From Hypomesus transpacificus (lineage: Eukaryota; Chordata; Actinopteri; Osmeriformes; Osmeridae): DNA of 64,000 nucleotides. The position numbers and the translations under genes are program-made. Shown here piece by piece: positions 1 to 64,000 of the stretch. Position 1 is the stretch's first letter, and each line of letters begins with the position of its first letter. The stretch spans positions 12,177,390 to 12,241,389 of the forward strand of contig NC_061070.1 of NCBI RefSeq assembly GCF_021917145.1, given 5' to 3'. Under the pieces are notes generated by a model. That model made no database searches and was not told the DNA's origin. It saw only the letters and a program-made list of their open reading frames with translations.

Positions 1-2900
1 CCCAACTCCTCCTGGTGTGAATGGGTGAATGAGAGGCAAAAAATGAAAAGCGCATTTAGCGCCTCTAAGGCAGAAAAGCGAATATAAATGCAGTCCATCC
101 TCTCCACCAATATTCTCCATCTGAATGGCATTACAATGTCACGACCCAAAAAGACAGAGCACAAGGATTAGCTTCATGCGTCTTTTCAAACTCCAGTCCC
201 TGCATCTCCTCTCAAAGTAAAGGCATAGAGATGTCCTGAATTGACCTTCAGTCTGGAGAGCAAAATATCTCAGCAGAGTCCTATTCCTTGAGTCCCGCTC
301 CTGGAGACAGAACAGTGGATGATCACTACTCTCTGAGGACCCTGAAGACCCATGCCTCAGTGAAGCAGCTTCATTAGTCATGCATAATGCATCCACTACT
401 GTACTACTCATCTTTTCCAAGACCCAGGAAGAACCAATAGAGATTATATTGTGACATTCATATGCAAGCTGTAGTATGTCTCAAATGAGGAGAAACTGGT
501 ATGTAAAATTTGATATTTCCATAACTTGTCTGTTGATAATTAATTGGCATACCTGCATGCATGATGTGTGTGACATTTAAACATGCATTTTCTGGACATA
601 TTTCAAGATGGTTAATTTGAATGGAAAATTGACAGTAAAGAAATACAATACAAATCCAATTTCAAACACAAGCTGCTGCAGCATACCATAAGAATCAACA
701 TAATTTATTTGTCTGACCACTACTCAGCCAGATTAAACAAATGTGGGGATGTCTTTATCTTTGCAGCTTCATGTGCACATACTGTCATCAAATAATGCAG
801 GGTGATTTTTGCTTGTTCGTTGGGCAGCTTCATCTCTATGCAAAAGCCCATTCCCCAACTCACAAATTCATTAAGCTATGACAGCACTGGTCAAACACAG
901 ATTGAACTTCACAAACAAAGGAGCACAATCTAATCAGCTGGATACTAAATTGCACAGACTGGGCATTTAGGCATTGAGTGACAGGTTGCTTTTGTTCAGT
1001 GGAACTGCTCCATAAGATTTGTCCTTGTTGATAATTTTCAAGCGATCATTAGAATGGGGTTGTAATCTGAACACTTTGAAGAAGGTTTATTTAAACAAAT
1101 AAATATATATATAGGTTTTGACATGGTGTATAAAAACTACATATAACAATTGTGATAATGGCTTTCACGTGTTACTTGATGACACGGATATAAATGATGC
1201 AAGTTTCCACATTCCGTCTGGAAAGTGACCATGCTTGAAAACCTCAAGCCAAATTGCATTTCTTATTCAACAGTTCTTTCAGGCATTTTGGTTCATTGCT
1301 TTTCTTGGAAATAATTTGGATATGGAAGAAAGGATTTTACCTACAGTTGGAAAGTTTGTGAGTGAATTACTTCATTTGTTATTTTCTGTATAACTCTAGC
1401 TACCACTCAACCCTATTAACACATGGGCAGTTAAAGGCTTCTCAAGAAGTGGTTCTTCAATATTCCCATACTGAACTGTGACAATCTGTTTTTGCTAAAC
1501 CAGTGTGCATAATCTGATTCACTGCTTTTAGAGCATGCTCCAACACAAACGGGATAAGCTCTTTACATAATATTTTGGCTCAATAGAGTGTCAGAGTATG
1601 CCTTGTATGGAATAAGCCGAATCAAATACCTTCCTGTAGGCAAAAGATGGACATGTTCCACAAAACAGTGTTTTTTCTATTACTTACCATGGATGTGATT
1701 TTCCTGTGTTCTTCCCTTGCTTTCTGTCATGTTCCCAGCTCTTACACCGCCCCTAGATTTATCCACAATGACCTATTTCTCTACAGTTCCATGTATGTAA
1801 AGCACATTTATACTCCTGTGGATGATCGTAAAGGGGTTTTGTGCTACCAGAAGTTCAAGATTGAGTTTATTTGGAAACACACTTAAATGTGTCAAATACA
1901 ATAACTGGACTTTGTGTGTGTGTTCCAATCGCCTTTAAAGCAATCTTAGGATTTCTTTCCTCTTCATCAGAGGAACTACAGTATGGTTAATTAGTTTGTG
2001 CTTTGGTTTGATTGTTATTAATTATGCAGACTTAAACAGAACCAGTAATTACAAAGAACAGCTTTCTGTCCTGTGCAGAACAATAGGCTTGTTAATTGTA
2101 TTTGTATACTCAGTATGCTCATTAGCTGCAGGGAAGCAAGGGTTTCAAATTGAACTGTTTCTTGTGGTTGAAGCAGAATAATTAGGCGTGGAGATTGGGA
2201 TCACTGTGTGACTGTATCACATCTGAAGTAATCAACTTGAAGATGACCTGCTCCTTATCTAACAAAGGCATGTTTCACTTACGTTTTATTGATCAAAATC
2301 CATCTTTTCAGATCACTTGAGTGAATGAGCAAATGTATCACTGCATGAATGGTATGTTCAGTATGTATCTTCATGATCCGGTAGTGCCTTCGAGATCATT
2401 AGTGTTGCTTCTGACAAGGTCCTCTGACTCCGCTACTCTAGTTAAATGCCTGACATGTTGAACACAGAATGTCATTAATCAAAGTAGATTCAGGTTTTAG
2501 ATGACAGTTTGACAGGAGATCAGAAACGTTCCTCATTCCAGTCCAAGACCCATCTCTGACAGTGCTACGTACTGTAGGCTGGAGTGAGTGGCTGTGCCTC
2601 TCAGTAAATCTGTAATGCGCACAGCAGTTAGGCTCGTCCACTCTGCTATTGATCAACATGGTCCCTCCGGAGGCTTACATTTTGGATGGTGGGATTGATC
2701 TCTTTATGAAATAATGCGATCAAACTCAGATTAACTGTGGGCCGGGCATCCAGACGCAGGGAATGATGCCTTTAGTTTGAATCATGGTTGCATTGTTCCC
2801 GAGCCGGACAGTTGGATGGAGTTTGTGTGTGTGTATGTGTGTGTGTGTGTTGGGGGGGTATGCGTGTGTGTGGGGGTGCGCACGAGAGACAAGAGAGAGA

Positions 2901-2987
<87 letters not shown>

Positions 2988-3530
2988 TAAAGAGAGAGTC
3001 GATACAACAACAGCAATATAAAATAATTGTCAGAATTACCTTGATCCCATCTTCTAAGCCAGCAGAGAAACTAAATCTTTTTACAGATGTGAGAAATTCA
3101 TGATCCCTTTCTGGCTTTCGGATTTAGATATAATGCCTATTTTTCATCTAAAAAAGTATGAGGCATTTTGGGATATCTGAAAATTAGGGGATTATAACCG
3201 ACTCAGACCCCTTGCTGAAGTGGGATCCTTGTTATTGCTGTCTTCTTCATGCTTGTGTCAGTTTATATGTGGGCATAGAAACGCTCTGCAACATCAATGG
3301 AAAGCTGTTACATTTAAGTGCACAGCTTTAGTGTACCTGAACTTTTCAGCAACCAAATCGCAAGCCCAAAATGAGATACCTTTTTCAAATATCGCAGTGC
3401 TCATATTCCCACCAAACTGCATTTCAAGTATGGGAAACGTTTTATGTATAGCATTCTTTTTAGAATCATCTTTGGACAGAGGTTTCGAGACAGTTTTGCT
3501 GAACCACAGACAGCAAACAGATAAACCACA
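1..3530. other. Non-coding, probably last intron of SYNDIG1
   Basis: I see no coding exon here. Short open frames have no recognisable protein similarity and no flanking splice logic. The terminal SYNDIG1 exon starts at 5829 with an acceptor site, so this stretch is most simply its preceding intron. I looked for the upstream exon that encodes the first hydrophobic segment of the family and did not find it. The only distinct structure is the GT/GA microsatellite at 2823-2985. Confidence 0.5.
2823..2985. repeat. Compound (GT)n / G-run / (GA)n microsatellite
   Basis: A GT-rich stretch (about 2823-2880, with an internal run of seven G) passes into a pure (GA)n tract from about 2914 to 2985. The open frames across it on both strands encode Arg-Glu or Ser-Leu dipeptide runs and are artefacts of the repeat. 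Confidence 0.95.
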
Positions 3531-3752
3531 TACAGCTCTGGAAAAAAATTAAGAGACCATTGCACCTTTTTCTTTTCTTTCCAAATAATTAGAAAATGAA
3601 TATTTTGAGTGAGGAACTGAAGGATTCAACTTACAGTGGCCTCTTAAATTGAACACTTCTGTTCCTCATTCAAATTTTCCTCCAAATTTTCCTTCATTTT
3701 TGGAAAGGAAACAAAAAGGTGCAGGGTTCTCTTAATCTTTTCCAGAGCTGTA
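3531..3752. mobile_element. 222-bp foldback MITE with TA-flanked inverted repeats
   Basis: The left end begins TACAGCTCTGGAAAA. The right end is its reverse complement, TTTTCCAGAGCTGTA. The two arms stay complementary for about 55 bp (through the CACCTTTTT and CTTTCCAAA stretches) and then again around the GAGGAAC/GTTCCTC blocks, so almost the whole element folds into one hairpin. TA at both outer edges fits TA target-site duplication, as in Tc1/mariner-type MITEs; that family assignment is inferred. There is no coding capacity, and a short open frame crossing the left end is accidental. Confidence 0.85.
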
Positions 3753-5827
<2,075 letters not shown>

Positions 5828-5828
5828 G

Positions 5829-5987
5829 ACGAACAAGGCGGTGTCAAAAGGGGACTTCCACCTGGCCAGCTCCAGCTCCCGGCGAGCCCTGTTCCTGGCT
5901 GTTCTGTCGATCACTATCGGGACAGGCATCTACGTGGGTGTGGCCGTGGCCCTCATTGCATACCTCTCCAAAAACCACCACTTGTAA
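5829..5987 (+). CDS. syndig1: SYNDIG1-like synapse differentiation-inducing protein, terminal coding exon
   Basis: This exon encodes the last 52 residues of SYNDIG1 (TMEM90B family, CD225/dispanin type), a membrane protein that associates with AMPA receptors and promotes excitatory synapse development. The exon opens after CTTAG with the residues [11 protein letters not shown]. It carries an [18 protein letters not shown] block that leads into the C-terminal membrane segment, then [14 protein letters not shown], and ends in SKNHHL with TAA at 5985-5987. This is very close to the mammalian C-terminus as I know it. Upstream exons are not in the window, so the rest of the protein cannot be judged. 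The downstream neighbour is CST7 on the same strand, as in human 20p11. A possible poly(A) signal is ATTAAA at 7110-7115. The unusual point is the very long (TC)n acceptor tract. Confidence 0.93.
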
Positions 5988-8900
5988 CCTTGCACTGCCC
6001 AGCCCACGCCCCCCCCCCGCCCCCCCCCCCCGCACCGCATGGTTGGCCGGTTGTGCCAGGGGTGTGGCTCACCCACGGGCAATCAGAAACACTTCTGCAA
6101 ATCACAGGCCAGTGGAGTTCTGCCATGTCATGACGAAGACCGACATACTCATTGTATGTAACATGAGAGGGGATGTGACATGGACGAAAACCGTCTGTTA
6201 ACTGTCAAGTTCTTCTCTTATTTTGACAAACCGTCACATGAACTGTAAACTGTTTCTTGCCATTTCTCCTCATGATGACAGATGGTTCTGTTTTCGCCAT
6301 TGTCTCTCTGAGTTGTGTTTCGGTTTTGCCATAAAACTGCACATGTTGACAACATATCCGTCCTAAGAGCATATGTTTACAGGATGTTCTCTCTAAACAC
6401 TCGAGCAGGGAGTTGTGGAGCTGGGTGTTTTATGACCTGCTATATCCACCACCCTATCACTCATGTCTGGCAGCTCCCGTCAAGAATTATGAGAGTGGAT
6501 TAAAGGGCTGCTAATGCTGTCAGTTATTTACACACCCAGTCCACTTTCATTTACACTGCTACTGAACATTTCCATAGCATATCAGACTTTGTTGGTTGTG
6601 CAAAGCTGTGTGTACATAGTGTTGAGCCTACTCACACTGGGTTGTTCAAACGTAATGTTTTAAGTTCCATGTACGGGCAATAGGCTTCTGTGTGAGAGGC
6701 CACCATGCTTGTATTGTCTCCTTGTCCGTTTTATAATGGGAGCATGGGAGCATCCCCACAGCACAACGATATCACATACAGTATATGTCACACGCCTACA
6801 GTTTGGAGGGATAACCTTACAATGTTTTGATTCTGTCTGTCGGAAATAATGCACCTGGCTGCATCTCCTGTGACAGAAGCAGCTTACGCAGAGATACTCT
6901 GGTGTTGATATGCACAAATCAATAGGGGAAAGAGTCCTTGAGGGCTGCAGGAGCCATAGCTGTATATACCTTGTGATTACTATTGTTTATACAAGACTCA
7001 CAGGAAGGGAAGACATGCAATGTTGAAACTGATGTATAGATCTATGTTGCTGCTGTATACTGCTATGTCACAGTTTTAAGACTTCAATCAGTGTTTTTTC
7101 GATTTGCTAATTAAATGTTGTATTTCATTTAAACGATGACTATCATTTCATGTCAGTAATGTCCACATGGGTTTAACATGACCCCTAATTGTAACGCATG
7201 TGTCAGTAATAGCTGCACTTAGGTTGCAGCTTTTGCTTTATCCACCAATATGTAATATTAACTGCAAGGAATATTGCTTTTTTAATTAACAGAAACGTTG
7301 TACCTGCACAAACTCACACAAAGACCCAATGAACAGAGTGCTTACGGGAGTCAGCTCAATTATAGACCCTACTCCACTCCACTCTGCCTGCCTGCCCCTC
7401 CACTCCACCCAAAATGACTAATTACCTTCAGCACACCTTGTGCATATTTCATAGCAGTAGCAACTCACTGCCTGTCAGGAATATTAGCTTTGCAGCCAGC
7501 TGAGATGATTCGTCTATTTAACATGACGCTGCTGGTGCCGTAATGGCACTCTGCATCCATTCCCTCCTTCTCTGTCTCTCAATACGAGCCCATGGCTGAG
7601 GGAGGACCCTATGGAGGTTATCAGAGAGAGAGGACTGGGCTGCTCTCTCGCTAATGAGACATTCAGCCTTGGTCGGATGTTCAGTCGGAGGTAATTAATG
7701 AAGCCCTGAAGTGCTCGCCACGATTTTCCATGTCGAGGAGGGAGTAGGGGGGCTGGTGGAAAGAGTGTGAGGGTGCGTGTGTGTTTGTGTCTTTATATGA
7801 GGGCTGAAGGTGGGGTGCGTTGGATCAAATCTTCCTTCGTGGCACACTACAGGCATGTGCACAGAGGATGAATGCTTTCTCTTTGTTTTGTTTTCACATC
7901 CTGTAACCTCAAGCCTGGCGCCGAGACGGATGGACAGCGTGTGGGCCTGGCCTAAGCACACCCGCTAAGTGAATCCTGAAGGCCGTGTATTCCATCCTGA
8001 TTCATACGAGAGTGATCAGCTGAAAGGCTCACAGTGAGTCACTGGGCACAGGACTCAGCCAAGGCAGCTAAAGTCAAGCTGTTAAGAGAGATGACAACAA
8101 AGAAACACTCCCTGCATCCTGGCAGCGCGGTTGAGAGGCTGACACAAAGAAACAGATCTGAACGACACAGCAACCTGTAATCCGATACTACAACGTCTTT
8201 ACTGTTTAGGTAGCAAACACCATGTTGCCATAACAAACTCGAAAGGGACTCTTCTGTACGGCCACGGTGGTGGAACGCCACCTCGCACTCCATCACCAGA
8301 GAGAAGTCTTGACCTTTAACGTATCGACAATGCCGAGTTCTCTTCATTCCCACGCAGCACAGCAAGCTGTAAGATGGCCCTCTATGGGGCTGGCAGCTTC
8401 CTTCATTCCTAATGCAAACATAACACAAACCACGGCTGTGGTAAGTCCACAGGTTTAGTCCACATCCACATCTTATAGAGGTTAAATTGTGGTGTGTGTT
8501 TGATGGGTGGCGACCAGGCGGGGGTGATGGGTAATTAACCTAATGCTCTGTGGCATCCATGTTTATATTCCCTGGCACACATCTGATTTTGTGGAGATGA
8601 TGATTGAGCAGACCATTTATATGCATTATTGTCGTCAGCATCCCCCTAAGGCAATTGGATGGGAGGAAGATCATTGATCATTGTTGATGTAGTCAGTGTC
8701 TCCTGAGGCCCGCCTTAACGTTTGATTGTCAGCTTCAAAACCTCCTTTCCTAACAAAGGGTCCCATCGTTGTTCTTATCAGAGTTGGCAGGGTACAATCT
8801 GAAAGCAGATAAGTCATTCAAAACATTGATTAGCACGACCCTGCTGTCTTTCATGTCAAACTCTCAAAGTCGGAGAGTTAATCGAAATCGTCTTGGTCAA

Positions 8901-11900
8901 TACTTCCAGATGTTTTAAAAGGGACTTGTACAAATGACGTGACAAAGAAATACCTGGCTAGTCAACCAAAACAAGCAAAATAAATGGAAAGGTGCTAACA
9001 GTTGTTATGGGTTCTGCCTGGGTATGGTCTGGCCAAAAGGCATCATAGCTGATTAATCGCGGCAGCTGTTTTCCACCCTAAGTCCATTAATTAGAAATGA
9101 ACAGTAATTGAGTTTCTATCCACAGAAACACTGGAGCTGGCTCTGCTGCATAGATATCACCCAAACAGATTGAAGAAGTATTTGCTGGGAAGCTTCGAGA
9201 GTGGAAGGTGTTTGAAACTGAAGATAGACAAGTTGTTGAGGTTTTGGAAAAGATGGGGATTGTGTGTCCTGTGAGGGCCGACGCATTGTAGAGTGTTTCA
9301 CAACATTAACAAAAAATCAAAGAGGATGAAGGCCACATCTGATGACAATGTACCACATTTTAACAACCCACTTCAATGTTCCATCTAAAACTCAATCATT
9401 CTTTGTTCAAATCGAATCTGATCAAGTTCTGGCCTGTCATAATAGCTACAATGAGTAACAGTGCTTTGGACTCGCCCTATTCAATGGCTATCTCTCTGTG
9501 GTTTAAATGTTAATTAATGTGCAAGTGGGGCATCAATGTATAAGAGCCCACAGCTGTAGCATGGAGCCATGATGACTCAACCCACTCTCTATCTTTCTCG
9601 CTCTCTCATCTCTGAATAATTAATTAATCTCCCCTCTCAGAGGCCAACAACTCTCTTGATGGGTGAGTGGTGAGGAGAACTGCTGAGGTAGCAAGCTAGG
9701 TCAACTGGAGACAGGAGGACATACTGATCCCAGAATATCCCTTGTGTCTTTCCAATGGTGATTCCAGACAAACAGGAACCAGTGACCATCATAGACTACT
9801 GAACATTACAGCTACACAAAGCCACCCAGACAATCTGCAATGTGAAATAAACAAGTTGTTACTGGTCGCCTTACTGATCAATTTCACAGAGCACACACTC
9901 TCACAGGGATCCTATGGACATGATTTGTTACGAAATGAGAGAGAGAGACAGAGAGAGAGAGAGAGACATAGACAGAGAGAGAGAACGAAATAATATAAAG
10001 ACAATTCTGTCCAGGCCTTGCTTGCAATCACAGCTGAAGACCCAGATGCATTTGACTCTGGGCTTGTGAGACAACATTACAACATACCTATCAGACTATA
10101 CGCTGACAGAAAATGATGGCTCTCAGTCGTACGTAAGGTAATTTGTGAGATAGGGTATGTCACCAATTATTTTTTAATGCACTCAGAATGCTATAATATC
10201 ATCAACATTTCTTCCATTGCAGAATTTCTAGACAAGAGTTACAAATATATTTTAAATTGCTTTTGGAATAGGATGACTCAGTTGTTTGATAGAAGTTGTT
10301 GCGTGATGTCTTACAGCATTATCCAAACATTGCACTGAATGAAACGGACCATAGGCTAGGTCAGACAGCAGCTTCCTGAGGAACACTAATGAGGAAGTTA
10401 GCCAATGATGCAGACACACACTTCCACCTGGTTAAGGGGGGCACAGCCACGCTCTGCTTACCGGCTACTTCCATTAGCTCATATTACCCATTGGAGCCTA
10501 AGGAAACACCAAAAAAGGTCTGGCACACGCAACCATCCTCGAATGAAGCAATGAAGTCTGAATAGGGGTGGTGTTTGGGATTGAGGGGGGTTCAAGAAAA
10601 GAATGAAGAAAAAGACATAGAGCTTCTTTTCGGCAGAGGAGGGAATATTTCAAGAGCATTTAATGCAGTCAAATGGAATTACAATGACGTTTTAATTGCT
10701 ATGCAAATGCTGGGCGCTCTGGGAAAGACACATCTCCCATGTGGTCTCTATTTTCCTTCAGCAGACACCATCTCCATTCCTTGGCTGGACTCGCCAACTT
10801 ATGAAAGTCTCTGAAGTAATTACATAATACTGGATACATCCCATGCTTCCATGCCCACAGGAAACACAGGGCACTAAACAGCAGAGTACAGTTTAAGGAC
10901 AGATTTTATAAGAGCATTAAAACAGTAAAACTGTATACTTAGAGGTCGGATAACATCGTTGGATAGTGGAAATGCATTTAGTGCGTTGTACAGTTTATTG
11001 CTTGTTGAGGAACACGGTTTCCCTTTTGTGTAATGGGTCGGAAGTGATCCCAGAAATGATCAAATGAACCTTCTCTCATGCCATACTCGGAGCCATGTCA
11101 AGTTCATGTGTGATGTCTTTGGCAGTTTCGGTTTCTTGTGTGTTTTTCGTAAAATCATCCAGGAAAATGGAACAACAGGAAGCAACCTGCTTGATGCATG
11201 ATGACTGCACATTCACATTCCAGATGGTTGCCTGCACGCGCACCCCCTTATCATGTCCAATTGCAGAACAGCATGAGCAAATTGTGGCATACAAAAAGTA
11301 CACGCATCTTCGAAGCTACAACAATGTCATGGCCATATCCCCTTTGTCGTCTCATAAGGCTTGCATTCCAGACACAGAATCAGGGGGATACGTGGATGTT
11401 CAGAGCCCATTCCACACAAAGTCATCGGCTTACAGTATGCACTTTACAGTATGTAGGGGGTGATACATTATGCATCATTTAAAGCAGAGCATTTATAGCC
11501 TTGCTAAATGATGACAAGAATATGGATTAAGAAAAAATCCATCAACCACTGCAGAAAGTTACTAGTTACTCAACAGTAAGATCCCAGCCCTGTGTGAGGG
11601 GCTGACCCATAAGCTCTTAGTCACAGAATGACATTTACTGACCTTATCTTCACCAACATGGCTGTCTTTAAAAGCCCATGCACATTCATCCTAAACAACC
11701 AGGTTAGACTTCCCTCAGCAATCATCTGTAGTTGTAGCTCTATCCTCTACAGTTTGCTTCAAGCAAATTGCTTAAACAACAGTTGGACGGCAGTTATTTC
11801 CACTTACTTCCCATGATGCTCTCACAGAGTGAGTGTAATTATAGTCATGTTTGTGTTGTGTGTATGCACCACAAACAGCTTGAAAGCAGTCGAGGATTAG

Positions 11901-14900
11901 GGCTGGAGTATGTGTAGAAAAATTCCTATGATCAATGCAGATTCTCTGTTTTGGAAATCGCAAGTAAAGTTGGTAGGGGGCTGGGGAGGCGGAACAGAGA
12001 CCCCAGATTAACACCCAGAAGTCATCAATCACAACCTTCCCCTTCTAGACAAACAAGGCAGGAATTCTACTCTCAGCCGAGCCATTGCTTGATATAATAG
12101 TATTCCTCAGTGTATTGCTTCCTGAAATACAATAAAGCATTCAAACAAGGCATACCCCTTCGGCAAATATGAGCTGCCAGTTTTGGAAATTAAAGTGTTA
12201 TTAATGGTTATGAAATGATAAGCAGGTTTGAGTTCGGAGACCACAACTGGGGAATCGTTCTTTATTTTAAGTATCTTGTTTTGCTTGCTTGGGTGCTGTT
12301 GCTAGGTTACATCCAGGTAACACAATGCAGTATGTCCTTGTTTAAACTGGTGAGAAATGAGCTTCAGCTTTATCCTTTAAAAAATCATTTTCAGAGGATC
12401 ACTGGCTGGACGTGGCTCAAGTACATGCCACAACACATAAATCCTTTCAAATGAATGACAAAATAAGACAGTTCTCTTTGATGAATGCGCTGCAGGTACA
12501 GTAGGAGGAGAGTACTGTCATTCAACCTTGGTTAGATTTGGATGCATGTGAAGTTCCCATCAGGCATGTCAGATGGGGAGATATGGCCCAGATTTATCTG
12601 AGAAAGCGTTATCTTTTCACTGGGCATGCCTTGTAACCTGTTGACAAATCGGCCTTGTCGTGACAGAAGCAAAAAGGGACATCCAAACAAGATGTCTCTC
12701 AAATCCTGTTTGAGTGTACTAGGTTTCCGTCAGAAAAACGCAAACACAATAACTCCTTTGAGAAAGACAGTGACTCACAAGCACACCCAAGTCTTTTCTA
12801 ACAATGTTGATTATGTCAAGAACAATTTCAAATAAATGTAATAAATCACAAATCACCCCCATATTTATTAACCTATCAACTCTAGAAGTTCTCTAAGGAA
12901 TATGCAGAGGTAAATCTAAATGCTAGTTTTGGATTAAATCAGGCTTTGGGCAGAACACGTGAAACCCCACAGAAGGGGTCCGCATGTGCTGGTGAGTGTC
13001 TGGAAGATGGCATTTGATGGTCAAGTGTGTTCTGTTCAAATGACACAGGTATCCTGTAACTGAAGCACACAATCCAAAGAGCTGTCTAAATGGATATGAT
13101 GATATCTGCAGGGGAAAGCTGACATGATATTAAAATGTCAGAGTGAAGATTGAACTGCATTCAATGTCTTTTCACTTGCAATGATTTGTTGCTGTTAGCT
13201 AAATGTACTGTAACATCATGTTTGTCAAACTACTCAGACATTTGGGAGCAACATTATTTACTTAAGCTGATTTATAATCTACCTCCCGAGAAATGTTCCA
13301 ACGAGTTAAACTGCCATTATGGCTGATCCACTTGTGCCAATTAACCTGGCGGCAATCAAAAGTTAATTTGGTGCATGATGAACATATTATTGCCATGGTG
13401 TTTTCACACATTTCACAGCAGGCTCTACATGAAGTGTGTCTGTGTGTGTGTGTGTTTGTGTGCATAGGAACAATATGGTGAGCCCTCAGTGTGAACGCAG
13501 ATGGCCTCCCTCCACACAGAAATCAAACCCTGTTTACAGTGTTTACGCGTGTGGACAACAGCTCAGTGTTGCACTGACATCACAATGCTGTCAGTGTCTC
13601 AAGGGAGTGTTCAGAGGATGAAAACCCTATAACGTAATGGGCAAACAACTCAGATGAAGTAAGGATATGATATATGAATATGATAATGTAACAATGATTT
13701 ATAGTTTGGGGGTGAAAAAAAAAATCTAAAATGCAGCCACAGGGGAGCAATTGGTAACCAAGCACCACCCCTGTCTGGCAGTGTGTCTATGCATACCACC
13801 CTATCCCAAAGCCCATGACTCAGGTGCTTAAAAAAATAGAAAAAATAGAACGAAGAACGAAGAAGGAAAGGGTGCATCAGCCAGGGTGCATGTGCTTTTA
13901 TGTCTGCGTGGGCTATGTGGGTGGAGGTCAATTTTATTTTAAACCAAGGAAGGAAGACTGTCATACATTGTAAATTGACATTTTTATTTTAGTTCCAATG
14001 AAGGATTTTATGGGACATTATATAGAGAGCCTGAAGTGAATCCAACAGCCCAACCCACAGTGAAAACCCGCTCCAATCAATAAACAGAAAAATTACCTTT
14101 CTGAGCAGTTACATATGTTTCTGAAAGGTTTAGTGCGTGAGAGATGCAGAGAGCTGTGTGGGCTGATCTCCGAGAGGCAGGGACGATATGCACCTCAGCG
14201 TTTCTTGTCATCGGCCAATGTGAAGGACAGTTTTAGAATAGGGTAGGAACCTCTATATGACATTGAGGCTGGGGGGAGGGGAGGGGAGTGTTTTATTTGA
14301 CAGCCGTCAAATCGAACTGTTGAAGCTTGGTCATTGACAGTGGTTTTAAGGTTTTGTATTTGTAGATTAAGCCTGTAATAGTAAAAAATGTATTTCATAC
14401 AGAGAAATGACTAGGAGACATTGTCATAAAATTGTATTATAGCTGGAATTTAATTTCCCATTATCCAGAAAACGTCAATGACAAACCTCAACACTCACAA
14501 AGACACAACAGTCAGTTAAGGACACTCCAGAAAGCCACTCCATTGACATACACAATTTGTACACCAAGAAACAGAACACAATCGATGGTGTTTCAGTCCT
14601 GAATTTTTCAAATACTCTTAATAAAATGTATAAAGAGTTATATGCAACAATGGCACCACATACATGCAGACAATGTCCACCAAGTTTGTGGTGGATCTCA
14701 ACAAAATTGAATATGTCAGGAGTTGTTGAATGATGATGTTAAACGTCATGGCACAAGACAGAGCATGTTTCAGTCCCCACTATAAGCTGTTGCCTAGACA
14801 CCATTGATAATTTTCTGGGGACGTTGTAGCTGTGACGTTGACAAAGCCCCTGCAGGTAGAGTTTCCAAAATGCCAAATCCTTAATGTCTGGGTCATTTGA

Positions 14901-17900
14901 TTCTCCACATGCACCTTGCACACAATTATTGATAGAAAAAGAAGCATCCTGAGTGAGCGTAAGCAGACATAAATGGTGGCCAGGAGTCGACAAGAGTATC
15001 AGGAAACACAGGGTACAGGAAAGCCTTGGAATATAGAATATAAATGCCAACAGCCTTAAATGCAGCATAATGCTTTTAAAAGGAAACCAAATGACCAGAC
15101 TCCCGCTATGATGTGGAATTCAAAGGGCACACAGTGATGTATGACGTTAGTGATGAGGTCTCACAACTAGAGGCTATGGTTAAAGCTGTGGTTGAAAGAA
15201 GAAAAACAACGTGATTTGATTATGGTATTTTGTCAAGCAGGGACTATTGAACATGAATTGTGAACTTGAATGATGAAGTAGATGTAAGAGAAAGGCATTG
15301 CTGTTTTCTGCACAACCTGAGCAAAAACATAAAAATGTTTACTGCACAGTGTGTTGTTCCTGAGTCTTTCTTTGTAAAATAAATGGTTTAAAAGTATTTA
15401 AAATAGGCTATTACAAGCATTCTAGTGAGAGCCCTTATTTATAGAGGTGTGACATAAATCCCCCCCTTGTCAGATTAATCCTGTTGACTCAGAGCAAATG
15501 TAACACAACATGCAGTCGCTCATCCTAAATATTTGTATCTTTTGAGTGCATTTGGTGACAGTGTAAAACATTTTGAGACACTGAGTTTAAACTGTGACCA
15601 CTCATCCGAGCAGTAACTGTTCGGAGGTTCTGGCAGGTCTTCCAAGTGTATAGTATGACCTTGGAACTAATCACACACATTTCCTGGTTCCCCATCACTC
15701 TGCAGCTTCCCTCTCCTGTCACAGTGTCACCAGCTCCTGTATACATAGTCTACCACTGAGAGGTGCCACGCCTGCCCACTCACCTCAGCCACTAGTAAGG
15801 GCATGTTCACATTTCATTATAAGAGACAGGCCAACGCTCAATCTCCCAGAAATACATCAGTGACAACATGATGTGCACATTGGTTCAGTAATCAACATTT
15901 TAAGAATTGTTCAAGATCAAAGCATTACTGTATGCTCCACATTAGCAGGACAAGGGCCAATCCACCAAGCTAATCAATTCATGACAACAGTGCTTTATGG
16001 GTTATCCCAGGTGACTTCTCAATTTTCAGTTTAATTCCACTAGAGGCAGATAAACAACTGGTGTATTATACTTAGACTGTGTGATATGTGTAACAAACTC
16101 AGTAAAAATAAAAAGTTTGGGGTAAAAAAGGTAAAGAAATTCTCTATTTAACTGGTTAGAGTTTCGTCATCAGTCATTTGCAAGTCAGAACATGTCTACT
16201 CAACAAGTCAAACATTTAAACCCTGTTAACTATTATTTTGGTTATTTAGACTGCAATTACACTAAATGATATCAGTTGTTGGCAAAAAATTGGAGTAAGT
16301 ACTTAGGATACAGATATAAATCCACAGTCAGTGAAGCATGTGAATTATGCTCAGTGGCTGCAGTAGCACAGTTGTAACCCGTTTCAAGCAGCATGCGGAC
16401 AAACCCTGGATTTTCCCGGGAGGGGGGTAGCTGTGAAAAACAAAATAAGACAAAGTTCAAGTCAGTGTGTACGCAACAACAGATGGGCAGGGACTTTGAT
16501 GACAGGGGTTCAACATGAGTGCACTAGCAAAACTCCTCTCCCAACTGACGTACACAAGAATGATGTACACAGGCTTTTACCACAGAATAGCTGTTTACCG
16601 TGGAACAAAGGGTCCTTCAAAGCTTTTGTGCACTCCTGTCCTGAACCTGTAGACTGGGTCATTAGCTCTGTGAAGGGTTGTTTGAGGTCTTCATTGTTCC
16701 TCATTGGCCAGGGACAGTTTGAGTGTTATAAATGTAGTTTGTTACATAGTGCTAGTCATAGTCCATATAAATTCAATACAGCTAAAGGAAACTTTAGAAG
16801 GAAAATTGAAACACCAAGTTGAGAGAGGATTAAGTCTCAAGTCTTTTATTTGTCAGGTACACAGAACAAAACAAGGTCAGACTGGGCACTGAAATTCTTA
16901 AGACAAGACAATGCAAGCATCTGGCATAACAGAACGTACACGATTAGTTGGTGACATGAGACTGGCTGTGAAGACATATTCAATGTTTAGATGTGTGACA
17001 GTTTCTTCATTACACAACGTTGTGGAGGTATTTACTATTCACAAAGGTAAATGAGGTATTTGGTCCCATTTGAACTATCATGCTAATATAGGTAGGCTAG
17101 AATGTGTTGATCATGTGTCAACTATACCCCCCACTGCAGAATCATTTTAGCGGATGCAGTTTCTGTCAACATAATCCATTATTAACAACCTCTGGATTCC
17201 ACATCAGGCAACATCCACATCCCTGCGGAGGGGACAAATTGTAAAGAATTGATTAAGGCCAAAGACTTCAGTTTCCCATTGAAGACCTTTTACATACACA
17301 CTCTAAAGATAGCTTGTAATGTAGGGAAGACTACACTCATATTCAGAGGTAACAAGAACCTTCCAGTCAAAATACAACATAAGACAATTGTGGAAAATTG
17401 GTTACTATAGGGTATTATGTCTGAACAAAGCGACTATGTTTGGTCTTCAGATATCCATGTGTATAAATGCATGCAGAGTATGCATTAGTTGCATTCCCAC
17501 TAGACAATACCAAAATACTGTAGATATTCAAACCAGTCGGCTACAGAGCTTCTCCAAGAGATAAACCAGTACCACCTGCTGGCCATTAGCGGTACTTCAA
17601 ACAGTGATCCTACAGATGCTTCACTGTCTGATCGACGGTACTAGAACAAACCAGAAAAGCAGACATTATTAATTGGAAATTACCATCAAGCTGTTCAAGC
17701 TATCATTTGATTTGGTTTCAACATCATTTAGGTTTTTATAGTAAATGTAGGTTTGTTTTAGAACTGCAATGCATACTATGGGTTTTATAGTGCAGTGTCC
17801 AGATATCCCCATCTAATTTTTAAGATGGGATAGAAAATGTACTTATTTTAAAGGGCACTTGAAAGAAATTAGAAGCTGAAGTGGTACCTTGAACTAGTCT

Positions 17901-18158
17901 CATTGAAAGTACTTTTGTGGCTTTCAGTTGAACACAGGAAGTGGTGTGACAAAACCCCAGCCTCTATACAGCCTCTCTGCAATCTTTAAACTCATTCTAT
18001 CTATCAGACAAACATTTCTACGAAAGCTGCCTTAATAACCACACACAAAATTGTCTTTGGTGTGTGCTCTTCATGTTTCTTTACAATAATCTGTATGCTA
18101 CGACTGGAGCTCACTGCTAACACGTCTTAATTTCACTTACTAAGAACATTATCTATAT
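5988..18158. other. SYNDIG1 3' UTR and gene-poor intergenic DNA
   Basis: The first part is presumably SYNDIG1 3' UTR, with a C-rich tract at 6009-6031 and a possible ATTAAA at 7110. Beyond that I find no coding exon; the open frames are short, unrelated to families I know and lack coherent splice sites. Minor repeats are short GA runs at 9940-9988 and TG runs near 13437-13460. Several AT-rich blocks with TAATTA and ATGCAT motifs (around 7420-7560, 8520-8700 and 9480-9640) look like possible regulatory elements, but conservation cannot be tested here. Confidence 0.5.
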
Positions 18159-18264
18159 AAACAAAGAAGTTGGCCTGGAGGGTCTAACACAAAATTCCAA
18201 AGCTACATTATTTCCAGCATTTTGGAACGTTGTGTCAGACCTTCCAAGCCAACTTCTTTTGTTT
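18159..18264. repeat. 106-bp near-perfect inverted repeat (hairpin)
   Basis: The left arm 18159-18201 (AAACAAAGAAGTTGGCC...) is almost the exact reverse complement of 18221-18264 (...GGCCAACTTCTTTTGTTT in complement sense). There are about five mismatches and one indel over 43 bp, around a 19-nt loop. It lies about 170 bp upstream of the CST7 start codon. It could be a tiny MITE, a hairpin RNA precursor or a promoter-proximal palindrome. No clear target duplication is visible. Confidence 0.75.
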
Positions 18265-18433
18265 AGTGAACTTTATTGGTTGCACCTGTAGTTAATTGGT
18301 TGAGACCACCAAGCATTGTGTGTGTGTATGTGGGTGGGAGGTTCTGCTACCAAGTTTTAGCTGGCCTGTTGGTGTGGCTAAAGTGTTGCCTTACAGGAAG
18401 TCAGTCAGCAGTGTTGAGGCAACTTTAAGAGTG

Positions 18434-19638
18434 ATGGAGTTAACAAGGGACATGTTACTTGTCATTTTCTTCTTTGCTGGCTGGAATGTACTGGGTAAGT
18501 TTTGCTTCCACTAATCTGAATAAGATGGAACTGGCTATGTTGACTATAGATTTGGTGTCAATTCTATTCAGTTTAAGGGTGTGACCCCTTGGTTTGGTAT
18601 TGGTCAGTAGGTTATGAAGTCAGTTTTAACTAAATTTTGCAACTGAATCCGATATTATCTTATGGTGGAACAATGCATGATGGTGAACACGTTCTTATTC
18701 CATGCAGTACGTATTTAACACATTTTGAGTTAAGTCTTTTTTATTTTTTCTCTAATCAAATACATCTCATCTGCTGTGGGCTATATTTCTGGTACGCACT
18801 TGTTGCCTAGCTTAGTTTCAATTTCTGTTAAATTTCTGAGTGACTCATAGGTGGTAAAATTGACACTTCTCAGTGAGTTGAACATATTTGGCTGCTTTTC
18901 AAATTCAAGTTAATACAGTATAGCTTTTAGTTCTTGTTTAGAGGCACAAGCCTTACAAAAAAAAGTATATCGATTTTACACAAGCACTGTCGACTAACAC
19001 TAAACATTTTTGGCACATTCTTTACAACTTATTTTCTTCCTAGAAAGTTTAACATTCGGTCATACAACTCGACTCATTCCCGGCCACCCCAGTAACATCA
19101 GCAAGAACGACACATGCCTTAAGAAGGCTGTGCTTGCTGGGACCTATGCATTTAACAACCAGTCCAATGACCTTTTCCTCTTCAAGCCTTCTGCTATAGA
19201 TGCTGCACAAAGACAGGTATGGGACGATCATTCTAGATAATACCAGATTCACAGCATACAGTTCTGTATTTTGCACTTTGTACTCTACTAACTGGCCCTC
19301 CTGTTGTAGATTATAAAAGGGATCCGGTACATTGCCGATGTGGAGGTCACCCGCACTGTGTGCCGCAAAAATGAACATGACGAGGATCTAGTCAACTGTG
19401 ACTTCCAACCAGATGGCTCATTATATCAGGTACAGTCTCCGTTTTATATTTAACAGGAGTGCATCTTGGCAACCGTGTAAATACCAATGATTTGGAAGAT
19501 CTGGACAGATGATATTATTGAGCAAACATTGCTGTTTTCCAGACCTTTGACTGCCATTTTGAGGTTTGGGTTGCACCCTGGCTGCACCTGATGAAGACCA
19601 CCTATTTCCTGTGCCGACCTAAGACAGGAACAACCTGA
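18434..19638 (+). CDS. cst7: Cystatin F-like secreted cysteine protease inhibitor (4 exons)
   Basis: Exons are 18434-18494, 19044-19216, 19310-19429 and 19543-19638; they join in frame to 149 aa. Residues 1-20 form a hydrophobic signal peptide. The cystatin landmarks are a Gly near the mature N-terminus (PG, 33-34), the first binding loop QIIKG (78-82; family consensus QxVxG) and the second loop PW (130-131). Cys96, Cys108, Cys122 and Cys142 fit the two conserved disulfides. The block NDLFLFKPS and the stretch VEVTRTVCRKN resemble cystatin F rather than cystatin C. Cystatin F inhibits lysosomal cathepsins and controls cathepsin C in immune cells. N-glycosylation sequons occur at N38, N42 and N59. 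The odd fifth Cys45 has no partner within the chain. The position between SYNDIG1 and APMAP matches human CST7 and supports the name. Confidence 0.9.
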
Positions 19639-21318
19639 CTGCTCTTTGTCCTCTGCAAAAAGGCCTTTTTTAAATGTAATTACAAACGGGATCTCATCTT
19701 CTGTTTCACGTGTTCTTTTGAAATACCATGTATGCGTGTTTAAACAAAATGTCACCATTTAAAAATGTTGTCAGCACTTTCAGTATCGTCACATTGGCTG
19801 CCCAAGAAACAGCTTAGGCCTGTGTTGTTTTGAGTCTGTCCGGCTACTGCACAACTACAGACCTCCGACACAACTCCTGTTCACTGCCCTGACATAGCAT
19901 GCAGATGTCTGCGCTATAGGATCTTTTCAGTTTCCGGGATTATCTTACTCTTCTTCGCACTGAGTGAACTGAACCTTTGAAAAGCCTGGGCTTGTATCTA
20001 ATCGTCTGTGATACAAGGGCCTTAATAATTCATGGAATCTTATCAAACCAGCGCAGTGGGCAATGTGTGATCTGGAGGAGAGGCAGAGGGACTGGCACTG
20101 CAGCAAGTGGGGAGAGGGAGGGAGCCTTCTCCTGCAGCTCCACCAAGAGGCCCTGATTTGGAGCCTGCACGTTCATTCCTGCTCCTCACAGCAGGCTCTT
20201 TGAAGCCGTTCTATAGCGTATGTACCCTCTAAGGCACTGTCGATCTGAAGGAAGGCACTGACGCAAAGGAGCAATTCACCTACAGGGAGAGAGATACATC
20301 ATCTAGTTCGGTATCCATGTCACATAGGCGAATGAGATAGATCTTTATTTCTCAAACTGATGAGATAGATCTTTATTTCTCAAACTGATGATTGTCAGTT
20401 CACTTACAAGAAGCTGATCTTCATAACACTTCATTGTTTTTTTTTTGATTGGTTTGTTTCAGAATAGATATTAGTCTAAAACAGAGCTAGTTTTATTCAA
20501 AGTAAACTCAGGAAGATCACATTGTCTTTTTAGCAGAGGTTCGGAAGCATTCAACAGTGAGCAAAAATAAGACAGCTGACAATATATACAAAACCAGACC
20601 TCAGTTTTCAAATGGAAGCATTCACATATTTCAAACGTTTCATTACATGTAGATCAAGCAATGGGAGAGTCAAAAAGAAATCAAACTATACATTTGTTCA
20701 ATGAGGCTCTTGAAAATGGTTGGGATGTTTTTTAAAACCTCACCTTTCAACAGATAAAATTAGATCTCAGAAAATCTGATATCAGAATGCTGTGAGTTAA
20801 AGGTCAGATAGGTCTGTGCAAAACAACACAACTCAGTGCAAATAAAGATGAATAACTAAAACTGACATGAGCCCACTTTGGCATCTTGTGACACAAACTC
20901 AAAACAAGAGCATGAACAATTTGAACAATAATCACAAAAATCTCTGGGTTAAATATTTAGCCCACACAGTAGTTAAACCAGTTCAAAAAGAGTTCCTTTT
21001 CAACTGGGAAGAGGGGTTGATAGATCATGGGAATATCTAATGGATATGAGTGGCGAGATATGCATCCTTGCCACCCAATACCTCACGGGTGCATTAATGA
21101 TTACCAACACCTGTGTGCCACAAGCTGGTGTGAAGCAATACAACGTTGCATATCTAGCATTAAGCCATTCAGACCGATTTGATTACTGGTTGTTGATTAG
21201 GTAAAACCTCTCCCCGAGACAGTAGGAGGGTCTAGGTAGGCATAGAGCAGTCTTGGTGGACGTGTGGAATACATACAGCGCGGGCCCCATTTCTCGGACA
21301 CTATCGGTTGTTCTCGAC
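19639..21318. other. Convergent 3' UTR / intergenic region between CST7 and APMAP
   Basis: There is no coding exon here. CST7 (+) and APMAP (-) end towards each other. Possible poly(A) signals are AATAAA at 20841-20846 on the + strand, and its reverse complement TTTATT at 20492-20497 for APMAP. Either choice would leave the two 3' UTRs close or overlapping. The limits are not determined. Confidence 0.45.
20333..20388. repeat. 28-bp unit duplicated in tandem
   Basis: The unit TGAGATAGATCTTTATTTCT plus eight bases occurs twice back to back without mismatch, at 20333-20360 and 20361-20388. It lies in the CST7/APMAP convergent 3' region and looks like a recent slippage duplication. Confidence 0.9.
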
Positions 21319-24300
21319 TCACACCTTGCTGAGGTCCAGCTTGCAGATGTACGGGGAGCGGAAGGAGCCCAGGTAGAGGTGTCCGTCGTGCTCGTGGACC
21401 TCACTGATGTAGGCCGCCACCACGCCGTGGGGGTCGTGGAGGCTGCGTATGCACGTGCCCCCGTCCTTCAGCTCCAGCACCAGGCTGTACCGAGGAACAA
21501 ACTTCATCATCACGTCCTGACTGAAGATCTGAGGAGAGGAAAGGGGAGATTTCAGTCGTGGTTCCCGAGACCTGGAAAGGAATCTGTCAGAAACGACAGT
21601 GAAGGAGACCTTTCGTTCTACTTGCTGTTCTGCGAGGCATGTTTCCTTTTGCTATCTCAAATCCCTGCTGGCCAATAATATTCCTTACATACGCACACAT
21701 GACTGACATCTTACTGTGACTAGAGGATCACAACACAACATTCAAAATCAACCTAATTGGACAAGAAGGGTATACGACGGATCATGTTCAGGTCTACCTT
21801 GAAGATGAGCTTCTTAATCCAGGGCCTTTGAGAGAGGAAGTCCAACATGGAGAATCCAGGGTTGGGCCGCACCGCTGACATGGCAACCCAGTAACCTCCT
21901 GACGAACTACGTCGGATGTTGTCAGGGAAACCAGGCAGGTTGTCAATAAAGGTGTCCATGCCTCCCTTATTCAAGCCTGACACGTGGACCCTGGGAGGAG
22001 GAGTGGAGACCGGGGGTTTAATGTCCTAACTGGCAAGCCAGCAAATGTTATAGCCTACAACTAAACCCATCTGACATGCCGGTTAGTTCCTAAGTATTTG
22101 TGAGAACCTGAAATACCAGGGGAGGTTACCTCTGAACCATGCCAGTTCTGGGGGGGAGGAATTACTGCTAGTTGTAAGAAGCTAAAGGCCTATTTCTTTT
22201 ATAAAGCTCTCTATCTCAATGATCAATAATCCATCAATTTCTATTTAGCCCCGTCAGTGAACAGAAAACAATCCCAAACAGTTTCACAGCCAAACAGGCT
22301 TGAAATGAACAAAGAATTGAACACCTCCCACTCAGTTAACAGCTTCCACATTCCACACACACAGATCTGATATCCCTCCCTCTAGTGACATCGCTATTAG
22401 AAAACAAGGCAATTTATCTGTCTCATTCAATGGCCTGCTGAAGGGCCTTGTTACCCTGGCAACGCTGCCTTTGCATCATCCATGCAGGCGAGGCAGGGAG
22501 GATTGACAGTGCTCCCCCACCGATTTGGAAAAGTGTAATATCACAGGGCTATAGGAAGTCCTACCAAAACTGAAGAGAAAAACTACAACACCTGCAGGCG
22601 GCACTTGGAGAGAGATCAAACAGGATGCACAACAACAGCACACGCTCTGACGCAACATCAGACGAACACCAGAATTTGTCAACCCACAGAGAAGAGCCAG
22701 AACTCCCCCCCACCCCCCCCCCCCAAAAAAACATTGCTTCATCTGAAATCCCTGTGTTTGAATCTAGTTAGCCTTTGTATGGCGTACACTAGGAGCGGAG
22801 CAAAGAAATGTTGTACCAAGATGCTCATCTTAGATATGAAGAGTGCGTTTTGGCCTGACATTTTATATAGAGTTGAGATAACGAGGGGTGATTCTTCAAC
22901 AGTTCCTATGACAACCTCCCCCTGGACACTTAACTGCTTTTAAATACTGTTCATCACATAGAAATTGAACCTTGGCCCACCAAATTTAAAGAAGCAGCTC
23001 GAATGCTTTCAAATTCAAGCATCTGATCTACATACTATATATTTGGACTGGGTCTTTCCTCCATATGTGGATTGACTATGCTGTACCTGCGTATTCTTGC
23101 CATGGTTGTCTCAGCCACTAGAACAGACTCCTCATCAGGGAGAAGCTGAAGACCATTGGGGAAACGGAGATTCTCCATCAGCACAGTCACCTCCTTGGTC
23201 TCGGTGTCATACTCTAGCACACTGGATAACAAGAAAAAAGTTATCTTTTACAAAATTACATTAGAGCTTTCGTGAAAAGCACCCAGACACATTTTTTGGG
23301 AAGGATTGTATTTTTGCATTTGACATGACTTGCATGACCTGGCAAAAACGAAGCACTGGTTCAGCAAATAGTTTACCGTCCATCAGCGGTGGCCTCCATG
23401 ATGAGGTAGAGGTAGTCCCTGCGCTGCCACTTGCTGCTGGAGTCAGTGAAGTACACCTTCCTCCCGTCCTGGGTGACGTCCAGGTCGTTGACAAACGAGA
23501 GCCTCCGACCGCCGACCATGTGACCAGTTGGCACCAAGGTCGTTACCTCACCTTTTCAGATACAGATAAAACAGAAGGACCGGCGTCGGAAAGCAGTACA
23601 ATTTATCGAGATCTGAGCATGGGAACCACCAGTTTGACAGGAAAATGAATGGACTGAGAATTGAAATATTGAATGATTTTTTACAACCTCAAACATTTTC
23701 CCATTATAAAGAAATTTTTTATTTAAACATGTTAATACAGTGATTATGATGTGACCCAGAATAATGGCCGGCACCGCTGACCTGTAACTGGGTTGACCTC
23801 AAACAGCCCCAGGTAGGCATCTGCTACAAAGAGAGTCCCATTTGGACCCACTCGTATGCCCAGAGGCCTTCCACAAGTGGGTTCCTCCTCACGGGAACCT
23901 AACATCAGACAACAAAAGTATGAATTCACTAGCGCATAAAGGCTAGTACAGTAGTGCAAAGCACCGTTGATACATGCATCTTTGGAAAAAATGCATTATT
24001 TGTTGTTATCCAGCCCTTAATTATGACTGATCAGCAGTTATACAGGTTTGTTAATGTTCCGTCCTTATAATTTCATTGACTCGTGCATGACACATTCAAC
24101 TGTGAGACAAGTTCACCTGATAAGGATTGGCTCATCGCTGACTAAAGGAGGGTAAATGTGTTGACACTTCCTCATGACCTTATATTTGCAATTCCAGTCT
24201 TAGGCAACAAGAACTGTGGGGTTATATTTCTCTACAAGAATGCCACTGTCTGTAGCAAGTAGAGATACGGTTGTGAAATGAAAACATTTGAAATTAAATC

Positions 24301-26748
24301 CAAGCAACACAGAGTGAGAGTTCATTTGATCAGTCCCTCACCACAGGGTGGATGGCCGAGCCTGGCCACAACATGGCTTCGTTTACCATCGAGTTTCAGT
24401 ATCTTCCCATCAGATGTACCAGTGTACAGAACATCTAGAGACAAACAAACCGACTATCACATTCAAAATTCAACATTCAACATTTTATGGTTAAAGGCTG
24501 TTTGATTGGCTATGGCTATTGTTGTTGAAGTATGAAAAAAAATTATTGACTGATTCAAATGAATCCTTAAGAAAATGTACTAAGCAAATTGGGAGTAGGG
24601 GTACAAAAATGTTCTATGATCGAAGATTATATTTTTAATCCTTCAAATACAAAACAGCCAGATTTAGCTCTTCTGGTGAATAAAACTGTGGTTTACTTTG
24701 AAGCCCGAGTGACTAAGTGGCAGGCGCAACACTGGGGCAGAGTGCTGGTGTACCTAGTCTAGGCATTGGTAGAAGAAATGTGTAAAAAGTCTAACAAAGC
24801 ATGCCAGCTACTCAGACAGTCCAGCCTCTTCAACTTTAGCTTCGGAGATATGTCACGGCTCTTGCCAAGAACAAAAGTAGGTGACTGTCTGGTCAGACTC
24901 CAGCTGGACAAGCCAGCCCCTTCTGAGATCCCCAGCACACTGACCTCCAATGTTAGCGATGGACTCTGGGCCAACGATTTGGTCCTCAAACAGACGTTGT
25001 GCCTCTCTCAGTTTAAAGTTAGGCTCGTAACATCCCACCATGAGGGGTGGCTCACTAAGACTAAGGAAAACAGGAATAGAACAGCAAAGTGTTAAAATAT
25101 GTAAGTGTATTTAAAAGAAGCTGCAGGCCCATCTCCTCTGCTCAGGGAATGACTTGGCAGTAATCCAAGACAATTATCCAAGGATGGGCCATGCAGGGGT
25201 AGAGACAATGAGTTTTTTAGATCTTATTTGTGGTTTCAAATATTTCTAATAATTAATGCTGTACTGTTTGTCTTTTGTCCAGTGTGACATTTTCATTTGT
25301 GCCAACTTGAGTAATATGCTTGTAGTGTGTTTGTACCCTACAATGTTATCATGTTCTCTGTTTTTGCCTCAATAGGAAAGCTAGCCTAATAGAGACTTCT
25401 AATAAACCTTAAACAAAACCTTGACAAGACAATGAAGAGACTAAATCCCTGTCCTGGCCTGCCCTAGCGCAGACACCTGGGGCAGCAGAGAAATATGAAA
25501 GGGACGCTTGGCATCAGGACATCAAAATGGATCGTCAGGGATGCAGCACTGAGAAATGAATTTAAATGAGGGAGGAAGATGCATAGTAAACTACTTGGTT
25601 CCAGGGCACGGGAAATAATCCGATTAAATCATCTTTGAGACCGAGTTGAGGATCTTGTACGAGTCATGTGTTTTGTTCAAAGAAAATGCATTAATGGAGA
25701 GAAAGGGTTATGTGAGGATAGGGGTTGTCAGGTCCCATGGGAGCAAACAGATGCTCTATATCAAATTGATGTTTGGTTAATGCATGGTGATCATATTGGT
25801 CCTGAATCAGCACATTTTCATCAAAACTATTTAAAACAATGACATGTAAATGAGACACATTGACAACTTATCAGTTCCATCAATTTCCCCTCGAGGGTCA
25901 TCATTTTCAGCAGAGACCTCCAGTGGGCCTTTGATGCCAACAGAAGCACAACTTTCATGCATTAGGCAGTAGATGAGTAAGCATGAATTGTAAATATGAA
26001 TGATTTTAAACCTTGCAGTAAGGCCAGCTCAAACCTGAAAGATGGCTAGCTACCGACAGCAACGTTTTGCTCACCTGAGCAATTCTGGTTGGATAGGGGA
26101 CTCCAGGAGAAGAATGACTGCCAACAGTGGGAGTAGCAGGAAAGCTCCAAGAATCAGCAATGTCACACGAAAGACTTTTCCACTGTATGTGCTGTGGGAA
26201 GACAAACCAGCGATTTGGTCCTTATAAAGAGTAATTCGGCTATGTGCTTCATGAGCTTGTTGAAAAAAACGAAACATGTATGCATTTAGTTAGTTGTATT
26301 ATGAATAGTTTACATAGTGATTTCACAAGGGCTATGGCACAAAAGCAAACGGCTACGTGTTCTCTAAGGTTGTGCAATAATTTCAAACAAAGTGAATGCA
26401 GAAAAAACGCACAATAATATATATACCTTCTTTGCAAGTATGACACGTCACTGCCAAAACAAAACTGACCTAGATACGCGGAATATTACTGGAATGTACC
26501 GCGCACACTATACACGCACATTGTCTCTCCTACCTGGTAAGTGGCGTATAGCTACGCTAGAATGGGTGATGTTGTTATGAGCGTTCGAAGTATGATTTGA
26601 TGGTTACCGTTTACTACAAATTAAATTGTATATAGCTAAAGGCATCTAGAGCATACCTGGTGCCCTTGTAGAGGGGTTCCTGTAGCTCGTCAGTGATAAT
26701 TTGTGGTCTGTTCAGTCTCCTGAACCGTAGTCCTTCTGGCTCATTCAT
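21319..26748 (-). CDS. apmap: Adipocyte plasma membrane-associated protein (9 exons)
   Basis: Exons from 5' to 3' on the minus strand are 26657-26748, 26075-26191, 24945-25060, 24342-24434, 23782-23898, 23377-23551, 23087-23221, 21798-21990 and 21319-21528. All junctions are GT-AG and keep frame, giving 415 aa (human 416). The ATG at 26746-26748 starts MNEPEGLR. A single signal-anchor membrane segment covers about residues 37-60 (VFRVTLLILGAFLLLPLLAV). The rest is a strictosidine-synthase-like six-bladed beta-propeller, with VGPESIA, CGRPLGIRVGPNGTLFVADAY, FVNDLDVTQDGRKVYFTDSS, RFPNGLQL, VAETTMARI, LPGFPDN and YISEVHEHDGHLYLGSFRSP. Family knowledge: a type II membrane protein with arylesterase activity and a role in adipocyte differentiation. 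It is divergent from POLH, with the Harbinger element between them. Confidence 0.96.
22704..22731. repeat. C-rich/A-run low-complexity tract in an APMAP intron
   Basis: Runs of C interrupted by a single A are followed by seven A. The tract lies inside the APMAP intron between exons 21798-21990 and 23087-23221 and is not near a splice site. Confidence 0.85.
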
Positions 26749-27310
26749 GTTGAAATGACACCTCCAAGTTAAACTCTGTTGACAAAGGATACAATTCTAA
26801 ATGCGCAAATCGCTACATAAGCAGGTTGTTCCTTTAGTGGTTTGCAGAGACAGTCCTCTTCTCAGCATCGTCGATATTCTGTACACTCTGCTGTCAATCG
26901 CGGACCAATCTTTAGCGTATACTATGTCGTCATATCATTGCGCCTTGACCTGGGGAACCGACCAATGGGACCGACCGTTTCATCTATCCACATTTTTCTC
27001 CGTTCTTGTGTTCTTGCGAACTCGTTTAACGTCATATTTCATTGCCCAAGGACGGTTCCAATCCAAAGAAACCAAGACATTCTCTGACACAAGTCAGTAG
27101 AGCCCGTCTACTAATAATAACTACTAATAATGTCTCATTAGACATTCTCTGAAGACATCTTTAACGCCAAAAATACCCGGAAGTGTTCTTGATCTGCAAC
27201 TTTTATCAAGGATGCATCGGATGGTGACTTCAGAGAAAGGCTCTGGTGACTTGGTCAACTTGAACGCATGATTTCCCAGAAGTCATTGCAAGAACACACG
27301 CATGTCATAT

Positions 27311-27382
27311 CGTTCTCCGTCCTCGCGTCCTTGCTGCTAGACCGTTCTCACAAGACGCTTAGCAACGTTCTTCTCAAGAACG
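27311..27382. repeat. Left Harbinger end repeat
   Basis: This shares CGTTCTCCGTCCTCG, CAAGACGCTT and ACGTTCTTCTCAAGAAC with the right-end copy at 30795-30865 in the same orientation. The block GTTCTTCTCAAGAAC is itself a short palindrome. It sits just upstream of the Myb-like start codon. Confidence 0.75.
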
Positions 27383-27438
27383 CAAGTACGTTTTTAGCAT
27401 TGATTGAACGCATCTGATTTCACACAAGTCATTTCAAG

Positions 27439-28858
27439 ATGTCAGGAGAGGCGGACAAACATAACTGTAAGTTTTTACTATTCTTATTTCAGCTAAATAG
27501 TACGCGTAAATCAGCATCTGAATTAAATTATGACGAGAAATGGGCAGTGTAGTCGCTGAAAATGTGTTTATTTTATTGATGAAAGGGCTCATTTGTAAAT
27601 GTATTCGATAACCTAGCTAACATCTCAGTGCAGCATGGGCCACAGAAAACGTAACATTTCAGGTAGGTACGTTTTTTAGCTTTGTTATCTAGTTTTTGTA
27701 GTTGATTCTCCCTTTTCAAATGTCATATCGATCATATATTGAATACAGATATATCTTCACGTGAATATTTTATTCAGGGACTGCTGAGGAGATTACAGCC
27801 CTCATTGAGTGGAGGGGGGCGAATGAGTCTGTTTTCACTGGGAAGAGAAACTCATCAAAATCTGGATGGGAGTGAGTAGAGATTCTAAAGATTATAATTT
27901 AGCAAATAAAACATGTTCACTTAAATACAACAAAGTAATCCAAGCCATTGTAGTTGAGGTATGATTTACTTTGCGGTAGCAGATGGGAAACAGGCACCTG
28001 CTGCAAATAGCATTTTAGTTTCTTTCACTAGTTTTTGCTCAGTAGTTTTGACAAATAACCAAAATAGTTAATTATAGATAAAAATGCTTAATATTTATCA
28101 GTTTCCCTGAATTGCTCATAGAGAGGGAAGAGAATATGAATTGAACTGTTGATGTGACTTCCACTTTGTTTTTCCCAGAGCCTTCGTGAATCAGGCAGAG
28201 TTTAAAATTACAGACAAACAAGCTAAGAAAAAATGGAACAACTTGAAAGAAAAATACAAGGTAATTTAAAACAATTGTGAAGTCAGATGTGATGTTTCTT
28301 AGTGTTGTACAGCTTCCAACACCAGTTGTTGTTTTAGCACCTCCAAATATCAGGAAATTTGTGACAAGCTTAGTGCTTTCATTAGTTAATAATAATAAAT
28401 AAAATCCTCATGATTTCATATTTAAAATTATATACACAAATGTCTAAGGTCCTAGCAACTCTGCAACTTAATTGTTGGATTTTTGCCTAAAGGAGCTGAG
28501 GGACCCACCACCAGGGAAAGGGGTGGAGGCAGTCACTGCTGCCACCTGGCAGTGGTATGCCCCAATGGATGCAGCACTCCAGGAACAGCATTCTATTAAT
28601 CCACCTCTGGTAGCTGCTGCAAACATGACATCCACTGCAGGTGGTGTTAGAGCCTCCTCTGCCCCTGCCAGGAAGAGAGCTAAGCCAGCGCCAAGGAAGA
28701 GGGCAGGTGATCTCCTGGACTTCTTGAAAATGCAGGCGGAGAAAGAAGAGGAGAGAGAGAGCCAGGCTCTTCAAAGGGAAGAGGAGAGGGAGAGGGCAGC
28801 AGCCGCCAGAAGCGAAAAATTCCTCTCACTTTTTGAAAAATTGGTTGACAAACTTTAA
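27439..28858 (+). CDS. Harbinger Myb/SANT-like DNA-binding protein (4 exons)
   Basis: Exons are 27439-27466, 27778-27871, 28179-28260 and 28493-28858, giving 189 aa in frame. The start MSGEADKHN leads into a Myb/SANT-like (MADF-type) trihelix with the expected aromatic anchors: W10 in WTAEEITALIEWR, W at the end of SSKSGWE, and KKKWNNLKEKYK. A proline/alanine linker follows with a basic patch (PARKRAKPAPRKRAG), then a charged helical tail (EKEEERESQALQREEERERAAAA) ending FEKLVDKL. In Harbinger elements this partner carries the transposase to the nucleus and to the transposon ends; domesticated relatives include NAIF1. An AATAAA at 28860-28865 nearly touches the stop codon. It is convergent with the transposase gene about 300 bp away. 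No stop or frameshift interrupts it. Confidence 0.85.
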
Positions 28859-28859
28859 T

Positions 28860-28865
28860 AATAAA
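28860..28865 (+). promoter_or_regulatory. Poly(A) signal AATAAA of the Myb-like gene
   Basis: A canonical AATAAA begins two bases after the stop codon at 28856-28858, implying a very short 3' UTR, as is common in compact transposon genes. Confidence 0.6.
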
Positions 28866-29171
28866 ATATAAAAAAATCTGATTACTTGACAAGACAGTTA
28901 ATAACCTCCTACATTCAGCACTGACAGAACATATTGTGTAGTGCTGAGAAGGGAATGCCACAGCAATGCCAAGGGTCTCAAAATTGAATTGGCATCAAAA
29001 ATAACTTCATACAATACAGTGTAAATAAGACAATACACTAATTTACAAACATTTAATGTAAAGAAACAATATTACATAGGCTATATATTAAAGCAAACCA
29101 AATCTTAGAAAATATTACACATTCAAAGTTTACCTCTCACCCTACTTGGCACAGTCTTGTGTTTTTATCCC

Positions 29172-30714
29172 CTAAATGTAATCATGCTCCTGCAGAGATA
29201 CATTGAGTTCTGTAGGAGCAGAAAGATGTGCAGCCAGTCTAGCGCGGAGGTTGTTGCCAGACACCTCCTGCTCATCTGCACAGTCCTCCAGATTGTCACC
29301 CTCTTCCTCATGCTGAGGATGGTCCACCTCCAAGATGTCGTTCACAGAGAGACAAACGTTGTGGAGAACGCAGCAGGCAGCAACCACCTTGGGGACAAAC
29401 AGAGGACGCACTTCCAGACCCCTTAGAAAGATGGATCTCCAGCGAGTTTTCAGTATGCCAAAAGTGCGCTCAATTACGCAGCTTGCTTTGGCATGGTGGC
29501 TGTTGAACCGGGCCTCAACACTTCCTGGTGGAATACATAATGGTGTAGAAATGTTATATGGTTACATTATTTAGTAGTGTTGTTTTTTTACTGTGTTATT
29601 TATGTGTTTATGCATGTGTTGGCAACTTTAGATTTAGGTCCAGTAAATATCCCTACCAGCTATAGGCTGTCGAAACGGGGTGATGACAGCCACAGGATTC
29701 TGCAGGCATGGATATCCACCATCTCCAAGGAGGAAATAACCAGCCGGGGGATAAAGGGACTCCTTGAACATTGGGGAGCTCCGCAGGACAAGGGCATCGT
29801 GGACAGAACCTGTGTTGCCAATGTGCACGTCAATGAACTTTCCACGGCTGTCACAAATGCCCTGCAGGATAACTATGGGAAAGAGCTTGCGGTTCAAGTG
29901 ACTCTTTTTTAGTGGCCTAGCAGGTGGACGGATTTTGATGCGGCACCCATCAATGGCTCCTGCAGCGAAGCAGAAGGCTTCATGGCCGGCCAGGTGAACA
30001 AAACCTGCCCCCACCCCCTCCATCTCATCGGCCTTGGGGAAATGGATGATGCGGTGGAGGATTGTCATCATTTCCTCTACCACGTGGTGTACAGCTCTGC
30101 ACACTGTAGCCACTGGCATAGAAAAGGCATTGGATGTCACACGGTATGAAGCACCACATGCAAGCCAGTAAACAAACATGAAGACTTCCATCTCGTGGCT
30201 CCAACCATGCCTTTTTTTTCTCGGCAGGACCTGGACCAGCAGCTGGATGGTCGCCCTGGCGAGCTTGAAGGCTGGTTTGGTGTCTTCATCTGAGAACACT
30301 ATCTTGAGGATGGGCACTTGGTCATTTACTTGAGCATAGTTCTGTGGAGTTCCATCCTATTTAAAATTAAAATGAGATAAAAGTTTACAATTTTTTTGCG
30401 ACAACTTTACCTAATACAAAATAAAGTGGCCATTTTATTTAACTGTCGGGCAACATAACAATGGGTCGTTGTGAACCATTGGGTCATTGTGACCCGAAGG
30501 CAGCACTTGGTTGAGTAAATGGTTTTGTTACTATTCGACCACTTACATTGAGAAAGATAAGTGATAGCATTTGACGAAGCCTCGCCATCCTCATCCGTCT
30601 CATTCTGGCCCTCCTCCTCTGGATCAGTTGCCTCAGCTCAGCTGCCTCCTCCTCAGCTTTCAAGTAAAGTGACCCTATAGCCACTGTTACCAGTGCCCTT
30701 CTGTTTGTTTCCAT
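29172..30714 (-). CDS. HARBI1-like Harbinger transposase (3 exons)
   Basis: Minus-strand exons 30547-30714, 29657-30356 and 29172-29524 join in frame to 406 aa. The start METNRR is preferred because an Arg-rich helix (LIQRRRARMRRMRMARLRQ) follows; an in-frame ATG lies further 5' at 30766-30768. A helix-turn-helix-like stretch (ASYRVTSNAFSMPVATVCRAV) precedes the DDE nuclease domain. All three catalytic positions are visible: D192 in AIDGCRI, D268 in GDGGYP and E308 in ERTFGILKTRW, with the family block NTGSVHDALVLR between them. The C-terminus has the usual CCVLHNVCL motif. The frame is uninterrupted, so catalytic capacity appears preserved. A possible ATTAAA lies at 29052-29057 on the minus strand. 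The alternative of a domesticated HARBI1 is less likely, because the Myb partner and end repeats sit beside it. Confidence 0.88.
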
Positions 30715-30794
30715 AATTGTCTGATTTGATTCATACGTTTTATATGTATATATATATGTATTGCGCAATAGCCAAGAAAACCTTCATATAAATT

Positions 30795-30865
30795 CGTTCT
30801 CCATCCTCGTGGTCTTGAAGAACGTTTTCGCAAGACGCTTGGCAAGAACGTTCTTCTAAAGAACA
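30795..30865. repeat. Right Harbinger end repeat with internal palindrome
   Basis: This is the counterpart of 27311-27382. Inside it, 30817-30856 is a near-perfect palindrome: GAAGAACGTTTTCGCAAG on one side of ACG and CTTGGCAAGAACGTTCTTC on the other. It lies 80-150 bp beyond the transposase start codon. Confidence 0.75.
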
Positions 30866-30932
30866 TTAGCTTTCTTCTGACTGATTAACAGCCGGACCAG
30901 ACCGAGCCACAACAGTCCCAGTCGATTACTGA

Positions 30933-30940
30933 TGACGTAA
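30933..30940 (+). promoter_or_regulatory. CRE-like motif upstream of POLH
   Basis: TGACGTAA lies about 330 bp upstream of the POLH start codon, just outside the Harbinger right-end repeat. It matches the cAMP-response-element core by sequence only. Position relative to a real transcription start is unknown. Confidence 0.3.
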
Positions 30941-31271
30941 AGGTTTGATATTATTTTGCGCGAAAGTTAGCTAAACAGACGGAAGCCGTCGTTTTCACCG
31001 TATCCGAGTGACACATACATTGCATAGGATTTAGTTAACCGAAAGAAAAACATAATCCAAAACCTGGTAGAAGTTAGCTAGTGACGCTGAGTATAAAGCT
31101 AGCGTGCTTTTTACGATCGGAGTTCCGCAACTCAAACTACTAGGCTACAGTTAAGCTAGCTAGCTTTACTAGCTTGTTGCACTGACGATTTAGCTAGCTG
31201 ATCTGAGTTCAATATCTCTAAATATCGCTTTGTTGTAGTCTGTACAAGCTCTTGGTTCCATACCAATAAGG

Positions 31272-34200
31272 ATGGAGTACGGGAAGGAAAGGGTTGTGGC
31301 GCTGGTAGACATGGACTGTTTCTACGTTCAGGTGGAGCAGAGGTTGAATCCAGCCTTGAAGAACATCCCATGTGTGGTTGCCCAATACAAGACTTGGAAG
31401 GGAGGCAGGTGAGTTTCTGACACAAAGATGCTATTTCTATGGCCACTGCAGTTTGGAGCGATCCGGTTATCATTAGCAGAAAAGCAGTTTGCTGCCTTTA
31501 GTTAAGATCCCTCCCTATAATTTTAGTCTATGACATGTGTTTTAGGTTTCCCTCAAAACACCTGATTGACCCATTCATTTGAATCAAGTGTGTTGGAAGA
31601 GGAAACACATGTTTAATATGCAGAGTAGGATTGAGAACCACTGGTCTATGCACAGGACCAGGGGACATGTTTAAGTCAGACATAGGCATAGCTAAAAGCA
31701 TTTCTCCAAGTTGCATGGACCATACAATTCAGCATCTCTGTGTTGGCAACTTACCCACCTTGCCTACTCTGTGTCTAGCTAATATTGGCCTACAAAAAGG
31801 AGCAAGTTTCATATCTCGTTTATCCTGAACAATTTATCACATTTTCAACATCATATTTCTGTTCCTTCCCCCCAGTATTATAGCGGTGAGTTATGAGGCC
31901 AGGGCTCATGGGGTGACAAGGAATATGTGGGCTGATGATGCTAAAATACTGTGTCCAGATCTCCAAGTGGCGCGGGTTAGGGAGTCTCATGGCAAAGCAG
32001 ACCTCACTCAGTAAGTTGCCTGAAACCCACCAATCCATTCTCATACTTCGATCAAAAATAGGCCTCACTAAATGTACCTTGTTTAGTAAATGAACCCAAC
32101 AGAACAGACTTCTTCATTTGAATATCCTCTTACTGTCTGCCATCAAATGACCCAATAGCATGTTCAGAAGTGCTTCAATGATATTTTTCTCTGCATAGTT
32201 ACCGTGAGGCCAGTGTGGAAGTGATCGAGGTGATGTCTCGTTTCGCTGTGATCGAGAGGGCCAGTATAGACGAAGCCTACATGGATCTGACAGCTGCTGT
32301 GCAGCAGAGGCTGAAGGACATGACAGATCTTCATGTAGACCCTGGCCTGCTGAAGGCCACCCATGTTCAGGGCTATCCACAGGATCCCTCAGACCAGGAG
32401 GGGGCCCCAGAGGACACTGGCACAGATAAAGGTGGGTTGGAAACAACTCTAAATGTGTTGCCATTAACTACTGTTGATTGGCACTGATGAAGAACCTCCT
32501 TTTTTGGGATGTGACATCACTGGACAGGAAACAAAACTTAAACTCACTAGCGGAGAGGGGAGAAAATAAGAGGTTGCAACGTGGTGCTCGTAGCTGTGCT
32601 GGGGTAGGCTCAAACTGGGACAACCCATGCCCACCCATACAGTAGCTCTAAGCTGACTGAAAACGCTCTGGTTCTTGTTCACAGAGATGCAGAGGTCCAG
32701 AGGGCTGCAGCAGTGGCTTGGCTCCCTTCCAGTCCCTCCGGCTGGGGCCCTGGGGCTGCCCAGTGCCGAGCTGCAGCTGGCGGTGGGGGCCGTGATCGTG
32801 GAGGAGATGAGAGCAGCTGTGGAGCAGCATACAGGCTTCCGCTGCTCTGCCGGGATATCCCACAACAAGGTCAGTGCACCCTCTGCCACTCCACATATGG
32901 AGAGGCCATGTTTGTAGTCAGGAGCAGTCATCCATGGGGTCCTTTGGTTTATGTTTGCCATCTCTGTCCAGGTGCTGGCTAAACTAGCCTGTGGCCTCAA
33001 CAAGCCCAACCGCCAGACTGTCTTGCCTCTAGACTCGGTACCTGAGCTCTTCAACTCTCTCCCCATCGGCAAGATGTGAGTTCTTGTGTGGTGTTGTACT
33101 ATGTTGTATTATGTTATTGAATGGATACCAGTCAGCATGTGCTGTTGTTTATGTGCAGTCGAAATCTGGGCGGAAAACTAGGGGCGTCCATCTCCGAGAC
33201 CCTGAAGGTGGAAAACATGGGAGATCTGACCCGCTTCTCTCCGGCTCAGCTTGGACAGAGCTTTGGGGACAAGACCGGGTAGGAACCACTACCCCACTGT
33301 CCTAACAGTCTCTCATTCTCCCAAGCCCTTCCTCCTCCACCCACACAAACACCCATCATCATCATCCCCTCGTCTAATGAGATGTGTCCTGTGTGCAGAC
33401 CATGGCTGCATGACATGTGTCGGGGGATCGACTTTGAAGCTGTCAAGCCCAGGCAGCTTCCAAAGTCTATTGGCTGCAGTAAAAACTTTGCTGGGAGGAC
33501 ATCGCTTGTCACCAAAGAGCAGGTACACAAATACATCATGCTTCCCATCATGCCTCAACTGTTCCTTTTTATTCCGGGCAAATGTGTGTTGGATGTCCGC
33601 AGCTGTTCATCTTGATCCGTGTGTTCAGGTGCAGCACTGGCTCTACCAGCTAGCTCTGGAGTTGGAGGAGAGGCTGACCAAGGATAAAGACATGGTGAGA
33701 ACCTCTCCAACTGATCTTTTCTTTGGCTGAACTCTCCCTGTGTCCTTGTCACTCTCAGAACAACTGAAGAATGAACTCTCGTCTCTGTGACTCATGACAG
33801 AATGGTCGAGTGGCCAAACAGTTGACTGTGGGTATTCGGCAGTTGGGGGAAAAAAAGCCAAGCAGCTTCTCCCGCTGCTGTGCGCTAGCACGCTACGACG
33901 CTACCAAGATCTCGACCGACAGCTTTGCCATCATCAAGAGTCTGAACACGGCGGGAAACCACCAGGCGGCATGGTAACACAGGAACTCTCTTCCTCAGTG
34001 CTGTAAAGCAAACCCAGTTTTCAGCTGTCATGTATTTGACACCACCCTCTTCTCTTTCTATATCTCTGTCTCCCTCCATCATCAGGACTCCGCCCCTCAC
34101 CTTGCTCCACCTCTCCGCCAGCAAGTTCAATGATGCCCCCTCTGCAGGGTCAGGGGGAATCGCTGGTTTCCTGTCTAGTGATGTCACATCCACGCAGAGT

Positions 34201-35061
34201 AAGTTCTCCACTCAAAGCACCCAGGCCTCTTCGGACTCCAGCCCTGGTAGACCAGGTGCCATCCAAGCCTTCTTCCAAAGAGCTGCAGAGAAACAAAGGA
34301 AGAGGAGGGAGGAAGAAGAAGAAGAGGGGGAGGGGAACGTGGAGGAGGGTGGTGGAGGCTCTGGGACTTCTCTCCAATCAACATTCATGCCTTCCTCTGG
34401 GGTTGAGGGCTGTGTGTCTGGGCAATCATCCTCCAGGTCGTCCTCTCCCCCTCCCCTTGTAGTCGCCATCCCTCCCCCCCCTTCGGCCTCGATCACCTCC
34501 TTCTTCCAGAGGAAGACGCTGGAGAAGAGCAACTCTGGAACAGACGAGCACATTGGTGGCCGTGAGACGGCAGGACACCACATGACAATAAATGACAGAG
34601 ACGCACTGGAATGTGGGTCACTTTCAAAGAATGGCACAGCATTAAGTGAGGAAACCGCTCAAGGTCATCTGTTAGGCAGCCTCACTAGGAGGTCAGGCTC
34701 CCCTGTGTCCTGCCCCGCTGCCTCCCCTCCCACAGCTTCCCTCACGCCCCCGCAGCTTTCCTCCAGCCTCGTGTCTGAAGACCTGCTCACCTGTGAGCGT
34801 TGTGGACAGGACGTCCTGGCCTGGGAGATGCCCGAACACTATGACTACCACTTTGCTCGGGACCTACAAGACTCGTTCTCTTCCACATCCTCCCCTTCCG
34901 TCTCCTCGCCCGTCGCGGCCACGTCTCTCCCACCTCCACGGGTAGGAACGGGTACCCCCAAGTCTTCCCGGGGAAAGACGAGGGCGAGGGGCCAGTCAGG
35001 GCCCCAGGCCAAAAAGCCTCGCAGCAGCAGCACCCTGGATGCTTTCTTCAAGAGGAGCTGA
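31272..35061 (+). CDS. polh: DNA polymerase eta (10 coding exons)
   Basis: Exons are 31272-31408, 31876-32010, 32199-32431, 32685-32869, 32972-33075, 33159-33278, 33399-33522, 33629-33694, 33801-33973 and 34086-35061, giving 750 aa (human 713). This Y-family polymerase bypasses UV pyrimidine dimers; loss in humans causes xeroderma pigmentosum variant. The catalytic residues D13, D115 and E116 (LVDMDCF; SIDEAY) fall at the same numbers as in human. The palm-finger blocks YKTWKGG, SYEARAHGVTRNMWADDAK and CSAGISHNKVLAKLACGLNKPNRQT are conserved. C-terminal features are an acidic run, FF motifs at 488-489, 565-566 and 746-747 (PCNA/REV1-binding type), and a UBZ zinc finger C662-C665-H677-H681. 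The final residues STLDAFFKRS are a PIP box. A possible AATATA signal lies at 35250. It is tail-to-tail with GTPBP2. Confidence 0.97.
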
Positions 35062-37580
35062 CAAAGACGTCAATGGAGATAAAACATTGTATCCCTATGT
35101 AAATCTCATGGGTGTATGTGGTCTTTTTGTTTGCAAAATGCTGTTTCTCTGTCACATATTTTACATGCCGCACTTTTATACCACTAGGTGTCGCCACATC
35201 ATCACGAGATCATCCTGTTGAGAGAACTCAAGTGTTCAAAGTTGATTTTAATATAAAGCTCAAATAATACCACTTTGTTCAGAAATGTAAGTATCAGTCT
35301 TAAGTTGTGTTTGTCTAAGGGCTTTAACTTCTGGATAGTGGAGCTCAGAAGAGGTAATTAACTAATTGAACATTAGCTAATTGAACTGTCGAGACTACCC
35401 AACAGCAGGGAGCTACTTTGACTATATTGATGCTCACTGTTCCCAGAGAGTCAACAGGCCAGGATTGCCTCTATGACAGATATTGTTGCACCACTTGTAG
35501 GTGTGGCCCATGATGTGAAAATGCCCTCCACAGTGGAAGCAAGTGTTTATTGTGTTGTAACATCAGGGGCAGAACAGTGGAGGTTTCCCTGTCAATGTTC
35601 TTTCACATGAAAACACAGTTCAGTTTTTTTTATTGATTTATGTACACCATAATATACAAACTGGATCTGTACATAAATACATATGGTACTTCACCCAAAA
35701 AAGAGGATTAAAATACAGTACGTCATTTTGAAGAAAACATTCGTCATTGCATCCGTAGTAGAGGAATTGATTATATTTGTGGTGTGTGAAAACAGGTGAT
35801 CTACGAAGAAATTCATTAACCACTATAAATCTATAAAAACAGGAACATTCCTCAAATGCAAAAATCTATTTGAAACATTCGATACGCCTTTTTCAAGGCT
35901 ATAAAATAGTTTGGTTGAAATACATTTTTTCCTCTCTAACTGTGCACACAAACCCTACATCAATAACGTTATTGTAACAAACAAGGTACACGTCTCTACT
36001 GTCTCCATACTGTTGTTTTGGAGGTGACAATCTGTTGGATCATTCATGTGAACATACAATGACATGAAATAACTAATTAGGCCAATAGTAGCCTTCAACA
36101 ATGAGTAGCAACTCTGAGTTTAGATATCAAATATGGTGTCACTGAAAAGCGCCAAATCTGGCTGATTGTAAAAAAGTATTGAAACCCTTGGGTGTCATGG
36201 AAGGTTCTCAGAGTTCCACCAGGCACTGTGTTTAATCCTTACAAAAGCAAAATGATCTCAGTAACTTCATGGAAAAGACTAAACGAAACTCGAACACAGA
36301 AGGTTAAACACAATGTCAGCTTAGCATTCACCACACATAATCAAACACACGATAAGCACATACCTTTTTTTGGAAAGAATTGGTTGAATAACAGTTTCCA
36401 AAAGCCCTTTATGCCAAAACCTTGTCGATTCAACACTGGAGTAGTGATGTCATGAACTACTACTGACCCCTGCATCTGAAGCACATCATCTAGACAACCA
36501 CCCCATTGGTTCATTGAGTTATCAACAGGCATTACTACAAGTCAAAATCCTAATTCTCACACAGTGTCCTAAAGGAAGATAAGGTTATCGTAGTCAATGC
36601 TGGTTGATAACCATTATGTCAGATTCATTTCCACATGCCAGGGTACCGTCTTCATAAAGCAGCACTGTCAACAGCCTGTTCAGTGTGAGAGGGCCATGTG
36701 ACTCTTTGTAACAAAAACTAAAAGTGTATAAATGTTTTATAATTGACGAGAGCTGATGAAATAAAGAATGACAAGGAAGCATCCCAGGAGGATTTAGAAT
36801 CTCTAAAAGGCTTGTCCTCTGTCGTCAGGCACTCAGCTGGTCACAAAGACGAGGTGGTGTGTGGTGATGATTGCCTGCCTCTGACATCATTGTTAGCTGC
36901 TATTGAAGCCTAGTCTATTGCCCATAGAGCAGTCTTCTACTTCAAAAGTTTGTAAACATGTCTGAAATATAGAGGTGTATTAAAAGACTTAGTGCCCTTA
37001 CAGATGATAAAAAATATAGGCATTCGTGTCAGTGTGTGTGTGTGTACGGTTTTGTGAAATGATATTCTTGCGTTCAGGTGCAAACGTGTTTCTTCAATGC
37101 ACGTGTATTAAGCACTTCATCGGGTGTATGAATCAGCGAAGGGACTGCTTGTTTACGCTCATGTTTCCATGGTTACCAGAGAGATAGATGCCAGATGAAC
37201 AAATCCTTGTTGATCACCACTGTGACACTAAGGCAATGCTTGGGGGAACCTACCTGAACACCAACAACTTAAGGTGAGTTATTATAAGAAAGGATCTCGT
37301 TTTAAAGGCTCGAGAGATTTGAGTGTGAGACATTTGGTGTGACAACAAGGCTTTGGAGAAGCAATCATTAACAAAAGAGAAAAGACAGAACAAAAAATAG
37401 AAAAAGTTTGCTTAAGTCTGTTGTGTTGAGACCGGCCTTTCAGATGAAGACCAGAGGCAGAGGATGGCTGGAAAAGGATCCTCTCTCCGTCACGTTCTTC
37501 AGTGTGATTCTAGAAGGGACTCATGGTGTGCTGCATCCACAGGCCGGTCCTGAGGTCGGCCCCGAGGCCGGTCTGGGGCT
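35062..37580. other. Convergent 3' UTRs of POLH and GTPBP2
   Basis: There is no coding exon. The left part is POLH 3' UTR; most of the rest is probably the minus-strand GTPBP2 3' UTR of about 2 kb. The spacing between the two inferred poly(A) positions (about 35250 and 35629) is only a few hundred bases. Confidence 0.5.
35629..35634 (-). promoter_or_regulatory. Candidate poly(A) signal of GTPBP2
   Basis: TTTATT on the + strand reads AATAAA on the minus strand, about 1.95 kb beyond the GTPBP2 stop. It is chosen because it is the last such signal before POLH. Experimental 3' ends are not available here. Confidence 0.4.
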
Positions 37581-39236
37581 CTAGGCCTCCTCGTCCTCGC
37601 TGTGGGGGGGCTCGTACTGGGAGACGGGCTGCAGCTTGGTGACCTGGCCGATGCCCTTGGTCACGCCCTCTCTGAAGAACAGCTTGGCCCCCACCTTAAG
37701 GTACTCTGGGTACTTGATGAACCGGAAGCACACCACCGCCTTCTCTCCCGTCCTCAACTCGTCCTAAAGGGATGGATGGATGGATGGTGAGTCGGAGGAC
37801 AGGAGCAGTTTGACAGAGGACAGTGGTTTCATTGAGGTCGACACTTTAAATCGAATTGGATTTGGATAGCCCTTTGAAGAGTGAAGATGGGCTGGTTTGG
37901 AGAGCAACTGCGGTGGCACGACCCTTAGTGGCCAGGGCTCTGATGAGAATGCTTGCTTTGACATCTTAAACGCATGCAATCACAAGCCCCGGTCTATCAT
38001 TACATCCGTCTGCCAAAGGATTATGGTCTGGTGGAGGACTAACCTTGCCGTGCACGGCCTCCACCGTGGCAGTCTGGCGGACGTTGCCCACGTGCACGGT
38101 GACCTGGAAGCCCTTGTGGAAGGTCTTGGTGTGGAACAGCAGCACAATCTCAGCCTCAAACAGCGAACAGATGGTGGGGTTCATCTCTGGGCTCACCATC
38201 ACCATGCCCTGGGCAGAGGACACAAACACACCCTTTAGATACAGACGAAGAGGGCACACATCTTGTCAGCGACCCTATCGAACATAGGGGCGTGCACGTA
38301 GAGTAGGAAACATCCCGGGCAGTCCCACACAGCCACAGCGGGGGTCATAGCGAGGGCCGCCCTCACCTTGCGCAGCAGCGAGCGGTCAAAGTCTCCCAGG
38401 GCCAGTGTGGCGGCCTGGCCCGCCCTGAGTACCCTGCATGCCGAGCGGTTCCTCTGGATGCTGCACACCGACAGCTGACGGAAGTGGCCAGAGTCGGTTG
38501 GCCCCACCACTAACTGCTCGCCCTCGCGACAGATTCCACTGCAGGGCGACAGAGAGGAGAGAAGGACTGGTTAAGATTAAATTTTGTCATTTAGCAGACG
38601 CTCTTATCCAGAGCAATTTACAGTAATTACAGGGACATTCCCCCGAGGCAAGAAGGGTGAAGTGCAAGGACACAACATAATTTGGCACAGCTGGGAATCG
38701 AACTAGTAACCTTCTGATTACTAGCCCGATTCCCTAACCGCTCCGCCACCTGACTTCCAGATTACTGACCAAAAATGGCGGAGTAAGGGGGAGATAGAGC
38801 AGACGGCAGATGACTAACGAAAGACAGATCAGATTAGAGCAGCAAACTGACCTGTAAAGAGTTCCTCCCACCACGGTCCCTACTTCAGGCACGGTGTAAA
38901 TCTCATCCACCTGGAAAACACACCGAAGATGGATTGTCTGGATTAGAGTCTGTGTGTTTTTGTGTGACGACACAAACATGAGTGCACGGTGTGGGTCAGA
39001 GGGGTGATTTTTGCACCTGGAACTCAGTGAGCTGCTGCATGAGGTCCTCCTGCTCCTTGCTGTTGCTGAGGGGAGGGATGATGTTGAAGAAGACCTTGAG
39101 CAGGTCCAGGCTCTCCCCCGACACGCTGGACGCCGTGAAGATGGGCGTCACGCTGCACAGGAAGACACACCCGTGACGGTGGGAAACCATCGTGTTAGCG
39201 CTTGTAGCGTGGAGCGTGCAGGGCAGTGAGACAACA

Positions 39237-39284
<48 letters not shown>

Positions 39285-42200
39285 ATAACAGCTGGGACCC
39301 GATGCTTGGCGTGCGTCTGTTACCTCGGCGACTGGGCGAACTGCTGTGCCGCCGTGACGGCGTCGTCCGAGTTGGAGACCACCAGGGGGACCTTGTTGCA
39401 GCCGGGCTGCTTCAGGACGCGCTCCAGCTGCTTGACGGTGCGCTCCACCGTGGCCCGAGTGCACAGGTCCACCTTGCTCACCACGATGAAGATGGGCACC
39501 TTCAGGGCCATGGCCAGGCCAAGGTGCTCTCGCGTTGTGCCGGCTGAACGGGTTGAGGGGCGGGGGGAAGGCAGAGAAGGTAACAGGTCAAAGGGAGCAC
39601 TTTGAGGAAGGAGGTTCGTTCCGCACCAGTGTAGCAATGCCACTTTTGTTTTAGGCTTTGAGAGACAGACGTCAAAGCCGTTCCTCTGGCGGGGGGGACA
39701 ATTCTGCTGAGGTTGCAGTGAGACTAGGAGCCGGACGGCGGAAAATAACTGCTTATCTGGAGCTACAGATACAGGGAGAGGTGTGCTCAGCGAGGCATGG
39801 TATCAAACAGATAAGAGAAAGAAGCCATGTCATGGCTAGACAGAAACCGAGGACAAGGGAGCACAGATAACACGCTGAAACCGTGACACGGCCCCGTTTT
39901 CGAAAATGCTTTGGCCAGAAACAGCCAGGCTGGGACAACACTGACCAGACAGGAGGAATGAGCCGTAAACAAACACAACTTCCTGTTTGGGACGTGCTGT
40001 CCCAACGTGTCTGAGTGTGGACTCTTCTTGAATGTTAAGAATTTGACGAAGAAGGTCATATGGCCATTGGTTTAATCACACCAGTGTGCTCTCCTCTGGT
40101 GTTGGCTGCACTGGTTGTTCTGGAACTCTTGTAAACAGAGAAGGGATGGAGGGAGGGGGGGGGGGGGTAGAGAGACTACAGTATACAAATACAGCCTTGG
40201 ACCTGGGGTCTGTGATCAAGTGAACATGAAGGGTCAAGGGCACTGAGCAATGACACTCATTACTAGGCCTGGAAGTCCACAAATAGACTTATTCCTAATC
40301 AGCTGAGCAACAGATCGTTTTACCAGTACGTAAATAAAACACAACCCCTCTTCATTTACGGCATAGTGTGTACAATGTGTGTCACCTGTTGCCGAGTCAA
40401 TGTCCCCCTCCTGAATTAAACGTGTGTATGTGTGTAAACATGCACTTGCTAAAGGGACATACCTTACATAACATTGTATCAGCTGATCCACAGTGTTGAG
40501 TGTGAATTTCTGTGTGTGTGTGAGTTACCGGCAGTATGCAGCAATAAAGTATGCAATATGGATCAAAGTTCCTCTCTTATCGAATGTAACAGTGCATTGG
40601 AGCAGCTGTTCTGCGGTTAGGCAGCCTTCTACAGAGGACTCTGTGTCTCCTTTTGTCTCATCAGACACTCAGTGTAGGCCTACTGTTTACACAGATTACT
40701 GTGTTACATAATTAAAGGTTCACTGGTTGCGTGGTGTTGCCTGTCTGTGTGCTTCATGGTTAAGATGGTCCTCATTCCTGACCCACTTTGTCTATGAAGA
40801 CGGACGCTCCAGCAGAAAAAACACCTAGTGGCATGGATAGTGTATTTTCAAACTGTAGGACATCTGCCAGACTAGATATCTAAGTTGGTTGCCCTGCGAT
40901 TGCAAACAAGTTTGTATAGATCAGCTATTTTAAAGTACCAATGAACTAGCACTGAAGTGCAATCATCTAAAGACATTTATCTTTTATGATCAGTAATTAT
41001 GTGCAGGGGTCCCTTAAGTAGCTCACACTATCAAACAGTAAAGAGTTCAGCCTAGTACACACACAGAGACTGGTGCCAGAGCAGTAATCTTATATGCTCC
41101 GCCTGACAGGGTTTCAGGAATCTAACCCAGTCAGTTCAACTGTCAGGCATGTCAGGATGGCCGAGCGGTCTAAGGCGCTGCGTTCAGGTCGCAGTCTCCT
41201 CTGGAGGCGTGGGTTCGAATCCCACTTCTGACAGTAACATTTTAACTAACCAAGCACCAGAGAACTAAATTATCAACAACGTATACACAAGTTCTGGATA
41301 CATTGGGACTAGAGGTATCCAAAACAGCTTTTCTTGGAAGCTTATTGTCAAATAGCCTAGTGGAGAGACTCGTTAGACTGGTGTGTCTTAGGTGAACTTT
41401 CCGTGTCTTAGTGTTTCCAGCAGTGTCAGCAGTACTGACAGGCCTTAGTAAATCTCAGCTTACTAAACCAGCTGGTCTCAGTTTCACTTGGACAAGCACA
41501 GACCTGAGCCAGGCTGCAGGGGGCAAGAATGTAAGATATTCTGGGACAAAACCTGAGGGGCACGGTGGATTCTGATAAGGTTCAGGGCCTGCCTGTTACG
41601 CAAGCCCAGATATATTGTGTGTTTGAACAGTACTGCTGTAGCCTCATTCAAAACAGGCTTACCAGGACCTTTCCACATCAGTTTGTAAGCATTTATTAAG
41701 ACCTTTATGAAAAATCTAGCACAAAGAAAATCTTTCAGCTGAATTATCAAAAAACTTGCCTCGTCTCAATGAACAACACGAGAGCTCAAGAATATAAATC
41801 TATTTACACAGCCTTATAGAAAGATGAAAATGTTCAGATGGCTCACCAATGCCTGTGTTTGCACTGACCACCAGCATGGCAAAGTCTGGACAGTAGCTGG
41901 TCAGCCCAAATATGGTGGTTTTCAAGTACTTGTGGTGTCCAGCCAGGTCGATGAAGGTGATCATCTTCGATGCACTCTCGCAGATCTCTTCTGCTGTCCG
42001 AGACTCACTGTAGTTTACCACCTGGTGGACAGGAAACAAGAAGAGACTACTGTTCGCTGCAAACTTGTCTTCCAACACCAGCAGGACTTGCACCCATCTA
42101 AAAGCATCTGCCTCTCCCTCTAAATAAATAACGGGTTGTCCTTCCTCACCTCTCCTTTGCTGTTGAAGCCCAGGATCTCAAAGCTGATGCTGGATGTGCG

Positions 42201-44684
42201 TCCTGTCTGGATCTCGTGGAGGTGTCTGAAGAGGTTGAGACGGGCGCGTCCTCGCCCGTTATCCAACTCCCCTTGCGTCAGCACGCCGAGCAGGGTGGAC
42301 TTCCCCGAGTCCACGTTCCCTAGCACTGCCACGCGCAGGTCCAGGAACTAAACAAACACATTGAAAATGAAACATGCAAAACTTATGAAGCATTTGCATC
42401 CACTTCTACCGTCCACACAGACAGTCTTTGCGCATGCAAACCGACGCAGCAGGTGCAAATCTAAATTGGCCCAGATTTCCTTGTTCCACGGAGGGTTCAC
42501 CCACCTGTTGGTCGTCAGGCACTTTACGTATGAGCACCTCAGCGATCTTACGAGGGATCTCAGAGTCATAGTCCACCTCTCGCTCTCTGAGGACAGTAAT
42601 GTCAGCTCCAACCCTGAGGGGACACCATCCATGAAGCACATTGTCTGTCCAGTTCACACCATTCCCGCGTATTTGAATGGGAAACAATAAAGACGACATG
42701 TGTCTGAGTGAGAGATGGCAACGGGAGGGCCTTACTTCTCAGCCATCCTTCGCAAGGTATTGAGGGACGCCCTCATGTCCTCCTCCGATAGGCCCACCAG
42801 CATTCCGTTATCCTCCACGCCAATCTGATAGACGGCCTCGCCGCGGCCCTCCTGCAGGCGCCATTTCATTTGCGTGGCCAGGTGTTCGAAGCGATATTGC
42901 GTAGGGCTCACCAGTTTCAGCTACAGGGCCGGGAGAGACAGGTCAGAATACAGTGCTGGAGGTAGATACACCAGGGCAACAACCAACCCGGCAGAGTCCA
43001 GAGGACAGATACGGCACCCTAAGCTGGACAGGCAAACCATATTGACTAATGACACCGGTGGAACTGAGAATCATTTTGTCATTGTCGTTGTAAAGACAGT
43101 GGTCTAAACATATCTCAATTGTGTTTCTGGACAGGGGGAACCTTTCAGAGATTCTGCAAATGTTCACCTTCAGGGAATTTATTTTGAGTAGCTTCAGTTT
43201 TTACCAATAGCGAGAGAATAGGCCTATGAGTGATTGATAGATAACACTTTATAAGGAAAGGACAGTTGAGGCAGTTGAGTTTTCGCTTACCTTGTACTCT
43301 ATATTTCCCTCTTCAGCCTGAACCAGGGAGAGACAAAGGCCAGCATTTAAATACAACTGAGACAATGAACCCTATTGTTCTGTAAATAGGTACAAAAAAC
43401 GCCCAATCTGACTCAAAGAGCAAACGATCCCTATGTCTGTGAATAGGATGAATGGTTAGGAGAATGGTTAATAGCAGCATTCATTGTTTGATATGGCTGT
43501 AAATGCATGTGTAAGTGCTCTCATAAAGTGATGCAACTATGAACCCGGCTTTGTAACTGAGGATGTCCTGATATCAGTGGCATGTTCAGACATGTAAAGG
43601 GTAATCATGACAGAACACTACAGATTGAGAGGGTTGGTTAACGACCACATAATTAATTGGGTATTTAGCATATTACGTTATTGTGACACTTTTTACACAT
43701 TCTCAATTCATAAGATCAGTAAACACGTTTAGGAGTCATGGTAACATTTTGGGGGATTGAACACGGACAGAAGAAAGTTGAGTTTTACGTCTGAGGTTAT
43801 TCTTTGGCAGAGGTTAACGTTTGGCAGAGGTTTAAAATCTACATTTAGCCAAACTCGGCACGCCCCCTTTCCGAATATTTACAAACACAGCTGATCATGC
43901 CAACATATGATAGGTTTCAAACCCCTCTCGTCCCTCATTGAAGTCAAAAGTCATAACCCCTCTCGTCCCTTATTGAAGTCACAAGTCATGACCTACACTG
44001 CTTTCTTAATTAAAAACACTGTTTATTCAGTTAGCTTTAGCAAGGCTCTCACTCGGTAACCCGCTCAAATGCAACGTGTCATTGGCGGTACAGCTGACGA
44101 AAAACTGGTCGAGCCTTTAGTAAGTGCCACAGCAGACTGCTGCTGAACTGAACATTAATAATGTCATTAAACCACATGCATTTTATTTCACAATAGATGT
44201 AGATACAATTCGTGCTAAGATATACAAACAGTTACAGTAGAACATCCAGAGTTGAGGACACACCAACTCTGTAGGAAACATTTGATTAACTCTAGGCTAA
44301 TGCCAGATTCTACCATGCAATAACTGCCCCCCTTCAAATAATTATACCTGAGACTAGCTCTATCGTGGCTATCAAGAATGGGTTAGAACCAAGCTAAGCC
44401 AGAATGGACGATCAGAAACGACTTCTTAAGTGCTACGCGGAAGCCTCGGCTTAATACAGTAGATGGTCGGGCTGGGTACTTCTGCTTACCTCTGGAGGTA
44501 GATATGGAGGATTATTGCTTGTTTTTAAGTTTCGGGATAACCGACCCTTTGGCTTTTTGCTGTTCTTGGCATAATGTTTTTTGGAAACATTTCCAAAGCC
44601 AGTTCCTGAGCAAGATCCAACTCCTTGAGAACCAGACTTCTGTCCGGAACCTGAACCAAATAGCTCTGATACCAATGTTTCCAT
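37581..44684 (-). CDS. gtpbp2: GTP-binding protein 2 (12 coding exons)
   Basis: Exons 5' to 3': 44490-44684, 43291-43317, 42736-42920, 42505-42613, 42150-42347, 41847-42021, 39324-39543, 39017-39152, 38852-38910, 38367-38538, 38044-38208 and 37581-37763. They join in frame to 607 aa (human 602). The second exon is only 27 nt (AEEGNIEYK). The protein is a translational GTPase of the GTPBP1/GTPBP2 group, linked to rescue of stalled ribosomes. Nucleotide motifs are the P-loop GNVDSGKS (182-189), G3 DLAGHH (263-268) and G4 SKVD (319-322). EF-Tu-like beta-barrel domains follow, with [40 protein letters not shown] and [14 protein letters not shown]. The start [10 protein letters not shown] and the NNPPYLPPE motif favour GTPBP2 over GTPBP1. 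The tail ends in acidic SEDEEA, unlike the human end as I recall it. The POLH neighbour matches human 6p21.1. Confidence 0.97.
38581..38758 (-). repeat. tRNA-derived SINE in a GTPBP2 intron
   Basis: Read on the minus strand, it opens with a tRNA-like head: A box GGCGGAGCGGTTAGGG, B box AGTTCGATTCC. It ends in the tail GCTCTGGATAAGAGC followed by GTCTGCTAAATGAC. That stem with a GGATA loop (38600-38614) is the 3' hairpin shared with UnaL2-type L2 LINEs in fish. It has the same orientation as GTPBP2 and lies between exons 38367-38538 and 38852-38910. Confidence 0.85.
39238..39282 (+). repeat. Run of 45 G
   Basis: An uninterrupted poly-G tract lies in the GTPBP2 intron between exons 39017-39152 and 39324-39543. 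In the sense strand of GTPBP2 it is poly-C. The length may be affected by assembly error. Antisense open frames across it encode poly-Gly or poly-Pro and are not genes. Confidence 0.95.
41151..41233 (+). tRNA. tRNA-Leu (anticodon CAG)
   Basis: This is an 83-nt type II tRNA. The 5' acceptor strand GTCAGGA pairs with TTCTGAC at the 3' end, with discriminator A at 41233. The A box TGGCCGAGCGG and B box GGTTCGAATCC are intact. The anticodon CAG is at 41185-41187 in the loop of the stem CTGCG/CGCAG. The variable arm CTCCTCTGGAGG is long, as expected for Leu. There is no intron. It differs little from mammalian tRNA-Leu-CAG as I know it. It lies in the 2.3-kb GTPBP2 intron between exons 39324-39543 and 41847-42021, on the opposite strand. 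Confidence 0.97.
43921..43990. repeat. 35-bp unit duplicated in tandem
   Basis: ACCCCTCTCGTCCCTCATTG plus 15 bases at 43921-43955 is repeated at 43956-43990 with about three changes. It lies in the first GTPBP2 intron, between exons 43291-43317 and 44490-44684. A shorter duplicated block (TTTGGCAGAGGTT) lies just before, near 43802-43832. Confidence 0.85.
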
Positions 44685-45366
44685 TATAACTAGTTTGCTA
44701 TCTCTGTACCGACGGTTTGGCTGAATAACTTCTCAACCCGCCGTAACATGCGCCTTTTGCGTTTCAATTTAATAGTGAAAAGAACAGCAAAAACATCCAG
44801 GGTCTGGACCCAGACCAACCCCCCACTACAATTTGACTGAACAAAAACAACGGACCAGAGACGACTAGCGTCCGAGTTGAGAGCGGAAATACGTCAAACC
44901 AATGTGTGCTACGTCAATGTTTTGGTTTCACTCATTGGTTGCCAACACTTGCATCAGCTTGTCTTGACAGAAGTGTCCCGACTGTTAGGGCAGTCAAACT
45001 TGGGAAGATTTTGTTGCAAATTCCAATCACTTAAATATAATAGATGTGATCAAAATAGTAAATACATAATTCCATCGTATATGTTATTGAAACACTAGGA
45101 AATAGTATGGATATAGGATGGATTAACAACATTAAGTAGCCTAATACATTAGTTATCGTATTGTTTGTTTGTTACAAGATGTCAATTCTGAGTTGCCTAA
45201 ATAGTACCCTCAAGTGTTCACTTTAGACAATGCACCAACAAATTCAAATTCAGTTCAAGACACGTTCCGGTGTCGTGCCCCAGATGCACCCCCGGCTAAT
45301 TTTGACTAGGGAAGTGTCACATGTAAGAAACTTACTCTGGTAATCATTTGGTGCATTGCATTAACA
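44685..45366. other. GTPBP2 promoter / upstream region
   Basis: There is no coding exon. It covers the 5' flank of GTPBP2 (minus strand), where the promoter should lie, and ends at the target duplication of the hAT-like element. No TATA box or other motif stands out with confidence. Confidence 0.4.
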
Positions 45367-46547
45367 CAGTGGCGATTTTTGACCCTTTTCATCTCAGCAC
45401 CCCTAAAAATAATAATAATAATAAAATAAAAAAAGTAGTGGTCGTGGCCAACACAGCATTTTACCCGTGCTTCCCGACATTACAACTGCCTCTGGAACCA
45501 ATCGTCACTCCTAATGCCTAAACCTCACAGCCAATCAGAGGCAGCGTGGGGAAAGGTTGACAGACCCATCTCATATCCAGTAGTAGAAACTATTTTAATA
45601 CTATACTAAAAATTATGTCTATTGGATGTGTGTTAGCTTTACAGTGATGCTTTTGACTTTTGCTTTTCAAAGTAGTTCAACACAGGTAATCCCGTTGGTT
45701 TAACTGTTTTTATGATGTATGCTATACAAAAAATGGCTTTATGGTTAAAAGAACATGACATTGTTTACAAGAGCACAGATTCCACATAGATCTAGCCTCT
45801 TAATTTTGCGCCAACGCATTTGGACCGGCCCTCTGAACAATGCCAAACTTAAAATATTAATATTTTTTGTAGATGTTTTGATTTCAATAGCAATGAATAT
45901 GAAAAAAGTTATTTACAATATTATAAATAATGCTCTTTTAATAGGCTGTGATATGTACGAATGTACGGTGCATAACATAGTAATAAACTAATCTAGCATA
46001 ATGAATACTAGTGCTGTCAGTTTAACGCGTTATTAACGGCGTTAACGCACACCCATTTTAATGGCGTACATTTTTTACTGCACGATTAACAGACAGTCTT
46101 TTTCACAGGCTGTCGCAACAACTACTGACGTTAGAAAAACTACAACACTAATAATTGGACAAAAAGAAATCAAGGGACATTTAGAATAGACAAAAATGTT
46201 CGATTAATTGTGATTAATCGTGAGTTAACTATGACATTAATGCGATTAATCGCAATTAAATATTTTAATCGTTTGACAGCACTAATAAATACATTTAAAA
46301 TCATAATAAAATCTCCACAATAATACTGGTAGTTACTCCGGCCCAAGTAGTTTTCTGTTCCGACCCGGCCCCACATTAAACAAAAGGATAATTATCTGGC
46401 CCTCGCAGACAAAAGTTTGGGGACCCCTGGCCTAGAGGGTCAGGGGTTCGCCGTATCCTTATCACCTTTTTTTACCCCTGACCTGTTTGCTCTCATTCTT
46501 ATTGGGGGCTGAGCACCCCTAAAGGTCTGATCCTAGAATCGCCCCTG
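45367..46547. mobile_element. hAT-like non-autonomous transposon with perfect 8-bp target duplication
   Basis: The left end starts CAGTGGCGATT and the right end finishes AATCGCCCCTG, which form imperfect terminal inverted repeats. The 8-bp sequence CATTAACA flanks both sides exactly, at 45359-45366 and 46548-46555. Both ends carry a subterminal CAGCACCCCTAAA-type block in inverted orientation. An 8-bp duplication and CAG-type ends are hAT hallmarks. About 1.18 kb long, it shows no transposase coding region, so it depends on another copy. It contains a second insertion at 46009-46284. Confidence 0.88.
46009..46284. mobile_element. Nested hAT-like MITE
   Basis: The ends are TAGTGCTGTCAGTTTAAC and its inverted partner at the right, ...GTTTGACAGCACTA. 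Flanking 8-mers ATGAATAC (46001-46008) and ATAAATAC (46285-46292) match at seven of eight bases, as expected for an aged hAT duplication. The interior holds many ATTAATCG and GATTAATCG repeats. It lies wholly inside the larger element at 45367-46547, so it inserted later. Confidence 0.82.
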
Positions 46548-46555
46548 CATTAACA

Positions 46556-47285
46556 TCAAATGGAAAACAAGGCCTTCCATTAAATGCTCTCCACCCGCAT
46601 ACGTTTTTCCCTTTACCCCAGCATTAGGTAAATTTAATAGCATACTTGTAATGCCGATATGTAGGCCTTTGACAGGTCTGAAAGAACAGCATTTTGTGCT
46701 GAGAAGATCATCAGTTAAATACACCAATAACCGACATTCTTCTCTCCTATTCTCTTAACCGAAATGGGAGACTGCTGTTTCCCCTCCGTTTGGTTATGAT
46801 ATCATGAGATAATCCTTAACTTTTTGATTCGAGAGGTTGTGCGCACGTTCCCGCGAGGGGGTACTTTTCAGGGCGGAGGGGCATCTGGGGGCACAACACC
46901 GGCCACCTCACAATTTGCCATTCATAAATTACCAACGAGTGTAAAGTTAAGGGACGTTTATAAAAACGTATAAAACAAATGAACATATCTTTGCAATTTT
47001 CAAACCAATTCAATATGTCACCATGATGCCTTTTAGATTGTTTTTCCACCACATTTTTGTCTTTATGTAACAAAGAAAATTTGCAGCCAACTGCCCCTGT
47101 TTTTTTCACCAGTGGAGTTCTAGAATGTGGTGAATGTGAACTCTGATTGGTCAGAACGGCTGTGATGTAGGGGTTCTGCCCCATTTTTTTTTATTGAGAA
47201 GATAATTTTACAGCAGTACTTTCACATACATTCTCACGCGTACTCTTACATTCAGTTTCTCTATCTGTCTGTCTCTCCTTCCAAT
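46556..47285. other. OTOR upstream region
   Basis: There is no coding exon. It is AT-rich with no clear repeat. The OTOR promoter and 5' UTR should lie in the right part; a CT-rich leader (TCTATCTGTCTGTCTCTCC) directly precedes the start codon. Confidence 0.4.
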
Positions 47286-48269
47286 ATGTACCTTACAGTT
47301 TCTCTCACTCTTCTGGTCCTCTATTTGGGACCATTGGATCAGACCACAAGTTATGTTCTCTCGGAGAAACTGGCAGACAGTAAACTCTGTGCAGAGAAGG
47401 AGTGTTCATGTAAGTATGGGGATATAACAAGACTTGCACTCTCTGGAACATCAAGAGTAACTGTTGCCTGAAGTCTAAAGCATGTCTTTTCAGAAAATGT
47501 AATGTATTTTCTGTTGTCTTGATTGTTTTAAGATGCTCTGTCCATGGCCTTGGCTTTAGATGACTTCACAGCTCCTGACTGCAGATTCATCAATATTAAG
47601 AAGGGGCAGATGATCTATGTGTACTCAAAATTAACACCAGCAGAGGGTGCTGGAGTCTTCTGGTCGGGCAGTGTAGGTTGTTTACTTCTGAAGATTTCCC
47701 ACTGAGCGTGATCTGAAACGTTTGTGTGTAATATCCAGTGTGATATCAAGTGAGCCATATGCTGAAAGCTTTACCCTACAAGTGCTGTAGTAGTGTACCT
47801 TAAAACATATATTTTTGGGGGTGGGCGGCCAGGTGGGAGGTGGAATGTGTAGAATACATACTTAGTCCTAGGGGTGTTAGAATGAGTCAAACATATGCTT
47901 GACCACTACTCAGAGGCAGCAGTGTATCTGTTTTCTGTTAAGGGCCACAAGGTGACCTGTGAATACTAAACCAACAAGGTGCTGGTCCCTCTGTCATGGC
48001 AGGTTTACAGTGAGCGTTATGTTGACCAGATGGGAATCATTGGCTACTTCCCCAGCAACCTGGTAAACGAGACGTACATATTCCAGAGGGACACGGTACA
48101 GATCCCCACCAGTGTGAGTGCAAGGTTACTGCTTTGACATTCTGCAATGTATGCTAAAGTCATCAAAATGTTTGTCTCTGTTTATATATATATTTTTTAA
48201 TCATAAGTAATTGTTATAATCTTGTTATGATGCTTTCTCTTTTAGGTCATGGACTTCCATTGTGTTTGA
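47286..48269 (+). CDS. otor: Otoraplin, secreted MIA-family SH3 protein (4 exons)
   Basis: Exons are 47286-47409, 47533-47672, 48003-48113 and 48246-48269; they join in frame to 132 aa (human 128). The hydrophobic signal peptide is [15 protein letters not shown]. The mature part is the extended extracellular SH3 fold of the MIA family: [14 protein letters not shown], then [29 protein letters not shown] and IGYFPSNLV, ending DFHCV. Four cysteines (in LCA, ECS, DCR and HCV) fit the two conserved disulfides. INIKKGQ and the [11 protein letters not shown] stretch are closer to otoraplin than to MIA. Family knowledge: secreted by cochlear and cartilage-type cells. A sequon is NET in exon 3. The PCSK2 neighbour matches human 20p12. 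AATAAA at 48390-48395 gives a short 3' UTR. Confidence 0.93.
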
Positions 48270-48389
48270 ACTTGCACAGACATGTGTCAGCTATTGCAAA
48301 CAAGAACGGGTAGAGAAACCGAAATTATTCAAGATGTTATTTTCTACCGATAATATTTAGATTTGTGTACTGAAATTACAAACCTTTTT

Positions 48390-48395
48390 AATAAA
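48390..48395 (+). promoter_or_regulatory. Poly(A) signal AATAAA of OTOR
   Basis: A canonical AATAAA lies about 120 bp after the stop codon at 48267-48269, in an AT-rich context. It is the first such signal downstream. Confidence 0.65.
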
Positions 48396-48993
48396 ACATT
48401 ATTTTTATTCCATGCATAGAACGGCCTCGTGAAGATACCTTTTCTTTTCACATCTTGGTATTCAGGGTTTACAATCAGTACAATACAATTATTGCCAAGT
48501 AAGTTTACTTGAGGGATTGATGAGGGATTGAGAGTGTGACCTTGAGTGTGACCTTGTTCATATCTGATGAACTACTATGTTTAGGCAACCAGATTCTGCT
48601 GAAGTAAGTTATTGTACTGAAAAGCTTGATAAGACATTGTAAAACATAATATAAACAAATTAATTGTCATTCTTAATGAGAAATAATATTTGTATATATG
48701 ATTTTTTTAAAGAGGATCATAGGTGATCAACACTTTGATTTTAAGTAAAAGTTGATGTCTAACTTTATTTCGCAAACTGTGCTTAAGCTTTTGAATGGTT
48801 GAAAGCAAAAACCTTGAGGAGAGCCTTTTCTCCCTCATGCTGGAGTATTATTAAATAAATACAGTTTTATGTGGCAGTGTCAATCTTTCAATAAGCATAT
48901 GATGCCAGAACCTGATAGATTTAACAGTTGGTGCTGACAAAGAAATAACATTTTGTTAAGAACATTTTTTTGTTTGTTCATGGGAGGTAACCA
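48396..48993. other. Intergenic, nothing recognised
   Basis: AT-rich DNA downstream of OTOR, ending at a SINE. No exon, RNA gene or repeat structure is visible. Confidence 0.45.
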
Positions 48994-49192
48994 CTATTAC
49001 ATTTACATTTAGTCATTTAGCAGACGCTCTTATCCAGAACAACTTACAGTAACTACAGGGACATTCTCCCCGAGGCAAGTAGGGTGAAGTGCCTTGCCCA
49101 AGGACACAACATCATGTGCACCGGCCGGGAATCGATCTGGTAACCTTCAGATTATTAGCTCGATGCTCTACCAGCTCAGCCACCTGACTCCC
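48994..49192 (-). repeat. tRNA-derived SINE, second copy
   Basis: This is the same family as the copy at 38581-38758. The minus-strand head has GGAGTCAGGTGGCTGAGC (A box) and AGATCGATTCCCGG (B box). The tail has the GGATA-loop stem (49026-49040, one stem mismatch) and ends TAAATGTAAATGTAAT. It is fuller at the tail than the first copy. Confidence 0.85.
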
Positions 49193-49567
49193 TATGCAGC
49201 TGCACTATGCAGCTCTGTGTTTATTAAAGCCTTCAATGTTAGCATATTTGGTTTAGAAATCCTGTCCTATTGCTCCCATGACACTGCATATGGTCAAATA
49301 CTTGCAAAAACCAACTCTTGTTGTACTCAAGTTTGTAAACTGTCCTGAGCCAACAATTGTTGTGTGGATGCAGAGTGAAGAGCATTACAAGGTTCATTTG
49401 GAAGCCTGAGGCCTGTGAGGTTGTGAGGGCGGTCAGCAGTTGAGGTAAGATGCTGAGGTATGCTAATGACCAATCTGCTGACTAGCCTCTCGCCCACGCC
49501 TTAACTGAATGAAGTACGGGATGTTAAACTTGGGTGTTTAGTTAAGGGAAAAAGGATCACAACATCA

Positions 49568-49830
49568 GATTACATTTATTCATTACATTTATTCATTTAG
49601 CAGACACTTTTATCCAAAAGCGACTTCAAAGAGAGAGCTTTACAAAGTGCATAGGTCACTTAGCCCCAAAAACATTGCGGGTAGACAAAACATGAAGCAC
49701 ATATTGTGAACCAAAATAAGTGCCAAAGGGAAGAACCATAAAAGCACGTAGTTAAACAAGTTACAATTAAACAACATGAATCGCTATAGTTGCAAGTGTA
49801 GAAAAGGTGGGGGGATGTCATACCAATCTT
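49568..49830 (-). repeat. L2/UnaL2-type 3' fragment or SINE relative
   Basis: TTACATTTATTCATTTAGCAGACACTTTTATCC resembles the 3' tail of the two SINEs, but the body (AGAGCTTTACAAAGTGC, AACATTGCGGGTAG) differs. It is therefore a separate repeat that uses the same LINE-type tail. The limits are approximate, and no tRNA-like head is evident. Confidence 0.55.
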
Positions 49831-49859
49831 TTGTGCAGTTATAACCAGCCGGTTCTATG

Positions 49860-50185
49860 CAAGCAAATGCTGTACTAGACTGCCAGGACCATACACTCCT
49901 GAGGGATTTTTGAGCCATTGCCCTCAGATTGTCGTTTCAGGACCACTGTCTGTAGAAATGACATTTTCCTCCATCCCAAGTGCTATTGCTGCTTACTGGT
50001 AGATAGCACTGGCTGTATTTCTTGCTCTATCCTGTACTTTGCACATTGCTCTTTTATTTACTTGCATATCTATTGTTCACTCAATAAATATCTCATTATA
50101 TTTATTGTTATTTGTATCCTGTTCCTGAAAAACCATCTTCCCCTTGTGGGACAGAGATAACCTTGAACCTTGATGAGAAAATAGT
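49860..50185 (+). repeat. Possible non-LTR retrotransposon 3' remnant
   Basis: The stretch ends CTTCCCCTTGTGGGACAGAGATAACC, which resembles the 3' ends of fish LINEs. TACTTTGCACATTGCTC upstream is also typical of such tails. No reverse-transcriptase coding remains. Assignment is by resemblance only. Confidence 0.4.
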
Positions 50186-50680
50186 ATAATTACCGTATCT
50201 AACAGCTCAATCTGTTCGTGTCTGTCTTTTGTCGAATTATCTGGTATGAACTGGCACAGAAAGATCAAATTGTTTCTTGCAAAGAGGCTCTCATCTCTGT
50301 CTTATTATGATAATAATAATAGATATCATGATACTATGATAACAGTAACGATAATAGATAGATTTACACTAGGTGAGGGGGATGTGGAGAGATCGTAACT
50401 GCTTTGGTCATGAGATTGATGAAAAAGAAGCAAAGTGTGACTCACTATCTGCTCACACACACACGCCTTACGTGCAGACACACACAAACACACATAGCCC
50501 AGAAGAAACATGTTCATACTCTCTCCTTTAATGATTAAACCTAACATGACATTTTCTCAGTTCTCAGTTAAGACTCCCTGCACAGGATGTTCCAGACACT
50601 ATCTTCTGTCTTCCCGGCCAGACCGGCTCAAAATCCACCGTTTCCCTCTCTCTATCCTCACCCCCTCTCCCCCTCTCCCC

Positions 50681-50769
50681 CTTTTCCTTCTCCTTCTCCT
50701 TCTCCTTCTCCTTCTCCTTCTCCTTCTCCTTCTCCTTCTCCTTCTCCTTCTCCTTCTCCTTCTCCTTCT

Positions 50770-50836
<67 letters not shown>
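50681..50836. repeat. (TTCTCC)n hexamer array followed by (TC)n
   Basis: About 15 hexamers occupy 50683-50773 and run directly into about 31 TC dinucleotides (50774-50835). The whole is one pure pyrimidine strand of about 155 bp. Open frames across it on both strands are repeat artefacts. Confidence 0.95.
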
Positions 50837-50837
<1 letters not shown>

Positions 50838-52865
50838 ATGAAGGAAGAGCCCTCCAATGTTCTTCAATACGTTATTCCTATATCTGTTTCACCAGGGGCA
50901 CCACAGATACTGAAGTATACCCAGTTGAGAAAAGAGGGCTGTCACAAACAAAAATCAATGCTCTCTCGCTTGTCCTCCGTCGAGATCAATACAAACCTGT
51001 TTATGTTCTCCTCTCCCACAAAATGTCGAGCGAGTAAAAATATTCCCAGCTTCTCAGAGAGGTTCTCCTACCAAGAAGTCTAAAACAGAAGCTGTTGCTA
51101 CTACTGTCTCTATTGGGAGAATCTTGAGATAACACAACTTGTTCCATCATAATGTTTTGAATGAGAATTCATTTGTTAGAGATGCACTTACCTCATGGTT
51201 CAAATAAACACCCTCCCATGGTGCTCTCTCACATTTCCCAACCTGTTAATGGTGTCTATAGATTGTTCCCCTAAGATCCGGATTTAATCGTTGAAGTGAA
51301 AAACACATTTACGTAAATCCTCAAATAACTTTGCCCTCAAATACAGTCTCCAGCTTATGATATGTTGTTTCTGGTTGTCTATTACAGTACTATTGTATCG
51401 ATCCAGTCATGTATATTTGGCTGTTTGCATTGAAAGTTTTTTGAAGCCCAATAAAATGTTTTGGGCACAGCTCCTAACGCCTCAAGACCTAGTTAGACCT
51501 AGTCAGTCTCTAGTCAGAAAAAAAAGCTTAGGGCGGTTGCCATGGTGACAGGCAAGGCTGCCGTGACAGAGAGTGATGGGGAAACTAGGATAGAGAGAGT
51601 TTGTGTGTATGTTTGTGTGTGAAGGGGGCAGCTGTGAAATACTTTGTTCGATATCCCCCACCTCCCCTAACACACACACTTTTACACCCATTATTACCAA
51701 GTCGTGATTTTTTCTTTCACAATAACCTTTTGTAACAGGTCGTAGGTGCACAATTCGTCAGTCATCCCAATCCTTTTCCCTCATGGTACTCAATCCTGGG
51801 ACCTTTCACTAGCCTTGTACACCAACTAGCTTAGTTAGCTTTCGTGGTTGCGGTTAGTCTGTATTTACACTGATTAAACTATAGTTTCATCAATCCACAT
51901 TGGTTACACTTGGACAAATGCTTCTACTTTCTGTTGTAAAAAACTGTTGTGTATTGAACTTTCCATATCTCGACAAATGCAAAGCAAAAACCACAATGAA
52001 TAATAATAAATAAATAAAAACATTGAAACATGTTAAAAGTCTGAACCTGCACCTGGATACAGTCAAGGAAGGGGAGCAGAATGGAGCCACGTCTGCCTCT
52101 GATGAAACCTTATCCACTGCAGATTGGAGGGAATTGAGGTTGAAATGAGAAAAAGATTAAATAATTGGGCCAAAACATTTGAAGTAAAAACACACAGGTA
52201 CCCAGTGTTACTACGATGAGTTCCATTGTGGAGCAAACAGCCTCATTTCTCCCAACAAGCCAACATCTTAGCCGTTGTTCCGGTAGAAAGAATATTTACT
52301 TGGAACAATGGCAGAACACTACGCTTGTGGTAGGCTGAATTATTTGAGTGTGTTCGTGTGACTGTCTGTGTGTGTCTGCTTGTGTATTTGTGTTAGTCAA
52401 TGCACGTGTGTGTGTGTGCTAGCCGTTACAGATTGCCAGTTTTAATCAGCTCTCACCTGTATGGATGGTCAGACCTGTCGGCACAGATCTCCTTCAAGAA
52501 GATCCTCTGGCAAACACAAACACCTGCCTGTTCCTTCGATGGAAGCAACCAGGATAACAGCATTTTAGGTGAAGCGTACACAAGGTAATGCGTTCACAAC
52601 ATTTATTGGACTGTGGTGTGTATGTTCATACTTTACTGTTGAAAACAACAATCAGATTGTGGATGAGTACCGTAGAGGCTCATGGACTGTGTTGTTGATA
52701 AATAAAGGGAAAGTACTCATCCAGGAGATTACCTACGGTACATATGTATGGGTGAGGTGTAGGAGCTGCAGCATGTTATCATCTATCATCAACACCGATT
52801 TCCCCAAATCACTCCTGAAATCAATTGCATACTGAAGCTATCAGAGAGAAAGAAAGAGTGATAGG
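50837..52865. other. Intergenic, nothing recognised
   Basis: I see no exon or RNA gene. Short GT-rich runs occur near 51600 and 52360-52420. The longest open frames have no recognisable family signature. Confidence 0.45.
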
Positions 52866-52869
52866 AAGA

Positions 52870-52938
<69 letters not shown>

Positions 52939-53000
52939 AAAGAGAAAGAGAGAAAGAGAGAAAGAGAGAAAGAGAGAAAGAGAGAAAGAGAGAGAGAAAA
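52866..53000. repeat. (GA)n and (AGAGAA)n purine tract
   Basis: A pure purine strand: (GA)n up to about 52938, then AGAGAAAG-type repeats to about 53000. It has opposite strand polarity to the (TC)n tract at 50.8 kb. Confidence 0.93.
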
Positions 53001-56000
53001 AAACAGAGAGTGCATTCTAAAAGTTTGTATTTGAAAGTGGTTCCTGTTTTGAGAGTGTGGTCCCTACCTTTCTATACATCACAAGTGTTTTCATAATGAC
53101 GTGTTTCATTCACGTGTCACACTCTCACCCGAATAAGCTACATTCAAGCACACTTCCTTTTCTCTCTGTTATGGACATCCCTGTGGTTACAGTAATGATT
53201 CATACAATTGGCATATAGGGGTGTGGTTTAAAGGTAAGTGCTTTGTTGGAGAGGAAATGGGAAAGTGACCAATAACGAAAGCCTTTCCAGCCATTCATTC
53301 AGCACCATTAACAATCCTGGTCTTTTAGTCATTCACCCAGATATAACAGCAGCACTGCTTGTCAGTGTCTGTGATGTCCTTAGGGATCCTTGTGGATACA
53401 GGCAGGGGGCTGAAGATAGATGAATGTTACCAACCGATTCAACTTAGCGCAATTAAAGGGAAGGCACTGAAATAATGTGAACATACAGTCAACATTTACA
53501 TGCTTAAATCTGAGTGCCACGGAAAGTCCAAATGGACGAAGTGGTGAAACGTTCCACTGAACAAGCCAGGCTTAATCCCGGGGCTATGTAGGAGGAGATG
53601 TACAGGGACAAGGTGTGCGACAGGTGATGGGACACAGTCTCGCCTGTCTGTCCCTGAGGAGCAGTCCTGGGATCAGAGGAATGATGCGTCACAGGCTTGT
53701 GTGGACCGCAAAGGAGGTAACCTTTCCAAGCCTCTTGCATGACGCCACCACATTGATTAGTTGCCATGAAAGATTCCTGTCCGCCCCTCCATCCCTCCAG
53801 CCTGTTTGTCTGCTTCCCAATGACGTGTGTGAGAGCCCAGATAAATGACTTGACGTACGGGCCTATATTTCACACCCTGGTTCTATGTTGTCCTAGGAGC
53901 TTGGAGCTGTTTTCCAAGATGTGTCAATGGCCACAAATCAACTAGACAAGAACCAATATCAGAACCAAATATTATCAGTGTACATTGTAATAATATTAAA
54001 ACGTGTAGGTGTGTCGAGGTAACGCACTACAATTCAAGAACCTGTCTCAATTTGTTTCTTGGTTTTGTCTACAAAAAAATATTTCCATAAAGATCTGATA
54101 GCAGTTTCCCTTGATACAGAGATTCTGCAGTCACCGGATCTAAATGTGTTCCATGGTCATTGTGGTGTTTTGGTTATAGATGTGTCATTGTGTGCTTGGA
54201 AAGTATAACTATATATTAATTAAAATAACAATAGTAATGAACTACTTGCCAGCTCACAACATCACTCCTCAAATGGATTTCCATATTACTATGACGAGCA
54301 GAAAGCAACCGCTTATTTCTGTCCACTCAGCAGCGGGTGATGTGGCATTTTTCCATCGGAAACATTGCTCCTTTTCGGCCAGGGACTATTTGCAGCGACA
54401 TGTTCAGCACACGTCTTAGGGCCTAGTGTTTGTCATGACAACCAATTACCCATTGCAAAAGCAGCATAGCTAAGTAGGGTAATTATGAAAGAGGTTAAAG
54501 AGAGTACTGCAAAAGAAAGTATGAGTAGCAGCGAATGAAAGAAAGAAAAGGTGTGTGTGTAGGCTATGTGTGTGTGAGAAAGAGAAAGAGAGAAAGAGAG
54601 AGTGATGCACTGTGCCCTTCTACTGTTTCATCTGACCACATACAGAAGGAGAGATGAAAAAATCTGTACGCACACAGTTTATTAGCTATTAAGATCATAA
54701 TCTTGCACTGTTGTGTGTCTGCTTTCCTATGATGACATCCCAATGCTGCGGAAGTTTTCTTGTGTTCAATTCGGTCTTCATCCAAGCACACGAGGGACAT
54801 GGAGCGTATCTCTCTCCTGCAGCTTCCCTAACCTGCAGTCAGAGAGGCAGTGAGTGACAGGCACTGATAATGCTCTGGTTCTCATTAAGAAGAACATGGA
54901 ATCAGCCATCCAAAGAGTCAAATGTGTCAAATCATCAAGAGCTTGGCACGCACTGAAGCACACACACCCAAACCCGAACACAAACACACACAGACACACA
55001 CTTACACAAAGTGAACATTTTAATCATGTTTTTTTTTATCATAAACCTGCAAATAGCTCACACCTTTAGTCACACACAATAGTCACACTTTTCAATGATC
55101 CAGGTGTTAATAAGTGATACTGAAAGCCTTTTTTGACAACCTACTGCAGGTACAAATTACTCTCACAAGTCTTTATGGACAAGCACACACAGTGTCTCTC
55201 AGGAACTGCCTGTTATTCATTTACTGAGGACTACTAGCAGTTTATGGACAAGCTGAGTTTGTTAAGCCTAATGGTCCATGTATTGATTGGTGTATGCATC
55301 CTTATGTGTCGTAGGCACAGAGAGAGCAATGGCACTCTCACTCAGTATCTGTAGACATACTTCAGCCTCCAGTTTTATTGGACCTCCTGTTACGGCTAGA
55401 CCAGGGTTGATTTGCCTTGGTTTCCTTTTTACAAGTTCATGATTGATCTTAAATGGACCATTATCTGTGCTATCACTTCCCTATCATCCTCTGTGGAGAA
55501 ATAGTATCTGAACCAGGTCCTTTGACTTCATTTGCCCATGTGCAAATTCAAGATTGTTTTGAAAATGTAGAAGCATAGCAGGCAATTGTAATGTGGTCCG
55601 AAGAATATTCAATAAACAATTTGATGAACCGAAACCTTTGGACATTTCCAGGCATTAGCTGAGATACGAAAGTGAAACGACTCACAGAAAAACAAGCCTG
55701 AAAGATAGGGCTCATCAGGTTAGCCTGCCTGACAGTCAGTGCTGGTTTAGTGCTTTGTGGGTCGTGAGTCAGTGAGAGACAGTGACCAGCGACACTAATC
55801 CTAGGATCAGCCACTCCAGGTTGTCACCTCCATGCTAAGATTCCGTTCCCTTTACCAGGTTTCCGTCAGCGCTCACATGCCCGGGCGGACCACACAGCGG
55901 AACCGTGGAGAATCAGAGAGAGACTTTTCAAAGAAGAACACCACGCCGTGGAACAGCCAACCGACAAACACGCTCACATGTATGCGTGCAGACGCACGTG

Positions 56001-56419
56001 CAGATGCACAGCACGTCAACAACATTTGAATGTTGCTCAGGAGTCCTACGTGCAGGAGGCACAAAGGCAACGCTTCTCTGTTCAGCCCCAACCTTGGCTT
56101 TCATTCTTATCACACGCTGTGGTTTCAAATAAACCTCTCCATTCATGGGACAAACAGCATGTGCTATTGTCACACACATACAATGCAGACAAAGGAAAAA
56201 GCGTTCTAGGTCTCTGGCTGCTGAGTATCTAGGCCATGTTTACCTTCAACCCTTGCCTTTAAAAAAATAGCTGCTGTTTACTTTATTAATGGACTGTCCT
56301 CTCCAACTGCCTGCCACATGAAGGTCTTCTGGAAAGAGGCTGAAAAGCTCTGTGATACCATTACCATCAGCCCTAATGTCCTTTTAAAATGGAAAGAGCA
56401 TCAGGCCTCATCTCCCCAT
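53001..56419. other. Intergenic, nothing recognised
   Basis: No coding exon is found. Minor simple repeats are a GA-rich block at 54572-54602 and an ACAC-rich block near 54960-55005. Confidence 0.45.
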
Positions 56420-56443
56420 CCCCCCCCCCCCCCCCCCCCCCCC
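56420..56443 (+). repeat. Run of 24 C
   Basis: Uninterrupted poly-C; on the other strand it is poly-G and could form a G-quadruplex. Confidence 0.93.
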
Positions 56444-56779
56444 TCCACCGTCACGCAGAGACGTGTGGGCTGCTTTATGCCCTTAGCGTGATCCTGCACA
56501 ACCGTCATCTCATTCTGCCAGGGTCAGCTCCCCAGTGCTCTGCCATCGTCATTGCTCTCCCACATTAGCAATTAGCCTGTTAGCGGAGTGGTGGCTGTGT
56601 ATCTTAGCTAATGAGGAGGTGTTAGGTCATATAAGTAGTATATCCAGACCCTATTATTTATTTTTCTTTGTTTAGATGTTTAATTGTTTGATTAACCCAC
56701 CGAATAATATTTATCTGTGGACTAAGTAGAAGCAGGTGTCAACATGCTTGCTGTGTGGCTTAGGTTTAAACAATCTCAA

Positions 56780-56881
56780 AGACACACATACACACACGCA
56801 CACACACCCCCCCCCACACACACACACACACATACACCCCCCCCCCCCCCCACACACACACACACCCACATACACACACAC
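56780..56881 (+). repeat. (CA)n microsatellite interrupted by C runs
   Basis: CA dinucleotides are broken by C tracts at about 56807-56814 and 56837-56850. Short proline/threonine/histidine open frames across it are artefacts. Confidence 0.93.
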
Positions 56882-59800
56882 AACAGTGAGGTCCTCCTGA
56901 GTGAGAGGTCTTCTGATTGTGTTGCTATAGCCCTACAAACCCCACACCCATTGGTGACCTGCAGGTAATCCACTGAAGCCTGTTCCCAGTCAATGTTGCC
57001 AAGAACAGTATTTCATTATCTTCTAATCAAACCACCTTTTTACATCCAAGAGTGTGTTTCTCTAATGTTTGGGAGAGTGGGACATTCTATTATGAATTTG
57101 TGAAAAATACAGGAAAAGGTACTACAGATGTGCAGAGCATTCTTCCGTAGTGCAGATAATAAGAAAGACAGTGAAAGAGAGAGGGAAAAAGAGAAAGAGA
57201 CACAGAGAGAGGGAAACAGAGACAGAGAAAGTGTGAGAGAGGACAAAGCCTATGACCAGGTGCTACAGCGAAACAGTAGCACATACTGCTTTGCAGTAAG
57301 GGTCAAGACCCTCTTGTCATGGTAAGTCAAATGGGCATGTTTTATGTAACGGTAAGACCTTGTTTGACTTACGTGGTGTCGTGGTGTGGATTTCTTTGCA
57401 TGCTCTGCTCATCAATACAAACTCTGGTATCTTGGTTTCTGACAGGGAATAGGATTCGTTCCATTTCAGCCATGCACTGAGGCAGCGATAGTATGTATCC
57501 CATCAGCTCCTTGGTTGGATTGAGACTTTTCCTCTGTGGTGTACACACTCACAAAAGCTCATCTGGAGAACCACAGAGAACACTCTCATGAAAAATGCTA
57601 AAATCCTCTTCCTATGTTGGAAGGGTTTCATACAGAAGCCATTTTAAGGTCATAAATACCTATTTACTGAAGGACTCCAAACAGCCCCCAAAGGAGCAGG
57701 AAAACGTTATATCTTTGTTGTTTTACGGTTATAGTGGATACTATTTAGCACCTCTTTGTTTTAAAGTGTCTAAAGCTTCTCCTTAAAGTCACAGTTCATT
57801 TAAGTACAAGATCTATTTGGTTAGAAAATGACAACAAATATACCTGTTCAGTTCAGTACAGTAGCCATGTTGGAGCAGATGGAAGTATGTGTGTTGATCT
57901 TTAAGGTATTTAGCTGTGAATAGGGCCTTCTTCATGGTTTTATCCACTGCCGACATCTTTCCTCTTGGGTTTTAAAGAGGAGAAAAAGTATACTCTTCTC
58001 TTAACTTTCAGTGTACTTGCTGTCGGATTTGTATGTTCCGTAGCGCCTGAACGGCTGAATGCTTGACGGACCTTCTTGAAATAGTACCGGTTACCAAGGT
58101 CACTAAGGGGGCTTTGCGAAAGGTGATTTCTCTTTAATTTGGTTAATTATCTTTTACTTATCATGAGCCCCCATCCCTCTCTCTCTCTTTCCCCCCCTCT
58201 CTCTCTTTCTCTTCTATACTGTATATGTCCATGTCACACTCTTTCCAGATGGTTCTGATTCATTCCTCTAATTTGCTAATCAAGGTCTTGTTTTTTTAGC
58301 AGCTCATTATGGAGCTCAAAGTACTCCCATATAAATAAGTAATAAAGAGAGAGAGAAAAGATTGGGTGTGATTATGCTTCATCTTCCAATTGTGCTGTTG
58401 TTTTACCCTTTCCAATTACTCTTAAATGCACATTGTGAGTGCTTGCAGAATAACAATGGCAGGGTTATTTCCCTCTAGATTGTCTATCTATCTTTTTATC
58501 TCTCTTTGACGCATCCGCCTTTTCAGTTTGTTTCTTCCATCCCTCCCTCATCCTCTCTCCCTGCTCACACGCTCTCTCTCTCTCTCCCACCCCATCTCTC
58601 TCTCAAGCTCTCCGACTTGCACCTCTACCTTTCTTCCCCCTTTTATCCTTTATTTCTGTCTCTCTCTCTCCCTCTCCCTCCCTCCATCATTTGTTGTCGG
58701 GTGGCAAGGCTGGGTGAGAACAACATTGCTGCTGGGTTGCGTTGGCGGTTTGTTTGCCGGAGATCATTAATAATGTAGATTACAAGTGAGACAGAGGAGG
58801 ATTTCATTCCATATCGATGCTAAGCCTTAGCACAAGCCAAGTGACTTTATGTTTCATTTCCACCCTGATTGATATGACTGCATTAGGATGAAACGAAGAA
58901 AGAAAAACGACAGAGGTTTTTTTAACTCCCTGAAAGCAAGACAGAATAACAGGTCGTTTGTCCTTCTGTCCTTTTAAAAATACCGGAAAACGATGTCCTT
59001 GTTCCACAGGAAAGCAAAAACAAGTAAAACTACTTCCATTTGAGTTTCATGGTATGCTCAAGTGTATACATATGAGGTTCACCAGGGATACGATGACAAC
59101 AAACCTGCAACAAATTCTGCTGCCAACCTGTGAGCTTTCTGACATGATTATAAACACTTTCAACTCTCACAGTGGGGAGAATTAAAACAGCACAGCAGTG
59201 CTGAACATCACCAATGAGGCCCCAGCAGGCAGTGAAAACATCTCACTGGACTCCTCCTCACCTCCACACCCACAAACAACACAGGCACATACAATCAGAG
59301 CAAGTGAGAGCAAATGAAACAGACGGATATATCAAATGTGGTCTTCCGAGGGGTCGGGTTGATGCTGATGATACATCTGTGATGTGCTTCATCACTAATC
59401 ATAGCGTTTTCAACAGAGTAGGCCTGTTTATCTCTGTGTGTGTGTGTGTGTGTCTATAGCACACCAAGAGCAACACAACGAGGTGTCCCTCTGCTCTACT
59501 CTAACACACCTACCTGTGATAGCCGTTTGTCAAACCCACACCCAGGTAGGAACTCACACCAAAGTTAGTGATATCTTCCCCCAAAAGATAGGCAGCTTCC
59601 TTTGAAAGATAGAGGGAGAGAGATAGTGTGAGACGCCATCAGGAACGCACTTACAGAGTCACCAGCTGTCTTTCAATCAATAAGGATGTAATACCTGTAA
59701 TCTGTCAGTCATCCAGTCACCCAGACAGACAGACAGACAGACAGACAGGTCAGCCAGGCAGCTAGGGACCAACACAGCCAGCCAGCCAGTCAACCAGCCA

Positions 59801-62800
59801 GTCAGCCGGTGACCCAGACAGCCAGCCAGCCCTGTTTTCCCTCTTTCTTCCAAGCTGTCAGACAGGACAAGTAGTGCTGCTGACACTGACAGCTTAACAA
59901 CTGGGTTTTTTTCCCCTTCTCATTCCTACCATCTCTCTGGTAAAGATGCAGTTTCTTAACAGGGTCTGGGCACTTGGGGAGTACTTGTGGTTTCCCAGGC
60001 AACAGAACGGGAATCGCAAGCTTCTTCTGGCTGCCTTCAGGTCTCTTTGGTATTTACTCCTCACTGTCTCCTTCACAGAGGAGACTAGCTAAGTTCAGCG
60101 AAGAATCGTGGTTGGTTGTTCACATGAGTTAAGTCACTGTCTTACAACAGGTGTACACGTTTTAAAGACCTGTGTGAAAAACGACTCAAACAACAAAAAT
60201 ATTTGTTATACTCTAAACTTGATGTAAATTATGGAATTATTCTGTTTGCCTACAGGATGTTGGTGAATTTCGAATAAAGGGTATTAGAGGGTCTGCTTTA
60301 ATTTGTTTGAGTGCTCTTGTAATATTGCCATGCTGACCTCCACATCAAAGACCACCAACTTGGTGTTACAGATCAATACTCTTCCCTTTCAAAGCCAGGG
60401 AGGCTTCAGAGTCTGTTGCTTTGCTTGAAAGGTCAGTGCCACAGGTGGTCCCCTCCCCTAAATAGCAAGGAGTCTGTGCAGGGGTGTGTGTGTTCATGTC
60501 TGTGTATGTGTGTGCAAGCATGAGTGTGTTCTGTTGGTTCCTGTGCAGTATTGTTCGGATCGATGGCCAGGACTGGTTGGAGTTTTACGCTTCCCAGTCT
60601 CCACCCTATGTAATCTTGCCCCCAGGCTAGCACCGTATAATGAGGAACCTGTCTTTCTCAGCTCCTTCCAAAACATGTTGCCAACCAAGCCAAGTAATGC
60701 TTTTAAATGACCTAATACACATTTAATGATGTATTATCTAAAATGAGTAGGGTTGTGGCCCAGACTACACCCACATGATTATTTAACGACCAGTTGATTG
60801 GAGAGAGTTTAAGAAACCAGAACCAGTTCAGACTCACAGTGGTGCAAGCAAAGTCTCTTTTGACTAAAAGGTCCATGGTCAGGATTTATAATGGAAAGGA
60901 AAAAACAGAAAAAGCATACAGCCAGTTTTCGTTATTCAATCAGGCAGATGCTACATAACAGATCCATGACAGTCATTGGAGCACAAAATGGTTACAGTTG
61001 GAACGCATACAATACACAGAATACATGAACAGATAATAAGGCAATAGCTGATCTACTGGTTTTGATTAAAATAAGTACATGAGAAATCACTGATTTCAAC
61101 CACACTTGTGACATTTAGACGATGGTCTCACCATTGTAATAACAAGGTGACTCAGACAAAAGAACCTGGCATGTTCCACTATCCCTTTCTTCACATAACG
61201 AAATCAGTGTGTTTCTGTCAGAGAATAACGTATACTTGACAGAGAGACTCAATTAGCCTTTAGTTCCAGACACGTTCCTGCTACATGACACACCATAAGA
61301 GCAGAGCCAGTTATCTCAGCACCAGGTACAGAAGTTTCTGTTGAAATGCTCGGAATTGAACCATTCCACCTATGTACAACTTTCTGTCCATGAAAAAATA
61401 TGTACAACAGAACACGGTCTCCCTAGTGACCACCTACAAACATTTTGCACTAATGAAGAGTGGATACCATTTCCCATCCAAGACAGAAGCCACCCACTCA
61501 CGGCACAATTATGTAAATATTAAGCTCAAATAATTAGACACCATGTATATTTTTATTAAAAATATTGTTGTCATTCGAGAGAAAAAAAAAAACACAGATC
61601 AGAGTCCCATCCTTTCATTTGTTGGATGCTGACTTCTGGCAACTGCTGAGACTAGCTTTCATTTCAGAGAAAAAGCCAGCGGTGGATGACTGGGGCACAG
61701 GTGAAAAGAGGAAAGGAGCCTCACCTTTCGTGGCTAAATAAATCAGAGTCTGGCTGGTGCACAGTAGCAGGTGTGTGGGAGGGAGTCAGCAGGGAGGACG
61801 GAAACTGATTACTGGAGCAGATCCTCTCAGAACCCCTCCCCCATCCGTACCCCCTCTCTCTGAAAGCATTCATGTCATTCACCATGCTTGCGAAAGTCAT
61901 GTCATATGGTTCCACATAATGGAAATATGTGACTAAACAAAACATGCTGATACTGTCCATGGAATAGTGAAAGTACCATAAATGGTGCTTCTGTAATGTA
62001 AATGTCAAAACTAATAAAATAAGTTTGTGTATGAGATGACTCAAGCAATCCTTTTTATTTGTTCCCCCCGTTTCCCTTATGAGAAAACGAGTCTTCACCT
62101 GAAGGAATACAGACAGGGATGTTAAGAAGATGATTACATTGACAAGCACCCCACACATCACTGCTTATCAAAGCTTTTGTCTGTGAGATGTAATGACAGA
62201 AATAATCATCAGATAAGCTTGCAGAGCATGAAAACCAATCGCTTCTCATCCCAATATCCTCAAAGCGTAGAATATAATTCTTTGAGCAAACAGACATTTC
62301 CTTTAGGGGACAAGCCGTCGAGAGATGTATTATTATAAAGCTCTATGGAATTCACCTGATCTATGTTGCCTCGCTGACATAGATTTTGTGAAAAGATGAG
62401 ATTGCTTTGACTGGGTGTCAACCAGACAGGTGTTTGTTCTCATACAAGGCCGCACCAGCTCTTGAATGTTGTCTACTTCAATAGAAAGGACAAAACTGGA
62501 GGCTAGCTTCAGTTAGCGTTACAGTGACAGTGGTGCCAGAAAGTCAATGACTAGGCAGAGACCTTCAGTGGCTAATCCTTTCTAAATCTCTTAATATATC
62601 CAACATACATACTTTATCTCCAATGGCTTGATTTCAGACGGATGATATCTTTCCATAATGGTCATCCCCAGAATTAAGTGTGGTCCAGTTCAGACGCAGA
62701 CCAAATCTAACATACATGTACAAATAAACACACACAGACACACAGACACACACGCACAGACATTATCTCTTCTGTTGCCGTGCAGGAAAGGATTCAAACA

Positions 62801-62823
62801 ATCTTAATTAATAGCTAAATGTA
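56882..62823. other. PCSK2 upstream intergenic DNA
   Basis: No coding exon is seen. Pyrimidine-rich stretches lie at 58175-58215 and 58530-58690, (GT)n at 59436-59453, (CAGA)n at 59722-59748 and CAGC/CCAG repeats at 59775-59830. AT-rich blocks with TAATT and ATTAAT motifs (around 58130-58345 and 58765-58790) might be distal regulatory DNA; this is untested. Confidence 0.45.
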
Positions 62824-62893
62824 TGCTGCATTTCGTTGCCTTGTACCTGTACTTGTGTAATGACAATAAAGTTGAATCTGATCTGATCTGATG
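62824..62893 (+). repeat. Non-LTR retrotransposon 3' end
   Basis: TGCATTTCGTTGCCTTGTAC, then CAATAAAGTTGAATCTGATCTGATCTGAT: a 3' UTR end with its own AATAAA and a short terminal pentamer repeat (ATCTG), typical of truncated LINE or LINE-driven copies in fish. Only the last 70 bp or so are recognisable. Confidence 0.55.
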
Positions 62894-63068
62894 CCTGTCA
62901 AAGCCTAAATGAAACGGAAGGGTGGACGGGCGCATGAAGTGAAGGTATAATAATTCCATAGACCACTGTCGTACAATGAGATGTTAGGCTACTAACCAGG
63001 AGCAACCTCGCGTTACCTGCCCTATGAAAGGCAATTTTCGAGAGTCCTGAAAGTGCCCTGTTTTCTGT

Positions 63069-63098
63069 GGCACGCGCGTCGTATGCGCGCGCGCCGTT
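63069..63098. promoter_or_regulatory. CpG-dense GC-alternating block upstream of PCSK2
   Basis: GGCACGCGCGTCGTATGCGC followed by GCGCGCCG lies about 330 bp before the PCSK2 start codon. It is the most CpG-dense spot in the region and likely belongs to the promoter or 5' UTR. The transcription start is not visible. Confidence 0.4.
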
Positions 63099-63413
63099 AC
63101 TTTCTGAGAGAAACTGGAGACACACCCGCCGGAGCCGATTGGTGGAACGTCACGCGGAGAAGACCCGAACGGAGGAGCTGATGAATTATAGATGGTGATA
63201 GAAAGCTGAGGATGCAGCTTTGGTCCCAAACACATCCCATCGACTTATAGTGCCCACAGCAAGCCAAACATTGCTTCAACGAGACGGTCCAAGTTCAACT
63301 AGCTTCGGCACCTGAGGAGGAGATGTATCTGAATCTCTGATTTCAACCACCTCTTTAGAAGAGCATCCCGGCACAAGAATTTACTCCGACAGGCACACCT
63401 TCACAAGGCTGAC

Positions 63414-63599
63414 ATGATGCGCGGATCTTTTGGACATGGGACAGCCGTCGGATTGATGTTATTAAACGCACTATTCCTTGCGACGCAAACTGCTGAGGAA
63501 GGAATCTTCACAAATCATCTCTTGGTTCAGCTGCATGAAGACACTCATGATGAAGCGCATCAACTTGCCACAGAACACGGGTACCAGAGTGTCCGTAAG
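63414..63599 (+). CDS. pcsk2: Proprotein convertase 2, coding exon 1 (gene continues past the window)
   Basis: The first 62 codons of PCSK2, the subtilisin-like endoprotease that processes prohormones (insulin, glucagon, POMC) in regulated secretory granules. Two adjacent ATGs at 63414 and 63417 start a signal peptide with the hydrophobic core AVGLMLLNALFLAT. The prodomain start follows: EEGIFTNHLLVQLHE, then AHQLATEHGYQSVRK, matching the mammalian FTNHFLVEL and AAEHGF positions. The exon ends at Lys62 (AAG) with donor GTATAAC, phase 0. No later exon lies in the last 400 bp. OTOR upstream on the same strand matches the human 20p12 order. Confidence 0.93.
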
Positions 63600-64000
63600 G
63601 TATAACATTTATTGTGTTTCATTATATGATGGATTGCCTTTGTCTATTGATAAACACAGCCTGGGTCTATCCGTTCCTATTCGTTTTATTTTATTAAATA
63701 GCCTATGTCTTCCCATCATATTTGTCTGTCTTTCTGAATATGAAAAGGCCTTCATAAACCCATGTGGAAAACATTTAGTATTTTATTTTCACAGTCTATG
63801 CATTGCTTCATCAGACAGATCTATTTAGAAATTGTATTTTATTAACGACTGTATAGCTACCACTAGCTAATTAACGAAAAAAAAATGGTGTGCATTTTAA
63901 TATTTCCAGTCCTTGAAATTCAAATGACATTGATTGTTACGGTTGATGTCCGGCTCTTAAAGGCTTGCATCAGTTCCAGACAGCGTGATGGACGGGGACA
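63600..64000. other. Start of PCSK2 intron 1
   Basis: Sequence after the exon-1 donor, AT-rich, with no second exon. The open frame that continues from the exon is intronic read-through. Confidence 0.7.

Follow-up and report, generated by a model that had tools for sequence, protein, structure and literature searches.

Two multi-exon genes that face one another lie within a PIF/Harbinger element at 26973..30893 of the window, by which we mean the whole 64,000-nucleotide stretch of Hypomesus transpacificus DNA analyzed here, part of contig C11 in a genome of 437 Mb and 376 contigs. The region 26500–31500 was read and both gene models were rebuilt. On the forward strand, a Myb/SANT-like gene (27439..28858) encodes a protein of 189 aa in four exons (27439–27466, 27778–27871, 28179–28260, and 28493–28858), while on the reverse strand a DDE transposase gene (29172..30714) encodes 406 aa in three exons (30714–30547, 30356–29657, and 29524–29172). 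The genes are convergent, neither contains a stop or a frameshift, and five of five introns are GT-AG, in agreement with the two intact spliced genes described in an earlier note on this DNA. Its assignment of the element and its gene content to Harbinger was also borne out by Pfam, with the Myb-like protein matching Myb_DNA-bind_4 (PF13837; E 5.9e-11, 43.1 bits, cut-off 27) and the transposase matching DDE_Tnp_4 (PF13359; E 6.3e-26, 91.3 bits, cut-off 24.8), so that the open frames are no chance product.

The same note had described the catalytic residues as kept, which holds for the triad itself (D192, D268, and E308) but not for its neighbors, several of which are altered relative to residues common to the sister copies with data, among them H195R, Y209H, and R304S. 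Exon 2 of the transposase scores 42.1 bits against DDE_Tnp_4, below the 51.0 and 52.8 bits of the broken copies on contigs C8 and C14, and the exon 3 piece scores 24.5, compared with 29.0 for C8, 29.0 for C14, and 25.0 for a copy on C373; under the weaker model DDE_Tnp_1, exon 2 scores 16.3 in the window versus 14.3 in the C8 copy. A PDB sequence search with the transposase returned nothing, a viral-contig scan found no relatives, and a structure model predicted from the single sequence had a mean pLDDT of 35, too low to be usable. In a scan of prokaryote genomes, one match turned up, spanning 31 residues of the transposase (48%), in a metagenome-assembled genome of Gemmatimonadetes (L050:3001–3099); it is either a distant relative or a chance match. 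The middle of transposase intron 1 (30357–30546) differs wholly from that of other copies, with both splice sites in agreement, and is possibly replaced sequence.

Beyond the right end of the element begins a host gene on the forward strand (start at 31272..31412, with an IMS domain), whose start codon lies 379 bp from the element and 558 bp, head-to-head, from the start of the transposase. Judging from IMS domain matches in open reading frames at 31.2–32.5 kb and a UBZ finger in one at 33.9–35.1 kb, this gene is probably polh, and at so short a distance the transposase gene could be reached by host promoter activity. Elsewhere, the window carries the dinucleotide TC repeated perfectly 77 times (5671–5825) and further long dinucleotide tracts at 2884–2998 and 52843–52997.

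The element itself is longer and more complex than first described. Both limits given in the earlier note (27311 and 30865) fall inside a directly repeated right-end sequence, and alignment with the copies on C14 and C51 and with MITE copies places the termini at about 26973 (left) and at 30893 (right), the whole comprising a MITE remnant and a gene-bearing copy. On the forward strand, the MITE-like segment (26973..27402, about 430 bp) is non-autonomous and matches two MITEs, L024 and L023, end to end, minus the right terminus and plus some insertions; it thus contains a left end and right-end sequence with no right TIR. At 27404..27439, again on the forward strand, a 36-bp stretch restarts the left end directly before the Myb-like start codon, repeating 27260–27293 at 86% by self-BLAST, and here begins a 5'-truncated gene-bearing element without its own left end. 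Because the MITE alignment stops short of a right terminus and the left end restarts at 27404, the element joins a MITE to a gene-bearing copy, the facing termini of both having been lost. Positions 27294–27405 are missing from the C14 and C51 copies in the alignment and, together with 30758–30893, constitute two copies of the family right-end sequence in direct orientation; the idea that terminal direct repeats bound the element near 27.3 and 30.8 kb was therefore rejected. The second of them (30758..30893, forward strand) is a subterminal repeat common to many MITEs, with at least 41 genomic matches including the window itself and the copy on C15, a lower bound since 40 of 68 candidates were scored. 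Within the window repeat, 13 of 126 positions (10.3%) deviate from a rough consensus.

The hexamer GTTCTT occurs 10 times in the 602 bp of element ends (26973–27438 and 30758–30893) and is absent from the 3319-bp interior, and the 59600 bp that make up the rest of the window contain it 41 times; it is a candidate binding site for the Myb-like protein. In the C51 copy (L012:2457–3997), MITE-like units run head to tail at a spacing of 612 bp, inverted with respect to the gene-bearing copy, and this Harbinger family may be prone to forming tandem junctions with truncated ends.

As a family, these elements carry the hallmarks of PIF/Harbinger, namely a DDE_Tnp_4 transposase, a Myb/SANT-like partner, TIRs, and a 3-bp TSD. 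The family TIR, GGCTGTTTATCAATCC, is recognizable over about 16 bp. Right TIRs were scored at the expected place beside each match with no edit filter, whereas an earlier count had kept low-edit TIRs alone and was blind to decay. Across 33 loci (13 among the right-end matches listed plus 20 further fetched, leaving out the window and the C15 copy), the right TIR had no edits in 11, one in 15, two in two, and three in two, for a total of 28 of 33 with at most two edits, and was beyond recognition (5–7 edits) in the other three. In the window, the right TIR (30878..30893, forward strand; TGACTGATTAACAGCC versus family GGATTGATAAACAGCC) has three mismatches, and the left TIR (26973..26989, forward strand; GACCGTTTCATCTATCC) has three substitutions and one inserted base relative to the family form, that is, three and four edits in 16 bp. 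Since random 105-base pieces of the window reach four or fewer TIR edits in 11 of 500 cases, the left TIR was located through its continuous alignment to the left ends of other elements and not by its motif alone.

Insertion of the family leaves an exact 3-bp flanking duplication, detected in 8 of 21 left–right TIR pairings, two of which use one common right TIR (chance P 6e-10). The outside flanks share the consensus AGACANT ahead of the TIR in two overlapping sets of 28 and 50 distinct flanks (support in the set of 50: A 33, G 21, A 31, C 37, A 29, T 39), from which it follows that the family target is the palindrome AGAC-ANT-GTCT. The ends of the window copy show no 3-bp duplication and no AGAC-ANT-GTCT target. 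A GGACC pentamer beside both ends might be taken for a 5-bp duplication, a reading that was rejected because the family duplicates 3 bp. Among the other gene-bearing copies, TIRs within three substitutions of the family form are present at both ends of the C14 and C51 copies, at one end of the C15 copy, and at neither end of the C8 and C373 copies, so that one or both recognizable TIRs are missing in three of five. Right-end deviation from the consensus is 10.8% in the C15 copy and 18%–22% in the C14 and C51 copies, compared with the 10.3% of the window. The window TIRs look more eroded than the divergence of the interior predicts, an excess that would perhaps reflect a greater age of the MITE part.

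These features place the family close to described systems. Teleost Harbinger families, in the excerpt of their description used here (PMC9179366), likewise combine a two-gene structure, a 3-bp TSD, and a teleost host, although their TIRs are usually 25–50 bp, longer than the approximately 16 bp recognizable here. The zebrafish element Harbinger3_DR, active in its reconstructed form, likewise encodes a DDE transposase and a Myb-like protein according to part of one report (PMC9710019), and its target is strongly palindromic, AAACACCWGGTCTTT, in the relevant passage of another (PMC3016246), as is the target of the present family, the two being compared by description. Unlike Harbinger3_DR, which is a reconstruction, the window copy is natural and eroded, and the target of its family differs in sequence, being AGAC-ANT-GTCT.

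A DNA search with transposase exon 2 gave at least eight matches, the window included: copies on C8 (95%), C14 (94%), C15 (91%), C51 (93%, with a further 45-bp exon 2 piece at 100%), and C373 (94% over 268 bp), and, also on C14, an older copy (L014) at 80%. Near-identical copies, which the earlier note had proposed to look for, did not emerge: no long near-identical copy of the transposase was present among the genome matches listed from this one exon 2 search, the best long non-self match among them, in the main transposase exon, being 95% over 717 bp, with others at 91%–94% and one at 80%. Ten-kilobase stretches around six copies were then fetched and aligned, an exon being called missing where no match fell within 10 kb. 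All five of the other gene-bearing copies are broken by stops, frameshifts, or missing exons. The C8 copy has a stop in the transposase, and no Myb exons 1–3 were found. In the C14 copy, a stop interrupts the transposase, and Myb intron 3 carries an insertion of approximately 1.7 kb (L010, about 1690–3357). Both the C15 and the C51 copies have stops and frameshifts; Myb exon 2 and transposase exon 3 were not found in the former, nor was transposase exon 1 in the latter. The C373 copy consists of fragments, and L014, the sixth and older copy, matches in pieces only.

Aligned pieces of the C8, C14, and C51 copies are 90%–96% alike. The window differs from the five copies by 6.0%–6.6% in transposase coding sequence, 8.2%–10.4% in Myb coding sequence, and 8.8%–11.3% in Myb introns. 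High divergence of the other copies had been named beforehand as an outcome that would speak against recent activity, and at 6%–10% in coding sequence this outcome applies to a moderate degree. The tree branch of the window (0.056) is similar in length to that of the C15 copy (0.054), with the others at 0.017–0.039.

Selection was assessed with a codon model custom-written for this analysis. On the window branch, the transposase had an omega of 1.08 (p = 0.84 versus 1), and its window-unique changes comprised 31 nonsynonymous to 11 synonymous, with a neutral expectation of approximately 73% nonsynonymous; purifying selection on the transposase was not found by this model, and the gene is under no detectable constraint. 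For the Myb-like gene, omega was 0.37 (p = 0.010 versus 1), an estimate resting on 29 window-unique changes (15 nonsynonymous and 14 synonymous), with two genes tested, and the changes behind the low value extend beyond the Myb domain. Jointly, the two genes gave an omega of 0.66–0.69. The fitted window branch is 0.121 for the Myb-like gene and 0.033 for the transposase gene, and the two halves may differ in history.

With the older copy L014 as outgroup, 18 coding changes fell on the window and 9 on the other copies, with three coding sites unresolved, while non-coding changes numbered 4 and 10, respectively; although the counts are small, this suggests that the coding sequence of the window evolves no slower than its non-coding sequence. 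When this outgroup is left out, the window branch also includes changes from the stem of the other copies, and window-unique change per site is then 0.031 in transposase exons, 0.040 in transposase introns, and 0.067 in Myb introns, the lower value in exons being one that would fit a partly constrained branch. Given the low complexity of the non-coding parts, intron indels were set aside as a clock. Were all 71 window-unique coding changes neutral, the probability of no stop in either gene would be 0.09, rising to 0.30 if half were neutral; counting frameshifts lowers the probability of no break further, by an amount that depends on the assumed 3–8 events. With none of the five other gene-bearing copies in the comparison intact, open frames are somewhat unusual; the surprise is modest, and this copy was picked for analysis for being open.

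We consider it probable that the locus holds an old PIF/Harbinger copy upstream of polh, composite in structure, with eroded ends and a drifting transposase, and most likely immobile. This explanation builds on the anatomy, chimerism, eroded ends, and divergence of the copy, together with the TIR, TSD, and target of its family. Based on roles known from the literature, the Myb-like protein of the family would bind the element ends, and the DDE transposase would cut and join the element into AGAC-ANT-GTCT, leaving the 3-bp duplication. A MITE and a gene-bearing element would have become joined after the loss of their facing termini, if we have the order of events right, and because the outer TIRs are eroded, the resulting copy is probably immobile in cis. 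For part of its branch the copy would have belonged to an active, constrained lineage; it would then have drifted, and by luck no frame was hit. Counted against such a relic are the open frames, where every other compared copy is broken, and the Myb-like omega; also counted against it was that damaged ends are common among the other gene-bearing copies.

The rice Tourist MITE mPing derives from Ping. In the portion of the literature on mPing and its Harbinger helper used here, short MITEs share their ends with a two-gene element, as in the present family, and mobilization of the rice MITE was shown experimentally (PMC2836001), whereas none of the copies seen here has both intact genes and intact ends. 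The window copy might be immobile in cis and yet supply functional proteins in trans to the MITEs of its family; its open frames and triad, and the many genomic end-matching loci with perfect or near-perfect TIRs, favor such a role. We regard this as unlikely, given the altered residues and lower domain score of the transposase; moreover, of 12 sampled MITE-type right ends, 10 are 4%–8% off the rough consensus and the remaining two 13% and 20%, which speaks against recent movement.

A domestication in progress, in which the host keeps one or both proteins (the Myb-like protein most plausibly) while the ends decay, seems to us quite improbable, even though several observations point in its direction: both frames have stayed open over a long branch while the five sisters compared broke, the ends are eroded and show no TSD, the low omega of the Myb-like gene (p = 0.01) is as expected for a retained protein, and the short head-to-head distance to polh would possibly allow expression from sequence shared with the polh promoter. 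Precedents exist in the co-domesticated transposase and Myb-like pairs HARBI1/NAIF1 and those of insect PIF elements, which, in the excerpt available (PMC9710019), combine intact coding regions with faded ends as here, and in a fish Harbinger-derived MADF protein that acts beside a 7SL gene, as reported in part of a further study (PMC11893794). The same excerpt on co-domestication (PMC9710019) lists intact coding regions, loss of transposon hallmarks, purifying selection, and conserved synteny as criteria; in the window, the coding regions are intact, the TSD is gone, and the TIRs are eroded yet recognizable. In contrast to the HARBI1/NAIF1 and insect PIF pairs as they appear there, the window transposase gives no sign of purifying selection, and it has lost residues common to its sisters, while the Myb signal consists of 29 changes that reach beyond the Myb domain and comes from one of the two genes that were tested. 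A more specific reading, in which the domestication beside polh is young and the host retains the Myb-like protein, perhaps also the transposase, of an immobile copy, with the Myb-like protein possibly binding the GTTCTT-rich MITE ends, is in our estimation very doubtful. Least credible of all is the autonomous or recently active element that the earlier note had proposed. Both genes are open with the DDE triad present, and the similarity among the C8, C14, and C51 pieces indicates family activity within that range of divergence, but in the window copy the TIRs are eroded, a TSD is lacking, the left end is chimeric, the transposase is unconstrained, and the coding sequence differs by 6%–10% from every close copy compared.

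In a fish genome, an old, composite, and most likely immobile copy would be unremarkable, apart from a small residual question over its Myb-like gene. Open frames and a kept catalytic triad alone do not indicate an active transposon, and at this locus the ends, the target duplication, the sister copies, and the substitution pattern point away from the activity that the open frames suggest. If the weak signal in the Myb-like gene is true, the locus would represent an early stage in the recruitment of a transposon protein beside the DNA-repair gene polh.
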